Part shown: positions 1-64,000 of the stretch, piece by piece
Numbering within the stretch: position 1 is the first letter of the stretch
How the letters are laid out: the number at the start of each line of letters is the position of its first letter
Source of the DNA: Gammaproteobacteria bacterium
GTDB lineage: Bacteria; Pseudomonadota; Gammaproteobacteria; Pseudomonadales; Azotimanducaceae_A
Reading direction: 5' to 3'
Assembly: GCA_012960755.1 (NCBI GenBank)
Contig: DUAT01000057.1
Coordinates: forward strand, 533,324 to 597,323
DNA: 64,000 nt
Translations under genes and position numbers: made by a program
Notes under the pieces: generated by a model
What the model was told of the DNA's origin: nothing
What the model saw: only the letters and a program-made list of their open reading frames with translations
The model's database searches: none

Positions 1-57
1 TTCCGTTTCGGGCTTGTTGTACTTGCGTTTCACCGCAAAGTAATGGCTTTTCCCCAT
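1..57 (-). CDS. 5' end of an unidentified gene (partial)
   Basis: An open frame starts with ATG at position 57 on the minus strand and runs off the left edge. Only 19 residues are visible (MGKSHYFAVKRKYNKPETE). It lies directly downstream of the phosphotransferase gene on the same strand, 21 bases after its stop, so it could be the next gene of that operon. No clear Shine-Dalgarno is seen and the fragment is too short to identify a family. Confidence 0.3.
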   Translation of the reverse strand, partial: MGKSHYFAVKRKYNKPETE

Positions 58-78
58 TAAATGGCCTGATGCCTTTTT

Positions 79-1497
79 CTACTGACCGGAAGAAATCTCG
101 AGTGCCTGTTTAAATCCGCTGTATCGTGGTTGGTCGATCGCAACCTGGTTAACGATCGTATTTCTCAAATGGGCTTTAAGAGGTTCAGAGTCCAGCGATT
201 GAGTACCATCCCGAAGCCCGTGAACCAGGCGCCAGCGCAGGGTTTCCAAATCGTCATCCGTGTCATAGATCGCCTGCAAACCGGATCGTTCAAGGCTCCG
301 ATGCGCCTCTAACAGGGACAGCTCTCTTTTCACAATGTCCAGCGAGTTCGCGGAAACCCGGGTCATAAAATTGGTCCGGCCACCAGTTTCGGTCATCACC
401 TGATCCCTCAGAAATTCAATGACAGATCCCAGCAGCTCTGCAGCCCCCGGCATATCGAGATTCTGTTCGCTTTGATGCGCGGCTATGACTTCAACCGGCC
501 CGGGAATGACCAGGTTGACACAGTCAACCAACGCTTCTGAGGTACGTCGTCCAATACTGGCACGCTCAATCGAAGCGTCCTTACCCTCCCGAAAGAGCAC
601 GACCATCCCGAGGCAGGTAACAGACCACCAGAATGAGCCGAATACCTGCCAGAAGATCACCTCCTCAAGATTTATCTTATTGCCCGATACCTCCTCATAG
701 CCCCTGAACAGATCTTCATAGCTGCCGAACCCGCCAACTGGCGCATCTCCTCCGTATCGCCAGGAATTCGTGCAAATCCAGCCGAGATCACGCATCGGAT
801 CTCCGATATGCGCCGCTTCCCAGTCCAGCACCGCAACGATCTGTTGTGGTGTCACCATGAAATTACCATTACGAAAATCATTATGAACCAGCGTCTGATC
901 ATGGTCCTCGGTGAGATTCTCAAGCAGCCATCGACCCGCATAATCAATCATCGGCTGGGGGGTATCCATGGCAATATATCGGTCCCAGGTCTGGGTGATG
1001 AACTCCCGCGGTGGCAGCGTTGCCAGGATGTCCTCAAGCCCGGTCTGTTTTACATCTATGCGATGAATTCGCGCCAGTACCTTGCCAATCTCGTAAGCGA
1101 GTTCTGGCCGCAGGGACTCATACTCAGGTCTGCGCACGATCCGTGCACCCAGCGCCTCACCTTCGATCCATTCCATAATGAACCCGTCCCCAAGATCGTC
1201 TTCACGATTCAGCAGATAGAAAATTTCGGGTGCCGGTACACCCGCCTCTCTTGCCAGTTGCATGAGCTTTGCCTCACCGGCTAGCCCGACTTTAGCGAGC
1301 CCAGGCTCGTTATAGCCTCCCCCGATAGCTCTGCGCATTGCCAGCACCCGCACTTGATCCTTGCATTTGATTTCGATCCGGTAGGTTTCCTGGCTCGCGC
1401 CGCCGGATAAACGAGCCGCAGATAAAAGTGAATCACAATCGGCTATGTGGGTGATTAGTATCTTCTCGAGTTTCTGGTCAAAATCGTCTGGGTTCAC
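79..1497 (-). CDS. APH-family phosphotransferase with a fused DUF6285-like C-terminal domain
   Basis: Likely a small-molecule kinase of the aminoglycoside/choline kinase fold, of the ACAD10-like type often found among acyl-CoA catabolism genes. The substrate is unknown. The catalytic loop HNDFRNGN lies at about residues 205-212 and the metal-binding DWE at 225-227, followed by HIGDPMRDLGW. After the kinase fold comes a helical tail (about residues 365-460, ELLGSVIEFLRDQVM...) that resembles DUF6285, which I know mainly as a separate small gene beside such kinases. I chose GTG at 1497 because AGGA precedes it at good spacing and longer starts would run into the upstream gene. It follows the DUF3604 gene by 19 bases on the same strand, probably one transcript. 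The kinase call is strong; the tail assignment is from pattern memory. Confidence 0.85.
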   Translation of the reverse strand: MNPDDFDQKLEKILITHIADCDSLLSAARLSGGASQETYRIEIKCKDQVRVLAMRRAIGGGYNEPGLAKVGLAGEAKLMQLAREAGVPAPEIFYLLNREDDLGDGFIMEWIEGEALGARIVRRPEYESLRPELAYEIGKVLARIHRIDVKQTGLEDILATLPPREFITQTWDRYIAMDTPQPMIDYAGRWLLENLTEDHDQTLVHNDFRNGNFMVTPQQIVAVLDWEAAHIGDPMRDLGWICTNSWRYGGDAPVGGFGSYEDLFRGYEEVSGNKINLEEVIFWQVFGSFWWSVTCLGMVVLFREGKDASIERASIGRRTSEALVDCVNLVIPGPVEVIAAHQSEQNLDMPGAAELLGSVIEFLRDQVMTETGGRTNFMTRVSANSLDIVKRELSLLEAHRSLERSGLQAIYDTDDDLETLRWRLVHGLRDGTQSLDSEPLKAHLRNTIVNQVAIDQPRYSGFKQALEISSGQ

Positions 1498-1516
1498 TGC
1501 TAATAGTTCCTGTTCA

Positions 1517-4111
1517 CTATTTCTTCGCGTAGCCACCAATCCAGACAGGGCTCGACCAGGCGATCGCATCATTCGCCTGTACAACCCGAACATAGTAATA
1601 GTCGCCCTGGCGGGGATTATCGTCGTCCACAAATTCAAATTGGCGTTCCTGTTTTCCGTCCCTTACCAACCTGCGCAGCATCACTGAATCCTGATAACCC
1701 TGGAACTCATTAATCCTGGACAATCGGCCGTTGACCATTTCTTTTAAGGGGAAAGTGGTTTTCCATGCCGGGATGCGACCGTGCCGACGATATAGCTGTG
1801 GTGCGCCACCCCTTTCCTGTGCTGTTTTCAGATCCAGGATCACTTCTGTTGTGTTTCCCGCACCTTCAAAAACAAGGTCAATCGAGCTGGAGTCGCCGCG
1901 GGTTAATGTGGTGAATCGAATCAGGTTCGGGTTTTTTTCATCAATTGAAAACTGATGCACTGATGGATTAGTAAAATCCGTTGGCTCAGCCGAGACCAGA
2001 GTTGCACCCTTGATTTCTGCTGTGCCCTGCCACACTCTCCAACCACGCGGGTTGTCTCTTGGATGGAATGCGGTTGAGTCTGACTGGAACTTCAATTGAT
2101 ACCCGGCAACGCTTTTGACCTGATTGCTGAATCCGTAGTTTCCCGACCAGATGGCGGTGTCGTTCTTTACAATCGTGATATTGTTAATCGCACCGGTGCC
2201 GATGACACGACCGACTATCTTGCGTTTCTCGGAGTAGGGTGCCCGCTGCCCCATGCCAGTGCCATTGACATCTACCTGCAGAATAATCCTGTCACCGGTT
2301 GTGGCATAAACACGGCGCGCTTTCATACTGTCGAACAAAGCGTCCGCTGTTTTTTCACCAGCCAGTACCGCACCCAGACCTCCTCGTTGGGCAATTGCGG
2401 CGCCCCGTGGCACCGAATACCCGGGGTGACCCAGGTGATCATCCGACGCCGCAACAAATCCTACCTGATGACCGTGGTTCAGATACATTTTTGCCCACCA
2501 TTCGAAGGTGCCATGACCGGACATGATTTCAACCAGATGTTCGAGTTCCGGATCTGACTGACGGTAATCGCCATTCTGATGTGCATGGGGAATGATCAGC
2601 ACATCGCTGGCACTATTGTGATTTCTTAATCCCGTGTAGAGCCGCGACAGTGTCGGGTAAAACTGCATGGGAATTCGTTTTCGATCATTCGGGGTTCGAA
2701 AAAGCACATTGTGGTGTCCTCCGCCTGTGTTGTTGACAGACCATTCATAGCCAAGGAATGCCACAAACCGTCCGTCCTGGGAGTACTTCTCGACGTTGTC
2801 CCGCAGAATCTTCCACTCACCATCGTCCAGCCAGATATCGTGTTCAGAGTGAGTCACATAATCAAGACGCGCTTCATCCCGGGCGAAACGCATATAGCCT
2901 TCGGCGGAACCGACACCCTCGGCGAACCCTGAATGGCCATGGGTGTCGCCCCAGTAGATTCTGTGTTCAGGATCTTTCTCAACAAGAACCGGGTTTGTTT
3001 TGCCTTCTATAGCACCGTCTTTTGATCGAATGGAAATGCGATGAACCCCTGGCTCGGCAATGCTGACGTTTTTCAACACGACAATGGACTGATCTCCTGC
3101 CGGTACCTCCCGGTAGAGTCTGTCATCGATAAACACCTGCCAGGCGGGTATCGAACCACTGGCCGCATTACCAAACCTGTCCTGCGCCCGAACACTTATT
3201 TCAAAAGTTTCGCCGGGCTCAAGCACGGATGGTACAAAACCATGTACGCCTTTGATATCAGTACCAACAATTTTGAAAGGTTGAATAGGGAGCGTCAGGA
3301 AAAGATCCTCGCCTTCAAGATCAACGTACAGCGGGTGCGGTCCCCGATCGTTGGAATAGTCCTGGATCAGTAATCCGCGATTACCCTGGGAGGTATCACC
3401 ATAGTTGATCGTGACACTGTCGCCCTGCTCAAGCGTGGTTCCCTGCAATCTAAAAACAATCGTGCTGGCCGCTGAGCGAAACCCGCCGTGCATCCCGCTC
3501 ATGAGATAACTGTCGACCTTGAATCGCGCGCTTTCGTTAGAGCTGGTGATCGATATGTAATTGTCCGCCTCGGGGTTGTCTGTCTGGTATCGTCCGCCCG
3601 TATTGAAGATATGCCGCGCAATCATGATTCCACCACCTGCCTTCAGGGGTTGCGAGCCAACAGTATAGGTCTGTGAAAAACTCACAAAAGAACCAGCCCT
3701 GAACGGACCCAGCGTCGAGGTTGTCAGCGTACCAATCGCCTCTGGCTGCTCGTCGCGCAGGCGCATCTCCTGGATCATCTGATCAAGTGTCCACGCCAGG
3801 GAAACACCCGCTCGCGCCTGTAGCTTGTAACCGGTTACCAGTCCGGCATTCAACGGTAACTCAACGGGGGTCACGCCGCCTGCCAGTGAATAAGCGTTGG
3901 CCCATGCGAGCAAAGTCCTTGCACGGCGGTCTATATTCGCTGGTGATGTCACCGTTGACTGGGCCGATTGTTTGAGATCTTCCACACGTTCGCGAAGGTC
4001 CGCTGACAAGTAGTCTGCTGCCGCGCAAGCAGACACTACCAGGCTGGTAAATATCGTCATTGATTTCGTGATTACTTGATCTTTTGATCTGAACACTTTT
4101 TTTGCCTGCAA
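1517..4111 (-). CDS. DUF3604 family protein, exported metal-hydrolase-like
   Basis: A protein of about 860 residues matching the DUF3604 family. The function is not established, but the family carries PHP-like metal ligands. These are visible here as GDTHGHSGF, THSEHDIW, IPHAHQNGDY and AASDDHLGHPG, in the second half of the protein. The N-terminus has a basic start and the hydrophobic run TIFTSLVVSACAAA, so export to the periplasm is likely, possibly as a lipoprotein. The start is uncertain: the frame opens at a TTG (4111), with a GTG and an ATG (4060) shortly after, none with a good ribosome site. It is the upstream partner of the phosphotransferase gene, 19 bases away. Confidence 0.85.
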   Translation of the reverse strand: MQAKKVFRSKDQVITKSMTIFTSLVVSACAAADYLSADLRERVEDLKQSAQSTVTSPANIDRRARTLLAWANAYSLAGGVTPVELPLNAGLVTGYKLQARAGVSLAWTLDQMIQEMRLRDEQPEAIGTLTTSTLGPFRAGSFVSFSQTYTVGSQPLKAGGGIMIARHIFNTGGRYQTDNPEADNYISITSSNESARFKVDSYLMSGMHGGFRSAASTIVFRLQGTTLEQGDSVTINYGDTSQGNRGLLIQDYSNDRGPHPLYVDLEGEDLFLTLPIQPFKIVGTDIKGVHGFVPSVLEPGETFEISVRAQDRFGNAASGSIPAWQVFIDDRLYREVPAGDQSIVVLKNVSIAEPGVHRISIRSKDGAIEGKTNPVLVEKDPEHRIYWGDTHGHSGFAEGVGSAEGYMRFARDEARLDYVTHSEHDIWLDDGEWKILRDNVEKYSQDGRFVAFLGYEWSVNNTGGGHHNVLFRTPNDRKRIPMQFYPTLSRLYTGLRNHNSASDVLIIPHAHQNGDYRQSDPELEHLVEIMSGHGTFEWWAKMYLNHGHQVGFVAASDDHLGHPGYSVPRGAAIAQRGGLGAVLAGEKTADALFDSMKARRVYATTGDRIILQVDVNGTGMGQRAPYSEKRKIVGRVIGTGAINNITIVKNDTAIWSGNYGFSNQVKSVAGYQLKFQSDSTAFHPRDNPRGWRVWQGTAEIKGATLVSAEPTDFTNPSVHQFSIDEKNPNLIRFTTLTRGDSSSIDLVFEGAGNTTEVILDLKTAQERGGAPQLYRRHGRIPAWKTTFPLKEMVNGRLSRINEFQGYQDSVMLRRLVRDGKQERQFEFVDDDNPRQGDYYYVRVVQANDAIAWSSPVWIGGYAKK

Positions 4112-4380
4112 ACCTGATGCTATTTCACTTCGATATTACGTAGGTGTACCAAAGAAGGCAATTGGAAGGGCACGTGAGTAATTACTTTGAACCGCTTTTT
4201 TCTGGCCGTTTTGGTGGATAGTAATTGTAAACCGTATTGCGACACGTCCAGTTTCTTCAACCTCTTTGTGATTTGTGGAATCTGGTTAGAGACGAAGCGG
4301 GGAAAATATCATGTTGTTTTATCACCTTTTTGCATATTTGATTCGCCGGGATTGTCACGCTCAGGAACATGCTTATGATC

Positions 4381-4970
4381 AGGTCCGTACCGGGAATCCT
4401 GGCCCCTCGATGTTCATGGACATTCTGGACAAATACGAATGTTTCTCCCGACTCCGCACCAATATAGGCTATTCGTCGGCCATCAGGAGATAATGCAAGC
4501 CTTATCTCACGAGCCGGATAGTGCTCAAAATGTTGAAGGCTCAGCGGTAACTACAGTCCGGAGACTGCCCCGGGTGTACCGGGCCATTGCCAGAAGACGA
4601 CACGTCCGACTTCTTCGGTTACACCATCGAAGTCATTATCATTCAACATGTCGATAGTCTGACGGCGTCGAAAGGCTAGTGGTGGTTCAACATCATCGAT
4701 ACGTATCGGGATTAATATGCCTCGACGCAGCCCTTCGCTCGCCTCGTTTTTGACCCATTCCCGTGTCACTGACTTCCTGGACCAGACAACCACCACACAA
4801 CTTGCTCCCGCAAGTGCATTTTCTATTACGTTGTCGAATTCGGAACCGGTGCTAATCCGGGTATCCCACCACACCGAATAGCCTGAAGCTTCAAGTGCTT
4901 TGACGAGCCTGGACACAAACATCTCGTCATCGCGAGAGTAGCTTATGAAAATTTCGGCGCTTTCCGACAT
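4381..4970 (-). pseudogene. TIR-domain protein fused to a PD40/WD40-type propeller, broken
   Basis: The first 139 codons (4970 to 4551) encode a TIR domain: box 1 IFISYSRDD, then VWWDTRISTGSEF, CVVVVWSRKSV and an ILIPIRIDD strand. TIR domains act in NAD-linked defence or as protein-interaction modules. The frame ends at a TAG (4551-4553). Reading on in the same frame gives LSPDGRRIAYIGAESGETFV and then GARIPGTD, the typical opening of a TolB/PD40 beta-propeller. The similarity fades near 4380, so the rest of the propeller is missing. The gene was therefore probably a long TIR-propeller protein, now interrupted by a nonsense codon and truncated. A short free-standing TIR protein could still be made from the intact part. 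Confidence 0.7.
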
Positions 4971-5153
4971 GCCATTGAGTTTACCATCAACTTGCCGGTG
5001 TAGGGGAACAGCGTATCTGTAGATTTAGAATTTCAAAAGCAAGCCTTTATGCTGCAAATTGCCTTGGACAGTATCAATGGGTTTAAGCCTTATGTTGAAC
5101 CTTGTTCCCAGTAACCCAGTAGATCCCAATATTCAAGGACATCCAGTAAATCT

Positions 5154-6203
5154 CTATCGCCGAGCATGTTCAACACTGAAAGAATGTACATCTTCCCCGG
5201 CAATAAAACGGTTGATTAATTCTGCCAGCTCCGGACCTGCATCCTCTTGCACAAAATGACCAGCGCCAGAGATCGTTATGTTTTGGGCTGTTGGCACACG
5301 ATCAAGAAACACCTGTTCACCGCCTCTGGTGATGGGGTCTGAATCAGTGAAAGCCACTAAAAAAGGCTTGTCCCACTTTTCAAATACAGACCAGGCTTCC
5401 TCATTCTCTTGTAACTGGGATGGAACCAGGTAAGGCATTATTTGAGCACCTGCTTTATAACGCTTGTCGGGGAATGGCGCTTCGTAAGCTTTCGTGACTG
5501 AAACGCCGCCACCCATAAAGGTCATTATTTGCTCAACCGGTAATTCATCTACATAGTAGCTATAGGCAACCCACCGAGGAAAAGTGAGCTCGGCCTGTAG
5601 CTCTTCCAGGCTGATTGCACCTACCTGCCAGACAGCCAGCTTGAACAGCGAATAACCAATCCAACCCTGCCAACCAGCAGCTGAAGGCATGCCGGTATTC
5701 GACACCACCACACTTGCAAACCTGTCGGGATCAGCAGCGACGACTCTTAACCCAACGAGTCCACCCCAGTCCTGACCAAAGAATGTCGTCTCGTTCAGGT
5801 TGAGCCGTTGGGTCAACTCTAACATCACATTAACCTGCATCTGGTAACTATATGCGCCCTCGCTAACAGGTTTATCTGATTTTCCAAAACCCACCAGATC
5901 AGGCGCAATGACGCGATGACCCGCATCAACAAGAACAGGGATCATCTTACGAAATAGGTAACTCCAGGTTGGTTCACCATGAATCAGCAATACCGGAGCG
6001 GCATCTTTTGGACCTTCATCTAAATAGTGGACTCGGTAATCACCAATTTGCATGTAATTAGGTCTGAAAGGATAATCTGTCAGATCAGCGAAGCGAGCGT
6101 CGGGTGTACGGAGAATTTCTGGTGTAATTTCATCAGCACTAACAACAGCGACCACAGCGCTATAGGCCATAATCCAAACCAGTAAAATTAATCGTTTCAT
6201 CAT
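5154..6203 (-). CDS. Haloalkane dehalogenase with signal peptide
   Basis: An alpha/beta-hydrolase of haloalkane dehalogenase type, which cleaves carbon-halogen bonds to give an alcohol and halide. Visible hallmarks are the oxyanion region HGEPTWSY (about residues 75-82), the nucleophile Asp145 followed by the halide-binding Trp146 in FFGQDWGG, a later Asp in FTDSDPIT, and the base His in GAGHFVQEDAG. An acid Asp after the seventh strand fits subfamily HLD-I. A hydrophobic segment ending AVVAVVSA indicates export, unusual for well-studied members but known in some. I placed the start at the ATGATG near 6203, just before this signal peptide; the frame stays open to 6302. Confusion with epoxide hydrolase is possible but the QDWGG/HGEPTW pair favours dehalogenase. 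Confidence 0.85.
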   Translation of the reverse strand: MMKRLILLVWIMAYSAVVAVVSADEITPEILRTPDARFADLTDYPFRPNYMQIGDYRVHYLDEGPKDAAPVLLIHGEPTWSYLFRKMIPVLVDAGHRVIAPDLVGFGKSDKPVSEGAYSYQMQVNVMLELTQRLNLNETTFFGQDWGGLVGLRVVAADPDRFASVVVSNTGMPSAAGWQGWIGYSLFKLAVWQVGAISLEELQAELTFPRWVAYSYYVDELPVEQIMTFMGGGVSVTKAYEAPFPDKRYKAGAQIMPYLVPSQLQENEEAWSVFEKWDKPFLVAFTDSDPITRGGEQVFLDRVPTAQNITISGAGHFVQEDAGPELAELINRFIAGEDVHSFSVEHARR

Positions 6204-6391
6204 TTCTCTATCCATGTAAGAGAACAGCGTAAAATTATTCGCATAGTGGAACCGCTGCACAACGCGATTGACTATCGGATCTGGAGTTACGCTAAAAAAC
6301 ATCTCACTCGTAATACTGCTTTGGTTACAGGTAATTCATGATCCTGGTCATCTATTGACAGGTTTGTATCACCTGATGTCAGTATGACAAG

Positions 6392-7489
6392 CTACTCGTC
6401 CTGCAGCAGGCCTAATTGAATCAGGGAATCTCCATTCGCCTTAACCGTTACATCTATTGAGTATGTCGTGAGACCCAATTCCTGCTTCGCCAGTAAACAG
6501 TATGAACGTGGTGAGTCATAAGTCTTCTTTGCCGGATTACCATTGTCCATTAATTCACCACCAATATCGGCAATAGCCGGAAACAGTGATTTGAGTTTCG
6601 CCTGTAACTCCCAGGTAAACAATTCACCGGAACGATCACTGGCAGAGAGAATATAGCGGGAACCATTTTTTGCAACTGTGCTTTCCGCACATAATCGATG
6701 TGCCCTGGCGACATCCCGAACGTCAACATTATTCCAGAGCATTCGTCCACCCTTCGACTTCTTATAGGGTTTACCTTGCAGCATCTGCTTAATACAGTTC
6801 TGCCAGCTCCATCCCTGATCGTGGTTGGCACACATTAAGGGTCCAATCACATGTAAAGGTAAAATGGCCATGGCATCAAACCGGCCATCCTCTTCGGCCG
6901 CCTTGTATATCATATGTTCGGTATTGGCCTTGGCCTTGGCGTAGGCAATATCCCTGTTGAGGGGAATATTCTGCTCTGCCCAGGCACCCTTGTACGCTTC
7001 GACGTTATCACCACACCAGTCTTTTTCTGTAAACACATAGCCTTCCGGGCGCGGGTGTCCGACTGCTGCAAAAGAACTGGTAAACACGAATCGTTTGACG
7101 GAGCCAGCTTTCTTTACTGACTCAACAACATGTTGCACTTCTGTAAAACAACCATCGTAAACCTGTTGCGGCGTCTCTTTGTTGTATCCAACCGCTGCAC
7201 CTGCATGAATTACGGCGCAGCACCCATGGAAGGGGTCGTCATAACTCCCGGGGTTGGACAGGTCCCCTGCAAACAGCGACACGTCACCACGCAATCCAGA
7301 GGTGTTCATGGCAAGTAAGTGATCGACCTTTTCAGGCCTCTGTGTATCCCGAACACAAGCGCGGACCTGGTAACCCTGCTCTATCAAATCATGGACAATC
7401 CAGGAGCCAATATAACCGCTCGCCCCAGTGACCGCGACTGGGCCATCCGCCGGTGAAACTGCGGTTCTACCTGAAACGCTTTCTGTCAC
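6392..7489 (-). CDS. NAD(P)-dependent extended SDR, dihydroflavonol-reductase-like
   Basis: An extended short-chain dehydrogenase of 365 residues. The nucleotide-binding TGASGYIGSW is near the N-terminus and the active-site YAKAK (Tyr-x-x-x-Lys) follows midway. A central FTSSFAAVG supplies the usual serine. The overall pattern is that of the dihydroflavonol 4-reductase/3-beta-HSD group, which reduces ketones or aldehydes. The substrate cannot be told from sequence. It lies on the same strand as the haloalkane dehalogenase, 188 bases upstream of that gene's chosen start, so co-transcription is possible. Confidence 0.85.
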   Translation of the reverse strand: MTESVSGRTAVSPADGPVAVTGASGYIGSWIVHDLIEQGYQVRACVRDTQRPEKVDHLLAMNTSGLRGDVSLFAGDLSNPGSYDDPFHGCCAVIHAGAAVGYNKETPQQVYDGCFTEVQHVVESVKKAGSVKRFVFTSSFAAVGHPRPEGYVFTEKDWCGDNVEAYKGAWAEQNIPLNRDIAYAKAKANTEHMIYKAAEEDGRFDAMAILPLHVIGPLMCANHDQGWSWQNCIKQMLQGKPYKKSKGGRMLWNNVDVRDVARAHRLCAESTVAKNGSRYILSASDRSGELFTWELQAKLKSLFPAIADIGGELMDNGNPAKKTYDSPRSYCLLAKQELGLTTYSIDVTVKANGDSLIQLGLLQDE

Positions 7490-7945
7490 GATTCTTCCTC
7501 CATCAGTAAACTTTCACAAAGAACTATACAGCAACTTTCACTGCTATGTAGTCTTTGATGTAATCAACATATGGCCTGATAAAAAGATCGAATCCATATA
7601 CCATCAATACGATATCTCATAGGATTGTACATTGGCCATACAGAGGCCTGCTTCCGGGTTTCTGGCCAGGCCAAAAAAGGCCGGGTGACGAGAGGGTTTT
7701 GACAACTATTGGGTAACTATAAGATGCTTTGACATCAAGCTGGTCTCTGATTACAGTCGTTCAAGCTTTGGCTATAAGTCAGACACTTTCGTACATTAAT
7801 TATTTTTCGGTAACATCTGGTACCTTCAGCACTATAGGGAACAACCGTGACCTGAGTTGTTCATGAAATAGAACCGGATGCAACAGGGACGTAAAGTTTG
7901 AAGAGGACTGGTCAGCAATAAATTGAAACCAAAAAGGCGCGACTC
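7490..7945. other. Intergenic region between divergent genes
   Basis: A 456-base gap between the divergent SDR gene and the porin pseudogene, so it should hold promoters for both. I see GGCC-AAAAAA-GGCC near 7665-7685 and a TTGACA at 7699-7704 with only a poor -10 downstream. No convincing open frame or RNA gene is visible. Confidence 0.4.
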
Positions 7946-9780
7946 TTGATGAAGAATCAAGAATTGACACACGGCCAACGGCACACAAACGGAATTGATA
8001 TCCCTTTCCCTCCATCTCGTAAGAGTAACTTGGCGACAGGATCTAGTGCTCGTTGGTGTTGCGATCCTTTAAAAATCATTGTTGTCGCGATTTATCTTTG
8101 TTTGCCCGCGTTGAGCTATGGCGAAGAGCAGACGATAAAACCGGAGAAAGTAAACACCGAAAAGCAGCCTAAGAAAACCGAGAATTCAGAAACCGAAAAG
8201 CAGACTATAAAACTCGAGAATGAAAATACTGCAGAGCAGGCTAACAAACCAGAATATGCAAAGAACGAAGAACAGGCAATCCAACCGAAGACCGCAGATA
8301 CAAAGGAAAAACAGGCCTCGAAAGAGAAACCTGTAGATACTTCTCTCTCAATGGAAGCGCTGGGAAGGCTGATCGAGGAACAACGCAGTTTGCTGGAACA
8401 GCAAGGTCGCAAGATGAGTCAACAGGATCGCAAGCTGAAAGAGCAGGAAATTCAGCTGGAAAATCAAAGAAAAGAAATAATGGAACAACAAAAAAGCTTG
8501 GAAGGTCATGTCACCGTACTCAACAGTCTGCAAACGCAGTTCGATCAATTGGCGATGAACCAGGGTGAGTTGTCATCTGCATCTGAAGAAGACAAAGCGG
8601 TACTTAACAGGCTGCAAACACTGGAAGAGCAACTGGCTGCCATTCCGGAAGACCCGACATTATCCAGAGACAACGAAGTCCGCCCAGGCTCTATTGCCTT
8701 GCCCGGTACGAACGCTTATTTGAAAATAGGCGGCTATGTCAAACTTGCCCTGATCAAGAGTTTCGATCCACTGGAAAGCGTGGATCGGTTTATTGTGGGT
8801 TCAATTCCCGTCTCGAGTGACGGCACCGTTTCCTTTGACGAATCAAGTATGTCTTCGTCGCAATCGCGATTGAATCTGGATCTAAATTCTTAAACGGACA
8901 TGGGTAATATTCGCGCCTTTGTTGAAGGTGATTTTGCGGGAGTGGGAGATACCTTCCGACTCAGGCACGCCTACGGACAATTCAGGGATTTTCTGGCCGG
9001 TAAAACCTGGAGTGTTTTTTATGACACGGTAGCAGCCCCGGAGGAACTGGACTTTGAAGGAATCAATGGGCAAGTGAATGTTCGCCAGTCACAGATAAGA
9101 TACTTTCCAGCGATTGGAAAGAATTGGGATCTTTCCATCGCGCTCGAAGATCCCAATGCTCAGATCAGTACGATCGACTTCGAGACCGGGGACGTCACCG
9201 ATGCTGAAGGGGTGAGTATCCAACCGGATTTTACTTTCAGCATTCGCAAAAGCTTCAAACGATTTTCTCATTTCAAACTTTCTGCAGTATTGAGGCAAAT
9301 ATCCGCACGCTCAGCCGTTCTCGATCGAACCGAAACCGAATCCGCCTGGGGGGGTTAACCTTTCCGGTGTGGTTCCAGTGCCCAAGCTGCACAAAAAAGA
9401 TAATCTGAAGTTTCAGTTAATCTTTGGCGACGGTATCGGGCGCTACATCAATGACCTCAATACGCTGAGTGGACTCGATGGCGTCTTCGATGCAGAGGGT
9501 AAAATTAGGACGCTGCCAGTTATGGCCGCTTATATCGCTTATCAACACTGGTGGACTGATGCCTTAAGATCGAGCTTTCTTTACAGCGGTGTACAGATTG
9601 ACAACTATTCATTTCAACCGGATAACTCTTATTATAAAACCGAACGTGTCACTGGGAATATCGTGTACTCACCAGTGCCCAGATTTAACGTCGGGGTTGA
9701 ATTGCTGTGGGGCAGACGAACCAACCAGGATCGCCAGGATGGCGAGGCGGTTCAGATGCAGCTAACCCGACCGCCTGCAT
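7946..9780 (+). pseudogene. DcaP-like outer-membrane porin, broken
   Basis: Three consecutive fragments together make a DcaP-family trimeric porin. The first part has a membrane/signal segment, a repetitive Lys/Glu/Gln-rich linker and a long coiled coil (about residues 130-215), then the first barrel strands (LPGTNAYLKIGGYVKLALI). A TAA at 8891-8893 interrupts the frame, and the same frame continues directly with TDMGNIRAFVEGDFAG. A second break is in a run of seven G near 9348-9354. Removing one G restores AWGVNLSGVVPVPKL and then FGDGIGRYINDL, the expected porin sequence. After about 9765 the expected final strand ending in Phe is not seen. Either this porin is dead or two errors remain in the sequence; the C-terminal loss argues for real decay. 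Confidence 0.8.
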
Positions 9781-9954
9781 GCAAGTTACACCGAAGAAGA
9801 AAGAGTCAGCGCAGGGTTACTCGATTTCAATCGGCTCGAAAATCGTTAACCAACCCGACGCGGTATGCAAGTGTTGAGTTTGAACATCCATCTACCTATA
9901 ATCCTCAAGGACTCGGTAGACACAGCTGTTTAACCTTACCAAGGAGGTAACATC

Positions 9955-10416
9955 ATGAAATTCACTTCAACTCTAATAGGACTTGCCGCGCTCATGCTGA
10001 CAGGCGCTGCCTCCGCAGACCTGATGATATATCCTGCTAACGGCCAGGACTCAGCCCAGCAACAATCTGATGAGGGAGAGTGTTTTGTTTGGGCCAGGAA
10101 TGAAACAGGCATTGACCCCATGGCTCAGCAGGCCACCGCACCAACGTCAACACAGCAACAATCGGGGGGCGGTGTGGGTGGTGCATTAAAAGGTGCCGCC
10201 ATCGGTGGAATCGTGGATGGTAGCGATGGAGCCAAGACAGGCGCTGCAGTCGGCGTTCTCGCTGGAAGATCGAGGCAGAACAGACATAACCGGCATGCTC
10301 AACAGCAACAACAGGCACAGGCAGAACAAGCCCAGGCTGTTAATGCGCAGAACAAAGCAACGTTCGATAGAGCCTATGGGGTTTGTTTACAGGGTCGTGG
10401 ATATACCGTCTCTTAA
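9955..10416 (+). CDS. Exported glycine-zipper protein
   Basis: A 153-residue envelope protein with a signal peptide (MKFTSTLIGLAALMLTGAASA). The centre holds a glycine zipper (GGGVGGALKGAAIGGIV... TGAAVGVLAG) able to insert in or associate with membranes. A Gln-rich stretch follows, and the tail is CLQGRGYTVS. The ribosome site AAGGAGG sits ideally before the ATG. The function is unknown; similar proteins are annotated as YMGG-like or OmpA-like glycine-zipper proteins. It shares its layout and C-terminal Cys-Leu-x-Gly-Arg-Gly-Tyr motif with the lipoprotein at 29187-29552. Its stop codon lies inside a 23-base tandem duplication. Confidence 0.8.
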   Translation: MKFTSTLIGLAALMLTGAASADLMIYPANGQDSAQQQSDEGECFVWARNETGIDPMAQQATAPTSTQQQSGGGVGGALKGAAIGGIVDGSDGAKTGAAVGVLAGRSRQNRHNRHAQQQQQAQAEQAQAVNAQNKATFDRAYGVCLQGRGYTVS

Positions 10417-10442
10417 GCTGTGGATATACCGTCTCTTAAGCT
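10397..10442 (+). repeat. 23-bp perfect tandem duplication across a stop codon
   Basis: Two identical 23-base units (10397-10419 and 10420-10442) start GTGGATATACC and end CTTAAGCT. The first contains the last codons and stop of the glycine-zipper gene. The second is an untranslated copy of the same coding end, consistent with a recent slippage or recombination event. Confidence 0.95.
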
Positions 10443-10458
10443 ACTGTTGGAAGAACAG

Positions 10459-10487
10459 GCCTGAATCCAATGAGTTGGGATTCAGGC
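10459..10487. terminator. Hairpin between convergent genes
   Basis: Perfect 10-bp stem GCCTGAATCC / GGATTCAGGC with a 9-base loop, sitting between the stops of convergent genes. No T-run follows on either strand, so it is either a weak terminator or an mRNA 3' end-stabilising hairpin. Confidence 0.55.
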
Positions 10488-10503
10488 TAAATCACTGAGC
10501 TTC

Positions 10504-11295
10504 TTATTCCACCCAATGCAGCACATCCCTGACAATCGACCAGCGTGGTTCCTTCTTTTTTGTTACTCCGCCTAACATCCAGTATTGGTACAACTGGTCT
10601 ATGGTACCGTCACTTCGTTTCAGTTCAATCCAGTTGCCGACGAGCTCCATCATTTCAATATCTCCCTTTGGTACCGCGTAACTTGCAGGTATTTTGGTTT
10701 CAACAGGTGCGTTGATGACGGCAAAACGTGGATACCGATAGGTATACGCGGCTCCTTCCTCAGCGGTTAACACCAGCACGTCTGCCACTGGATCTGCCTG
10801 GAAGAACTCCTCGGGTGACTTCAATACTACTATTTCAGCGTTCGGTAAATTTCTGCGAATCCTGCTTTCAAAATAGTGAGAACCGACCAGAGCGACAGTT
10901 ACATCTCCTTCTCGAAGCGCTTCAACATTCCTAAAACTACGTCTCATGTGATCTTCAACAACCAGGGCGAGTGTCAAATGCAGATAGGGAGGTGAAAAGC
11001 TCACCTCACCATACATGTCGAGCAAGCCTGCGATACAAGACATGGCAATATCAATTTGATCCGTCGACAGCATCTCGCCCAGGTCGCCAGACTCAATGGA
11101 TATGAATTCAAGGTCAACACCGATGTCTTCAGCCAGCAGATGAGCCATTTCTACATCGAAACCTACCAGCTCATCGGCGGGTGTCGTGAATGAAGGTAAA
11201 TTGGTCGGGCGATAGCCAAATTTCAGTAAATGGGATTCCAGGATTGCATCGATCCATGTAACGTAAAACGAAAACAAGAAGATAGAATGAGGCAT
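10504..11295 (-). pseudogene. Family-3 solute-binding domain, 5'-truncated
   Basis: From about residue 18 on, this is a periplasmic family-3 solute-binding fold (LVGFDVEMAHLLAEDIGV, then DIAMSCIAGLL, SYAVPKGD, YWMLGG). The closing pattern (KEPRWSIVRDVLHWVE) is one I associate with cation:dicarboxylate-symporter proteins carrying a fused C-terminal binding domain, so the original gene was probably much longer. The first residues here (MPHSIFLFSFYVTWID) are neither a normal signal peptide nor symporter sequence. They belong to a junction with a remnant of another gene just upstream. I call it a truncated remnant; a short expressed binding protein is possible but would lack a proper export signal. 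Confidence 0.6.
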
Positions 11296-11475
11296 AGACC
11301 AGAGATATGAATGTGATCATGCGTCGCACCGAGTACATTGATCGCCTCTGATTGTGGATGCCAGCGGTCGTTCGCAATGTTGCCTGGTATCGGCCCCAGC
11401 TTAACCACGGCCGCGATCGCAGCCGCAATCATCACCGCAATGACAACAAGGGCGAAGATATCTTTCCGGCATGCT
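11230..11475 (-). pseudogene. Remnant of a DUF3302-like small inner-membrane protein
   Basis: In one minus-strand frame the sequence reads DIFALVVIAVMIAAAI, then GPIPGNIANDRWHPQSEAINVLG. This fits the DUF3302 family (E. coli YiaW type: a membrane helix, then IP-x-x-IA-x-x-R-x-HP-x-x-x-AI-x-V-x-G). Directly after the final Gly the frame shifts and a second hydrophobic run continues in another frame (MITFISLVYASFYLLVFVL). The rest of the protein is missing and the sequence passes into the truncated solute-binding gene. It lies just after the stop of the barrel gene on the same strand. E. coli yiaW is paired with a HlyD-like gene, absent here. Confidence 0.45.
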
Positions 11476-11486
11476 CGTCCTCAGCG

Positions 11487-12281
11487 TCAGAACTCCCAGG
11501 AAAATCCAACAACTGGGCCGGAGTGGGCAACATCCCACTTGAATCTGGTTAGTCCGGCTCCCGATTCATAATCGACATCGTAATACCTCCATCCGAGATC
11601 CAAATGCTTGTTATCGCCGAAGTAGCGCATGAATACAGCCTGTACATACAATGCAGAATCGGAATCACCACCGACGGCGACGTCGATCTTGCCAGTGACC
11701 GACCATTTTTCGGAAACCCTGCTGTTAGCACGAACACCGATCAGGTAGTCCATCCAGTCATCACCAAGGTCTACCTTGGGCAACATATTGGGAATAACCT
11801 CTATGTCCTGATCGTAGTATCTAAGGCCGGTATAGATATCAAAATTCTCTGTGACGCTCATGCCAACGAGCGCATCAACAATGAGTAGTTCAACTTCAAC
11901 ATCGCCGCCAAAAGGACCATCGGTTTCGATAGGCATCTCCAGACTGGACCACATCGGATCGACGACCACGAACCACTTGCCGTTGTTTAACTCCATGTTT
12001 GCGGATACCGCGATGTTCAGGTTATCCAGAATGTCACCGAAATCTGCGTCTACTGGCACGTCATTACCCAGTGCGGCGGTCTTGCCGTCCAGCGCCAGGA
12101 GCCAGAGATAAGGTGTTATGCAGAAAGTCCAGCCGTCGCTCTCCTGCGCAGTTGCCACCCTCGGCATTAACAAAACGGAAACCATTATCACGATGAGGAT
12201 TGTGGAGAAAAAATTTCTTTGTCGTGGCGACCTGGAGATCACTTCAGGCTCCCCAGGATGAAAACACCCTGATCTATCCAT
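11487..12281 (-). CDS. Outer-membrane beta-barrel protein
   Basis: A 264-residue protein with a long basic N-region and a signal peptide ending PRVATAQ. The mature part alternates polar and aromatic residues (WTFCITPYLWLLALDG, IYTGLRYYDQDIEV, HLDLGWRYYDVDYE) and ends in Phe (GPVVGFSWEF), as expected for a barrel inserted by the Bam complex. The start at 12281 has AGGGAG in front. The function is unknown; related proteins are annotated only as hypothetical barrels. The fragment of a DUF3302-like gene follows on the same strand. Confidence 0.8.
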   Translation of the reverse strand: MDRSGCFHPGEPEVISRSPRQRNFFSTILIVIMVSVLLMPRVATAQESDGWTFCITPYLWLLALDGKTAALGNDVPVDADFGDILDNLNIAVSANMELNNGKWFVVVDPMWSSLEMPIETDGPFGGDVEVELLIVDALVGMSVTENFDIYTGLRYYDQDIEVIPNMLPKVDLGDDWMDYLIGVRANSRVSEKWSVTGKIDVAVGGDSDSALYVQAVFMRYFGDNKHLDLGWRYYDVDYESGAGLTRFKWDVAHSGPVVGFSWEF

Positions 12282-12846
12282 TGCATACTCCCTGATCCAC
12301 TATCGTCAAATTTCGGAATATCACGAAACAAATACACATGCATGATAGCAAAGCACATGCCAATCGGTGTTATCAAAGTTAGGTCTTCCGTCTCTAACCG
12401 GCGACGTTACTGAATAACACCGGGTGCACCTGAGTCCGATACGCTGAAGCGTACTGCCATCTACCAATTGTTGGGGCACGTCCAAATAGTGGAGAAAAAG
12501 AGCAAGCTGACAAGGATTCACGCTTGCCAGAACGCATGTGAGTGACTGTTCAAAGCTGGCATGTTTGTTGCGGCCGGTACGATCTACTCATCACCGCAGA
12601 GATACAGAGATACAGAGATACTGTTAGTGAGTCAGGCATTACTAATACTCAACGGCAAGCAGTCTGACCGACCTGAAATCAGACAGGCGGTCAACACGCT
12701 CGCATTCTTCGATGGAGAAGCCTTGTACAAGGTTGTTAGTTGCTTATCGGGTTCAGCTGCAACATTCTGTCCCGCTTGTCTCGCGTCCAGATCCGGGATC
12801 CATTTGCTAACAAGGTGGCAGCTAAAAGATGAACATCAATAAAAAC
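12282..12846. other. Intergenic region, no gene seen
   Basis: A 565-base gap between two same-strand genes. Short open frames exist but none has a convincing start, composition or family pattern. It contains a small triple repeat of AGATACAG at about 12597-12620 next to CACCGCAG. The part nearest 12281 should hold the promoter of the barrel gene. Confidence 0.4.
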
Positions 12847-13704
12847 TTACCCTGCTGTTTCATTTAGGGCCAGTCGTTCAAGACGAGCTTCTTCTTCACG
12901 AATGACCGCCTCAATGTCACTAAGCACCGCACCAACATCCGCTTGGGTCTCATCTGCCGCGAATTCGCCGGTTAGTTCAGTCGTGATCAGCAGTTCGCCA
13001 TTTTCATACTTCTCCCACATTTCCTCCGCAAAATTCGTCTTTAACAGCGATGGGTCGAATTGGCCATAATAACTGGTAATGTTTTGTACATCTCGACTCA
13101 GCATTGATTTCGCCTGGTTGTTACCCGCTGCATCTACAGCCTGTGGGAAATCAATAATCACAGGGCCGAATTGATCTACCAGCACGTTAAATTCCGACAG
13201 ATCACCGTGTACAACGCCGACGCAAAGCATTCGTTTTACATACTCCATTACAATGGTGTGACCACGAAAGGCTTGATCTGGTGACATATCAATATCAGCT
13301 AATCGCGGTGCGATATCTCCGGCTGCATCGGCGATGAGTTCCATCAACAAGACCCCATCAACGCAACCATAGGTTTCAGGCACGCAAACTTCCGCTGCTG
13401 CAAGACGACGTAAGGTGTCCAGCTCCGCACTGTGCCAAATTTCTTCCTGTTGTTGGCGGCCGTACTTTGACCTTTTCTCCATGGCGCGAGCAAGGCGGCT
13501 ATTTCGTACCTTGCGGCCTTCCTGGTAGGTTGTAGCTTGCTTAAAACTACGTTTCAGAGATTCCTTGTAGACCTTTGCCACACGAATTGAAGTGCCGCAA
13601 CGTACGACAAAGACATCGGCTTCTTTGCCGCTCATCAGTCGGCTCAAAACTTCGTCGATTAAACCATCGTCCACCAGGGGTTGTAGTCGTTTGGGTATTT
13701 TCAT
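12847..13704 (-). CDS. RIO1-type serine protein kinase
   Basis: An atypical protein kinase of the RIO family, cytosolic. The flexible-loop motif SGKEADVFVV (about residues 25-34) replaces the usual P-loop. Lys44 in RVAKVYKE binds ATP, VHGDLSEFN carries the catalytic Asp168, and IIDFPQAVD carries the metal-binding Asp185. The N-terminal helical region before it is the RIO domain's usual extension. RIO kinases serve ribosome maturation in archaea and eukaryotes; the bacterial role is unclear. It stands alone, 110 bases downstream of the EthD operon on the same strand. The C-terminal acidic/helical tail (about 240-285) is family-variable. Confidence 0.92.
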   Translation of the reverse strand: MKIPKRLQPLVDDGLIDEVLSRLMSGKEADVFVVRCGTSIRVAKVYKESLKRSFKQATTYQEGRKVRNSRLARAMEKRSKYGRQQQEEIWHSAELDTLRRLAAAEVCVPETYGCVDGVLLMELIADAAGDIAPRLADIDMSPDQAFRGHTIVMEYVKRMLCVGVVHGDLSEFNVLVDQFGPVIIDFPQAVDAAGNNQAKSMLSRDVQNITSYYGQFDPSLLKTNFAEEMWEKYENGELLITTELTGEFAADETQADVGAVLSDIEAVIREEEARLERLALNETAG

Positions 13705-13814
13705 GGCGTGGGTTTTACACGAATTTTCAGTGAGAAGGAATAGCAGAGGGATAATTGAGCTAATAAATCGATGGAAACCCTAAGATGACTACCTGAAGTG
13801 CGTTTAAAATCACA

Positions 13815-14603
13815 TCAATCCCAGTCAACAACAACATGCTCTTTGCCAAACCATAACGCCGACCCGCTAAAATCAATAAACCGCGCCTCATCTTCGTAAA
13901 GCGCCTGGGCACCTTCCTTGGCTTGTGGGGAAGGCTCACCCGGCACCTGTTGCTCATACCACAATTCAGCATGACCAAAGTAAGGTGGCACAACACATCC
14001 CCTGGATTTTGCAAAACCGGCGTTGAACTCATCTTCAAGGCGATGAACCTGGATGTAGCGTTGTATCTTCAACGCAGGCCCGTACTTTCTTACCAAGGGT
14101 CCGTGCTGCACTCTCCAGTAACGTTGTACGTCATCAAACGACTGATCCTCGGGATGATTAAGCAGGTAATAAAGCTTTATCAGGGAACTTTCGGGAGACG
14201 CCACCAGGCTCTCTGGCGTCGGATTGATTTGTGGGCATTCATAACTTACCCAGCCCGGGGACTGCTCTAGGTCAATGAATTTACGCTCATCTTCCAGCAG
14301 CGCTGCGCCCGCTTCAATAACATCTGCTTCGACAGAATCGCTACCGGAATCCTGCTTTAATGTCTCCAGGGATTCAAACCAGAGTTCAGCGACACCATCA
14401 TAAGGTTTTTGCATCCTGCCACGCTGAGCTTCTGGCTGGTCTTCATCCGGATCAGTGATGGTATGAACCTGCACATAACGGGCAATATTCAGCTGTTTCG
14501 CAACGCTCGCCACCAGAGGTCCGTGTTGATCAAGCCAGTAGGATTGAAATTCCTCAAACGACAGGTTCTGCTTGCGACGCAATGGAAATGTTATCCGTAT
14601 CAT
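13815..14603 (-). CDS. Tandem EthD-domain protein
   Basis: Two dimeric alpha-beta-barrel repeats of the EthD family in one chain. The first (residues 1-110) has FEEFQSYWLDQHGPLV and the second (about 135-250) DVQRYWRVQHGPLV, followed by the matching RYVQVH and RYIQVH strands. EthD-like proteins accompany oxidative degradation genes, acting as accessory proteins or decarboxylase/lyase-like enzymes; the exact reaction is unknown. The start is placed at ATG 14603, with AGGAGG upstream; a TTG six bases earlier is an alternative. It is the last gene of a four-gene operon with an LLM oxidoreductase, a PPOX-fold protein and an FAH-family hydrolase, all minus strand. Confidence 0.85.
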   Translation of the reverse strand: MIRITFPLRRKQNLSFEEFQSYWLDQHGPLVASVAKQLNIARYVQVHTITDPDEDQPEAQRGRMQKPYDGVAELWFESLETLKQDSGSDSVEADVIEAGAALLEDERKFIDLEQSPGWVSYECPQINPTPESLVASPESSLIKLYYLLNHPEDQSFDDVQRYWRVQHGPLVRKYGPALKIQRYIQVHRLEDEFNAGFAKSRGCVVPPYFGHAELWYEQQVPGEPSPQAKEGAQALYEDEARFIDFSGSALWFGKEHVVVDWD

Positions 14604-14635
14604 AGTCAATAGTCCTCCTGGTACCAGCCTGGGAG

Positions 14636-15640
14636 TTATGCCCTCATCTTCGCCATTATCGCCTCGCGATGATCACTGTCCTTCGCGGCAAAATTTACGG
14701 TGGTGCGATCTGCAATATCACCAAAGCGAGCAATGAATTTATCCACTGCCTCGTCAGCCTCACCGACAACGGCAAACTCATTCAGGATATCGTCCGTTAT
14801 CAGTTCCCCCATCTCATCCCATTTGCCTTCCTTGGATAACCGATTAAGCTCCGGTTGCAAATTTCCCCAACCGTGAATGCCAAGAACCGGCGCGTACGCA
14901 GGCGTGGAGCCATAAAATGCGATCTGTTTTTTTACGCCTGTTTTTGCCGCATTAAATTCTTCCTCAGTCCGGCCGGTGACAACAAAACCGGGATACGATA
15001 TTTGAAAGTCTTCCCGCTTGCGGCCACTCTTCGCAAGGCCAGCCTCAATGGCAGGCAAGGTCACCTCGCGCATATACTTTTCAGTTGAGAAGGCATGTAA
15101 AATGACACCATCGGCCACTTCACCGGCGACCTCAGTCATCAACGGCCCTACTGCCGCCAACAATACCCTGGGGGCACCATAAGTGTTGTTTTGAGGCGTA
15201 AACATCGGCGTCATCAAGCTATGGGTATAAAACTCACCTTTGAAGCTAAGGCGTTCACCCTCATGCCAGCAAGCCCATATCGCACGCATCGCCAGGATAA
15301 ACTCACGCATTCTTTTCGCCGGTGAAGACCAGGGCATGCTGAAACGCTTGGTGATATGCGGCTGTATCTGGGAGCCCAGACCCATAACGAACCGACCCTT
15401 GGAATAGTCATTCAAATCGTGACCGATGTTAGCGAGCAACATGGGTGTCCTTGAAAAAGCCACTGCAATTGACGTGATGAGTTCAATTCGTTCACTGTTC
15501 TGTGCTGCCAGCAACAAAGGGAAGAACGGGTCATTCCCTGTCTCGAACGACATGGCCCCATCGTAGCCTGCGTCTTCCAGCTTCTTAACACTCTCTGGCA
15601 CCTGGTGTAAATCACCCGTAAGTCCATTATCCAGTTTCAT
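14636..15640 (-). CDS. LLM-class flavin/F420-type oxidoreductase
   Basis: A luciferase-like TIM-barrel oxidoreductase of 334 residues, of the group annotated TIGR03617. Typical features are the N-terminal DAGYDGAMSFE strand-helix, LITSIAVAFSRTPMLLA, the barrel segment FVMGLGSQIQPHITKRF and WACWHEGERLSFKGEFY. Members use FMN or F420 to oxidise or reduce carbonyl/alcohol substrates. Which cofactor is used here cannot be read from sequence. Its start overlaps the stop of the upstream PPOX gene (ATGA), showing translational coupling. Confidence 0.88.
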   Translation of the reverse strand: MKLDNGLTGDLHQVPESVKKLEDAGYDGAMSFETGNDPFFPLLLAAQNSERIELITSIAVAFSRTPMLLANIGHDLNDYSKGRFVMGLGSQIQPHITKRFSMPWSSPAKRMREFILAMRAIWACWHEGERLSFKGEFYTHSLMTPMFTPQNNTYGAPRVLLAAVGPLMTEVAGEVADGVILHAFSTEKYMREVTLPAIEAGLAKSGRKREDFQISYPGFVVTGRTEEEFNAAKTGVKKQIAFYGSTPAYAPVLGIHGWGNLQPELNRLSKEGKWDEMGELITDDILNEFAVVGEADEAVDKFIARFGDIADRTTVNFAAKDSDHREAIMAKMRA

Positions 15641-16137
15641 TTTTTCTTCCTCGATTGTAAGTCTTTAATTTTGAAATTGTCCCAGGTCACCAGCTTTCTT
15701 GGTTCAAACACAATCCAGCGACTTGACTCACCCGCTGCACTGGCACGATTGGGCTCGGCAGGCTGCCTCAAAGGTTGACCATGCCCACCGGCATACTTGC
15801 TGCCCATTTGGATTCTTACTTCCTGCAGATGCGGATCAGCTGCTTCTGCCTGCTGATCTTCCAGCACATGAGCTTCACCCTGGAACATCGCCGCCTGGAG
15901 TTCCGGGAACTTCTCATTTCTGTCCACAATAACCGTGCATTCCGGTACTCGCCGTACATTAACCACCTTCTGCCCACGACCGAAAGTATATACACGACCC
16001 CCGGCCCAACCAAACCACATGGGTGTAACATTAATATGATTGCCTGGTCCCAGGGTAGCGATACGCATGTTCCAACAACTGATCATTAACTCTTCCAACT
16101 GCTCATCGGAGAGTGCCAGCTTTTTTGAAATCGGCAT
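15637..16137 (-). CDS. Pyridoxamine 5'-phosphate-oxidase-fold protein
   Basis: A split-barrel FMN/F420-binding protein of 166 residues. The core NMRIATLGPGNHINVTPMWFGWAGGRVYTFG is the usual first half of the PPOX fold, followed by VNVRRVPECTVIVDRNE and a C-terminal RWIVFEPRKLVTWD. Many such proteins in degradation operons are F420-dependent reductases or flavin carriers. GAGGAG precedes the ATG at 16137. Four-base overlap with the LLM gene downstream and a 5-base gap from the FAH gene upstream show a tight operon. Confidence 0.85.
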   Translation of the reverse strand: MPISKKLALSDEQLEELMISCWNMRIATLGPGNHINVTPMWFGWAGGRVYTFGRGQKVVNVRRVPECTVIVDRNEKFPELQAAMFQGEAHVLEDQQAEAADPHLQEVRIQMGSKYAGGHGQPLRQPAEPNRASAAGESSRWIVFEPRKLVTWDNFKIKDLQSRKKK

Positions 16138-16142
16138 ATACT

Positions 16143-16832
16143 TTACTCCTCTACTGTAATGTTCAGGGTACCAACACCATAAACGGCAGCCTCAATCTTG
16201 TCTCCCACCTCGATGGGGCCCACGCCAGCTGGTGTCCCTGTATAAATCAAATCGCCTGGCTGCAAATAGAAAAGAGCTGATAGCCGATTGATGACTTCAG
16301 GTATCTTCCAGATCATCTGGTTCACGTTACCTTTTTGTTTTACGACGCCATTGATGCTCAGTGTAATCTCTGCATCATCAATGAATCCACTTTCCTGCCG
16401 CATAACAATAGAAGAACAAGGTGCAGCATGGAGAAATGTTTTACCAGATTCCCATGGCCGGCCTTTTTCCTTGGCTTCTGCCTGCAGGTCACGGCGGGTC
16501 ATATCAATGCCCACGGCATACCCAAAGATACAATCATTGGCATCTGCAACGGAAATATTCACTCCACCGTCGCCCAGGGCAACTACCATTTCTACTTCAT
16601 GATGAACATCGTTCGATTGGGCCGGGTACTGCATGACCTGGTTGTCGCCTAAGATAGAATAAGCAGGTTTCATAAAGAAAAAAGGCGCTTCCCTGTTGGG
16701 ATCATGTCCCATTTCAACTGCATGGTCAGCGTAATTTCTTCCGACACAGTAAATCTGTTGGACCGGGAACATTTCACTCGCTCCCCTAACGGCCAACAGC
16801 TTTCTCTCAACAGGATCAACCGCAAAATCCAT
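16143..16832 (-). CDS. Fumarylacetoacetate hydrolase family protein
   Basis: A metal-dependent hydrolase/decarboxylase of the FAH superfamily, FAHD1-like size (229 residues). Visible are VGRNYADHAVEMG, FMKPAYSILGDNQ, the metal ligands in HHEVEMVVAL (two Glu) and GYAVGIDMTRRDLQ (Asp), and the closing PGDLIYTGTPAGVGPIEVGD. Substrates of the family include acylpyruvates and ring-cleavage products, consistent with a degradation operon. The same frame stays open upstream without a clear start codon, so the true N-terminus may be slightly longer; ATG 16832 lacks a good ribosome site. First gene of the operon ending with the EthD gene. Confidence 0.88.
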   Translation of the reverse strand: MDFAVDPVERKLLAVRGASEMFPVQQIYCVGRNYADHAVEMGHDPNREAPFFFMKPAYSILGDNQVMQYPAQSNDVHHEVEMVVALGDGGVNISVADANDCIFGYAVGIDMTRRDLQAEAKEKGRPWESGKTFLHAAPCSSIVMRQESGFIDDAEITLSINGVVKQKGNVNQMIWKIPEVINRLSALFYLQPGDLIYTGTPAGVGPIEVGDKIEAAVYGVGTLNITVEE

Positions 16833-16929
16833 ACCGGTTTTTTCGTCGTTAATGATGAGAGCGAGCGTATCATTTTCCCTGACTAAATGCTCACCTGGGA
16901 CTATTCTTCAGAACGGGCTGCAGAGCTGG

Positions 16930-18351
16930 CTACGGGACTGACTGCGGAACTGCCTGTGGAATTGAACTCGACTCAACAAAGGCTCGCAGTTTTTCCAGGT
17001 ACTGCTTATCACGCGAACCATACTGCACACTCAGCTCTGCATGACGCAGGGCGGTTTCAAATTCACCCATGGAGACAAACGCAGCAGCCAGGTTGCGATT
17101 GATATAGGCGGATTCCGGATGCAGCTGATAGGCACGACTCCACAAGGTGAATTCATTTTGCCAGATCGTGATGTTTTGCTTTGCCAGCAGCACCAGAGTG
17201 CCACAGTAAAATATTGCCAGGGCAGCAAATATCGATCTGTAGCGAGGCAATCGTTCAATTAGATTGAACACAGTGACAGAGACCAGCACACCGATGGGCA
17301 AGGTGGCGAGATAAACATAGTAGTCCAGTGCTTTAGCCGGCCCGACGTGAATCACGCCACTGACTGGCGCAAGGGTCACAAGGTAGAAAAGCAAACTCAC
17401 TCCCGGCCAGCGAATCTGTTGCCGCCACAGGTAAATCGTGGCTGTCGACGATGCCAGCAGAAATACCAACCCTGGCAGCCAGAATACAGGCGTCGTAATC
17501 GCATTAATATTCCAGGCATAGGGATAAAACGGGGAAAGATTAGCCGGCCACAAATATCCCTGCACATAGAATAGTGAGTTATTTATCGCATTGAGGAATC
17601 GTACCCATACCGGCAGGTCATCCAGTTTGACCATGGCTATCTGCTGGGTTGTCAGGGTGAGAATACCGACACAGAAACTCAACGCGAAGTACGGCCACTT
17701 CTCAATGACCAGGCGTGGTATATCCCTGATCGAACGATATCTGTTCAACGGATAGATATCCAAAAGCACCAGGATCACGGGTAACGTCACAGCCATGGGC
17801 TTTGACATAAGCGCAAGGATAAAAAATACCAACGGTGCAAAACGCCCAGCACTCGTCGATTGCCTCAGCCAAAAAATCAGCATCAACAACGAAAACAGCA
17901 CAGAAAGTGTGTCTTTGCGTTCCACCAGCCAGGCGACAGACTGAACGTGTTGCGGATGCGCCAGAAAAATAAACGCACTCATCAATGCGATCATGGCAGA
18001 AGGTTTCTGCCCCGCATGATCCATAATCTTTAGCACCAGCCAATAAACCAGGCAGCAGTCAATGGCGTGGTATGCAACATTGGACAGGTGATGTAATCCT
18101 GCATCGTTGCCGAACAAACGAAAGTCGATGGCATGTGAGATCCAGATCAGAGGCTGCCAGTTCGCTCTGTGCACCTCGGTGAACATTGCTAATAATTCTG
18201 CCGGGCCGGGATCATGGACCCACGGGTTTTCAAGCAGGAACTGGATCGTATCCCAGACAAAGTCATGCTGCCTGACACCTGAATAAAGGGCGAACGTAGA
18301 AATAATCAGGAAGGCGCATGAACCGAAATGAAAAAGGTGACTTCGATGCAC
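16930..18351 (-). CDS. TMTC-like polytopic membrane protein with a TPR tail
   Basis: A 473-residue inner-membrane protein with about ten hydrophobic helices and a short C-terminal tetratricopeptide part (AYINRNLAAAFVSMGEFETALRHAELSVQYG). The pattern (FVWDTIQFLLENPWV, RANWQPLIWISHAIDFRLFG, HLSNVAYHAIDCCLVYWL, AHPQHVQSVAWLVERKDTLSVLF, LAPVSGVIHVG) matches the TMTC/DUF1736 group. These are related to eukaryotic O-mannosyltransferases but their bacterial role is not well defined. The start is GTG at 18351. A Pro/Ser/Val-rich end closes the chain. It is monocistronic, divergent from the sulfatase. Confidence 0.8.
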   Translation of the reverse strand: MHRSHLFHFGSCAFLIISTFALYSGVRQHDFVWDTIQFLLENPWVHDPGPAELLAMFTEVHRANWQPLIWISHAIDFRLFGNDAGLHHLSNVAYHAIDCCLVYWLVLKIMDHAGQKPSAMIALMSAFIFLAHPQHVQSVAWLVERKDTLSVLFSLLMLIFWLRQSTSAGRFAPLVFFILALMSKPMAVTLPVILVLLDIYPLNRYRSIRDIPRLVIEKWPYFALSFCVGILTLTTQQIAMVKLDDLPVWVRFLNAINNSLFYVQGYLWPANLSPFYPYAWNINAITTPVFWLPGLVFLLASSTATIYLWRQQIRWPGVSLLFYLVTLAPVSGVIHVGPAKALDYYVYLATLPIGVLVSVTVFNLIERLPRYRSIFAALAIFYCGTLVLLAKQNITIWQNEFTLWSRAYQLHPESAYINRNLAAAFVSMGEFETALRHAELSVQYGSRDKQYLEKLRAFVESSSIPQAVPQSVP

Positions 18352-18502
18352 AGTAAGTTTTTCAGAGTGTTTTCGTCAGGTTATCACAGCCGTACGCGGA
18401 CAAACATCGACTGCATCTCTTCCGGCGATGACACCTGACGACTGGCAGAATGTGATGGTATGATCGATTCTCAGCATCTATGAATGATAAGCAGGGAAGA
18501 AA

Positions 18503-20035
18503 ATGCCACCCAACATTTTGTGGATCATTGCAGACCAGCTCAGAGCAGACCATGTCGGGTTTGGTGGCAATTCCATTGTCAGGACACCCAATCTGGATCG
18601 TCTCGCGGCCTCCGGGACTGTTTTCGACCGGGCTTACGTCGCAAACCCAATCTGTATGCCCAATCGCTGCTCCATGCTCACCGGGCGCATGCCCAGTGCC
18701 CATGGCGTTGTTTTCAATGATCGTTCACTCAACTGGGGTGCCAATACTTTTGTCCGTAATCTGGGCCTGGCAGGTTATGACACGGCACTCATTGGTAAGT
18801 CGCATATCCAGCACGGCATGAGTCGTAATGTGGTTTTTGAGAACAAACTGGGCCCCACCATCGAAGACCCCTATCCTGAAGGCTGGGATGAACTGGAAAA
18901 TGCCGAGTTGTATTCCGCAGAAACAAGACCACAGGTGGAGGACTTCTACGGCTTCAAACACACTGAGCTGGCCATCGGACATGGCGATATGGTGATCGGC
19001 GATCATTTTCGCTGGGCACTGGGTAAAGGTGCCAAAGCCGAAGATCTGCTGGTCGAACCCTACCCGGATTCGCCTGCCCTGGAACGCTCTAAAGACTGGT
19101 GGCAGATATACAAGCCGGTACTGCCAGAGGAGCTCTATTCCACCACGTATGTTACTGAACGAATGTGTACCTGGCTGACAGATAACCAGCGCAAGGAAAA
19201 ACCCTGGGTTGCGCAATGTTCATTTCCCGACCCTCATCACCCGTTCACGCCACCGGGCAAATGGTGGAACGCTTATTCTGCGAATGACATGCCGATCCCC
19301 GACAGCTTCGAAGATTCGTTGCAGGATGCACCGGCCCATCTGAGATTCATCAGGTCACTGGAACCCCGTAAAAACTACGTGCAGATGTTCGGCCCAACCA
19401 GGGACATCGTCAAGCAGGCCATGGCGGCGGAGTTCGGCATGATTGAAATGATGGATCATTCTATTGGTAAGGTCATCAACGTACTCGAGACTTCCGGACA
19501 GATCGACAACACCATCATCATTTTCACCAGTGATCACGGTGATATGTTTGGCGACCATGGTCTGATGTTAAAAGCGACCATGCACTACCAGGAATGTCTC
19601 AGGGTGCCTTTGTTGATAAAACTCCCGGGCGCAACTGGAAAAAGGACGAATGCCCTGGCCAGTTCCCTGGACCTGTCATCAACCATGCTGGATTTTTGCG
19701 ATGTTCCCGGATTCATGGATATGCAGGGCGTGAGCTTGAAACCTGTTCTGGACGACAACTGCGCAACGGTTCGAGACCATGTTTATATAGAAGAAGATTT
19801 CCCACTGGCGATGCACGGCAGTCCCTTGCCACTGCATAGCAGAACCGTCATCACTGATCGGCATCGTTATTCCCAATATTCATCCGGCGATGTGGAACTC
19901 TATGACCTGGACAGCGACCCGAAAGAACGTGACAACCTGGCAATACCCGGAAGAGCCGATTCGCTTCGCGGTGATATGTCAGAAAGACTTAGCCGTGTAA
20001 TGATGTCCTACTCCGCCATGGGTACAAGCGGGTGA
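18503..20035 (+). CDS. Sulfatase, type I (formylglycine-dependent)
   Basis: A 510-residue arylsulfatase-superfamily enzyme that hydrolyses sulfate (or phosphonate) esters. The N-terminal metal site is NILWIIADQLRADH. The active-site signature C51-M-P-N-R-x3-LTG has the Cys to be converted to formylglycine. FTSDHGDMFGDHGL supplies further metal ligands. There is no signal peptide, so it acts in the cytoplasm, and the Cys-type site suggests oxidation by an FGE- or anSME-type maturase; none is in the window. The ATG at 18503 follows GGGAAG. Its downstream neighbour, the ankyrin lipoprotein gene, is convergent, 15 bases away. Confidence 0.9.
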   Translation: MPPNILWIIADQLRADHVGFGGNSIVRTPNLDRLAASGTVFDRAYVANPICMPNRCSMLTGRMPSAHGVVFNDRSLNWGANTFVRNLGLAGYDTALIGKSHIQHGMSRNVVFENKLGPTIEDPYPEGWDELENAELYSAETRPQVEDFYGFKHTELAIGHGDMVIGDHFRWALGKGAKAEDLLVEPYPDSPALERSKDWWQIYKPVLPEELYSTTYVTERMCTWLTDNQRKEKPWVAQCSFPDPHHPFTPPGKWWNAYSANDMPIPDSFEDSLQDAPAHLRFIRSLEPRKNYVQMFGPTRDIVKQAMAAEFGMIEMMDHSIGKVINVLETSGQIDNTIIIFTSDHGDMFGDHGLMLKATMHYQECLRVPLLIKLPGATGKRTNALASSLDLSSTMLDFCDVPGFMDMQGVSLKPVLDDNCATVRDHVYIEEDFPLAMHGSPLPLHSRTVITDRHRYSQYSSGDVELYDLDSDPKERDNLAIPGRADSLRGDMSERLSRVMMSYSAMGTSG

Positions 20036-20050
20036 TCAGGTCATACTGAA

Positions 20051-21586
20051 CTAATTCAGTGTCCACGCTTCCCAGTTTCTACCTCCACTGTCTTCGAGTA
20101 AGGTAACAATCTCGTTCAGGCCTCGTTTGCGAGCAGCATGTACCACGGACGCCCTGAGCAATCCAGATTGGCCACTGCGATAGAGCTGCAGGTTCGGATC
20201 TTCACCCAGATCCAGCATTGCCCTGGTAATCTCCAGCCTGTCACCGGTGAAGCGAGTCGCCTGGGCCACGAATCTATTCAGGGCGGACTCGGTTTCATAG
20301 CGACCCAGCTGAAAGGGCACACCGGGTTTGTATTCTGTCGTGTTTTTAATCAGGTCGATCACAATTGGATAGGACAGATTAGCGATATGGCCAAACAATA
20401 TCTCGGGATTGACGTTGGCACCTGCATCCAACAGAATTCGGACCACTTTTTCACGACGTTCTATCGAGAATTCGGCATGTCCTTCGCCATCACTTTTAAC
20501 AGCTATATCAACGGCCGAGTAGCCTGTATTGTTTGTACTCGTGTGATCCGCTCCAGCGTCACTGAACCCTCGTACCGCATCGACGTTAGCGATGCCTGCG
20601 GCAAACATGAGCGGTGTTCTGTAAAACTCGGTGTCTGAACTCGAGCCTGTCGGTCCCTGGTAGCCGTATACTTTATCGATGTCGATACCTCGAAATTTCA
20701 ACAGTCGAATGATGTCAGCTTTATGTCCATTGGCATTTAAAGCAACGCGTATGAGTATTTCCTGGAAGTCGTCGCATTTGGTTCTGGTGTCGTACTTGGC
20801 TATGATAAAGGCACTCGGATTACCGCTTTCCACTTGCTGGCAGTAGCCTTTGTTGTTAAATAGTTTTTGCTTGTTAAGCAAATGATAAAACAATTTCCTG
20901 GTCGTGATATCCACGATTTCTATCGTTTCTTTATCTGCATGGGTTGTTGCATACAAAAAGCCCTGGCTTCTTGAATATAAATAGGCTTCAAGCGCTGATT
21001 TGCCCTGCTCTTCAAAAGGAATGCCAATCAACGTGACCAGCACCTTCCTGGCACTGCTATCAATACCCAGTTCCAAAGCACTGACAAGATCCGGAAAGAA
21101 GTAGCCATTTTCCAGCAACACACCGATCATCTCATCAGAATCCGCCATGATCGACACTCTCACATTGATATTTGTCCGCAGATCAATGGATTTGTCTTCC
21201 ACGGGAAGACCTTTTTCAAATACCATCCTGATAATGTCCGGCTTGTTATGCTCGATCAAGAAATCAACAATGCTTCCACCGGTGTTATGGCTAACCAGAT
21301 TGTTCTCTACCAGTTTGCTTACAACGCCAGTAGCCGCAGCTCCAAAAGCGTAGGTTAATATGGTCTGCCCTTCCCCCATATCCAGAGAAATATCGATCTC
21401 GTGATCCTTTATATATTCAACTAATTCTACAGCCTCACCGCGATCAATAAGCTGTTTGATCTCCGATCTCTGATCTTCGAGAGATTTTTCACAGCCGACC
21501 ATAAAAAAAGTCAGCGCAAGGACAAAATAGCGGGTTTGACGCCAGGTTCTCGCCGGAATAGCCATTTGGATTCTCATTTTTTTCAT
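20051..21586 (-). CDS. Ankyrin-repeat lipoprotein
   Basis: A 511-residue exported protein. A basic N-terminus and hydrophobic stretch end in the lipobox-like FMVGC (Cys about residue 32), so it is probably anchored as a lipoprotein. The mature part carries degenerate ankyrin-like helix pairs with the clearest repeats at about residues 320-395 (TPLMFAAGIANVDAVRGFSDAGAD, then VVRILLDAGANVN) and a weak set near the N-terminus. Ankyrin repeats mediate protein binding; the partner is unknown. It is transcribed toward the sulfatase gene. The frame is uninterrupted. Confidence 0.8.
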   Translation of the reverse strand: MKKMRIQMAIPARTWRQTRYFVLALTFFMVGCEKSLEDQRSEIKQLIDRGEAVELVEYIKDHEIDISLDMGEGQTILTYAFGAAATGVVSKLVENNLVSHNTGGSIVDFLIEHNKPDIIRMVFEKGLPVEDKSIDLRTNINVRVSIMADSDEMIGVLLENGYFFPDLVSALELGIDSSARKVLVTLIGIPFEEQGKSALEAYLYSRSQGFLYATTHADKETIEIVDITTRKLFYHLLNKQKLFNNKGYCQQVESGNPSAFIIAKYDTRTKCDDFQEILIRVALNANGHKADIIRLLKFRGIDIDKVYGYQGPTGSSSDTEFYRTPLMFAAGIANVDAVRGFSDAGADHTSTNNTGYSAVDIAVKSDGEGHAEFSIERREKVVRILLDAGANVNPEILFGHIANLSYPIVIDLIKNTTEYKPGVPFQLGRYETESALNRFVAQATRFTGDRLEITRAMLDLGEDPNLQLYRSGQSGLLRASVVHAARKRGLNEIVTLLEDSGGRNWEAWTLN

Positions 21587-21924
21587 TGTCTCTCTTACAA
21601 AACAGATCCGGATATATCCAGATAAAGAGCATCACGTGATCAGTAAATTTTACCTATCACGGCATCCTCTGCCTGTGATCCCTGTCGCTTTTCGGGAATT
21701 TAACAAGCCTTTGGTCCCCGGCGTTGTCACTGATTATGTCTTTCTCCTCGCGTGCGGAATTCCATCGCGGGTAGGATTTGCCCGTCCGATAAAGTGTTCT
21801 GTGAGCAGAAATTCCATTAACTAAACGCTTCGGCACTTGCCCAACACCCCCTCAAGAAAGTATCTTACGTTTGCAATTTCAAGCTAGAAAGTGAACTACT
21901 CAACGATAAAAGAGGTAATGAGAG
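21587..21924. other. Intergenic region between divergent genes
   Basis: A 338-base gap between the divergent ankyrin and acyl-CoA dehydrogenase genes. It should hold both promoters. I see no coherent open frame, repeat or RNA fold. GAGGTAATGAGAG just before 21925 is the likely ribosome site of the dehydrogenase gene. Confidence 0.4.
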
Positions 21925-23040
21925 ATGAATTTTGAATTTTCGGAGGAGCAAAATCTGCTCAGGGAGCAGGCTCGTGGGTTCCTCCAGGATAACTGCTCTT
22001 TAAAAGCAGTGCGGGTCGCATTAGAAGGTGATCAGCCGTTCAACGCTGAACTATGGAAAAAAGTCGCCGAAATGGGCTGGACTTCCACCGTGATCCCTGA
22101 AGAGTACGATGGCCTTGGCTTAAGCTACCTCGAACTTTCAGTTATTGCAGACGAATTGGGGCGAGCCATTGCACCTTTACCCTTCTCATCTTCGGTGTAC
22201 CTTGCAACAGAAGCCATCCTGGCCTGTGGATCCCAGTCACAGAAAGAAACCTGGTTACCCAGGCTGGCCAGCGGCGAAATCATTGGCACTTTCGCGCTGG
22301 CAGAAGCACAAGGTCAGACAACACCTGCGAATTTGTCCACCCAAGGTGGAGATTCACTTAATGGCGTCAAAATTCCCGTAGCAGACGGTGACATCGCTGA
22401 CTTTGCCATTGTGGTGGCCAAATCAGATAAAGGCGATGGTGCCAGTCTCTATATTGCAGACTTGAATGCAGATGGCGTTGAAAAGCAGAAAGTCCAGACC
22501 CTTGACCCCACCCGTTCTCACGCAAGCCTAACCTTCTCTGACGCTGGCGCAGAATTATTGGGCGAAGAAGGCACTGGCTGGCAGGCAACTCAGAATATTT
22601 TCAACCGGGCTGCCGTGCTGTTTGCCTGGGAACAGACAGGCGGATCTGATGCCGCACTTGAGATGGCGAAAGAGTATGCGCTTGGCCGATTCGCATTCGG
22701 TCGTCCCATCGCCAGCTACCAGGCGATAAAACACAAGCTCGCCAACATGTATGTAAAAAATACTCTGGCGCGGTCGAATTGCTATTTTGGAGCCTGGGCA
22801 CTTAATACTGATGCTGCCGAGTTGCCTGTGGCGGCAGCCAGCTCCCGTGTCGCCGGTATTCAAGCTTATTACTTCGCATCAAAAGAAAATATCCAGACCC
22901 ATGGCGGCATGGGGTTTACCTGGGAGTTTGATTGCCAGTTCCACTATCGCCGGGCCAAATTGTTATCCGTAAACATCGGTAGCGAGGCGCAATGGCAGGA
23001 CAAGTTAATAACGGCTGTTGAAAAACAGAATGCAGCATAG
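21925..23040 (+). CDS. Acyl-CoA dehydrogenase, subunit A of a pair
   Basis: A 371-residue FAD-dependent acyl-CoA dehydrogenase. Family features are the N-terminal EEQNLLREQARGFLQ helix, FNRAAVLFAWEQTGGSDAALEMAKEYALGRFAFGRPIASYQAIKHKLANMYV, and a C-terminal IQTHGGMGFTWEFDCQFHYRRAK. The Glu in FTWE lies where the catalytic base of such alpha2beta2 enzymes sits. It is shorter and more divergent than the next gene, 11 bases downstream. Paired genes of this kind form heteromeric dehydrogenases acting on bulky or branched acyl-CoAs, for example steroid side chains. The substrate is inferred only as unusual. Confidence 0.88.
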   Translation: MNFEFSEEQNLLREQARGFLQDNCSLKAVRVALEGDQPFNAELWKKVAEMGWTSTVIPEEYDGLGLSYLELSVIADELGRAIAPLPFSSSVYLATEAILACGSQSQKETWLPRLASGEIIGTFALAEAQGQTTPANLSTQGGDSLNGVKIPVADGDIADFAIVVAKSDKGDGASLYIADLNADGVEKQKVQTLDPTRSHASLTFSDAGAELLGEEGTGWQATQNIFNRAAVLFAWEQTGGSDAALEMAKEYALGRFAFGRPIASYQAIKHKLANMYVKNTLARSNCYFGAWALNTDAAELPVAAASSRVAGIQAYYFASKENIQTHGGMGFTWEFDCQFHYRRAKLLSVNIGSEAQWQDKLITAVEKQNAA

Positions 23041-23051
23041 GAGATACGACG

Positions 23052-24266
23052 ATGGACTTTAATGATTCTGCAGAAGAAGCAAAATTTAGACAAGAAGCAG
23101 CCAAGTGGTTAGAGGCAAATGTTCCCACAGCCAGCGAGCTGAAGGGGCTTGACCCCATGCAGCAGGCGAAACTCTGGCAAAAGAAAAAAGCCGACGCCGG
23201 TTGGGCTTGTATTCGCTGGCCAAAGGAATACGGCGGTCGGGGTGCAAACGCCATTGAACAGGTAATTCTCAACCAGGAGGAAGGCAAGGTAGATACACCT
23301 AACACGGGCATGTTTGGTATCGGCCAGGGCATGGCTGCACCCACCATGATGACCTGGGCGACAGAAGAACAAAAACAAAGGTTCCTGCCTAAACTGGCAA
23401 GCGGAGAAGAGATCTGGTGTCAGCTATTCAGTGAACCAGCTGGTGGCTCGGACCTCGCAGCCCTTCGTACCAAAGCAGAACGTGACGGTGACGAGTGGAT
23501 AGTCAATGGCCAGAAGATCTGGACTTCAGGCGCCCAGTATTCTGACTGGGGCATTTTAGTACTGCGTACTGACCCCGAGGCACCCAAGCACCAGGGTCTG
23601 AGCTATTTCTTTTTGGACATGAAGTCCCCCGGCATAGAAATCAAGCCGATTAAACAAATGTCAGGCGCATCAGGTTTCAATGAAGTCTACTTTACCGATG
23701 TCCGTGTCTCTGACGCCCAGCGGTTAGGCGAAGTCGGCCAGGGCTGGCAAGTGGCGCTCACAACATTAATGAACGAGCGCGCTTCTATCGGCGGTGGAGG
23801 AGGTAATGCAGGGTTCAAAACAGCTATGGCACTTGCCGAGAAGGTACAGATTGATGATCAGCCTGCTATCAAGGATAAAGCCGTACGCGCCAAACTCGCC
23901 AACTGGTACGTCCAGGAAGCCGGGTTGAAGTACACCGGGTATCGCTCCATGACTGCCCTGTCAAAGGGTGAAATCCCTGGACCGGAAAACAGCATTGGCA
24001 AACTGGTGGGTGCGCCCAAGTCCCAGGATCTTGCTTCCTTCGCCATTGATCTGATGGAGCAGGCAGGCATCATGTGGACGCCGGACGCCGAAGACACCGA
24101 AAATCTGTTTCAGGGTGCTTATATGAGCATTCCCGGTTTACGAATTGCCGGTGGTACGGATGAGATTATGGCGAACATTATTGCTGAACGGGTACTTGGG
24201 CTGCCTCAGGAGCCTCGGCTGGACAAGGGAATTCCGTTCTCGGAAGTCCCAACTTCGAATAAGTAA
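23052..24266 (+). CDS. Acyl-CoA dehydrogenase, subunit B of a pair
   Basis: A 404-residue acyl-CoA dehydrogenase. It shows the FAD/substrate segment WCQLFSEPAGGSDLAALRTKAERDGDEWIVNGQKIWTSGA and the C-terminal GLRIAGGTDEIMANIIAERVLGLPQEPR. The usual catalytic Glu position is not obvious here, and subunit A has one, which supports a heteromer with a single active site per pair. An N-terminal DFNDSAEEAKFRQEAAKWLEANVP helix is typical. The strong bidirectional terminator directly after it ends the two-gene operon. Confidence 0.9.
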   Translation: MDFNDSAEEAKFRQEAAKWLEANVPTASELKGLDPMQQAKLWQKKKADAGWACIRWPKEYGGRGANAIEQVILNQEEGKVDTPNTGMFGIGQGMAAPTMMTWATEEQKQRFLPKLASGEEIWCQLFSEPAGGSDLAALRTKAERDGDEWIVNGQKIWTSGAQYSDWGILVLRTDPEAPKHQGLSYFFLDMKSPGIEIKPIKQMSGASGFNEVYFTDVRVSDAQRLGEVGQGWQVALTTLMNERASIGGGGGNAGFKTAMALAEKVQIDDQPAIKDKAVRAKLANWYVQEAGLKYTGYRSMTALSKGEIPGPENSIGKLVGAPKSQDLASFAIDLMEQAGIMWTPDAEDTENLFQGAYMSIPGLRIAGGTDEIMANIIAERVLGLPQEPRLDKGIPFSEVPTSNK

Positions 24267-24292
24267 TGATAGCCTGAACTATCACGCAGCGG

Positions 24293-24335
24293 AAAAAAAG
24301 CCAGGAACTCACCTTGAAAACACCTGGCTTTTTTT
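24293..24335. terminator. Bidirectional rho-independent terminator
   Basis: A7-GCCAGG paired with CCTGGC-T7 around a 17-base loop, between convergent acyl-CoA dehydrogenase and enoyl-CoA hydratase genes. The T-run on both strands means it can terminate either transcript. Confidence 0.9.
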
Positions 24336-24338
24336 ATG

Positions 24339-25130
24339 CTAACGACCTTCGAATTTCGCCGTTCTCTTCTCAAGAAAGGCAGTAACCCCTTCCCTATTAT
24401 CCCAGGTTGCAGAAGCCTGTTGCTGCAGGTTCGCCTCAAACTGCATCTGTTCCGCAAAACTGTTGTCAAGACTCTGCCAGTAGGCTTTGCGGATCAGACC
24501 CAGTGACCTGGGTCCATTGGCCAGTTTTTCGGCAATGATCATGGATTCTTCCATAAGACTCTCATCTGGCACGACCCTGTTAACAAGGCCCCATTCCTCT
24601 GCCTTTGCTGCTGGCAATCGTTCTGCAAGCAGTGACAGCTCGAGGGCACGACTCCAGCCAATCATCCGGGGGAGCATATAGGTAGCGCCCCCGTCTGGCA
24701 CCAGCCCAATATTGGCAAAGGCCTGCAGAAAATAGGCATTCTCGCTGGCAAGAACGAAGTCACCCATCATCGCAAAACTCATCCCAACACCCACCGCCGG
24801 GCCATTAACGGCTGTCACGAAAGGGAATGGCAGGTGCCGGATTTTATTCATCACTGGCGCGTAGTGGGTTTCGAGCACCTGGCCCGCAGGTGGTAAATCG
24901 GAATCCTGGCCCTTTGGCTGGAGGTTAGCCCCGGCACAAAAAGCACGACCGACCCCCGTCATCAGCAGACACCGCACACCGCTATCCGGTTGTGTGACCT
25001 CAGTCAGGGCTGTCGATATTTCAGCGACCATTGGTGCAGAGAGCGCATTGAGCACCTCCGGCGCATTCAGTTTTAGCGTCGCAATCTTGTCTGCAATTTC
25101 CAGGTCTATAAATTGATAAGCCACAGGCAT
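24339..25130 (-). CDS. Enoyl-CoA hydratase/isomerase family protein
   Basis: A crotonase-fold enzyme of 263 residues. Oxyanion-hole segments are FCAGANLQ and AVNGPAVGVGMSFAMMGDFVLAS. The active-site region NIGLVPDGGATYMLPRMIGWSRALEL resembles PaaG/enoyl-CoA isomerase-like members, with Asp rather than a clear second catalytic Glu, so isomerase or hydratase activity is undecided. It acts in acyl-CoA catabolism and is convergent with the paired acyl-CoA dehydrogenases, sharing their terminator. Confidence 0.88.
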   Translation of the reverse strand: MPVAYQFIDLEIADKIATLKLNAPEVLNALSAPMVAEISTALTEVTQPDSGVRCLLMTGVGRAFCAGANLQPKGQDSDLPPAGQVLETHYAPVMNKIRHLPFPFVTAVNGPAVGVGMSFAMMGDFVLASENAYFLQAFANIGLVPDGGATYMLPRMIGWSRALELSLLAERLPAAKAEEWGLVNRVVPDESLMEESMIIAEKLANGPRSLGLIRKAYWQSLDNSFAEQMQFEANLQQQASATWDNREGVTAFLEKRTAKFEGR

Positions 25131-25228
25131 TCCTTACTCACTATTGAAATATGTAGGAGCCATTAAAGGAGAAAGTTTGCTCTCTAGTCAACCCGTCGAG
25201 GAAACCTGACAGAAACACAGCGTCAATC

Positions 25229-26059
25229 CTACAGTCCACGTGAAGACAGGCGCATAAAGTGATGCTGGATCGTGTCCCGCCAGCCTTTGACACTCTCATA
25301 TTGCGGGCAATGCGAGGCGTAACTTATCTCAACATACTCGGAATCGCTCAGGCATGCGTGCATACGCTTCGACGGCTCGATAAACGGCACGTCATTTTCA
25401 CCCAACAGAATCGTTGTAGGGCAATGCAGGGTTTTCAGATCCTCCAGCACAGCAACCTGGTCCGACAGGCCCACCTGCAAACGGATAAAAGCTTCCGGGT
25501 CCATCTGTGTCAGTTTCAATTCTATCCGTCGCCAGTGCTCTGTTTCACCCAGATAATCAATACCGTTTTGTTCTGACGGCGTTTTTTTCCTCTCCTTCAT
25601 GTTGCCCAGCAGGGCCTGCACCCCCTTCTCTCGTATGACTGGATAGAAACTCTCCGGTAACTTCATATTAAGATTCAACCCCTCGGCTGCAGTATCCATC
25701 AGTAACATGGACCGAAATAAATCCGGTCGTGCCAGCACTGCACGCATTACAACCATCCCGCCCAGGGAATGACCTAGAATATCCAGCTTCTCCAGATTCA
25801 GTGCTTCGATAAAACTCAATAGATCATCGACCAATGTGCGCAGATCGTAGTTTGAAGGCTCCCTGGAGTTGGTCGAATCGCCGTGGCCACGCTGGTCCAT
25901 AGTAATGGTTCGGCAGTCTTTACCGAGAATCTCCATTTCATCCTGAAAGTCCAGCATCGACCCGGTAAATCCGTGTACCAGTAAGAACGGAATTCCATCT
26001 CCTCCTGTATCGCGATACGCAGTCTCAATGCCATTGTGGTTTTGTTTTCTTGATTCCAT
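25229..26059 (-). CDS. Alpha/beta hydrolase
   Basis: A 276-residue alpha/beta-hydrolase without signal peptide. HGFTGS forms the oxyanion region, GHSLGG carries the nucleophile Ser98, an Asp lies in LLGENDVPF and the His in YASHCPQYE. Esterase, lactonase or C-C hydrolase activity is possible; the substrate is unknown. It begins 11 bases after the glycosidase gene on the same strand, so the pair is one operon; it might remove acyl groups from glycosides handled by the partner, which is inference. Confidence 0.85.
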   Translation of the reverse strand: MESRKQNHNGIETAYRDTGGDGIPFLLVHGFTGSMLDFQDEMEILGKDCRTITMDQRGHGDSTNSREPSNYDLRTLVDDLLSFIEALNLEKLDILGHSLGGMVVMRAVLARPDLFRSMLLMDTAAEGLNLNMKLPESFYPVIREKGVQALLGNMKERKKTPSEQNGIDYLGETEHWRRIELKLTQMDPEAFIRLQVGLSDQVAVLEDLKTLHCPTTILLGENDVPFIEPSKRMHACLSDSEYVEISYASHCPQYESVKGWRDTIQHHFMRLSSRGL

Positions 26060-26069
26060 GGCTAACGCC

Positions 26070-28484
26070 TCATAGTGTAATTTCTTCCGTCAATTTAAAG
26101 TCGCGTGAAGAACTCCCCACATGAATTCGATATGCCCCCGGCGCGACCAACCAATTTGACTGGCCCAGATCCCAGTGGGCAAAAGCTTCCGCGTCCAGAC
26201 GAATGCTCAGTGGTTTCTTTTCCCCCACGGCAAGATCAACTTTGATAAACGCCTTCAACTCCTGTTTGGGTCGCGCCACCGGGCTTCTCAAAGGTTCAAT
26301 GTACACCTGGGCTGTTTCCATTCCATCCATTGAACCGGAATTAGACAAGCTAAAACTGACCACAGCACCGTTTGCCCTGTCAAAATCCGAAACACGCAAA
26401 TCACTGTAGTCAAAGCTGGTATAGGATAATCCATGTCCAAACGACAGTAACGGTTCTATCTCTCGTTTGTCATACCACCGATAACCGACAAACAACCCTT
26501 CCCCATAGTTCACCTTGCCGAATTCACCGGGATAGTTTGTATACGCGGGAGTATCCTTGAGCCGTTTCGGAAAAGTAATGGGCAATTTACCTGATGGGTT
26601 TATCTTACCCAGTAAAATGTCCACCAGCGCATTACCAAATTCCTGCCCGGGGAACCAGCTCTGGATTACCGCCGGTACATCATCCAGCCAGGGCATAGCC
26701 ACCGGAGAGCCGCTATTGTTAACCACAACCGTCTTTGGGTTCGCCCGGACAATTTGCCTGATCAGTTCGTTTTGGTCGCCCGGTAGCTCAAGCATCTCGC
26801 GATCATTGCCTTCAGTTTCCCAGTCATCGTTGGTACCTACCATCAGCAACACAGCATCCGCTTGCCGTGCAACCGCAACCGCGTCAGCGATGCTATCTTC
26901 GGGCTGGGGAGGTAAAATGCCATAACGCACCGCCCGGAAATTATTCTCGGGATTGGCTTCGAACTCAATCCTGATTTTCGCTGACTGGCCTTCAACTAAC
27001 GAAACCAATCCGCGCTTCTCTGTGGTTGCCTGGGTAAAAAAGGCTTGCCCCTGTTCGGTCTCAGTCCAATTGTCGATGAGCAGTTCATCATTAACATAGA
27101 GCTTTGCCTGACCTGTCGAAAGCAGGCCAAATTCATAATCCCCGGCTTCACCGGCCCTGTAGTAGCCCTCAACCTGCGCCGAATTTGCTCCCTCAGCGAC
27201 GCCGAGTAATCTGATGTTGGCTGGTGCGATAACACGTTCTGCAACCAGTTCGGACCCAATCTTGCCCGAGTAAAAACGACACAGCAGCCCTTGTGCGTCG
27301 CTGTCCAGATCCGGAGATAGGCATTGGCGTTCTGCCTCGGGAATATACTTATGGGTTAAACACCCCATTGCCGTGGTGATCTGCGCATTGACAAGTTTCT
27401 CATTTAACGCATCCAGTGGAGTTGAAACATAGTGTGATTTTAGCGAAGAAGAACCTCCCCCCATAATTCTAAAGTCACGGGTATTTGGCCCTATCACCGC
27501 GAGGCTGCGTATGGCGTCATTCTGCAACGGTAAAATACCGTTGTTCTTCACCAATACCATCCCTTCAGCGGCCGCCTGATAAGCAATTAGCCGATGCTCT
27601 GGTTTGTCCAGGCCCTGTTCCGGTTTCTCTTGCTGATCTTCGAAACGTCCAGACCATTCGATCACACGCAGGAGCCGACTGACCTTGTCGTCTATGACAG
27701 ACTCTGGCACAGAACCATCATTCACAGCCGCCATCAGTGCCTCACCCCAGGCGATCGCCGGACCAGGCATTTCGAGGTCCAATCCACCCAGTGCATTGGC
27801 AACGGTTTCCTTTGCCGCAAACCAGTCTGATATCACGAGACCCTGAAAACCCCACTGCGTCTTCAGAACCTGGTTTATCAGATAATCATGGGAACAGGCA
27901 TACACGCCATTAATACGATTATAAGAGGACATAATTGTCCAGGGATGACTACGTTTGACCGCAATTTCAAACGGGCGCAGATAGATCTCCCGCAATGTGC
28001 GTTCATCCACCTCGGTGGAAATAGTATGCCGTTCGAATTCAGAGTCATTACAAACAAAGTGTTTTACACAGGCACCTACACCCTGCCCCTGTATGCCATT
28101 GATAAAGGCAGCAGCGAGAATGCCCGATAGATACGGATCCTCCGAATAGCATTCAAAGTTCCGACCGCCGATAGGGGTGCGATGGATGTTAATCGTAGGA
28201 CCCAACACGACCTGTACATCTTTACTGATAGCTTCTTCGGCAACGGCCTGGCCCAGCTTCTCGATCAAATCAGCGTTCCAGGTTGAGGCCATACATATCC
28301 CAACAGGAAAGCAAGCCGCAGATACTCCCCCATCTCCACGAACCCCATTCGGCCCGTCGCTGACTTTCAACACGGGTATTGATGCTCCCTCGATGGGATA
28401 AGTGCGCCACATGCTGGCACCTGATACCAGTTTTACTTTTTCCGCCACTGAGAGCTTAGCCAGTGCTGTTTCGACCTTGTTCAT
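26070..28484 (-). CDS. Glycoside hydrolase family 3 beta-glucosidase with PA14 insert
   Basis: An 804-residue GH3 beta-glucosidase-like enzyme. The first domain has VSDGPNGVRG, the substrate loop GGRNFECYSEDPYLSG, KHFVCNDSE and the nucleophile Asp220 in VISDWFA. A second sandwich domain (about 290 on) is interrupted by a PA14 insert (about 390-520, GYYRAGEAGDYEFGLLSTGQAKLYVN), and a fibronectin-III-like domain closes the chain. No signal peptide is seen, so it is cytosolic and cleaves imported oligosaccharides or glycosides. I chose ATG 28484 because GGAG lies six bases upstream; a GTG 15 bases earlier is the alternative. Operon with the alpha/beta hydrolase. Confidence 0.92.
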   Translation of the reverse strand: MNKVETALAKLSVAEKVKLVSGASMWRTYPIEGASIPVLKVSDGPNGVRGDGGVSAACFPVGICMASTWNADLIEKLGQAVAEEAISKDVQVVLGPTINIHRTPIGGRNFECYSEDPYLSGILAAAFINGIQGQGVGACVKHFVCNDSEFERHTISTEVDERTLREIYLRPFEIAVKRSHPWTIMSSYNRINGVYACSHDYLINQVLKTQWGFQGLVISDWFAAKETVANALGGLDLEMPGPAIAWGEALMAAVNDGSVPESVIDDKVSRLLRVIEWSGRFEDQQEKPEQGLDKPEHRLIAYQAAAEGMVLVKNNGILPLQNDAIRSLAVIGPNTRDFRIMGGGSSSLKSHYVSTPLDALNEKLVNAQITTAMGCLTHKYIPEAERQCLSPDLDSDAQGLLCRFYSGKIGSELVAERVIAPANIRLLGVAEGANSAQVEGYYRAGEAGDYEFGLLSTGQAKLYVNDELLIDNWTETEQGQAFFTQATTEKRGLVSLVEGQSAKIRIEFEANPENNFRAVRYGILPPQPEDSIADAVAVARQADAVLLMVGTNDDWETEGNDREMLELPGDQNELIRQIVRANPKTVVVNNSGSPVAMPWLDDVPAVIQSWFPGQEFGNALVDILLGKINPSGKLPITFPKRLKDTPAYTNYPGEFGKVNYGEGLFVGYRWYDKREIEPLLSFGHGLSYTSFDYSDLRVSDFDRANGAVVSFSLSNSGSMDGMETAQVYIEPLRSPVARPKQELKAFIKVDLAVGEKKPLSIRLDAEAFAHWDLGQSNWLVAPGAYRIHVGSSSRDFKLTEEITL

Positions 28485-28503
28485 CTGTTTCTCCGGCACT
28501 ATT

Positions 28504-29055
28504 CTACTGCCTGGTCAGTTCATTCTCATCGGTATGCTCAAATCGCCTGCCATAGATGTCGAGAACTATGGTTTCCTTGTATGACAATCGGTCACCTCGA
28601 ACGGTTAATGTATGCCGAAACTCAATTGTTGACGCGTTTTCACGCATAAAAGGCGATTGGATAATTCGCCAATCCGGGTCGTCCTGACCGGCAGAAACTT
28701 CCAGTAAAATACCATCGCTGGTGTCTTCGGCTTTTCCACCCGCCAACAAACAGACGCCACGAGGAATAGTCAGGGAGTGCATAACAACGTCATTGGTTTC
28801 GTCCCACATCCAGTAACCGGTTTCATCGTGAAAAACCTTGTCGTCGGATTTTCTACTGACCACCTGACGATAGTGCAGCGCGGTCAGCTCCTGGGTCTCG
28901 GCGTTCTCCACATCACCGATAGAGGTGAATATTATCGTTTCATAATAGGGATTGTTTTCGATACCATCAGGTTCCGGCGAGATGTCTGTACCCATGTGTC
29001 CTTTCCAGGTTCCAATCAGCGCCGTTAGCGGACCATAATTTACCTCATCACTCAT
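28504..29055 (-). CDS. Nitrobindin-like heme-binding beta-barrel protein
   Basis: A 183-residue protein with the calycin-type signature LIGTWKGHMGTD near the N-terminus and alternating strands through to RGDRLSYKETIVLDIYGRRFEHTDENEL. This fits the nitrobindin/THAP4-like family, which binds heme in a 10-stranded barrel and can react with nitric oxide or peroxynitrite. A clear axial His in the last strands (FRHTL or FEHTD) is compatible. It sits 19 bases upstream of the glycosidase gene and is possibly in the same transcript. A plain lipid-binding role is the alternative. Confidence 0.65.
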   Translation of the reverse strand: MSDEVNYGPLTALIGTWKGHMGTDISPEPDGIENNPYYETIIFTSIGDVENAETQELTALHYRQVVSRKSDDKVFHDETGYWMWDETNDVVMHSLTIPRGVCLLAGGKAEDTSDGILLEVSAGQDDPDWRIIQSPFMRENASTIEFRHTLTVRGDRLSYKETIVLDIYGRRFEHTDENELTRQ

Positions 29056-29186
29056 TGACTTACTTCCTTGTTAACTCAACTTAACCAGATTGTACCAACC
29101 AATTGCAGGCGGTGGAAAACAGGCAGATCCGTTCATCTGCTATTCAGGTTCACCTCGATAGACTGCTATCAAAGCCGGGAGAACTT

Positions 29187-29552
29187 ATGAAAACCTTAAC
29201 AGTCGCTGGAACCTCATTGCTGATGATATTGCTGTTACCCGGGTGTGTTAACCAGGACATCATCGTTGATACCAAAGGTATCAATGATCAGCGCTACCAG
29301 CAAGACCTGGCTGAATGCCAGGAATATACCCGGCAGATCAGCACCGGCACTGAAGCTGCCAGGAGTGGTGTGTTCGGAACGGCAGTCGGTGCCGCTATTG
29401 GTGCCATTGTCGGAAACAGCCGTACCGTGCAGAAGTCTGCGGGTGTGGGTGCTGTCACAGGATCATTAAAAGGTGGCCAAAATGCCCAGCGGCGTAAACA
29501 TGGTGTGGTCAGTAACTGCCTTCGTGGTCGAGGTTACAAGGTATTGGGTTAG
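29187..29552 (+). CDS. Glycine-zipper lipoprotein
   Basis: A lipoprotein of 121 residues. The signal sequence ends in the lipobox LLPGC, then comes the helix NDQRYQQDLAECQEYTRQ and a glycine zipper (FGTAVGAAIGAIVGNSRTVQKSAGVGAVTGSLKGG). The tail CLRGRGYKVLG repeats that of the exported protein at 9955-10416, suggesting a common family. The ATG at 29187 follows GGGAGA; an upstream in-frame start at 29103 would bury the signal peptide, so I rejected it. The role is probably in the outer membrane or cell envelope, but is unknown. Confidence 0.82.
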   Translation: MKTLTVAGTSLLMILLLPGCVNQDIIVDTKGINDQRYQQDLAECQEYTRQISTGTEAARSGVFGTAVGAAIGAIVGNSRTVQKSAGVGAVTGSLKGGQNAQRRKHGVVSNCLRGRGYKVLG

Positions 29553-29586
29553 AGTGTAGTTTCCTGAAATGGATCTCGTTTGGGGG

Positions 29587-29657
29587 GGGTCTCTTTCAAT
29601 CTGGACCCGGACCGAATGATTTCAGCATTGATCCGGTTACCCGGTTGTTAGAGACCC
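29587..29657. repeat. Structured intergenic element with outer inverted repeat
   Basis: GGGTCTCT at 29587-29594 pairs with AGAGACCC at 29650-29657, and inner parts (CCGGACC..AATG with CATT..ATCCGG) can also pair. A run of eight G at 29582-29589 precedes it. It sits between the lipoprotein gene and the convergent hydrolase gene, so it may be an extended terminator or a small structured RNA. Confidence 0.4.
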
Positions 29658-29698
29658 TGTTTTGGTAAATTGTGCGGTTATTTCAATGCGGCATTGTG

Positions 29699-30421
29699 TC
29701 ACGGTTGCAGGTACTGTTTGAAGAAACCAAATAGCTTCTCCCAGGCGTCCTCACTTTGACTCTCCCTGTATCTTTCCGGGCTTGGAAAATTTTGAAACGC
29801 ATGACCCGCACCATCGTAGCGATGGAACTGGTGAGGCACCTTTGCCTTCGTGAGGGCTGCGCTATAATCATCCACATCTTCCGACGTGGGGTTCTTATCG
29901 TCATTACCAAAAAAACCAGCCACCGGGCAGTTAATGTCGCCAGCCAGTTCTATGGGTGGCTTGCTTCCCTGACCCATGGTTAACTTTATTCGCCCACCGT
30001 AGAAAATTGCACAGGCAGCTAGTTCAGGAATGTGGCAGGCCCCTAACCATGCAACCCGGCCGCCCCAGCAGTGTCCGGCAATCCCAATTTTATCGGCAAT
30101 GACGTCAGTTCTCGCCATTAACAGTTCAAACGCAGCCTTAACATCTGCCACCATCCAGTCATCCCGGCTCTCATCCCGCTTGACGAGGATGTCTTCCTCT
30201 TTCGGCCACCAGTGAAAAATAAACGGCACTGCGACACAGTACCCCTCATCCGCTAACCTTTCTGCCGCTTTAAGCGTGAAGTCATCATTTTCCAACCCGG
30301 TATGACCAACAGGTATGTGTTGGGCGAGGACCACACCTGGATGTGGCCCCTCTCCTGCCGGATCAAAGATGAATACTTCCATCGGGCTGCCGAGAACATC
30401 CACATTTTCAACTTGATACAT
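29699..30421 (-). CDS. Dienelactone hydrolase family protein
   Basis: A 240-residue alpha/beta-hydrolase with a cysteine nucleophile: GIAGHCWGGRVAW (Cys118), an Asp in FGNDDKNPT and His in GAGHAFQNF complete the Cys-Asp-His triad typical of dienelactone hydrolases. There is no signal peptide. The reaction is hydrolysis of lactones or other esters, often after ring cleavage; the substrate cannot be named. It stands next to the AI-2E-type transporter gene (44 bases), same strand. Confidence 0.88.
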   Translation of the reverse strand: MYQVENVDVLGSPMEVFIFDPAGEGPHPGVVLAQHIPVGHTGLENDDFTLKAAERLADEGYCVAVPFIFHWWPKEEDILVKRDESRDDWMVADVKAAFELLMARTDVIADKIGIAGHCWGGRVAWLGACHIPELAACAIFYGGRIKLTMGQGSKPPIELAGDINCPVAGFFGNDDKNPTSEDVDDYSAALTKAKVPHQFHRYDGAGHAFQNFPSPERYRESQSEDAWEKLFGFFKQYLQP

Positions 30422-30465
30422 TGCTCAACTCCAAATTTCAGGTTCTGCTAATAAAAATTTGGTAA

Positions 30466-31521
30466 TCAAGCTTGATGCGCTTCTCTCACCCATGACAGAA
30501 AAAGTGTGTAACCGAGCACCATCACAACTGCGCCGACGAACAAACCAATAATGCCGGACAACATCATGCCACCAATTGCACCGATAAATATTACAGCCAT
30601 TGGCGCTTCAACACCTTGTGCCAGCAATATCGGCTTCAATACATTATTCATCAAGCCCACAATAATATTCCAGACCAGGAATGCAACAGCGGCTAGTGTT
30701 CCTGTTTCCGGATTCGAAAAAACCAAAATCGATAGTGGTATCAAAACAATAAGGATATCAATCTGCACCACTGCCAGAACCAGGCAAATAACTGCCAACA
30801 AACCGGCGGCCGGAATACCAATGACGAGAAACCCGATTCCCGCGAGAATCGTTTGCAACAGCGCAATACCAAGAATACCCCTCACAACACTTTGCACAGT
30901 ATCTTTGGACAAGCTCATCAACTCCGGCCCTCGCTCACCAGCCAGCCTCGTAAACACATTTTCCAGCGAGTCTTTGACACCAGATGCTGAAGCGATAAAA
31001 ACACCTGACAGAATAATCGAGAAAACAAAGACAAGAATATTCAAACTAGCCATGGCGGCGGCTGAGGTAAACGACTTCATCAACGCAGTGATTTGAGGTT
31101 CAAATTCCCCCAACACAGATTCCGGATTATCCGAGGCCTTTTGCCAGAATTCGTCCAGCTTCTCTCCGATAATCGGCATATCACCTATGTTTTCTCCCGG
31201 CGGTGGAATCGTTAACTCATCATCCTGCAAATATTTTGACAATTGCTGGCTATTGTCGATCAACGCTTCTGTTAACTTGTAACTGGGCACGATCAGGATC
31301 GCCAGCATCAAGACAGTCAATATCGTGGATGCCCAACCGGGACTCAAGCCGGTTTTTTCCCTCATCATCTCGAACACGGGATAGACCCCTATCGCGATAA
31401 TCCCCGCCCAGATGATTGGATTGATAAACGGGCTCGCTATCTGAAAACACGAGAAAGCCAGCAAGGCAACTGCAGAAATCCTGATTGCGATATCCATCGC
31501 TTTTGTCGTATCGGTACTCAC
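30466..31521 (-). CDS. AI-2E family transporter (PerM-like)
   Basis: A 351-residue inner-membrane protein with paired helices at both ends and a mid-chain hydrophilic domain. Characteristic segments are WAGIIAIGVYPVFEMM near the start, a periplasmic IPPPGENIGDMPIIGEKLDEFWQKA, and closing helices with GIIGLFVGAVVMVLGYTLFLSW. Family members export autoinducer-2 or act as permeases or Na+/H+ antiporters; the specific cargo is unknown. A second member sits at 61716-62789 with the same loop pattern. Confidence 0.88.
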   Translation of the reverse strand: MSTDTTKAMDIAIRISAVALLAFSCFQIASPFINPIIWAGIIAIGVYPVFEMMREKTGLSPGWASTILTVLMLAILIVPSYKLTEALIDNSQQLSKYLQDDELTIPPPGENIGDMPIIGEKLDEFWQKASDNPESVLGEFEPQITALMKSFTSAAAMASLNILVFVFSIILSGVFIASASGVKDSLENVFTRLAGERGPELMSLSKDTVQSVVRGILGIALLQTILAGIGFLVIGIPAAGLLAVICLVLAVVQIDILIVLIPLSILVFSNPETGTLAAVAFLVWNIIVGLMNNVLKPILLAQGVEAPMAVIFIGAIGGMMLSGIIGLFVGAVVMVLGYTLFLSWVREAHQA

Positions 31522-31752
31522 AACTTCACTCCCTTATTTAAAAAGTCAATAAATGTGCGCCACAAGACAAATAACACGCGTCCTGTGCAATGTAAACGTA
31601 AATACAGCGGTACAATCGTCTTAATCTGGTTTTTTATTGAACCCTTGACTAAATGGATATTTTCAACAGGGTAAAGGAAGGGTGGAAGAAAAGTTGTTCC
31701 TTATAAGATGCTAATATGTGTCTTGATAGCGAAGGTAGTCGAGGAGCTTACA

Positions 31753-32517
31753 GTGGGCAACGAATCCATCCTGATCACAGGCGCCGGTAGCGGCATGGGT
31801 CGCCTTGCGGCACAAAATATGGCTGCCGCTGGATATCAGGTGGCCGCTCTTGATGTAAACGAAAAGGGTTTACTCGAAACAGCCGAGGGCTTCCAGAATA
31901 TCCGTACCTTCCAAACCGATGTCACCGATTATCAATCGGTACTTGCAGCAGTCGAGGAAACCGAAACCAAACTCGGGCCCATTCGGCGAGTTTACAATGC
32001 AGCAGCCATCATGCCCCTGGGAACGATCGCAGAAGTCGATGCTGAAGTATTCCATCGTGTTATGGCGATTAATTACAACGGTGTAGTCAACGCTACCAAA
32101 GCCGTATTGCCTCATCTGCTCAGCCGAAATCAAGGAGAGATTATTAACTTCGCTTCCATCGCGGGGTGGCTGCCAACAATTTACATGTCAGCCTACGATG
32201 CTTCAAAATTTGCAGTGGTGGCATTCACTGAAGTCCTGCACTTTGAAAACATCCATAACAACCTGAAAATAGCCTGTGTATGCCCACCGCCGGTGAAAAC
32301 ACCTCTGCTACAGCAAGCCCGCGATACGGTCTGGCCAAAAGTATTTGACCAGGGCACCCACATTGAACCCGAAGAGGTATTGACTGCTATCGATAAGTCC
32401 CTTGAGAAAGGCGAACTGTTTGTCTTCCCGGGGAAAGGGACGAAATCAATCTGGCGACTGCGTCGCTGGTTTCCCAATATGCTGTGGAAAAATTTGCTAA
32501 AAGTTGAAGGTCGCTAG
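31753..32517 (+). CDS. Short-chain dehydrogenase/reductase
   Basis: A classical SDR of 254 residues. The cofactor motif TGAGSGMGRLAA is at the N-terminus, NAAAIMP (NAG-type) and a Ser in NFASIAGWLPTIYM precede the catalytic YDASK. It would oxidise or reduce an alcohol/ketone with NAD(P)H; the acidic residue after strand 2 (ALDVNE) favours NAD. I chose GTG at 31753 because AGGAG lies six bases upstream; an in-frame ATG at 31708 is weaker. It converges with the VOC gene with only three bases between stops. Confidence 0.88.
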   Translation: MGNESILITGAGSGMGRLAAQNMAAAGYQVAALDVNEKGLLETAEGFQNIRTFQTDVTDYQSVLAAVEETETKLGPIRRVYNAAAIMPLGTIAEVDAEVFHRVMAINYNGVVNATKAVLPHLLSRNQGEIINFASIAGWLPTIYMSAYDASKFAVVAFTEVLHFENIHNNLKIACVCPPPVKTPLLQQARDTVWPKVFDQGTHIEPEEVLTAIDKSLEKGELFVFPGKGTKSIWRLRRWFPNMLWKNLLKVEGR

Positions 32518-32520
32518 GAG

Positions 32521-33081
32521 TCAGGACGAAGAGACAGGTTTTACGACTGGCTTTCCGTTCGACCAGTCAATCCGACGAATCGGGTCCTCGATACCGTCCC
32601 AGGTTTCCGAAGCTTGTTTGATGATTGAGAACAATTCATCGATGGCAGGATTGTGGGCCATCAGTTGAATCATCACACCAGGTTCCTGCTTTGAATCAAG
32701 ATAAGCATGACCAGCCCCATAACGTTGCTTCACTTCGTATGGTGCATTCAATGATTCAAGCTCCGCAAGCTTCGTGTCAATGTTGTCGACCCATACAGCG
32801 AGATGCTGCAAGCCACCGGCTGGATTATCTTGCAGGTACTGGTTGTAAATCGAATTGACCGAACCCCTGGGTTCGATCACTTCTATTTGTTGATCGCCGG
32901 AATAGGCAAATGCAGCGACGAGTTCCAGCTGTTCAACTTTGTCGCCTACCAGGCCCTCAAAGTTCACCAGGTGTTCGACAAAGAAGGGACCTACCCCGCG
33001 GGCGAGCCAGTGTGCCATCGCAGCGTCGATATCGGGGACCACGTAGCCCTGTTGAATGACCGGACCGAATAAAGTGCTCAT
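32521..33081 (-). CDS. VOC-family (glyoxalase-like) protein
   Basis: A 186-residue vicinal-oxygen-chelate protein. The N-terminal half GPVIQQGYVVPDIDAAMAHWLARGVGPFF resembles methylmalonyl-CoA epimerase-like/glyoxalase folds, with GGLQHLAVWVDNIDTKLAELE as the second module. A metal site could use the His in QHLAVW and Glu in IEVIEPRG. The substrate is unknown. The ATG at 33081 follows GAGGGA; the frame stays open upstream to 33147 without a better start. Confidence 0.78.
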   Translation of the reverse strand: MSTLFGPVIQQGYVVPDIDAAMAHWLARGVGPFFVEHLVNFEGLVGDKVEQLELVAAFAYSGDQQIEVIEPRGSVNSIYNQYLQDNPAGGLQHLAVWVDNIDTKLAELESLNAPYEVKQRYGAGHAYLDSKQEPGVMIQLMAHNPAIDELFSIIKQASETWDGIEDPIRRIDWSNGKPVVKPVSSS

Positions 33082-33168
33082 CTGTTGTCCCTCTTTAAAG
33101 AGAAGGATTTTCACGAAGATCCGGATGCCAGTCAAACACACTGCCACATCGACCCAAAACCTTGAGTT

Positions 33169-33245
33169 AGTAGTCCTTCCAGGTGAAATTGCCAGGTTCA
33201 GCGAGTCGGGAAGCTTGGCCGCAAGGCGCGCCTCGAAGGACTACT
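33169..33245. repeat. 77-nt element bounded by an 11-bp perfect inverted repeat
   Basis: AGTAGTCCTTC (33169-33179) pairs with GAAGGACTACT (33235-33245), enclosing 55 bases with further pairing potential, including CTTG-GCCG-CAAG and the palindrome GGCGCGCC. The right arm overlaps the stop codon of the YbaK gene (33241-33243), so the element may have supplied that stop. It could be a REP/MITE-like mobile repeat, a terminator for the YbaK gene, or a small RNA. Confidence 0.55.
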
Positions 33246-33708
33246 GATAACGGGTGGTAAAATCCATGATTCGGGGTTGCACCAGCCATTCAAAGTCTCG
33301 AAATGACATCCTGATGTCTTCAGTATGACTACCGGCATTAAAAGAAATCACTTCATCTTCTGCCAGGGTTGTTGATACATAAACCGACAGGCCGAATAAA
33401 TTGCCGATGGCCGGAATACAGCCTGAGTCACAAAGTGGCGCCAGCTCGGAAAATTCTACTTCCCTTGCGAGCGTGACAGTATCTACACCGGCTTGTTGCG
33501 TGAACTTGTCAAAATCGATCAGCTCACACGACGGCAAAACAGCCATGGCGTAGTGGCCATCGAGTTTGAGTATCACCGTCTTGGCCAGCTCATAGCCGGT
33601 CACATGGAGTATTTCTGCAGTTTCCAACGCCGTGTAAGTGGGCGGATGGTTATAACAACGATAGTTTATGTGATTCTTTTCCAACAGCTCATCGAGTACC
33701 CTGATCAT
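33241..33708 (-). CDS. YbaK/EbsC-type aminoacyl-tRNA deacylase domain protein
   Basis: A 155-residue stand-alone editing domain of the YbaK/ProX family, which hydrolyses mischarged aminoacyl-tRNA. Visible are the N-terminal HPPTYTALETAEILHVTGYELAKTVILK, with the conserved Lys that contacts the substrate, and the loop SGCIPAIGNLFGLSVYVS. The specific tRNA edited cannot be told. A structured inverted repeat overlaps its stop codon. The VOC gene lies downstream on the same strand, about 160 bases away. Confidence 0.85.
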   Translation of the reverse strand: MIRVLDELLEKNHINYRCYNHPPTYTALETAEILHVTGYELAKTVILKLDGHYAMAVLPSCELIDFDKFTQQAGVDTVTLAREVEFSELAPLCDSGCIPAIGNLFGLSVYVSTTLAEDEVISFNAGSHTEDIRMSFRDFEWLVQPRIMDFTTRYQ

Positions 33709-33855
33709 CGCCAGACTCCCTCTTGATTGATATCATTGTTGATTCAACCTCTGGACCGGAATCTTGTCCAGCAACTTCATAGCTCGATTTGGCATATCGC
33801 TGTACGGCGTTAGATAAGAATCATCTCAGCAACCCCGTGACGTAACAGCAAAGAA

Positions 33856-35100
33856 CTACCAGGCGTGGAGTCTGACGGGAAGTTCCTCATAGCCTTTAAC
33901 AAAGCAGGATTGTACGCGCACCGGCTCGCCAACGACTTCGACGGTTTTAAAGCGTTTGAGAATTTCTTCCCATACTGTGCGTAACTGCATTTCTGCCAGT
34001 CGATTCCCCATACATCGGTGTAAACCGAATCCGAAAGACATATGATGTCGGGAACGATCCCGATCAATAATGAACTCGTTGGGATTTTCAATCACGTCTT
34101 CATCGCGATTGGCCGAAACATACCACATGATGACCTTATCCCCTTTCTTAATATGCTTGCCTCGCAGCACATAGTCCTGGGTCGCGGTTCTTCTCATATG
34201 CGCCAGGGGCGTCTGGTAGCGAATAATTTCTGATACCATCGACGGAATCAGATCCTTGTTGTCTCGTAGTTTCTGGTACTGTTCCGGAAACTGGTTAAGG
34301 AAGTACACACCACCGGAAATAGAATTCCTGGTGGTATCGTTACCCCCGACAATGAGCAGAATAAGATTCCCGAGAAATTCCATCGGGTCCATATTTTGCG
34401 TGTCCTTGCCATGAGCCATCATCGATATCAGGTCATTGCCGGGTTCTTTGTTAATACGATCATTCCAAAGCCCAGTAAAAACTTCCAGGCATTCCAGCAA
34501 CGCCTCTCGCCTCTGGTCCTCCGGGGTGGTACCACCGTTAACATCAGAAGACGTGGCCATGTCGGACCAGTAGGTCAAGCGGCGACGTTCCTCAAATGGA
34601 AAATCAAACAGGGTTGCCAGCATTTGAGTCGTGAGTTCGATAGAAACCCGATCGACCCAGTTAAAAGTCTCGCCCAGCGGAAGCTCATCCAGTATTTTCG
34701 CTGCGCGTTCGCGGATGATCGGCTCCAGTAACGCGAGATTAGTGGGTGCCACCACACCAGTCACCGTCTTGCGCTGGACATCATGTTTGGGCGGGTCCAT
34801 CTGGATAAAACTGGTTGTTTTGAAATCAGCCATGCGTTCAAAGATAGTGATGCCACCGACCTCGGATGAAAACACATCAACATTCTTCTCAACTTCCATA
34901 ATGTCGTCGAACTTTGTGACTGACCAAAAAGCGCCGAAGGGACTGTCTTTACAGTAATGTACCGGGTCCTCCTTGCGCAAACGTTCAAAATATGGCCAAA
35001 AAGCATTGGCCTTAAACATCATCGGATCACTGACATCAATATCTTCTAGTGGGATTGAATAGGGATCAGGGAATTCGCTGACGCTGATTGCTTCACTCAT
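33856..35100 (-). CDS. Cytochrome P450, CYP153-like
   Basis: A 414-residue soluble bacterial P450. The I-helix oxygen-binding motif is GGNDTT (252-257), the ExxR is EIIR (291-294) and the heme ligand Cys363 lies in FGFGLHRCMGN. PLAHMRRTA and the end FVKGYEELPVRL are features I associate with CYP153 terminal alkane/fatty-acid hydroxylases; sterol-acting groups such as CYP125/142 are the main alternative. It needs ferredoxin and ferredoxin reductase partners, not found nearby. The sterol-desaturase-family gene lies 56 bases upstream on the same strand, so both probably form one transcript for hydrocarbon or lipid oxidation. Confidence 0.88.
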   Translation of the reverse strand: MSEAISVSEFPDPYSIPLEDIDVSDPMMFKANAFWPYFERLRKEDPVHYCKDSPFGAFWSVTKFDDIMEVEKNVDVFSSEVGGITIFERMADFKTTSFIQMDPPKHDVQRKTVTGVVAPTNLALLEPIIRERAAKILDELPLGETFNWVDRVSIELTTQMLATLFDFPFEERRRLTYWSDMATSSDVNGGTTPEDQRREALLECLEVFTGLWNDRINKEPGNDLISMMAHGKDTQNMDPMEFLGNLILLIVGGNDTTRNSISGGVYFLNQFPEQYQKLRDNKDLIPSMVSEIIRYQTPLAHMRRTATQDYVLRGKHIKKGDKVIMWYVSANRDEDVIENPNEFIIDRDRSRHHMSFGFGLHRCMGNRLAEMQLRTVWEEILKRFKTVEVVGEPVRVQSCFVKGYEELPVRLHAW

Positions 35101-35156
35101 AATGCTTCACTCTATTTCTGCTTGCTATTGGGTACATCCCGCACAGCTTACGGGGA

Positions 35157-35987
35157 TTATTGATGCTTGCCAACTTTGCCCGGTTGATTGTCCCGGAACG
35201 GTTGCATCAATAAATCCTGCACCCTCACAGATTCAGATTCCCCGAATCCGTCAATACCAAGCACCATATGGGTATGACCTAGTTCAGGTTGTGCCTGGTA
35301 GGTACCAAACACCCGGTCCCACCAGGGGAAATTGAAGCCAAAATTCCGGTTGTATTCCTCGAATTTCGACGAGTGGTGAACGCGGTGCATGTCAGGGGTC
35401 ACCACAAAATTACGCAATACAGTGTCAACGGCAGAAGGAATCTTAATATTACTGTGATTAAACATGGACGTCAGGTTTAACAGCACTTCCGAGATAAGCA
35501 CCGCCACGACGGGGCCACCCAACACCAACACCAGGCAGATCTTGATTGCCATTGAGATTATTATCGACAACGGATGAAACCGTGTGCCTGTGGTGATGTC
35601 GTAATCCAGATCGGTGTGATGTACCCGATGTAACAACCACAATGGCCGTACTGCGTGAAACAGCCTGTGTTGAAAGTAAATCGCACAGTCGAAACCCAGA
35701 ACGAATAACAGGATTGAAAGCCATGTGGGCAAATCCAGAAATTCAAGTAATCCCCAGCCATTGCCTACCGCATAAATCGCGAAGAAGGTGGCAGAAAACG
35801 GCACCAAAACCCGGAGACACAAGGTGTTTACTACGCTAAGACCCAGGTTGTTGAGCCAGCGATTAACCCAAGGTAGAGACATCCGGCGATGTGGCAGCCG
35901 CCTCTCAGCAATGGCTATTATGGCAAAGGCGCAAAAAAAGATCGCCAGGCGAATGGCGCCCTCATTATCAACAATCAGTCCATTCAT
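35157..35987 (-). CDS. Sterol desaturase/fatty acid hydroxylase family protein
   Basis: A 276-residue integral membrane di-iron enzyme. Histidine clusters are HRLFH (107-111), HRVHH (120-124), an NHSN at 177-180, and HRVHH (200-204), the ligand set of the superfamily. About five membrane helices surround them. Members hydroxylate or desaturate sterols, carotenoids or fatty acids; the substrate is not predictable here. It lies upstream of the P450 gene on the same strand, 56 bases apart, and both would use oxygen on hydrophobic substrates. Confidence 0.88.
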   Translation of the reverse strand: MNGLIVDNEGAIRLAIFFCAFAIIAIAERRLPHRRMSLPWVNRWLNNLGLSVVNTLCLRVLVPFSATFFAIYAVGNGWGLLEFLDLPTWLSILLFVLGFDCAIYFQHRLFHAVRPLWLLHRVHHTDLDYDITTGTRFHPLSIIISMAIKICLVLVLGGPVVAVLISEVLLNLTSMFNHSNIKIPSAVDTVLRNFVVTPDMHRVHHSSKFEEYNRNFGFNFPWWDRVFGTYQAQPELGHTHMVLGIDGFGESESVRVQDLLMQPFRDNQPGKVGKHQ

Positions 35988-36440
35988 GCAATCGCTCTGT
36001 TGCCTGTTTTTAGGAGTGAGCCCAACACATCATAACTTAAACAACTATCTCTATAGGACACTCCACCAGAGAATCATACTGCAACGCAGCAAAAACCCCA
36101 CAAAACAGACCACTCGTCTAAATAGTTACGTTAAGCGAATTACTGCGTTTCTTATAACAAAACAGCTGAAAAATAGTCAGGGTGACCTCTAATGCGACCT
36201 CCAGACGAGCCGCAACGCTGGGTTTAGTCGAAAAATCCGACCAATCAGGCTTTACTTTGTTCCATTTTAGGTTAGACTGCTCGCGCTGGTAACAATTACA
36301 GCAGCTATTTAATACGTGCAATTTTGTTGACGCTTGATATCACATCTTGTTTTTCGTAAGTAATTCCTGCTTTTTTTCAGCGCTTTTTCAATTCGGTCCC
36401 CGGGCCTGATTGATCAATTTATTATTTTTGGAGATAGACT
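35988..36440. other. Intergenic region upstream of cspA
   Basis: A 453-base gap between divergent genes. It holds the likely cspA promoter at 36334-36362 and a leader of about 70 bases, in addition to the unseen promoter of the sterol-desaturase gene. No convincing gene is present; open frames here lack family patterns. Confidence 0.4.
36334..36362 (+). promoter_or_regulatory. Possible sigma-70 promoter of the cold-shock gene
   Basis: TTGATA (36334-36339) and TAAGTA (36357-36362) with a 17-base spacer, about 80 bases before the cspA start. The -10 match is modest. The AT-rich leader that follows would suit a cold-shock mRNA. Confidence 0.35.
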
Positions 36441-36641
36441 ATGGCTAATGGCCGAGTGAAATGGTTTGACGAAAAGAAGGGTTTTGGCTTTATTGAAAGA
36501 GAAGAAGGTAATGATGTCTTTGTTCACTTTAGAGCAATTGTTTCTTCTGGTTTTAAAACGCTTGCTGAAGGGCAAGAGGTAGAGTTTGAAGTAGAGCAAG
36601 GGAACAAGGGGCCGCAAGCCGCTAACGTAAAAGTTCTATAA
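36441..36641 (+). CDS. CspA-family cold-shock protein
   Basis: A 66-residue single cold-shock domain binding single-stranded RNA/DNA. It has both nucleic-acid motifs, KGFGFI (RNP1) and VFVHF (RNP2), and the usual N-terminal [12 protein letters not shown]. The length is typical. GGAG lies before the ATG, and a strong terminator follows the stop by five bases, so it is a single-gene transcript. Confidence 0.95.
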
Positions 36642-36646
36642 TGATC

Positions 36647-36679
36647 CGGGGCTGCCTGTTCACAGGCAGCCCCGTTTTT
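36647..36679 (+). terminator. Rho-independent terminator of the cold-shock gene
   Basis: A 12-bp perfect stem CGGGGCTGCCTG / CAGGCAGCCCCG with TTCA loop and five T after it, starting five bases past the stop codon. Confidence 0.93.
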
Positions 36680-36711
36680 ACCCCCCTCATGTTCTCCCAG
36701 TTCGCCTCACA

Positions 36712-37374
36712 TCAACCTGCCTGGCGCAGTAAATGATTCTGTAATTCAGCCAGTGAGTGAAAGACCGGACAATCCAGTTTGGAAAGACGCTCAAACGATT
36801 GATGACCGGTAGCAAGCAAAAGGCAATCCAGGCCCATCGCTTGTGCAACTCCATGGTCATGGCTCGTATCCCCGACCACCACCGTACCTGCTGCCTCAAG
36901 TTCAAATTCGTTCAGTAATTCACAAGCCGCAGTGATTTTGCCGTGGGCCAACCCATCAGACATGCCTTTAAAACCGTCGAAGTGACCGGATATTTCAAAA
37001 CTGTCAAGCATCCTGGCCAATCTCGGGTGTTCTGTGCCAGACAGGATATACTGCTGTAATCCACTTTGCCCGACTGCCGACAATACAGCTTGAACAGAAG
37101 GAAAAAGACGCACTGTTGCCAAATCAGCTTCGAACTCATCACAAAAACGTTCACTGATCTCCTCATACTGTGAATCAGACAGGAACAATCCAGCGCGTTC
37201 GTAATATTCTTTTACAGGAAAGTCAAAGATCCGTGTGTAGTGTTCGCGGGTAATACGCGCGACACCATTTTCGGCAAAGATGTCATTGGCTATACGCAGT
37301 GCCAGGTGTACGTCATCAAGCAGGGTGCCATTCCAGTCCCAGATAACAGTGTGATAATTAGTCACGAACTTCAC
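36712..37374 (-). CDS. HAD-superfamily hydrolase, phosphoglycolate-phosphatase-like
   Basis: A 220-residue haloacid-dehalogenase-like phosphatase. Motif I is IWDWNGTLLDD (a DxNGT variant with the nucleophile Asp), motif II the Ser in ILSGTEH, motif III a Lys in AHGKITA, and motif IV VVGDTSHD. A helical cap lies between residues 20 and 90. The substrate may be phosphoglycolate or another small phosphate ester. It is transcribed toward the cspA terminator. Confidence 0.85.
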   Translation of the reverse strand: MKFVTNYHTVIWDWNGTLLDDVHLALRIANDIFAENGVARITREHYTRIFDFPVKEYYERAGLFLSDSQYEEISERFCDEFEADLATVRLFPSVQAVLSAVGQSGLQQYILSGTEHPRLARMLDSFEISGHFDGFKGMSDGLAHGKITAACELLNEFELEAAGTVVVGDTSHDHGVAQAMGLDCLLLATGHQSFERLSKLDCPVFHSLAELQNHLLRQAG

Positions 37375-37415
37375 TCAACCCTAAATGGTAATACTACCTT
37401 ATTCTTATCCGGGAT

Positions 37416-37865
37416 CTATTGACCGTATTTGGTCAGAAGCCTGTCCAGCTGATTGGCGAACAGTTTTCGATCCGTCTGGTTAAGCGTGGATGGACCGCCT
37501 GTGTGGATGCCACTGGATCTCAAGGTGTCCATGAAGTCCCTCATGTTCAGCCGGGATTTGATATTTTCCACAGAATAGAGCTCTCCCCGCGGGCTCAAAG
37601 CATAGCCTCCCTTATCGATGACTTCTGATGCGAGTGGTATGTCACTGGTAATCACAAGATCACCGGCAACCAGCCGCCTCACAATCTCGTCATCTGCAAC
37701 ATCAAACCCTGCGACCACCTGGAGGGACTTGATATAAGGCGAAGGCGGAACTCGAATCAACTGATTCGCAACGAGTGTCGTTTCAATTTTTGTGCGCTCT
37801 GCTGCCCGAAAAAGAATTTCCTTGATTACCACCGGACAAGCATCAGCATCAATCCACATCTTCAT
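37416..37865 (-). CDS. YaiI/YqxD family protein (DUF188)
   Basis: A 149-residue cytosolic protein of the YaiI/YqxD family. The hallmark [15 protein letters not shown] is at the start, followed by [29 protein letters not shown] and PRGELY. The fold resembles PIN-like nucleases with a cluster of acidic residues, but the function is not established. AAGGAG sits well before ATG 37865; the frame is open further upstream, inside the HAD gene, and I rejected that. The HAD gene upstream ends 22 bases before this start, suggesting an operon. Confidence 0.88.
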
Positions 37866-37887
37866 TTTTTGCTCCTTAGCGGGCTGA

Positions 37888-38505
37888 TTAAGAAATGGCA
37901 ATACCATAACCTGTAAGTAATTGGCAAAGATCGTCCGCCCCGGATTGAAGGTTATAAACCTCAGCATGCAAGCCCGCACCTTTCGCTCCCTGCACATTCA
38001 CCAGGTGATCGTCGAGAAATAATCCGTCTGGCGTATTTAAATTGAGCCTCGCCATGATCTGCAGAAAATACTCAGGATCCGGTTTCGCATAACCCAGATG
38101 GCAGGAGAAAAATAGTTCGTCAAACAGATCACTATAACCAAGCAGGTTCGTCATAATGGTTGCCCGATGATTCTGCTGGTTAGTAGCTAGTGCGACATGG
38201 ATACCCTGGCCCCGGACCCTGGCAACCACATCAAGTATTTCCTGGTCGGGTTCGATAATCGTCCAGATCTCCAGGGCTTCCTCGACGGTTGCCTGACAAT
38301 GCCAACGATCCAGAACCTTGCCAAGTTCGACGGAAAAATCACCTCGTCCTGTAAGGCAGGGTTTCTCAGCTTCAAAAACATCTGCAAGAAAATCGGTAAC
38401 CTTCCCGGGATCACCCACCAGTGCTTCTAGTCGAGAACGCCACGTTTGTGGGGTGGTTTGAATAACACCGTCCGCATCAAACAACACCACCTTAATATTC
38501 GTCAT
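37888..38505 (-). CDS. HAD-superfamily hydrolase, subfamily IA
   Basis: A 205-residue HAD phosphatase. It starts with [12 protein letters not shown] (motif I DxDGV), has ALATNQQ (motif II), YAKPDPEYF (motif III Lys) and [16 protein letters not shown] (motif IV). The family includes many sugar-phosphate and nucleotide phosphatases; the substrate is unknown. ATG 38505 is chosen because GGGA lies upstream and the family starts just before motif I; the frame stays open to 38625. It is probably cotranscribed with the YaiI gene. Confidence 0.85.
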
Positions 38506-38644
38506 TGGAATCCCATCATGGTAAATCAGTTTACATTGTCCTTGAAAACAGGAAGTAAAGGGAATACAAGGAAATCGCCACCCCTCTACTTTCCAGATTA
38601 TTCCATGCGCCAGTGTTATATCCAAAGTTACGTCCTAACTCGAT

Positions 38645-38968
38645 ATGTACACTGATGCCAACGACCTGGCTCTACTGGCCAATTTCGCGACGATTTTGGG
38701 GATACCGATTGCTATTCTGGCACTTGTTTATGCAGCTTTACAGCTCAGCAAGTCTGCACGCATCGCAAAAGGCCAGTTCCTGGTACAAATTGAAGATCAG
38801 AGGTGGAAAAGTGACTCTAAAACCAGAGGAATAAGGCCCGTGTTCAGGGACACACTTCTCCTCGAAAGAGCTCAGAATCCTGCGCCCGCCAGCATCGATA
38901 AGCAGCTTTCGATTTCAATTCGTCCGTTGAGCTTGTCGACGTCAAGGGTTATCCAGGATTCAGGTTGA
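38645..38968 (+). pseudogene. Truncated small membrane protein
   Basis: The first 50 residues (ANFATILGIPIAILALVYAALQLSKSARIAKGQFLVQ) form a single membrane helix with a following amphipathic stretch, a start I recognise from longer hypothetical proteins of 150-200 residues. After FLVQIED the sequence loses that character and ends in composition typical of antisense reading (SIDKQLSISIRPLSLSTS). The opposite strand over the same bases carries the end of another remnant. I read this as a 3'-truncated gene; it might still give a short membrane protein. Confidence 0.4.
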
Positions 38969-39060
38969 TATTGATACAACCTCACGGGTCTCACCGGCGT
39001 AGGATGAAACAGAAACCAGTATCAGGATTCCGACCACGAGACAATGTGGCTTCCATCGAA
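38870..39060 (-). pseudogene. Remnant of a small exported protein
   Basis: One frame gives a signal-peptide-like GILILVSVSSYAGETREVVSIST ending in TGA. After a shift of frame in the next few bases another reads ESWITLDVDKLNGRIEIES and stops at 38877. Together they look like an exported protein of about 60-70 residues with a frameshift. There is no clean start codon in the first frame. It overlaps the end of the truncated membrane gene on the other strand. I do not recognise a family; confidence is low. Confidence 0.3.
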
Positions 39061-39062
39061 AC

Positions 39063-39087
39063 AAAGGAGGTCCGTCGGACCTCCTTT
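39063..39087 (-). terminator. Terminator of the efflux operon
   Basis: On the minus strand AAAGGAGGTCC pairs with GGACCTCCTTT, starting in the stop codon of the permease gene and followed by TTTGTTT. A near-perfect palindrome of 25 bases. Confidence 0.8.
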
Positions 39088-41531
39088 CACTCATAACGGA
39101 GCGAGCCGATGGGGTTTGTGTTGGCGATCTTGATGGCGTGTATGGCGACGACACACCAGGAAAGTGCAACAGCTAAAACACCGGCGAAGATCACAATAGC
39201 CCAGCTCATGGATATTCTATCAACGAAAAAATTCGTGTACATGCCGGAAGCAAAGTATGCCAGGGGCAAGGAAACCAGCAACGCCCAAACGACCGGCTGG
39301 GAGAATTGCCAGATCATCAATCTCACGAGTTGGTAAACGCTTGCACCCATTACTTTTCTTATTCCGATTTCCTTGGTTTTGCTTTCCGCAATAAAAGCAG
39401 CGAGACCAAACAGACCGATCATGCTCAGTGTAAAAGCAATAAATGCAAACCCTCCAAGGACCTGGCTAAATATATCGTAGACTTCTGCCGTGTTGCCAAA
39501 TGTCTCATCAAGGAATTCTACCTGGATCGGATACTCAGGTATCAGCTTTTTCCAATGCATCTCTATTTGTGGCAATACATCATTCATAGCCACCCCCTTC
39601 ACACGAATGGATGCGTACTGAATCGCACTGCCTCTACGCTGTGTTGCATTCAGATGCGGCATCATATAGATCGTTGGCTTTACACTGTTGTGGAAGCCTT
39701 CAAAATTCTGGTCCGGAAACACCCCCACCACCGTGAAAATACTGGGCTCACGACTCGAAGCGAAGTCGTAAAAAACCTGGTTGATCGCAGCTTCGCCGGA
39801 GGGCAGACCCAGCTTGCTGATTGCCAGTTCATTAAGCATTACGTTCGCTGTCTTACCCTCAACAAAGTAATCACTGCTATTCTTCGAAGTAAGATCACGC
39901 CCGGCAAGTAGAGGGGTGTTGTAGGTCGTTAGAAAATTCTCATCTACCTGTACCTGCCTGATGATAAATTTCTTGTTCTCGTTTCCTAACTCAGGGGTAA
40001 CGTGACGCCCGGAGTTGCTTCCGTCAAATGGTACGTGGCTGGAATAGGAGACATTTTCAATACCTGGAACGGCCATTAACTCATTCCGAAGTGTGTCAAG
40101 AGTCTGCTGGATCGTCTCGATCTGCAGTCGCTTGAGGGTCACAATCTCGGATCTCGGATAGATATCACTGGCATCAAACACTTTTTTGTTCTGAAGATAA
40201 ACAATCAGCACGATGGCCAGCATGAAAATCGAAATCGAAAACTGCACGCCCAGCATAATACTGCGGAAAAGGCTCCCTCCTCCCTTGTTCCTGCTTTCAT
40301 GCAGCGCCTCAATGGGTGTTGTTTTGGTGATCAGGTATGCAGGATAAGCCCCGGCAACCAGCCCTACAAGAAGCGTCGTTACCAGCAACCAGGGAATAAC
40401 AGTCAAGTACTCAATCTTCAGCCCTTTACCCGTTGCCATGTTGAAGAGCGGTATGATCACTTCAAGCATGACAAATGCGATTAACATCGAAGCCAGCACA
40501 ATGCAGACACTCTCGATAAGAAACTGAACTAACAACTGTTGTCTGCCAGCGCCCATGGTCTTGCGTAATCCAACTTCCTTGGCTCTGCCTAACGACTGAG
40601 CCGTTGCGAGATTGGTGTAGTTTACGATGGCGACAATCAAGACCATTAGAGCGAGAATCTGGATGGATGCCATAACCGGCATGCCCACAGAATCCCAGAG
40701 CAGGGTATTAACCTCTGGCAGGGCTCTGGTGTTAAAAGCAGCAACGAACTCCTTGACGCGCTCGGGAACATGGCTCTCATAAACACCATCAATTTTCGAC
40801 TGCAGCCAGCTTCTGTCCTTACCTTCCGGTATTAACACATAAGTGTAATCGCCGCTGGACAGGTTGTTCCAGTTACCGGCAATATCATAACCATTGGCCC
40901 GGGTAAGTCCAGCCAGAGGCGCAACCACTTGAAATTCATTGCTGGATATAATTGAAGAATTAAAATGCGTATTAGGAGGCAGGTCTTTTACCACTGCCGC
41001 AACATGCATGGAAGTTTTGTGATCCAGGGTGACCAATCTGCCAAGAGCCGGTGAATTTCCAAAAAATTTCCTGGCACTGCTCTGCGTCATCAACAGGCCA
41101 GTCGGATCATCAAGGGCGCTGCTATCCCCTTCAATATATTCGAAGTCGAAAATAGTCATGAAAGACGGATCAACGAAACGAATCGACTGGTAATAGTCGT
41201 TATCTTCAACCGACAATAGGAATTCCCAGCCGACGATTCGGGCAACCGCGTCCAGTTCCGGCACATCGGAAATGATAAATGGTGCTGCCGCCGTGTAGAT
41301 ACCGTCATTCTCCTTAATACTCATACTTGCATTATTCGAGAATATGGAGGTAACGATAAAAGTACGCTGGTACTTTTCGTACATGGTGTCATGACTTTCT
41401 TCGTATGCAACCAGCAAGCTACCGAACAGAAAGACTACCAGTCCGACCACAAGCCCCAGCACATTGATGGATGCATAGACCCTGTTTTTCAGGATATGCC
41501 TGAAAGCAATGACAAGATAATTCTTCAACAT
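39087..41531 (-). CDS. MacB/FtsX-type ABC transporter permease
   Basis: An 814-residue inner-membrane permease with two repeats of FtsX-like domains. An N-terminal helix (RVYASINVLGLVVGLVVFLFGSLLVA) precedes a large periplasmic MacB_PCD domain, then three helices (ASIQILALMVLIVAIVNYTNLATAQSLGRAKEVGLRKTMGAGRQQLL), a second periplasmic domain, and a closing set with the same motif (ESKTKEIGIRKVMGASVYQLVRLM). This fused, double-length form is common in two-component-linked efflux systems. ATG 41531 has AGGAA upstream; the frame is open into the ATPase gene. Third gene of the operon after adaptor and ATPase; the cargo is unknown. Confidence 0.9.
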   Translation of the reverse strand: MLKNYLVIAFRHILKNRVYASINVLGLVVGLVVFLFGSLLVAYEESHDTMYEKYQRTFIVTSIFSNNASMSIKENDGIYTAAAPFIISDVPELDAVARIVGWEFLLSVEDNDYYQSIRFVDPSFMTIFDFEYIEGDSSALDDPTGLLMTQSSARKFFGNSPALGRLVTLDHKTSMHVAAVVKDLPPNTHFNSSIISSNEFQVVAPLAGLTRANGYDIAGNWNNLSSGDYTYVLIPEGKDRSWLQSKIDGVYESHVPERVKEFVAAFNTRALPEVNTLLWDSVGMPVMASIQILALMVLIVAIVNYTNLATAQSLGRAKEVGLRKTMGAGRQQLLVQFLIESVCIVLASMLIAFVMLEVIIPLFNMATGKGLKIEYLTVIPWLLVTTLLVGLVAGAYPAYLITKTTPIEALHESRNKGGGSLFRSIMLGVQFSISIFMLAIVLIVYLQNKKVFDASDIYPRSEIVTLKRLQIETIQQTLDTLRNELMAVPGIENVSYSSHVPFDGSNSGRHVTPELGNENKKFIIRQVQVDENFLTTYNTPLLAGRDLTSKNSSDYFVEGKTANVMLNELAISKLGLPSGEAAINQVFYDFASSREPSIFTVVGVFPDQNFEGFHNSVKPTIYMMPHLNATQRRGSAIQYASIRVKGVAMNDVLPQIEMHWKKLIPEYPIQVEFLDETFGNTAEVYDIFSQVLGGFAFIAFTLSMIGLFGLAAFIAESKTKEIGIRKVMGASVYQLVRLMIWQFSQPVVWALLVSLPLAYFASGMYTNFFVDRISMSWAIVIFAGVLAVALSWCVVAIHAIKIANTNPIGSLRYE

Positions 41532-41580
41532 GGTCTGATTCCTGTACTTAATACGATAATTGTTCTGCGACGGTAACCTG

Positions 41581-42264
41581 CTAGCCCACAGCCCTGATGT
41601 CTTCAGTGACCACGTGGCCGTCAAACAGGTTTATTGTTCGCCGCGCATAGTCTGCGTGGGAGGGACTGTGGGTGACCATAATGATGGTGGTGCCTTCTTC
41701 ATTCAGGCCCTGGAGCATATGCATCACTTCCTGGCCATGGGTACTGTCCAGGTTCCCTGTCGGTTCGTCTGCGAGTATTAATTTCTGATTACCGACAACC
41801 GCGCGAGCCACGGCAACCCGTTGTTGCTGACCACCGGATAATTGCCCCGGCATATGTCTGGCTCGATGGGCGATTCCCGTTTTGTCCATCACAGCAGCAA
41901 CCCGTTCCTTTCGTTCACGGTTTGGGATTTTATGGTACAACAGTGCTAATTCAATGTTCTCTGCCACCGTCAATTCGTCAATCAAATTAAAGGACTGGAA
42001 GATAAAACCAATATTCATTTTTCGGATACCGCTGAGGCGGGACTCCGAGTAGTTGGATATATCTTCATCAGCAAACAGGTACTGACCAGAGGTGGGAGAG
42101 TCCAGCATGCCAATGATGTTTAACAAGGTTGATTTTCCACAACCAGAGGGGCCCATAATGGCCACAAACTCACCGGCGGCTATCTCAATATTGACACTAT
42201 CCAGCGCCGCTGTTTCGACTTCATCGGTTCGATAAACTTTTGACAGATTGTGCAGCTTTAGCAT
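41581..42264 (-). CDS. ABC transporter ATP-binding protein, LolD/MacB-type
   Basis: A 227-residue ATPase. Walker A GPSGCGKST, Q-loop FIFQSFNLI, signature LSGGQQQRVAVARA, Walker B LILADEPTGNLDS and the switch His in VTHS are all intact. It pairs with the permease downstream and the periplasmic adaptor upstream to power MacB-like efflux of a substrate from the periplasm or outer leaflet. AAGGA precedes ATG 42264. The adaptor's stop lies 86 bases upstream and the permease starts 49 bases downstream. Confidence 0.93.
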   Translation of the reverse strand: MLKLHNLSKVYRTDEVETAALDSVNIEIAAGEFVAIMGPSGCGKSTLLNIIGMLDSPTSGQYLFADEDISNYSESRLSGIRKMNIGFIFQSFNLIDELTVAENIELALLYHKIPNRERKERVAAVMDKTGIAHRARHMPGQLSGGQQQRVAVARAVVGNQKLILADEPTGNLDSTHGQEVMHMLQGLNEEGTTIIMVTHSPSHADYARRTINLFDGHVVTEDIRAVG

Positions 42265-42350
42265 GTTGATAAATCCTTCAGTGATTTGAGTCTTATGAGT
42301 GATTCTTGTAAGTGATTTTGCAAGTCGTGCTAACAAATAGTTCCAGCCGG

Positions 42351-43673
42351 TTACTGCGTGAGCTTGAGCCGGTCCATTTCCTTAAAGCTGGAATAAGGGC
42401 TGGTAATAACTTCTTCACCGACGTCCAGACCATCGAGTACTTCGATGTATCTTGAATTTCTTCGTCCTAACCGGACATTTCGTCTTAGCGCCTGGATACC
42501 GTCATCGGATACAACGAACATCCACTGCCCGCCGGTATCCTGGTAAAAAGCCCCATTCCGCACCAGTGTTGCCTTGGTAGAATCCCCAAGGGTCAATCGA
42601 GACTGGATCGTCTGACCTCGTCTAATGGCATCCGGTTCATCGCCAACAAAATTCAGGTCGACCTCGAACTGTCCGTTGTTTACCTGGGGATAGATCTTGC
42701 CGACGTTAAGCTCAAATCTGGATCCATTTTTTTCAAAGTAGACGGACTGACCAATATCAACACGCCCCAGATAATATTCGTCAATGTCGGCGCGTAGTTT
42801 GAAGCTATCGGGGTCATCAATCTGACCCAGGCGACCGCCTCGTTGAATACTCTGCCCCACTTCAACATCAAGGCCTGACAACTTACCGCTGACCGGTGCC
42901 CGTACATTCAAGGCATCGAGGTTCTTTCGGGCAAGTACCAGACTTTCCTCCAGTTGAGAGCCGCTTTTCTTCAGGAATTCCAGTTGGGTTTCCTGCATTC
43001 GGGCGTCCGTTGACTGGCTTTCGAGAGTCACTGTTCTTCGATTAGTGAAGTACACCAATTCATCCTGTGCATCTTCCAACTGGCTCTTTATAACAACACC
43101 AGCCGTATCCAGGTCCGACAAGCGGTCGACCTGGCGATTCAATCGTTTAATTTGATAGTCCAGTTCTATAAGGTTTCGTTTATGCAACAACCGATTTTGT
43201 TCCAACTGTAATTCAATGGTGCGCATGTTGTTCAACTGTTCTGTTACCATTGCTTCGTTGCGGGTGACATCCAGTTGCATGGAAATGTTGGAGAGAATAA
43301 CAATCAGGTCTCCTGCCTCGACCATGGCACCATCTTCAACGAGTCGTTGTTCGACTCGCCCACCCTCAATAACATCCAGATAAATGGTCTTCTTCGGCGT
43401 GACCCTTCCCCGGATCGGAATGAAATCTTCAAACAGACCGCTGGTTACCTTCGATATGACTATCCGGTCTTCGTCGATAACCAGGGACCGGCCGCTGCCC
43501 TGATTCAACAAATACCAGGTCACAAAGGCTACACCTGAAAGAATCGCTAACAGCCCTGCGATCTTCTTGGGAGGAAATCGCTTCACTTCAAGCTTTTTGT
43601 CCATGGCTTCACCAGAAATGGAACCGGAGACCGATACTGACCGAATTGAATTGTTGGAGCTGCTGGCTTTCAT
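42351..43673 (-). CDS. HlyD/MacA-type periplasmic adaptor
   Basis: A 440-residue membrane-fusion protein. A short cytosolic N-tail and one membrane helix (KIAGLLAILSGVAFVTWYLL) anchor it. The biotinyl-lipoyl-like half motifs (VEQRLVEDGAMVEAGDLIVILSN ... LNVRAPVSGKLSGLDVEVGQSIQRGGRLGQI) flank a long coiled coil (about residues 130-255). Beta-barrel and membrane-proximal domains follow. It would link the ABC pump to an outer-membrane channel, none of which is encoded here. First gene of the operon, 65-75 bases after a sigma-54 promoter. AAGGTAGAG precedes the ATG. Confidence 0.9.
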   Translation of the reverse strand: MKASSSNNSIRSVSVSGSISGEAMDKKLEVKRFPPKKIAGLLAILSGVAFVTWYLLNQGSGRSLVIDEDRIVISKVTSGLFEDFIPIRGRVTPKKTIYLDVIEGGRVEQRLVEDGAMVEAGDLIVILSNISMQLDVTRNEAMVTEQLNNMRTIELQLEQNRLLHKRNLIELDYQIKRLNRQVDRLSDLDTAGVVIKSQLEDAQDELVYFTNRRTVTLESQSTDARMQETQLEFLKKSGSQLEESLVLARKNLDALNVRAPVSGKLSGLDVEVGQSIQRGGRLGQIDDPDSFKLRADIDEYYLGRVDIGQSVYFEKNGSRFELNVGKIYPQVNNGQFEVDLNFVGDEPDAIRRGQTIQSRLTLGDSTKATLVRNGAFYQDTGGQWMFVVSDDGIQALRRNVRLGRRNSRYIEVLDGLDVGEEVITSPYSSFKEMDRLKLTQ

Positions 43674-43748
43674 TCTCTACCTTCTGGGCCTTCCCGGTGT
43701 GAACCGGATCCTGACCCTTTTATGGGACCTCTCTTTCACGGCGACATA

Positions 43749-43764
43749 CGCAATGCCCGTGCCA
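43749..43764 (-). promoter_or_regulatory. Sigma-54 promoter of the efflux operon
   Basis: On the minus strand the sequence is TGGCACGGGCATTGCG, matching the -24/-12 consensus TGGCACG-N4-TTGC exactly. Transcription would start near 43738 and give a leader of about 65 bases before the adaptor gene. The divergent gene encodes a sigma-54 activator. Confidence 0.88.
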
Positions 43765-43803
43765 GAATCTATCTTATTGTTTTTATTACCTTTTAGGTTC
43801 AAC

Positions 43804-43866
43804 GTGTTCAATACCAGACACCCAGGGATGTTCGGAAATGAACATTTTGTGTTCGTATTCGAACAC
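43804..43866. promoter_or_regulatory. Upstream activator sites for the sigma-54 regulator
   Basis: Two perfect inverted repeats of form TGTTC-N6-GAACA: ATGTTCGGAAATGAACAT (43828-43845) and GTGTTCGTATTCGAACAC (43849-43866), centred 21 bases apart. A weaker third, GTGTTC-N6-AGACAC, is at 43804-43821, 24 bases before. The two perfect sites lie about 85-110 bases upstream of the -12 element, the usual place for enhancer sites. The right-hand site overlaps a possible -35 of the regulator gene (TACAAT -10 at 43873-43878), so autorepression is plausible. Confidence 0.8.
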
Positions 43867-43918
43867 TTTAGGTACAATACCAAACCAAGGACGAACCTGA
43901 CTGGGTCTACAAACGCAA

Positions 43919-45340
43919 ATGACAAGAGCTGACGGTGTCATCCTAATCGTCGATGATGACGAGGATATATTGATCGCTGGCAAGCTGTTGCTAAAACGAC
44001 ACTACGAGCGGATTGATACCTGCAGCGATCCTTCGAAAATTCTCGACCTGATGTCCAAAACCAGCTACGCGGCCATTATGCTGGATATGAATTTTGGCCC
44101 CGGTGAATCCTCCGGGGAACAGGGATTTTTTTGGCTGTCCGAGATTCTGGGCGTAGATCCTGATGCCGTAATCGTCCTCATCACCGCTCACGCCGGACTC
44201 AATGTCGCTGTTGAGGGGATGAAGTTGGGCGCGACGGATTTCATCTCGAAACCCTGGCAAAACGAAAAAGTCATCGCAACCTTGTCTGCCAGCGTCAAAC
44301 TCAGACAGACGCGCTCAGAAGCACAGCGACTAAAACAAACCAATACCACCCTAGCAAAAGTCGCCAGCGCACCCCGACAACCGATGCTCGGGTCTTCGGC
44401 GGCAATGCAATCGACTATTTTAATGATTCAAAGAGCAGCACCCACTGAAGCCAATGTATTCATTCTGGGTGAAAATGGTACCGGCAAAGAACTGGCGGCT
44501 CGCGCTCTGCATCAACTATCTCCCCGTCACAATCAGGTTTTTATGTCCGTTGATATGGGTGCCATAACCGAATCGCTGTTTGAATCGGAGTTATTCGGTC
44601 ATAAAAAAGGTGCCTTTACCGACGCCCGGGAAGACAAGATGGGCCGTCTTCAGGCCGCTAATGAGGGCAGCTTATTTCTGGACGAAATTGGCAACTTACC
44701 GCTGCATTTACAGGCTAAATTACTGAGTGTACTGGAACAGCGACAATTTTCACCGGTCGGATCTTCCGACACAATTGATTTGGACGTGAGGGTTATTGCC
44801 GCCACCAACCTCTCCAAGCAGCAACTTAGTGATGAAGGTTTATTCCGGCAAGACCTTTTGTTCCGCCTTAACACCGTCGAAATTACTCTACCCCCTTTAC
44901 GAGATCGTCGGGAAGATATCCCCATGATCGCCGAATACTATGCTGAATACTATTGCCGAAAATACGGCCAGCAGAACAAGACGTTTTCCCCGGCAGCACT
45001 TGATGTCATCACCCACTATGCCTGGCCTGGTAATGTCCGTGCTCTCCGGCATGGGATTGAACGGGCGGTCATACTTTCACAAACGCCTTTTTTTGAACCC
45101 GTTGATTTTTCAATTGACCAGGCGCTGACCGCGTCGGCCACAACACCAAACAGCAAACGACTCGCAGCGTTAAACGATCCTGGTATGGAACCGGCTTCAG
45201 ACCTCAATCTGGACAGACTCGAAAAGAAAACGATCGAACACGCCCTCAAACAAAACCGATACAATATCAGTCACGCTGCCAAAGCACTGGGGTTAACCCG
45301 CGCGGCTCTGTACAGAAGGATGGAGAAGCATGGGCTTTAG
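43919..45340 (+). CDS. NtrC-family sigma-54-dependent response regulator
   Basis: A 473-residue regulator. The receiver domain has VDDDED and the phospho-acceptor Asp56 (MLDMNFG). The AAA+ domain has Walker A GENGTGKE, the L1 loop GAFTDA, Walker B SLFLDEIGN and the arginine-finger region FRQDLLFRLN. A Fis-type helix-turn-helix ends the chain (NISHAAKALGLTRAALYRRMEKHGL). The loop normally reads GAFTGA; here Gly is replaced by Asp. It is divergent from the efflux operon and probably activates its sigma-54 promoter. The kinase gene overlaps its end by 11 bases. Confidence 0.95.
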   Translation: MTRADGVILIVDDDEDILIAGKLLLKRHYERIDTCSDPSKILDLMSKTSYAAIMLDMNFGPGESSGEQGFFWLSEILGVDPDAVIVLITAHAGLNVAVEGMKLGATDFISKPWQNEKVIATLSASVKLRQTRSEAQRLKQTNTTLAKVASAPRQPMLGSSAAMQSTILMIQRAAPTEANVFILGENGTGKELAARALHQLSPRHNQVFMSVDMGAITESLFESELFGHKKGAFTDAREDKMGRLQAANEGSLFLDEIGNLPLHLQAKLLSVLEQRQFSPVGSSDTIDLDVRVIAATNLSKQQLSDEGLFRQDLLFRLNTVEITLPPLRDRREDIPMIAEYYAEYYCRKYGQQNKTFSPAALDVITHYAWPGNVRALRHGIERAVILSQTPFFEPVDFSIDQALTASATTPNSKRLAALNDPGMEPASDLNLDRLEKKTIEHALKQNRYNISHAAKALGLTRAALYRRMEKHGL

Positions 45341-46679
45341 CCGGTTCAGCCTGCTGTTGTCCATACGCCTGTTAATCATCATGGGCATCGTCGCCCTTGC
45401 TGGCACCCTGATTACCACCCCTGGATACTATGCTGCGACACTACTCGCCATCAGTCTTGTGATCGGCCTGGGGTTCGAAACGCTACGCTTCATCTCCAGA
45501 ACAAACAGGGAGGTGTCCCGCTTTCTTGACGCGGCATGGTACGCTGACTATGGGCAACGCTTCGAATTTAAAAAATTAGGCTCAGGATTCGAGGAACTGG
45601 GAGACACATTCACTCACATTCTGGAAAATTTTCGGCAAAACAGGACCAACCAGGAAAGTGAGATCCGCCACCTGACTACCTTGTTGGAACATGTTCCGGT
45701 TCCCCTGATATCAGTGCACAAGAATAATCAAGTGACCCTTTGGAATAATTCGTCACGTCGGCTGTTCGGTGCTGCCGTGTCCCGCGTCAGTGATCTTGAG
45801 CAATTCGGAATCGAGTTCTTCGGGCAGATCCAGCGAATTAAACCTGGCGAACAACGAGTTGCCTCATTTATTGCCGACAAAACGATCCAGCAATTAAAGA
45901 TATCAGCCAGTGAGATCACGATTGCATCAAACGCAGAGCGGCTTATCAGTTTGCAAAATATCCAGAATGAACTGGATGGTATGCAACTCACTGCCTGGCA
46001 GGACCTTGTCCGGGTACTGACCCACGAAATCATGAACTCCATTACACCGGTAACCTCGTTGGCGCAAACCGCAGCGAGCCTGGTTGAAGATGCTAGGGGA
46101 AAGATCAAGGATGATTCCGAGGTCAGTGAAGTGCTGGCAGACGCAAAGGATGCAGTAGACACCGTCGCCAGGCGCTCGGATGGACTATTGAATTTCGTCT
46201 CCAGCTATCGCCAGTTGACCCGGCTCCCAACACCTTCAATGCAGCGACTGAAAATAAAAACACTGTTTGATGATGTCACACGCGTTGCAACCACTAATTG
46301 GCTGGAAAAGGACATTGGATTGATCACCCACATAGAACCTGACCAGCTCGACATCAACGTTGACCATCAGATGATAGAGCAGGTGCTGATCAACCTGTTG
46401 AAAAACAGCGAACAGGCTCTGGAAGGTATCGCTAACGGGCAAGTAAATTTAACAGCAAAACTCAATCTGCGAGGGCATATTGCGATTGATGTATCGGACA
46501 ATGGCAGCGGAATTCCGGCAGAAGCAGCCGCAAACATTTTTGTTCCTTTTTATACGACGCGACGCGATGGAAGCGGTGTTGGACTGGCATTAAGCAGACA
46601 GATCATGATTGCCCATGGCGGTACTATTACGTTCAGTAACAATGAACACGGAGGGGTGACGTTTACGCTGGTGTTCTAA
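45330..46679 (+). CDS. Membrane sensor histidine kinase, NtrY-like
   Basis: A 449-residue sensor kinase with two N-terminal membrane helices separated by a very short loop (about residues 8-55), so it probably senses within the membrane rather than through a periplasmic domain. A HAMP-like linker, a PAS domain (about 115-215), the dimerisation box LTHEIMNSITP (His232) and the ATPase (N box NLLKNSEQA, G1 VSDNGSGIP, G2 GSGVGLALS) follow. It overlaps the regulator by 11 bases, so the two are coupled. The signal is likely the state of the envelope or a drug-like compound exported by the pump; that is inference. Confidence 0.92.
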   Translation: MGFSRFSLLLSIRLLIIMGIVALAGTLITTPGYYAATLLAISLVIGLGFETLRFISRTNREVSRFLDAAWYADYGQRFEFKKLGSGFEELGDTFTHILENFRQNRTNQESEIRHLTTLLEHVPVPLISVHKNNQVTLWNNSSRRLFGAAVSRVSDLEQFGIEFFGQIQRIKPGEQRVASFIADKTIQQLKISASEITIASNAERLISLQNIQNELDGMQLTAWQDLVRVLTHEIMNSITPVTSLAQTAASLVEDARGKIKDDSEVSEVLADAKDAVDTVARRSDGLLNFVSSYRQLTRLPTPSMQRLKIKTLFDDVTRVATTNWLEKDIGLITHIEPDQLDINVDHQMIEQVLINLLKNSEQALEGIANGQVNLTAKLNLRGHIAIDVSDNGSGIPAEAAANIFVPFYTTRRDGSGVGLALSRQIMIAHGGTITFSNNEHGGVTFTLVF

Positions 46680-46719
46680 ATCAATTTTCTTATATATTGG
46701 AACAAGAAAACCGTTTAAG

Positions 46720-47214
46720 ATGCCGAACCGGAGTAGCCGACAGAGATTTTTCATGCCAAGGATAGTCTTACTATTTTTGACCTTCTTTATTTGCCGGGGT
46801 GTACTGGCTTCCGGAGATTTCCCCTACCATCACCTTGCTATTTTTGCAGGCCCGGGCGTTGAGGAAAAGAAAGACCATGACGAGAATACTTATGCCATCG
46901 GCCTGGAATATGAATATCGTTTTAACGGGGTATTCGGCATCGGTGCAATCTACGAAACACTGGGTAAAGACACGATACGCAACGAAACAGTCGTGGTCCC
47001 GCTCAGCGTTCATCCCGGAGGAGCCTGGCGACTATTTGCAGGCCCGGGTTATGAGTGGCATGACAAGAAAGAAAAATATTTGCTCAGGGTCGGCGCAGGC
47101 TACAGCTTCGAACTGGGTGGCCACTGGTCGATGGCGCCGGAAGCCTATCTAGATTTCATAGAGAACGGTGACAGAACCTGGGTAGTGGGTCTTGCCATCG
47201 GGTATCATTTCTAG
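46720..47214 (+). CDS. Small outer-membrane beta-barrel protein
   Basis: A 164-residue exported protein with a basic N-region, a signal sequence (PRIVLLFLTFFICRGVLASG) and strand-like segments (YAIGLEYEYRFNGVFGIGAIYE, LLRVGAGYSFELGG, WVVGLAIGYHF). It ends in Phe, as barrels do. The size fits an eight-stranded barrel of the OmpW/OprF-N kind, without a specific match. It follows the kinase gene by 40 bases and may be cotranscribed, but no outer-membrane channel function is implied. Confidence 0.7.
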   Translation: MPNRSSRQRFFMPRIVLLFLTFFICRGVLASGDFPYHHLAIFAGPGVEEKKDHDENTYAIGLEYEYRFNGVFGIGAIYETLGKDTIRNETVVVPLSVHPGGAWRLFAGPGYEWHDKKEKYLLRVGAGYSFELGGHWSMAPEAYLDFIENGDRTWVVGLAIGYHF

Positions 47215-47264
47215 ACCTCGAACCCAACGACAGTGCAAGCCGAAGACGGATAATCAGCAGCTAT

Positions 47265-47678
47265 TTAAACTCTGTTTATCGAAAATACCGGCACGACTCG
47301 AGGTGCGGAAGTCTCTAGATAGCTCGCCAATTGAGGTGTTGATTCGGCTTGAGTTTGCAGGATCTGTTGCGCTTCGCCCTGTGCGAGTTCCAAAATGTTC
47401 GCCGTAAATCTCTCTGTGCCAAATTCAACGGTGATTACCGGATTTGCTCGCAAGTTGAATATCCATGCAGGATGCTTGTTTGAACCGGCGTTTGTCCCAA
47501 ATAGAAGCATTCGATTATCCTTAAGTACCACAATCAAAGGAACTTCCCTAAGCCCACCCGACCTGGCTCCTATGGTGTGTAAGATAACCACGGGGAGATC
47601 ACCAAACTGTGCAACCTTGCCCTGGTTGGAACGAAATTCTGCAATTACTTCGGGGTTAAAACTTTTCCAATCAATCAT
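47265..47678 (-). CDS. Deazaflavin-dependent nitroreductase-family protein
   Basis: A 137-residue split-barrel protein of the DDN/DUF385 family. FRSNQGKVAQFGDLPVVILHTIGARSGGLREVPLIVVLKDNRMLLFGTNAGSNKHPAWIFNLRANPVITVEFG is the complete core of the fold. The best-studied relatives reduce substrates with cofactor F420; whether this organism makes F420 is unknown. I placed the start at ATG 47678 just before the conserved region; an ATG at 47732 is an alternative. The AraC pseudogene lies directly upstream on the same strand. Confidence 0.78.
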   Translation of the reverse strand: MIDWKSFNPEVIAEFRSNQGKVAQFGDLPVVILHTIGARSGGLREVPLIVVLKDNRMLLFGTNAGSNKHPAWIFNLRANPVITVEFGTERFTANILELAQGEAQQILQTQAESTPQLASYLETSAPRVVPVFSINRV

Positions 47679-47774
47679 GACCTGATCATACTCGCACCGT
47701 AACGAAGTGACCTTGTTAGCTTCCGTACTCATAGGCAACTTCGCACGCGATGGCGATTAGCGAGGTGATTTTTT

Positions 47775-48544
47775 TCATTTTTTCTTCCTTGAAGTTATGA
47801 AACACCCTGTCGATTGACACTCTACAACGAGTCGTTGAGTAGAGTCCAAATTACCTGTCTCAATGTAGGTCACCATAAGAAATGCGCAACGACATTCACC
47901 TATCACCATGGTTTCTGCAACCGCTTTGCGCACCAGGCTCACCGTGTCTCGTTTGTCATAGCGGGCCAGATAGTTTTGAATTACCGTATCCATCGCTACC
48001 GCGACCTCAGCATTGTTGCCCTTTAGCCTGACATCAAAGTCCTCCCCCCGGAATGTGACCACATTATCTGGCTGCTGGTACTCGACCTGACAGCGATAAA
48101 AGTCTTCTATAGGTGATGAATCTAGCGGAGCAAGGCATCTGAGTTCTACTTTCAGTGGTACCAGGTCGTTGCCGTAAGATAATCTGCATATCTGCAGGGT
48201 AAAGGGTAATACAGGGTCGACAACAGTCGATGGTATCTTTCAAGTCGGGTCAGGGCTTCCCTCAACGTGCGACTAACCATCCAGGCGTAGCCAAAGGCAT
48301 GCAACATGCCGGGTTCTATAAAATGAACCACCCTGTAATAGAGACAGGGATCATTAGTAACCTCACGCGCAATCTTCCAAAATCGGTTGGCCAGGTACTC
48401 CGGCAGACGCGCACCGGAGTCATAGATCAGTGCCGGGTCAATATCAGCGCGACGAAGCAGTTCATCTGCAGCAACTTTTTCTTGCTTCAGGTAATTAACG
48501 GTGGGTTGCAGCACCGTGGCGAGCGTTGACCGATGTAAAGCCAT
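47775..48544 (-). pseudogene. AraC-family regulator, frameshifted and lacking its HTH
   Basis: The first 130 codons (48544 to 48152) match the N-terminal ligand-binding domain of the large AraC group (TLATVLQPTVNYLKQEKVAADELLRRADIDPALIYDSGARLPEY). Near 48165 the frame shifts and the domain goes on as GNDLVPLKVELRC, then YRCQVEYQQPDNVVTFRGEDFDVRLKGNNAEVAVAMD and DTVSLVRKAVAETMVIGE. The DNA-binding part is gone: a hint of it (RVSIDRVFHNFKEE) is visible in another frame before 47760. This is a dead regulator. Confidence 0.75.
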
Positions 48545-48558
48545 TGAGTGTTCGTTTG

Positions 48559-49170
48559 TTAGTGAGGGTGCGGAGGGAACTCACCTAAGACACCAGCCAC
48601 AACCTCCTTTGCTGCTGCGGCGTTTTGTTCAGCCGTTGATTTTTTCGAGAGTTTGCCTTCAGCGCTTCCCCTCCAGGCCAGTTGGTCTTCAGCGGGAAGA
48701 ATCACATCAAGAACAAATGTCCCCTGGGTATAGTAGGTCGTGCGGGTATCAGTGCTCACCGCCATTCCATAACCGACACCACTGGAGTAGAAACCGTCAT
48801 GTGTGTACCCGTCATACCCCCATCCTGGCGCATAACCCGCATAATTATTGTAAGTCCGAATGTCCATCCGCTCTTCAGTCGTAATGGAGTAGTTGACGAG
48901 AAAATCAACTTCACCACTCTCGCTGTAGCTGAATCCTTTCTGTTGCAGCAGAGTGTTAACCTCTTTACGTATCCGCGAATCAGTAATATCGTCAGCAAGA
49001 TATTGTTTACTCGAATCATTGTACTGATTTGTGTCATGCCATCGAAACGTCTTGAGCTTGCCAAAGTCAACGCCTTCCCGAAAATCACTATTGTAAGTGA
49101 CACCGGAAGAACAACCTGCAGCTAGGCTCGTCATTAAAATGATGGTGGGCAGGAATGTGAATTTTTGCAT
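48559..49170 (-). CDS. DUF4136 lipoprotein
   Basis: A 203-residue lipoprotein with lipobox LAAGC. The DUF4136 core is visible: YNSDFREGVDFGKLKTFRWHD, ITDSRIRKEVNTLLQQKGF, DFLVNYSITTEER, then QGTFVLDVILPAEDQLAWRGSAEG. A Gly/Tyr-rich insert (about residues 110-135) is typical. The family's role is unknown but it recurs with envelope-stress and lipid-binding proteins like those nearby. Frame intact, start ATG with good signal. Confidence 0.87.
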   Translation of the reverse strand: MQKFTFLPTIILMTSLAAGCSSGVTYNSDFREGVDFGKLKTFRWHDTNQYNDSSKQYLADDITDSRIRKEVNTLLQQKGFSYSESGEVDFLVNYSITTEERMDIRTYNNYAGYAPGWGYDGYTHDGFYSSGVGYGMAVSTDTRTTYYTQGTFVLDVILPAEDQLAWRGSAEGKLSKKSTAEQNAAAAKEVVAGVLGEFPPHPH

Positions 49171-49191
49171 GAGTCAAGTCCTTCTTAACAA

Positions 49192-49780
49192 ATGGATTCA
49201 TCGTATTCCCAGCGAGCCCTGAACGAATCCTGGGACCTGCTCCTGGCTCACAACACCTTCAACTATCTTCTGCCGGGTGTTCGGATGGAAGGCGGTGGTG
49301 CCAACGTAGGTTCTGATATCAGCTTGCTTCGAGGCTACAGTAAATTCGGTTATATTAAAACATTCGCTGAACGCCATCGCCTTGTCGCCAGAGCAGAATT
49401 TGGAATTGCATTAGTTTCAGATAGAAGAGATCCGGTACCGGGAGATCACGTATTCGGTCTGGGAGACCTACTGCACGCAAGTTGCTACACACCTGCTTCA
49501 TCAGGTAATTTTGTTTGGGGACTCGGTGCAATGTTGAGTATACCTACTGCCACCGATGACAAATCAGGCAGCGGGAAATGGGTCGGCAGGGCCCGTGTTC
49601 CGCCTGACCTATTGAACCGGACTGTGGAATTTCGGCGTCTTTGGTGGGCAGAACTGGTCGTTCGCGGGTAGTGATAATTCGGAACCATGGGCATTGTCAC
49701 TCCAGGACTACTACAATGCTATCAAGCCGACTTACATATCCACTCCCGGCCCGTTCCTCTGCTTACGCTTTATCATCCTG
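49192..49780 (+). pseudogene. Outer-membrane transporter-like protein, broken
   Basis: The frame from 49192 reads HNTFNYLLPGVRMEGGGANVG, then FGLGDLLHASCYTPASSGNFVWGLGAMLSIPTATDDKSGSGKWVG, a pattern I know from putative outer-membrane transporters of aromatic catabolism (F-x-P-x-x-x-G-x-x-WG-x-G-x-x-x-x-P-TATD). After GKWVG the frame is lost; NFGVFGGQNWSFAGSDN reappears in a different frame near 49630-49690. No signal peptide or start region is seen. It is a fragment with one or more frameshifts. Confidence 0.6.
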
Positions 49781-49955
49781 TTGAGCGGAGGCATGCTAGT
49801 GCAGACTTTTATCTCTCATGTGGTTTTTTAATCCAGACCATACCCATTGTCACACAGAGATCATACAATGTGCACCGAGCTTAGTGGAGTAGTTCGCACA
49901 TTTTCTGCTTCCTTGCGATTTGTTTGTTAAGGGATAGGGTACAATTATTCGATGC

Positions 49956-51374
49956 ATGATTTATTTCGGAAGCAGTTCTCGTATCACCGACTGTTATTTA
50001 TTGTTTGTTTGTTTGTTTCACAGCTCAACCATCCTGGCAGCATCTCAGATCACTGAGATACAACTTCGAGATGTACCCAAAGGCTCCGTTGGTCTGGGTT
50101 TCGGTCGCAGATTCGGGCAAAGCCCATATGTTGGGATCGATAGTATTTCCAGCCAGGAGAACGAAAATTCCAGCGACCTGGTTCCTCTGTACTACTACGA
50201 GGGTAGATATCTTTTCGCCCATGGCACGACGGCTGGTATACACTTATTGGACAATGAGAAGTTTAATTTTGACTTGCTTGCACGCTTTCGATTCGACCGC
50301 CTTGAAGAAACCGATGACCCATTTTTTGAAGGGGTAGAGGAAAGACGTCAATCGATAGATACGGGGATTTCTTTTACCTGGAAGAATTCTTGGGGCGATT
50401 TATCAACAACGGCTGTCAACGACACGCTGGATCGACATGGCGGTGCTGAAGCAGACATCAGCTACCAATATTCATGGCGCATAAACAAGTGGCTGATATC
50501 ACCGGGCGTAAGTTTCATCTACCAGAACAGCACGTTAACGAATTACTACTACGGGGTAAGCCCTGAAGAGGCGCGTCCCGGGCGGCCGGAATATGAAACC
50601 ACAAGTGCACAATTTGTTCGACTTGGTCTCCATTCAACTTACCGTGTGAATAAACGAATGATCCTGTTTGCCAATGCTGCCTATGAGACTATCGATGACA
50701 CCATTGCTGACAGCCCATTGGTGGATAAAGATTCACTCACATCTGGTTATGTGGGTATTGCCTACCTGTTTGGCAATGTATTGGATGAAAAAGAGTTCGG
50801 AGGCGATAAGGCACGATTCGGCGAATGGTCCTGGAGAATCAACTATGGATACACAGCGGAGAAAACATTTTTAAAGTTGCACAATGGAGAGTTCCAGAAA
50901 CACGAAGACGTCGATACAAGTCTGGCTGGGCTGACCTTTGGCAAGTTACTCAGAGTCGGCAGGAAAGTCGATATGTGGGGTAAATTTTCGTTCAATCGCC
51001 GCCTTGAAAACGACCTCCAGGATGACTTTTGGGAATACAACGCATACGTCATGGCGATGGGCACCGGATTCTCACCCTGGACCGACCGTGAGTTGTTTCG
51101 CTGGGGATTCGGCTTTGGTTTTTCCTATGCTACCCGGGTCCCGGCAGTGGAAGTCTTCAAACAAAAGGGCGATTCGACCGCCCACTTCCTGAACTATATG
51201 GAAGCGCAATTCGACCTGCCGTTACGTAATTTCTTCAACGCAAAGTCAATTCAGAACTGCTATACGGGTTTGACGATCGTCCATCGATCGGGGATTTTTG
51301 GCAGCTCGGACATACTGGGGAATGTCTCTGGGGGATCTGATGTGATGACCGCGCATCTGGAGTGTAAGCGATGA
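49956..51374 (+). CDS. MipA/OmpV-family outer-membrane protein with C-terminal extension
   Basis: A 472-residue barrel protein. A signal peptide (LLFVCLFHSSTILA) is followed by a MipA-like region (GSVGLGFGRRFGQSPYVGID ... PLYYYEGRYLFAHGTTAGIHL ... RFRFDRLEETDDPFFEGVEERRQSIDTGISFTW) to about residue 285. The chain is much longer than standard MipA (about 250 residues). The extra strands (about 300-470) contain WGFGFGFSYATRVPAVEV and VHRSGIFGSS, and could form an additional barrel module or a lipid-A-modifying activity, which I cannot confirm. Its stop overlaps the SYLF gene start (ATGA). Confidence 0.72.
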   Translation: MIYFGSSSRITDCYLLFVCLFHSSTILAASQITEIQLRDVPKGSVGLGFGRRFGQSPYVGIDSISSQENENSSDLVPLYYYEGRYLFAHGTTAGIHLLDNEKFNFDLLARFRFDRLEETDDPFFEGVEERRQSIDTGISFTWKNSWGDLSTTAVNDTLDRHGGAEADISYQYSWRINKWLISPGVSFIYQNSTLTNYYYGVSPEEARPGRPEYETTSAQFVRLGLHSTYRVNKRMILFANAAYETIDDTIADSPLVDKDSLTSGYVGIAYLFGNVLDEKEFGGDKARFGEWSWRINYGYTAEKTFLKLHNGEFQKHEDVDTSLAGLTFGKLLRVGRKVDMWGKFSFNRRLENDLQDDFWEYNAYVMAMGTGFSPWTDRELFRWGFGFGFSYATRVPAVEVFKQKGDSTAHFLNYMEAQFDLPLRNFFNAKSIQNCYTGLTIVHRSGIFGSSDILGNVSGGSDVMTAHLECKR

Positions 51375-51919
51375 GAGTAGAAATGAAGCGAGTCGGGCTG
51401 CTCCTGATACTGGTGGCACTCACTGCTTGTAGCAGCAAGATAATACCCAAGGAAACGCTGCAGGAAGTAGATTATCAGGGAGCCGTCAATGCGACGAAAT
51501 ATTTTCGTGCTGACAAACGATTGGTAAGTTACTTCAACGATGCTGTTGCCTACGCGATGTTTCCCCGGGTTTATCGTGCTGGTGCAGGCTATGGTGTAGC
51601 CTATGGCAGTGGCTGGGTTTTTCGTGATGACGAAAGGCCGATCGGTAAGACCTCGGTCTGGCAGTTTAATGCCGGTCCCCTTGTCGGCGCACAATACTAT
51701 GAACAGATTCTGTTTTTTAAAACAGAACGGGCATTGTCTCTGTTCCAGAAAGGCACGCTTGAATTTGGCGGCCAGGCTAATGCAACGGTGATCGCTGCAG
51801 GTGTGTCTGCGACGCCCTCATACAATGAAAATGTTGCTGTGTTTACCAACATCCGCGGCGGCCTGATGCTCGAGGGGAGTATTGGTGGCCACCGGTACAA
51901 CTACCGGCCAATAGAGTAG
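51371..51919 (+). CDS. SYLF (Ysc84-like) lipid-binding lipoprotein
   Basis: A 182-residue lipoprotein (lipobox LTAC). The SYLF pattern is present: FNDAVAYAMFPRVYRAGAGYGVAYGSGWVF, WQFNAGPLVGAQYYEQILFFKTERALSLFQKGTLEFGGQANATVIAAGVSA, AVFTNIRGGLMLEGSIGG. This fold binds lipids or phosphoinositides in eukaryotes; in bacteria it is an envelope protein of unknown role. Coupled to the MipA gene by a 4-base overlap. Confidence 0.88.
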   Translation: MRVEMKRVGLLLILVALTACSSKIIPKETLQEVDYQGAVNATKYFRADKRLVSYFNDAVAYAMFPRVYRAGAGYGVAYGSGWVFRDDERPIGKTSVWQFNAGPLVGAQYYEQILFFKTERALSLFQKGTLEFGGQANATVIAAGVSATPSYNENVAVFTNIRGGLMLEGSIGGHRYNYRPIE

Positions 51920-51945
51920 ACCGACGACGATCAATCAAACCCGGG

Positions 51946-52185
51946 GTGTCTCATTTCGAACTTCGAGAGGGACCTGCAGTAAAAACATCCTCATTTCTGT
52001 GTAATTCACACAAACCGAAATTCGGCATTCTGGATTTGGACAAGCTGAAGTTCGAAGAAGAAGTCTCGGTGGCTTTCCGCAGGGAAATGGACCGCAGCAA
52101 GAAATTCACCCTCACCGATATCAGTGGTCCCGGCACCTTGATCCTCCATGACGCCGTTGTCGATATCGTATCGCCAGCTGCATAG
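51946..52185 (+). pseudogene. Fragment of a DUF3313-like gene
   Basis: Residues from LDLDKLKFEEEVSVAFRREMDRSKKFTLTDISGPGTLILHDAVVDIVS match the central part of the DUF3313 protein encoded just downstream (EIAKSNEFEIVSEPGPHTLVLRGGLFDIIS). The N-terminal signal and first domain are missing, and the chain stops four residues after that match. It looks like a truncated relative from duplication and decay. No ribosome site is evident. Confidence 0.6.
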
Positions 52186-52407
52186 GCACTATTGTATTTG
52201 ACCTTAAAGACCTGAACCTGACATCAGTTGCAATCGTACTGAACTTTTGACGACAGACGCTATGCACAAGAGTTAAACAAAAACCGAGCCAGAGAGAATT
52301 GTATTGACAGCCTACCGGCTTTTTTAAGAACATGGACGTTGTGGTGCCCTTGGTTTTTGATCAGCACAACCAAACAAACCGGTAACAACCAAAAGGACAA
52401 TTTTACA

Positions 52408-53070
52408 ATGCATGTCGAAACCAAGATAATTATCGTCAGCCTTGCTCTGGGGCTATGCAATCTTGCGTTAGCAGCTAAACAGGAAACAGAAACCACATAC
52501 GATGGACTGGTGCCTATCGATAAAGGAGCTTTCAAGCTGTCCTGGGCTGATCCTGACGTCGATTTCACTCATTACAACAAGGTTATTCCTGGTGGAGCCT
52601 ACTTTCAGTTTCGAGCAGTGAAGAAGACTTCGACACTACAATCACAACGAAATAACGCCCGTGAGTTCTGGATCGATGATAGCAACAAGCAAAAACTCGA
52701 AGAAACCGTAGGCGATATTTTTTCTGAGGAAATCGCAAAGAGTAACGAGTTCGAAATTGTTTCGGAACCAGGTCCGCATACTCTAGTCCTGCGGGGCGGC
52801 CTGTTTGATATTATTTCGCGAGTACCACCAGAGCAGATGGGCCGGGGAGAAATTTATCTGTCGTCCGTCGGCGAGGCAACACTGGTGATTGAAGCAATCG
52901 ATTCACTCAGTGGCGAGGTGATCTATCGTGCTGTCGAACGTAGAGCCGCGCAGAGTGCTGCCACCAGCCTCATGCCAGCCAACACCGTCACAACCTGGTC
53001 CGAGGTCAGGCGATGGGCACGACAATGGGCAACGCGTTTACGTAAAGCACTTGATTCAATCCATGACTAG
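52408..53070 (+). CDS. DUF3313 family exported protein
   Basis: A 220-residue protein with a signal peptide ending NLALAAK. The body shows the DUF3313 sequence: WADPDVDFTHYNKVIPGGAYFQFR, LEETVGDIFSEEIAKSNEFEIVSEPGPHTLVLRGGLFDIISRVPPEQ, IYLSSVGEATLVIEAIDSLSGEVIYRAVERRAA. The family occurs as outer-membrane or periplasmic proteins of unknown role. ATG 52408 has AAGGA ten bases upstream; the frame is open to 52339. It stands with the SYLF, MipA and DUF4136 genes in an envelope cluster. Confidence 0.85.
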   Translation: MHVETKIIIVSLALGLCNLALAAKQETETTYDGLVPIDKGAFKLSWADPDVDFTHYNKVIPGGAYFQFRAVKKTSTLQSQRNNAREFWIDDSNKQKLEETVGDIFSEEIAKSNEFEIVSEPGPHTLVLRGGLFDIISRVPPEQMGRGEIYLSSVGEATLVIEAIDSLSGEVIYRAVERRAAQSAATSLMPANTVTTWSEVRRWARQWATRLRKALDSIHD

Positions 53071-53231
53071 GAGGCTGACGTAATTTCCAAGGAAAATTCC
53101 ATCTACCAACCCGTTAGAAGTTGGCCAGGCGAGTAAAGTGATTGGCCAATGGGGGGTTGATTTGCAAAACGCTTCCAGCCTGACACAGTGAAACGCGAGT
53201 TTCGATTGTACCGCGTTATGTTTCACAGATC

Positions 53232-53789
53232 GTGAAAGACAAACTTTATGGAGTATGGGATCCCCTGATCCGTCTATTCCATTGGTCCCTTGTTTTCTTT
53301 TTTTTCCTGGCCTACCTGCTGGAAAGCAGCAGGTTGGCGTTACATAGTCACGCTGGATACACAGTCGCCTTACTCGTGCTGTTTCGGCTTCTCTGGGGGC
53401 TGATCGGCACCTGTCATGCGCGCTTCGAGAATTTTCTTACCCGACCCGGGAAAGCCATCAATTACTGCATGCAACTTCTGGCGGGAAGCGCAGCGGCAAC
53501 AACGGGTCACAACCCTGCCGGGGCAATGATGATTTTGTTTTTATTGACCAGTTTGTCGATCACTGCATTGTCTGGCATCAGCATGTTCGCGGTACAGGGC
53601 AGTGGACCATTGGCCAACACAATTGTTGCCAACTGGCCTGGAAATGTCCTGCAGGACGTACATGCATTGTTCTCTGATATCACCCTACTGTTGATCATAG
53701 TTCATGTGATCGGTGTGCTGATAACAAGCCGCCTGCACAAACAGAATTTGACCAGGGCGATGATAACAGGTAAAAAAACCAGCGTATGA
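53232..53789 (+). CDS. Cytochrome b561-type di-heme membrane protein
   Basis: A 185-residue inner-membrane protein with four helices. The His ligands are in RLFHWSLVFFFFL, HSHAGYTVALLVLFRLLWG, DVHALFSD and LLIIVHVIGV, as in b561/hydrogenase-type cytochrome b. It would pass electrons from the quinol pool to the periplasmic cytochromes encoded next. The start is a GTG at 53232. The next gene overlaps by four bases. Confidence 0.87.
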   Translation: MKDKLYGVWDPLIRLFHWSLVFFFFLAYLLESSRLALHSHAGYTVALLVLFRLLWGLIGTCHARFENFLTRPGKAINYCMQLLAGSAAATTGHNPAGAMMILFLLTSLSITALSGISMFAVQGSGPLANTIVANWPGNVLQDVHALFSDITLLLIIVHVIGVLITSRLHKQNLTRAMITGKKTSV

Positions 53790-54202
53790 AGTGGATTCAG
53801 AATTTGAGACGTAGAGGTCTGGCTGCTTTACTCTCTGTTGGCACCATGCTGATGCTACCAGCATCACGAATCTGTGGGTCTGAGGTATCAGATGCAATGT
53901 TGCTGGAATTGCGCACCGACGCTACCCGGTCATTTACGGTGGAAGCTGGAGTAGCAACCTGGATCCAGGATAATGAAGGGCGAAGTTGCACGAGTTGTCA
54001 TACCGATTCTGTGTTCGTAAACGGGAGACATGAGCGTACCGGGAAGATCATTGAGCCCATGGCCCCTTCTGTGAATCCCGATCGATTGACAGATCGTAAA
54101 AAGATAAACAAGTGGTTCCTGCGGAACTGCAAATGGACTTTTGGGCGGGAATGTACGGTTCAGGAGAGAGGTGACATTCTATTGTGGTTGAGTCAGCAGT
54201 AA
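53786..54202 (+). CDS. DUF1924/SHP-like monoheme cytochrome c
   Basis: A 138-residue periplasmic c-type cytochrome. A signal sequence ends near PASRICG, one heme motif CTSCH occurs at about residues 67-71, and the segment following (TGKIIEPMAPSVNPDRLTDRKKINKWFLRNCKWTFGRECTVQERGDILLWL) is the DUF1924 pattern. Sphaeroides heme protein of this group binds O2 or NO with a high-spin heme whose ligand can be displaced. Overlaps the cytochrome b gene by ATGA and lies 15 bases before the diheme cytochrome gene, the arrangement known for SHP modules. Confidence 0.88.
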   Translation: MKWIQNLRRRGLAALLSVGTMLMLPASRICGSEVSDAMLLELRTDATRSFTVEAGVATWIQDNEGRSCTSCHTDSVFVNGRHERTGKIIEPMAPSVNPDRLTDRKKINKWFLRNCKWTFGRECTVQERGDILLWLSQQ

Positions 54203-54217
54203 TAAAAGGTAGGTGCA

Positions 54218-54772
54218 ATGAACTCACTGGCAAATAAAGCACGATGGATCATCAGCTCAACATTGTTTGGCGCGATTCTGCTATTCGGTGTCTACGGCAT
54301 TGTGTTAAGCGCCACAGAAAGCGATCCAAACAGGTTTGTGCGGGATTTAACTTATGTTGACGAATGCGGCGCTTGCCACCTGGCCTACCCACCCGGGTTG
54401 TTACCAGTGGAAAGCTGGCAGGGAATTATGGCGGGCCTTGCGGATCACTTCGGCGAAAGTGCCGAACTGGATGAAGAAACCGCGACCTATATTGGCTCCT
54501 ATCTCGAACGACACGCCCTGGCGAAGGGCCAGCAATCAAGAATCGGTAAATTGATGCGGAATATGCCGGATGATCCGCCCTTGCGAATAACAGAACTGCC
54601 AGCGTTTATCGCCGCGCATGACGAGATACCGAAACAGCTGGAACTCGAAAAACTGCCAACCGGCTACCTGAGCCCCTGTGCTGACTGCCATCGCACCGCA
54701 GCCAGCAGCATCTTCGATAAGGAACTACTTCATCCAGGTTATGGCCCAAAAGTATGGGGCGGACCTAAATAA
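54218..54772 (+). CDS. Diheme cytochrome c (DHC)
   Basis: A 184-residue periplasmic or membrane-anchored diheme cytochrome with motifs ECGACHLAYPPGLLP near the start and CADCHRTA near the end. Both match the DHC family that donates electrons to SHP. The N-terminal hydrophobic helix (IISSTLFGAILLFGVYGIVLSA) is a signal or anchor. A plausible chain is quinol to cytochrome b to DHC to SHP-like DUF1924 protein. It converges with the Vgb-like gene with two bases between stops. Confidence 0.9.
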   Translation: MNSLANKARWIISSTLFGAILLFGVYGIVLSATESDPNRFVRDLTYVDECGACHLAYPPGLLPVESWQGIMAGLADHFGESAELDEETATYIGSYLERHALAKGQQSRIGKLMRNMPDDPPLRITELPAFIAAHDEIPKQLELEKLPTGYLSPCADCHRTAASSIFDKELLHPGYGPKVWGGPK

Positions 54773-54774
54773 GG

Positions 54775-56496
54775 TTACTTCGAAGCCAGGTCAGCTTTCT
54801 TTTTAGTATCATCGTCGGCATCGATACAAATAACTTCCAAAACGCCCCCTTCCAAAGCTGGTGGTGGAATCGGGTTGTTGGAAATACAGACATGACCTTC
54901 ACTGGTAAAACTCATATCCCGCGTATAAGTCCCGGCAAGTGGCACAGGGTAGGCGATAAACCGTTCCTCTGCTGGAATGAAGCGATAAATTCGATCCGTC
55001 ATGTTTTCATTCAGCCAGATATCCTGGGTTTGCGGATGTACCCCGAGGGCGTAGGGCGCCGGACGGTACCCTTCGGCAAATTCCGGCATGGCGTACACGT
55101 TGGACTTAAAGCCGTCGGTGTCAATACGCGCCAGTTCACCATCAGAATAACCGGTTACCCAGAGCACTCCCTCCTTGTCAAATCGCATACGACGCGGGCC
55201 ACGTACCGGTGAGTCATACTCAGTGATTTCGAGAGTTTTCGGGTCCACGCGGCCAATCTTATCGCCGAACAATCGGCCATACCACATTGAATCATCTCTC
55301 GGATCGATATCAATACCATAAGGTTGCGTACCGCCAGAGATTCCACCAGGAATGACCTTGGGTAAATCCAGAATAGTGAATTCACCGGTAGTGGGTTCCA
55401 ATCGCCCAACTTTCTCGGAACCAGCCAACGTAAACCATACCTCCCCTCTCGCATTCACCCGAATCGTGTGGGGGTATACCGCACCGGTCTCACGCGGAAT
55501 CTTAAAAGATGCTTCCCATTCGTTGGTATCCGGATTAAACACACCGATGCTGGTACTACCTGTATTGGTGACGTAGTACTTGCCATCCTTACCAAGATCC
55601 AGCGAGTGTGGACCATGACGATCTGTTGGGTTGAACAGGCCAATATCCTTGCCCTTGTTGGGATTACCATCATGGAACTTCATCGCTTCACCATCGGCTT
55701 GTAAGACATAAGTCGACTGACCGGTGGCTTGATCAGTAATCACCATATGATCCAGGGCCTGGTCCACGGTATAAATCAGGCCACTGGTGGGATGAACAAT
55801 TGCATCATGGGGCACGAAGGCTCGGGTCAGTGCATATTCATAAATCTTGGCGTGATCCAGCGCATCATCCAGTGGGAATTCAGGTCGAACCGAGATCGGC
55901 TTACCATCAAACCCTTCCGACAAAATGACAGATCGCCGATCCCTGAGCTTCTCGTCGAAGTTGCCGACCATGCGATGCATACGCTGAATCGTGACTGCCC
56001 AGGATTCCGGGTCCCGGGGAACCCGGGTAAACGGATTACCGAGCTGGTGACAGGACAGACAATCCCTCTGGAACTGAAACCGGTTGAAATTTGCATCTTC
56101 GCCACTTTCAAACGGCAAGCCGCCAAAGTGATACGCCGCAGGCAGGCTGTCGGAAATTTCAACGAGATCCGTCATCGGCATCATGACCATATTTTCGGTG
56201 GCCTGATCTATTAAATTGATTTTTGCTTTGGCGTCTTTGAAATAAGGCGATCTGGCTCGCATATGCAGCTTTCCTTCAAGACGAGTCACGAGTCGGTATT
56301 CACCTTTCGCGTTTGTATACACTGCTTCGGATACACCAGAGGCATCATCGGTCACCCTGACGAGGACGCCTTTCATCACGTTGCCCTCCGTATCCTTGAT
56401 AACCCCTTTCAGGGTACCGGCAGTAACCGACGCTGTCATCGCCAACGTCAGCAAGAATCCGATGAAGATGCCGACAATCGAGTTTTCATTTTTCAC
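54775..56496 (-). CDS. Cytochrome c plus Vgb-like beta-propeller protein with Cna-B-like start
   Basis: A 573-residue exported protein. A signal peptide ends TASVTAG, an initial carboxypeptidase-regulatory-like domain (GTLKGVIKDTEGNVMKGVLVRVTDDASG) spans to about 115, then a single heme site CLSCH (146-150), then a seven-bladed propeller (about 220-540) with repeats such as GPHSLDLGKDGKYYVTNTGSTSIGVFNP and PYGIDIDPRDDSMWYGRLFGDKIGRVDP. The propeller resembles virginiamycin B lyase/SMP-30-like folds. The reaction is unknown; an oxidase role is plausible. I chose GTG 56496, preceded by AAGGAGG, over the earlier ATG. Confidence 0.85.
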   Translation of the reverse strand: MKNENSIVGIFIGFLLTLAMTASVTAGTLKGVIKDTEGNVMKGVLVRVTDDASGVSEAVYTNAKGEYRLVTRLEGKLHMRARSPYFKDAKAKINLIDQATENMVMMPMTDLVEISDSLPAAYHFGGLPFESGEDANFNRFQFQRDCLSCHQLGNPFTRVPRDPESWAVTIQRMHRMVGNFDEKLRDRRSVILSEGFDGKPISVRPEFPLDDALDHAKIYEYALTRAFVPHDAIVHPTSGLIYTVDQALDHMVITDQATGQSTYVLQADGEAMKFHDGNPNKGKDIGLFNPTDRHGPHSLDLGKDGKYYVTNTGSTSIGVFNPDTNEWEASFKIPRETGAVYPHTIRVNARGEVWFTLAGSEKVGRLEPTTGEFTILDLPKVIPGGISGGTQPYGIDIDPRDDSMWYGRLFGDKIGRVDPKTLEITEYDSPVRGPRRMRFDKEGVLWVTGYSDGELARIDTDGFKSNVYAMPEFAEGYRPAPYALGVHPQTQDIWLNENMTDRIYRFIPAEERFIAYPVPLAGTYTRDMSFTSEGHVCISNNPIPPPALEGGVLEVICIDADDDTKKKADLASK

Positions 56497-56722
56497 AATC
56501 AACCTCCTTAAATTTTCCACGATTTTCAGTTCAACCCAGTTAGTTCGTGTCCGGAAATAGATCTGTGAGGGCTATAACTCAGCGGCCCCTTCCTTAAATT
56601 AGGTAGTCTCACGATTTGTCCGAAAAACCTGACTTAATGCTCAGGAACCAGCTAACTGAACAAGAGTCTCATAACGGGCCTATTTGAATTGTAGTACGTT
56701 AATCATCATTAGTGATGTCAGC

Positions 56723-58042
56723 TTACACTGACATTGCCACGAAAGGCGTCTCGGGTAACATCAGTTTAGTCGTCGTTTTACCATCAATCACATCCGCCAA
56801 ATGCAACAGGAAACTCCCGATTCCGGCAGCACCCTGCATATAGCCCGTTTGGGTTTCGATAAAGTCCGGCCTGTCGCGATGTTCCGCAGTTGCCCAGCAC
56901 AAACCACGGGACCCGTCCGCAGCACTGACCATCTGGCTGGCGGTGCGCCTGGCATAGTCAAGATACTGTTCTTCACCAGTCGATGCATATAAAAACAGGG
57001 CATAGTCACCAATACCTGCATCACCGCAACACTGACCATGATTTTGCCACAAGCCTTTACTCCGTTCTTCCGGTGCGCCGGTACTGAGCAACCCCCTGAA
57101 GTTTGCACCAATCCAATCAAGGTACGCCGGATCACCGGTAATTTCATGCAACAGCCACATCAGGCGGCCAGTCCCTGCAGGGCCGTGACAGACACCCAAA
57201 TAAAATGTTCTCGCAGGCTGCTGTTCTTCTGTATGGCAAACCAGGAAACCATCCGTCTGGGGTACGATTTTTGATTGCACATAAGTGGCTGCAGATACGG
57301 CCGCATCCAAGTATGCCTGCTTGCCTGTTTGCCGATAAAGGTCTGCTAAAAAATAACCAACACCAGCACCACCATGAGCAAAATTCGGCGCCGTAAAAGG
57401 AAAAGCCATATCGACCATCATCAGCCATCGCAGGCCGTTTTCAGTTTCTTGAGCTACTTCAAGCAATCTGTCGGCGGTTTTAGTTGCAAGGGCCAAATCA
57501 GGTGTCAGTCCCTCACGAAATGCGTACAGATAAATCACACCTGCACCTGCAGCACCGACGGACAAATCGATAACTTCCCGTTCACCCGTAATCCCGGTGA
57601 TATCAGAAAACGGGATAGGTTCTATCCAGCCGATACCGTTGCCAATGGCGCTGGATTGGGCAGTGAGTCGATCCAGGGCAATCAAGGCACCTTGCCTGAA
57701 TTGATCGTTTCCAGAAGCTTTGTAAAGCTCGTTCATTGTATAAACGTAGCCTGGCCAGCCACTGTAAAATCCGACCGTCACAAAAGCCTCATCCTCTGCT
57801 TTCGATCTTATGAAGGCGAGTAGTTCGTTTCCTGCTGCGACGGCCGTCGCCAGAAATTTTTCATTATTCGTCGCAAGGTAAAGCTCAATGTAGAACAACA
57901 CGACACCAGCACTGCCGTGGTAAAGAGAATGCGTGGGTTTACCATCTGGCACTCTACCCCAGGTAATTCCGTTAGCCACCTTCATCTCATTCGAGGAAAG
58001 GAACTTCTCTGTTTCGAGCGCGTAATCAAAATATTCATTCAT
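56723..58042 (-). CDS. LanC-like (alpha/alpha)6-barrel protein with CCG zinc motif
   Basis: A 439-residue protein made of repeated helical pairs with the Gly-rich turns of lanthionine cyclases: YHGSAGVVLFYIELY, AHGGAGVGYFLADLY (about 222-236), VCHGPAGTGRLMWLL (Cys285), QCCGDAGIGDYALFL (Cys338-Cys339) and GAAGIGSFLLHLAD. In LanC enzymes one Cys and a Cys-His pair bind zinc; here the pair is Cys-Cys, as in the CCG-type cyclases such as ProcM. No precursor peptide or dehydratase gene is nearby, so it may be a glutathione-transferase-like orphan or act on another peptide. It is divergent from the predicted selenoprotein gene, 99 bases between starts. Confidence 0.85.
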   Translation of the reverse strand: MNEYFDYALETEKFLSSNEMKVANGITWGRVPDGKPTHSLYHGSAGVVLFYIELYLATNNEKFLATAVAAGNELLAFIRSKAEDEAFVTVGFYSGWPGYVYTMNELYKASGNDQFRQGALIALDRLTAQSSAIGNGIGWIEPIPFSDITGITGEREVIDLSVGAAGAGVIYLYAFREGLTPDLALATKTADRLLEVAQETENGLRWLMMVDMAFPFTAPNFAHGGAGVGYFLADLYRQTGKQAYLDAAVSAATYVQSKIVPQTDGFLVCHTEEQQPARTFYLGVCHGPAGTGRLMWLLHEITGDPAYLDWIGANFRGLLSTGAPEERSKGLWQNHGQCCGDAGIGDYALFLYASTGEEQYLDYARRTASQMVSAADGSRGLCWATAEHRDRPDFIETQTGYMQGAAGIGSFLLHLADVIDGKTTTKLMLPETPFVAMSV

Positions 58043-58141
58043 CGTGTGATACTCCCCCGTAGACCCATATCAAGTCTGTTAAACGACATACACAAGACGC
58101 CTATAAAACGTGCATAATAAGCGAACTCCACAGGGGATGCC

Positions 58142-59020
58142 ATGAAACCACAGCCGATAGAATATATACGCAGAACCAGGGAAAACTACGACAAACTGGG
58201 GTTCAAACCCTACGACTGGTTTAGTGCTGACACTGATCCGGCGTTCGCTCGAATCACTAAACCCCTCAGCGAATCGAAACTGGGCATGATCTCTACCGCG
58301 GGTACTTATGTGCAGGGCCAGGTTGCTTACTACTATAAGGACGACACTGGCATTCGTTCAATCCCCAAGGATACTCCCATCGACAAGATCAGATTTTCAC
58401 ATATCATGGAAAATTATCTCGTTGAGGCACGCCAGGACCCCTGCACGGTATTCCCAATTGAGGCACTCAAACTACTGCAGCAGGACGGATTCATAGGTGA
58501 TCTCGCAGACAACTATTTTTCCTGTATGGGCGGTATCTATTCGCAGAACAGGGTAAAGACTGAGCTCATACCGAACCTTGAAACAGCTATCAATGAGCAG
58601 GCTATCGAAAGCGGCGCAATCGACCTCTTGTTACTGGTACCCTTGTGACCCGTCTGTCATCAGACCGTGAGTCTGATTGCACGTCACTTCGAATCAAACG
58701 GTTTACCCACCCTGATTCTCGGAAGTGGCCTCGACATTCTACAATCAGGGAAACCACCACGGGCCCAGTTTGTTAACTACCCCCTTGGATTCGAAGCGGG
58801 TCGTTTCCGTGACAAAAAAAATCAGTTCGAAGTCGTGCAACATGCCCTTGGGGGATTCGAAACCATGCTGGCACCAGGCATCAAGCCCATGCCTTTCGAG
58901 TGGCCACAAGGCTGGGATATGATCCGCGATCGTGAGAAAAACCAGCTTGATCAACGCAGCCCACGGGATACCACGCCCCAGTACCAAACGGAGCAGGACC
59001 GGGTACTTGCCGGGGGCTAA
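58142..59020 (+). CDS. GrdB-family selenoprotein (UGA-encoded Sec at codon 169)
   Basis: Predicted 292-residue protein of the glycine/sarcosine/betaine reductase selenoprotein B family (GrdB-like). The start ATG has AGGGG before it. Codons 1-168 (IEYIRRTRENYDKLGFKPYDW ... RFSHIMENYLVEARQDPCTVFPIEALKLLQQDGFIGDLADNYFSCMGG) end at TGA 58646-58648. The same frame then runs on without any stop to 59020 (PVCHQTVSLIARHFESNGLPTLILGSGLDI). Reading UGA as selenocysteine gives U-P-V-C-H, where Cys-containing relatives have C-P-V-C-H, a redox UxxC. A hairpin 17 nt downstream fits a bacterial SECIS. Its role as a reductase of a small substrate is inferred. No sel genes are in the window. Confidence 0.85.
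58659..58677 (+). promoter_or_regulatory. Putative bacterial SECIS hairpin
   Basis: AUCAGAC (58659-58665), loop CGUGA (58666-58670), GUCUGAU (58671-58677): a perfect 7-bp stem. The loop starts 17 bases after the UGA and has G at its second position, which is what bacterial SECIS elements need for SelB. A competing 5-bp hairpin GUCUG-UCAU-CAGAC overlaps it at 58652-58665. Confidence 0.7.
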
Positions 59021-59286
59021 TCATCGTTCGTTCCGGTTGCAACCTGCTGGCATTCACCCTGTTCAAACTCGACTACCCTTGTGTCAGAACAGGCACTGCA
59101 ACCGGATGGGTAGGTTTTTCTATCTCCCTGGTCATCCGTACCACAAACCGGTGCATAGATCATGGTGCAAAATTGAGGTCGCGGCTCTTCACAGTGTTTG
59201 ACTTCTGGTTTGTCCTGTTCAGCGATGGCGGTTAAACCGTGTAACATCAGTATCAAAGTCAGCAACGGCAAGATTGTTAGTTTCAT
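59017..59286 (-). CDS. Exported Kazal-type six-cysteine protein
   Basis: An 89-residue protein with a signal peptide (MKLTILPLLTLILMLHGLTAIA). The mature part has six Cys (residues 32, 40, 48, 63, 66, 79) in the Kazal pattern, with APVCGTDD and TYPSGCSAC as hallmarks, so a disulfide-bonded serine-protease inhibitor or a similar protein-binding fold is likely. AAGGG precedes ATG 59286. Its stop overlaps the end of the selenoprotein gene by four bases on the opposite strand. Confidence 0.82.
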   Translation of the reverse strand: MKLTILPLLTLILMLHGLTAIAEQDKPEVKHCEEPRPQFCTMIYAPVCGTDDQGDRKTYPSGCSACSDTRVVEFEQGECQQVATGTNDD

Positions 59287-59465
59287 AATTAACAGCCCTT
59301 TTGCAGGTACCCGGGTCGGTAAATTCCCGATTGTGATTATGGTACTCTTCCTGCGATAAAAAATCCCAGGACGAATGTACAATTTGAACTTGGTTAGCGG
59401 TCACGCACTTCTTGCGTGAGTAAATGCCGTCATCAGAATGCGCCGCGTATCACCAGGAGAATCCC

Positions 59466-61625
59466 ATGAAACTCGTATTCAGACTCTTTTTACTATTGTG
59501 TGTTTCCAGTGTAGTAACCGCCCACGCAAAGCCTCGTGTCGGTCTGGTACTTAGTGGTGGTGGTGCAAGGGGGGCAGCTCATATCGGTATACTACGCTAT
59601 CTGGAAGAACAGCAGATTCCCATTGATGTTATCGCAGGTACAAGTATGGGTGCCATTGTCGGCGGCCTGTATGCATCCGGCTATTCTGCCAATGAGATTG
59701 AAAAAATCACCACAGAAATGGACTGGACGCTCAAACTCACGGACAATGTTCCTCGCCAGGACAGATCCATCCAGCGTAAGCGGCTCGAAGACATATTCTC
59801 CATTCCCGGATATCCAGGGTTTAGTGAGGGTCAGATCAAATTACCTTCAGGTGCTATCCAGGGCCAGAATATTATCCTTGAACTACAACGTATCACCCAC
59901 CATGTGGCTGATATTTCAGACTTCAACAAGCTCCCAATACCCTTCCACGCCATCGCGACTAACATTGTCAATGGAGAAATGGTCCTGCTCGATCATGGAG
60001 ATCTGGCGGTCGCAATGCGGGCTTCCATGGGTGTACCTGCTGTTTTCGCACCAATTGTTATCGATGGTAAATTCCTGGTTGATGGCGGTGTCACCAACAA
60101 CCTGCCAATGGATGTTGCACGACAAATAGGGGCAGACCTGCTGATAGTAATCGATATCGGCTCCCCGCTCCTGGATCAGTCAAAAGTCAAAAGCTTCCTC
60201 TCGATCACCGATCAGCTGACGAGGATGCTCACCGGACGTAACTCAACAGAGCAGTTGGCGACACTAACAACGCAGGATGTATTGATCACGCCCCAGCTAG
60301 GCGATCTCACTGCCGGTGACTTTGCCAAAGCGGCAGAAGCGATAGCAATCGGCTACAAAGCTGCCGTTGCAGCAGCTCCTGAACTGGCGAAACTGAAAAG
60401 AACCGCAGGCTCCCACACTGCGATTAGTAAGCCGCAGCCTAGCGCCATGGCTGTTAACAAGATTACACTTAATAATACTTCCGGCCTGAATGATCAATTA
60501 CTCAACGACCTGATTAAAATTTCCAGCGGTGATACCCTCGACCTGGCTGTACTGGAAGTTGATCTAACAAGAATACATGGCCTTGGTAATTTTCAGCATG
60601 TTGGTTACAGCCTGATACATCGTGCCAACGGCGTTGATCTTGACCTGACTACAATAGCGAAATCCTGGGGTCCGAATTACCTGCATTTCGGCATCGAAGC
60701 ACAGAGTGAATTTGAGAATGACCTCAGAGCAAATTTGATCGGAGGATACACGCGTGAAGAGGTCACCGATAAAGGTGCGGAATGGACTTCCATTCTCGGC
60801 ATAGGGACTGATCCAAACATCGAAACCATCTGGTACCAGCCTCTAACCTATACCAGAGACTGGTATTTTTATTCACGTGCGGGTTACTCCGATGAAGTCG
60901 TTTCCGATTTTATTGGTGATGAAAAAATATCTGAATTCAGCCTTCGGCAGGCACGCATTTACACAGGGATCGGCTATGAATTTGGCCCGATTGCCAACAT
61001 TCAACTGGGCCTGAGCAGAACAACAGGCAAATTGGAAACGCAAGTTGGAGACCCGGCTATCCCTGATTCAGAATTTGACGATGGCGATATCAGCTTACTA
61101 TATCTGGTGGACACCAGAGACGATAGAGACTTTCCATCACGCGGGTCTTTAGTCGAGCTTCAGTTAAGTGCATCCAGAAAAAACCTCGGAGCCGATGAAA
61201 ATTATCAGCAGTGGGAACTGAGTATCGCCAAATTCTATGCCTGGGACAAACACAATCTGGGCCTGTCTACCCAGCTTGGTGGCACTAACGGATTCAGCAA
61301 TGCTGGCAGCGTTTTTCGACTAGGGGGATACGGACAGATAACAGGCCTCAGAACAGATCAGTTAAAAGGTAACTACAAAGGAATTTTGTCAGCGATTTAT
61401 TATCGACGCTTCGACAGCATACCCGTGGTAAACGGGTTCATTGGTGGAATCGCAGAATATGGGGGTGCCTGGGATAATAGAAAAGACATCAGCACAGACA
61501 GCGCCCTGTTCTCACTCGGAGCATTTGTCGCTGCAGAAACCCCCATTGGAACGTTACAACTTGGTACCGCGTTTACAGACCAGGGTGACAGTACCATATT
61601 TTCTCGTATTGGCAGGGTATTTTGA
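59466..61625 (+). CDS. Patatin-like phospholipase with C-terminal surface-antigen barrel
   Basis: A 719-residue type V secretion-like protein. Signal peptide, then a patatin domain with oxyanion GGGARG (31-36), nucleophile Ser60 in GTSMG and the Asp in VDGGVTNNLP. A POTRA-like linker (about 330-400) and a beta-barrel (about 410-719, ending in Phe) follow. This layout is that of PlpD, whose lipase is translocated by its own barrel. AGGAGA precedes ATG 59466; the frame is open 42 bases upstream. It would hydrolyse phospholipids at the cell surface. Confidence 0.92.
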   Translation: MKLVFRLFLLLCVSSVVTAHAKPRVGLVLSGGGARGAAHIGILRYLEEQQIPIDVIAGTSMGAIVGGLYASGYSANEIEKITTEMDWTLKLTDNVPRQDRSIQRKRLEDIFSIPGYPGFSEGQIKLPSGAIQGQNIILELQRITHHVADISDFNKLPIPFHAIATNIVNGEMVLLDHGDLAVAMRASMGVPAVFAPIVIDGKFLVDGGVTNNLPMDVARQIGADLLIVIDIGSPLLDQSKVKSFLSITDQLTRMLTGRNSTEQLATLTTQDVLITPQLGDLTAGDFAKAAEAIAIGYKAAVAAAPELAKLKRTAGSHTAISKPQPSAMAVNKITLNNTSGLNDQLLNDLIKISSGDTLDLAVLEVDLTRIHGLGNFQHVGYSLIHRANGVDLDLTTIAKSWGPNYLHFGIEAQSEFENDLRANLIGGYTREEVTDKGAEWTSILGIGTDPNIETIWYQPLTYTRDWYFYSRAGYSDEVVSDFIGDEKISEFSLRQARIYTGIGYEFGPIANIQLGLSRTTGKLETQVGDPAIPDSEFDDGDISLLYLVDTRDDRDFPSRGSLVELQLSASRKNLGADENYQQWELSIAKFYAWDKHNLGLSTQLGGTNGFSNAGSVFRLGGYGQITGLRTDQLKGNYKGILSAIYYRRFDSIPVVNGFIGGIAEYGGAWDNRKDISTDSALFSLGAFVAAETPIGTLQLGTAFTDQGDSTIFSRIGRVF

Positions 61626-61715
61626 ATATTCCGCAAGAGCGTACTTTGTTTGACCCGCAGCAATAGAGACAATAAACTGGCGGCCGCAATGTTGGTCCAG
61701 ATCAGGGAAGGAACA

Positions 61716-62789
61716 ATGCCAGACAACGACAAAAAATACCTGGGTATGGTTGTAGAATCTGCAATTCGGCTTGCTGTCCTCGGTTCACTGCTTTACTTAT
61801 GTCTCCAGATTACTCGCCCTTTTTTAATGATCATCATCTGGGCAATCGTACTCGCGGTCGCCGTTTATCCTCTGTTCATTAAATTACTTCCCGTTTTCGG
61901 CAACCGGCGAGGCAGAACATCAACCGTCATGGTGGCCATCACACTGGCCATATTGATCGTCCCGGTCGTTCAACTCACCGGCTCAATCATTAATACTGCA
62001 CAATCAGTCAATACAAGCCTTGCAAATGGGACATTTGAGGTTCCACCACCTAACGATAGCATCAAGGGTTGGCCATTGATAGGAGAGCCGCTTCATGAAA
62101 CCTGGTCTCTTGCGTCCGCGAATCTCGGTGCAGCAGCTGAAACCTATAGTGAACAACTGAAAGCGCTGACTTACCAACTCAAAGGTCTCGTTGGTGGATT
62201 TGGAGGCGCCTTGTTCACGTTTATATTCGCAACCATCTTTGCCGGAGTGTTTCTGGCGAGCGGTGAGAGTGGCTATGCGTTTACGGTGAAACTGATGACC
62301 CGCCTGGCGTATGAACGGGGTCAGGAGTTCGCCGACTTGTCAGTACAAACGGTGCGCAGTGTCGCCCTGGGCGTCGTCGGCGTTGCAATGATTCAGGCAA
62401 TACTCTCGGGCATCGGACTTTCATTGATTGGTGTACCTGCCGTCGGCTTCTGGGTTTTATTGGTGCTGGTATTCGCCATTGCCCAATTGCCGCCTATCAT
62501 TGTCCTGGGCCCAATTATGGTGTGGGTTTTCTCGGTCAACGAGACAGTACCCGCGACTATTTTCATGGTCTACGGAATACTCATCAGCGGTAGCGATGCT
62601 TTCCTGAAACCCTTGTTCCTGGGCCGTGGCATGGATATTCCGATGCCGGTAATTCTAATTGGTGCCATTGGTGGCATGGTCTACGCCGGTATCATTGGAC
62701 TGTTCATCGGTGCCATCGTGCTAGCACTGGGGTATAGCCTGTTTACAAACTGGCTGCAGAGTGACGACGTAAACGTTGAAGAACCTTAA
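61716..62789 (+). CDS. AI-2E family transporter, second copy
   Basis: A 357-residue inner-membrane transporter of the PerM/AI-2E family. Segments ITRPFLMIIIWAIVLAVAVYPLFIKL, the periplasmic VPPPNDSIKGWPLIGEPLHETW and the closing VYAGIIGLFIGAIVLALGYSLFTNW closely mirror those of the protein at 30466-31521 (IPPPGENIGDMPIIGEKLDEFW), so the two are paralogs. The substrate is unknown. GGAAGGA precedes ATG 61716; the frame is open upstream to 61650. It follows the patatin gene by 90 bases on the same strand. Confidence 0.88.
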   Translation: MPDNDKKYLGMVVESAIRLAVLGSLLYLCLQITRPFLMIIIWAIVLAVAVYPLFIKLLPVFGNRRGRTSTVMVAITLAILIVPVVQLTGSIINTAQSVNTSLANGTFEVPPPNDSIKGWPLIGEPLHETWSLASANLGAAAETYSEQLKALTYQLKGLVGGFGGALFTFIFATIFAGVFLASGESGYAFTVKLMTRLAYERGQEFADLSVQTVRSVALGVVGVAMIQAILSGIGLSLIGVPAVGFWVLLVLVFAIAQLPPIIVLGPIMVWVFSVNETVPATIFMVYGILISGSDAFLKPLFLGRGMDIPMPVILIGAIGGMVYAGIIGLFIGAIVLALGYSLFTNWLQSDDVNVEEP

Positions 62790-62861
62790 TCGCGCCCCCC
62801 AGGATCGTAGTTATCAAAAGTTCGCAGAATATTATAACTATTTACAAAAGGAGAGGTAGAA

Positions 62862-63440
62862 ATGAACACCTGGAAGATACTTGCTCTAGTTAGCTTGTTA
62901 GTATGGACAAATTTCAGCTTTGCCGAAACCACCTGTTTTGAGGTCGAGTTCAGCGACGATTTGCATGAGCGATTTCCCAAAATAGATGAGGCATGCTTAC
63001 GAGTGCTCGACTTCAATGGCGAGAGGTACGCCAACCTGGAAGGTAAGATCGTCAGAGCAAGCAGCCGTACAATCTCGCTGCGTTGGAAGCGTACCGACGG
63101 CACCTATATCAGTGACGTGTTCAAAACCAAACCACTACCCAGGGACTTTGCCATCCGCATTAGTGGCAAGGAGGTCAGACCCTCTGCGCTGGAGCGTGGT
63201 CAGGTGATCAATACCTATATCAAACTTGGAGGCGCGGCAGCCACCTTAATGGCTGCACCCGATGTAACCCTGGAAGTCGCTCTGGACAATATGATTGACG
63301 CCGTTATTGACTTCGATAGTTCAACAGAGATGCTCCCGAGTACTGCCAGCATTGTTCCCCTGCTGGGGTTACTCGGCGTTTTACTGATTGGCGCGGCAGT
63401 ATCAATTCGACTGTACTTAAGTAAATTGAGAAGCCTTTAA
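62862..63440 (+). CDS. Exported protein with C-terminal LPSTAS-type anchor
   Basis: A 192-residue protein with a signal peptide ending NFSFAE and two Cys near the start of the mature chain (TTCFEVEF, EACLRVLD). The C-terminus reads LPSTASIVPLLGLLGVLLIGAAVSIRLYL, that is, a Pro/Thr/Ala motif, a membrane helix and basic residues, the architecture of a sorting signal, although sortases are not expected in this kind of organism. A conserved group of gammaproteobacterial proteins ends similarly. I do not recognise the rest. A good AAGGAG-like site (AAAGGAGAGG) precedes the ATG. Confidence 0.6.
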   Translation: MNTWKILALVSLLVWTNFSFAETTCFEVEFSDDLHERFPKIDEACLRVLDFNGERYANLEGKIVRASSRTISLRWKRTDGTYISDVFKTKPLPRDFAIRISGKEVRPSALERGQVINTYIKLGGAAATLMAAPDVTLEVALDNMIDAVIDFDSSTEMLPSTASIVPLLGLLGVLLIGAAVSIRLYLSKLRSL

Positions 63441-63455
63441 GTGCGGGTTTAGCTC

Positions 63456-64000
63456 CTATGGCGCCATCAAAACACCCTCGTTGATCGTGGGGATCTTGAT
63501 GCCACCCGCGTCAAGCTTCTCCTTGATCAGTTTTAGCAATTCCCACCGGACAGGCCAGTAGTCAGCTTTCTCTACCCAGGGACGAACCACGAATACCATC
63601 GCGTAGGGAGACAATTCATCCATCTGAACTGTGGGAGATGGATCCTCCAGTGTCTTTTCGTGATCGTTAACAATTTTGCTGATCAGTGATGTTACCTGTT
63701 CAATATCTTCGTCGTAGGCAACTCGAAATTCCATATCGATGCGACGTCGCTGTTGCAAGGTAATGTTGCGGATTACATCACCCCAGATGCGACTGTTCGG
63801 GATGATCAAGGTCTGGTTGTCAAAGGTTAATACAGTGGTAGAGACCAGACTCATCTTAGACACCCTGCCAACAACGCCACCACCAACTTCGATGATGTCA
63901 TCAACATCAAAGGGGTGATATCCAAGGATCATTATTCCTGCCGCAAAATTTGCCAGGGAATCCTGGAGGGCGAATCCAACGATAAACCCGACTATGCCAA
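63456..64000 (-). CDS. MscS-family mechanosensitive channel (partial)
   Basis: The C-terminal 181 residues of an MscS-type channel; the start lies beyond the right edge. The pore helix with GFIVGFALQDSLANFAAGIMIL is complete. The beta domain HPFDVDDIIEVGGGVVGRVSKMSLVSTTVLTFDNQTLIIPNSRIWGDVIRNITL and the alpha/beta domain follow. It opens under membrane tension to release solutes in hypoosmotic shock. It converges with the preceding small gene, 15 bases between stops. Confidence 0.92.
   Translation of the reverse strand, partial: GIVGFIVGFALQDSLANFAAGIMILGYHPFDVDDIIEVGGGVVGRVSKMSLVSTTVLTFDNQTLIIPNSRIWGDVIRNITLQQRRRIDMEFRVAYDEDIEQVTSLISKIVNDHEKTLEDPSPTVQMDELSPYAMVFVVRPWVEKADYWPVRWELLKLIKEKLDAGGIKIPTINEGVLMAP

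Follow-up and report, generated by a model that had tools for sequence, protein, structure and literature searches.

An in-frame UGA and hairpin conserved across relatives mark a predicted PrdB-like selenoprotein gene in a gammaproteobacterial genome

Introduction

Does the TGA codon at positions 58646-58648 of a 64,000-nucleotide stretch of gammaproteobacterial DNA (contig DUAT01000057.1; hereafter the window) end a short gene, or is it read as selenocysteine (Sec) within a longer one? A first-pass annotation, made from the letters alone, joined two open frames of the same phase across this TGA and proposed a stand-alone selenoprotein of the GrdB family. Here we weigh this proposal against homologous proteins and loci, the conservation of the RNA hairpin downstream of the TGA, the distribution of the Sec machinery and a predicted structure.

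Results

Re-translation agrees that the two frames are parted by this TGA alone. The forward-strand frame 58142-59020 is open apart from the single TGA at 58646-58648, with 168 codons upstream and 123 downstream, followed by a TAA stop (59018-59020). With the TGA read as Sec (U), the predicted PrdB/GrdB-like selenoprotein gene encodes 292 residues with Sec at residue 169, in the local sequence LLLLVPL-U-PVCHQTVSL. Ahead of it on the same strand, an AGGGG at 58132-58136 resembles a Shine-Dalgarno sequence and may be the ribosome-binding site. The N-terminal half (58142-58645, plus strand, 168 codons) is recorded in the protein database as a piece of its own (P0002; 168 residues, 100% identical). 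The C-terminal half (58649-59017, plus strand, 123 codons), as read from its translation and homologs, carries a conserved YPLG region and Cys172, presumably the resolving cysteine of a UPVC motif. In related loci, tblastn matches cross the TGA and reach at most residues 1-292. The window holds seven TGAs with at least 100 open codons before them and at least 60 after, the one at 58646 included.

The same annotation described a hairpin that fits the rules for bacterial SECIS elements (bSECIS), with its loop 17 nucleotides from the UGA and G as the second loop base, and a rule-by-rule check agrees. The published rules call for a loop of 3-9 nt, a stem of 4-16 bp, a G in the first two loop positions, a distance of 16-37 nt from the UGA and an MFE of -7.5 or lower (PMC13188914). 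The hairpin at 58655-58681 (plus strand) has a lower stem (58655-58657 paired with 58679-58681), an upper stem of 7 bp (58659-58665 with 58671-58677) and a 5-nt loop, CGUGA (58666-58670), with G at position 2 and 17 nt between UGA and loop. Its folding energy is -9.9 kcal/mol over 27 nt, -11.9 over 45 nt and -10.5 with the upper stem constrained, and the bare 19-nt stem-loop gives -7.1. On its own, however, the hairpin is weak evidence, because 206 of the 2530 TGA triplets in the window satisfy the same rule set, 79 of them at -9.9 or better. Its fold is not exceptional: shuffled sequences fold equally well in 28 of 200 cases at 45 nt, 6 of 200 at 27 nt and 45 of 200 at 55 nt. An Rfam scan of the window gave no family over its gathering threshold. 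The case for a SECIS element therefore rests on conservation across relatives. The sole other long-framed TGA in the window with a strong hairpin (-16.6 kcal/mol), at 18725 on the minus strand, lies antisense to a 510-aa ORF (18503-20035), and we rejected it as a second selenoprotein gene and regard it as a chance decoy.

A protein-database search returned 332 matches, of which 120 were listed. Among these 120, short proteins of 160-186 residues account for 109 (P0002 included), and, judged from the protein sequences alone, every one of them ends in [VI]PL, one residue before the UGA site. The 11 full-length proteins among the 120 all carry Cys at residue 169, within CP[VI]CHQ, and some full-length relatives are annotated PF07355 in the database. 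A genome scan with two patterns taken from outside the site found 157 loci, and of the best 80 of the 157, 79 (L015 and L030 among them) have TGA at the site and one (L034) has TGC. The record titles of the loci name many Gammaproteobacteria or Alphaproteobacteria. Residue 169, which the first-pass annotation had expected to line up with the first Cys of homologs, thus aligns with Cys in 11/11 listed full-length proteins or with TGA in 79/80 of the best loci. Its statement that relatives have C-P-V-C-H holds for the listed full-length proteins, whereas among the best loci TGA predominates. It had also expected gene calling to yield two broken genes; the gene is indeed broken in the listed records, but mostly as the N-terminal piece alone.

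In a quick tree of 90 rows, from which two partial loci were left out, the window falls in a starred set of 12 alongside gammaproteobacterial metagenome-assembled genomes (MAGs), with a support of 95. The 12 Cys rows of this tree require at least four label changes, three of them forced by starred branches. Two loci titled Klebsiella pneumoniae (L061 and L069) are MAG contigs, and their records are probably mislabelled, because the tree places both with gammaproteobacterial MAGs.

If the TGA were a true stop, arising as a pseudogene mutation or a sequencing error, only a truncated protein would be made. The listed short database proteins do end at this point, and the hairpin taken alone passes at chance level in the window. 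Yet the same TGA recurs in 79 of the best 80 loci, and the frame beyond it is conserved: across 44 codons downstream of the TGA, the substitutions relative to the loci (n = 4459) fall at third positions in 2411 cases, at first positions in 1208 and at second positions in 840. The hairpin tells further against a stop, through both synonymous constraint and covariation. Normalised synonymous-codon entropy is 0.34 at codon 174, 0.05 at codon 175, 0 at codon 176 and 0.13 at codon 178, compared with a mean of 0.85 (sd 0.11) in 92 other conserved columns; these hairpin codons are nearly frozen at synonymous sites. Over 80 TGA sequences (71 distinct), 93.7% of the cells pair, whereas slid structures reach 21.7-43.4%; changes on both sides are seen in 31 cells, versus 13.3 in shuffles (0/500 as high). 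Two other measures on the 80 TGA sequences were not above shuffles, namely how many pairs show double changes (2; 159/500 as high) and further pair types (500/500 as high). Pairing fails often at columns 10/36 (29 of 71 distinct rows) and 15/31 (10 of 71), and compensatory changes turn CAG/CTG into CAA/TTG in 5 of the 71 and U-A into C-G in 26. RNAalifold predicts the identical apical stem from the same alignment. In two distant paralogues (L111 and L113), TRAVSAL replaces QTVSL and the stem is rebuilt around the loop CGUGA. We consider it very unlikely that this TGA is a true stop.

A different alternative is that the UGA is read as another amino acid, through a recoded code or through suppression by Trp or a near-cognate tRNA. 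Plain read-through of this sort would be expected to keep both halves conserved just as Sec would. However, homologs that lack the TGA have Cys in its place, and the hairpin is incomplete in six of seven Cys rows. The five-pair apical stem is intact in 100 of 102 TGA rows versus one of the seven Cys rows (L112), and the CGUG loop occurs in none of the seven, six of which were scored by the same procedure and one (L109) by eye at three pairs. The window's own patatin/Omp85 gene terminates at a TGA (61623-61625), which also argues against a recoded code, and across genomes the TGA forms track selB.

This last point comes from a survey of the Sec machinery. Among 32 relatives' genomes chosen from the 80 loci, selB was over cut-off in 29, selA in 30, tRNA-Sec in 26 and selD in 27, and the corresponding counts in 14 control genomes were 2, 1, 5 and 2. 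Of the four markers tRNA-Sec is the least specific, and we judge its cut-off unspecific because 5/14 controls are also positive. In every one of the 31 TGA-form genomes, two or more of the four markers exceed their cut-offs. The remaining genome of the 32, G027, which holds L034, carries the Cys form, and there none of the four reaches its cut-off, the best tRNA-Sec match scoring 46.6 of the required 47 bits. We also surveyed an even draw of 240 genomes from the class of G027 (Alphaproteobacteria by the title of L034), in which family matches at E <= 1e-30 occur in 23 genomes and selB in 31. Here selB is present in 14 of the 16 genomes with TGA confirmed at the site versus 17 of the 224 others, which include one genome (G158) with an N-terminal fragment alone (Fisher P = 1.7e-12, uncorrected for kinship). 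Two genomes, G043 (2.8 Mb) and G262 (2.6 Mb), have the TGA form and no selB match, and selB was found in none of the six Cys-only genomes (G027, G103, G141, G169, G175 and G229). A reading of the UGA as an amino acid other than Sec is, in our view, hardly credible.

Several observations on these genomes stand apart. In G127, a Cys-form copy (L099) sits beside two TGA matches, and selB is present. The Cys-form matches of G229 (L098) and G103 (L109) each contain one TAG within the matched stretch. In most of G001-G032, SelD is matched within a long open frame (~720-800 codons), which suggests a SelD fusion protein, and in three others (G011, G020 and G026) the SelD match carries one in-frame TGA. 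In the 64-kb window itself, no tRNA genes were found, and the relatives' SelA and SelB ORFs gave no match.

Based on these comparisons, we propose that TGA 58646-58648 is almost certainly decoded as selenocysteine. The UxxC centre of the first-pass annotation is upheld by the TGA or Cys at residue 169 in homologs and by the conserved hairpin. In the aligned sequences the UGA, the hairpin and the coupling between them are conserved, and Sec would presumably be inserted in the source cell as well.

The two halves form one continuous protein, as first proposed, but its nearest family is PrdB, with the GrdB-type models far behind. Among NCBIfam models, PrdB (TIGR04483) scores highest, matching residues 32-254 to profile positions 17-234 of 238 at 100.8 bits, far short of the equivalog cut-off of 300 bits. 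GrdB-type models (TIGR01917, TIGR01918, NF040794 and NF040795) score 14.8-23.8 bits, and the scores stay under the cut-offs for TIGR01917 (14.8 of 602.2), TIGR01918 (16.2 of 65.45) and PF07355 (GRDB; 15.2 of 22 bits).

GrdB and PrdB work together with partner subunits. This requirement is in part also described in PMC13188914. The protein could thus be a true D-proline reductase PrdB with its PrdA encoded elsewhere in the genome, as would fit both TIGR04483 being the best curated match and the name proline reductase PrdB that the literature gives to a marine UxxC family (PMC1088965, PMC2398784). Its score, however, is one third of the curated cut-off, and none of the genomes of six close relatives (0/6) has a match over that cut-off. 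Across the 32 relatives' genomes there were 0 matches to PrdA (TIGR04480), to the GrdE-type Gly_reductase (PF09338) or to GrdA (PF04723), searches in which no positive control rang. The neighbourhood likewise points to no fixed operon partner: for the 61 same-strand neighbours in relatives, any one family turns up at most five times, and a CoA-transferase-like ORF lies somewhere in the flanks of 15 of 81 loci. In the window, the gene sits between an adjoining LanC-like gene (56723-58042, minus strand; PF05147, 117 bits) and a Kazal-domain ORF, also on the minus strand, with the patatin/Omp85 gene beyond. A scan of seven neighbouring ORFs found no gene of the D-proline reductase; the first-pass annotation had described a stand-alone gene with no other grd gene nearby. 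On balance a true D-proline reductase appears unlikely. D-proline or glycine is an unlikely substrate because the reductase partner subunits were not found in the relatives; for the same reason, and since no neighbour family recurs more than five times, we favour a stand-alone UxxC reductase.

An AlphaFold2 model built from a 49-row alignment has a mean pLDDT of 94.6 and a pTM of 0.93, and comparison with solved structures found no good match. The model places a strand at residues 162-166 and then a helix at 170-185, so that residue 169 precedes the helix. Thiol and selenol redox centres are often located just before a helix. We propose that SelB carrying Sec-tRNA would bind the hairpin just 3' of UGA 58646-58648 and that Sec would be placed at residue 169, where it would complete a U-P-V-C redox centre. 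In the modelled fold, the Sec selenol, N-terminal to the helix, could attack an electrophilic substrate. The UxxC motif and the model further suggest that Cys172 would resolve the intermediate as a selenenylsulfide and that a thioredoxin- or thiol-type donor would re-reduce the enzyme. A 292-residue selenoprotein with Sec169, most likely a stand-alone cytosolic reductase, is with high confidence the best explanation overall.

Discussion

The family to which this gene belongs is badly recorded, given that 109 short relatives among the 120 listed matches lack the Sec residue. Because these proteins stop before the Sec codon, their entries are missing the catalytic residue and the C-terminal ~40%. 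The natural occurrence of Cys and Sec forms offers a ready system in which to test what Sec contributes.

Some of the genomes hold more than one match. Three (G112, G219 and G227) have 4, 5 and 4 PrdB-like matches, and five (G001, G002, G003, G004 and G032) have two each, in all cases with one in-frame TGA. In five genomes of the 240-genome draw (G112, G127, G218, G219 and G227), with 3-5 matches each, 18 of 19 matches have one TGA, its position being confirmed for fetched loci only. From these matches, the PrdB-like group is predicted to be a multi-copy selenoprotein family. In the class of G027, four paralogues (L100, L101, L114 and L118) read U-P-L-D-H-Q, keeping the Sec codon and the hairpin while the second Cys is replaced by Asp, a change that would leave Sec to act with no resolving Cys of the usual kind. 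We think it rather probable that the marine 'PrdB' selenoproteins are not proline reductases and instead make up a separate superfamily of Pseudomonadota selenol reductases that lack partners, catalyse an undescribed reaction, reach five copies in a genome and include some UPLDHQ members. If so, an abundant ocean selenoenzyme has been misnamed and its reaction is still to be found.

Among known systems, the GrdB/F/H component B proteins of glycine, sarcosine and betaine reductase are distant homologs, and the window protein is below all of their model cut-offs. It is also shorter (292 residues versus 431-435 positions in the GrdB-type NCBIfam models) and has UPVCH where GrdB has UxxCxxC (PMC13188914). 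Clostridial D-proline reductase PrdB (TIGR04483) is closer, with homology over residues 32-254 and the UxxC motif (PMC9312934), although the window protein scores far below the equivalog cut-off. D-proline reductase with UxxC appears in reviews of 2022 and 2026, and the motif is listed in PMC9312934. The closest likeness is to the marine PrdB of metagenomic surveys. The Sargasso Sea survey (2005) counted 42 sequences of a UxxC-containing 'proline reductase PrdB', which ranked third in abundance among the families (PMC1088965), and the Global Ocean Sampling (2008) placed PrdB among its most abundant families, where 235 of the sequences had Sec and 110 had Cys (PMC2398784; the word PrdA is absent from the main text of this paper). 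That family shares with the window gene the PrdB/pfam07355 assignment, UxxC, a bacterial SECIS element and abundance in metagenomes, and the window protein answers to its description in having UPVC, a SECIS hairpin and PrdB as its best model. Compared by description and not by sequence, the two would belong to the same subfamily. This kind of selenoprotein has been in print since 2005, and the gene reported here is a well-supported additional member.
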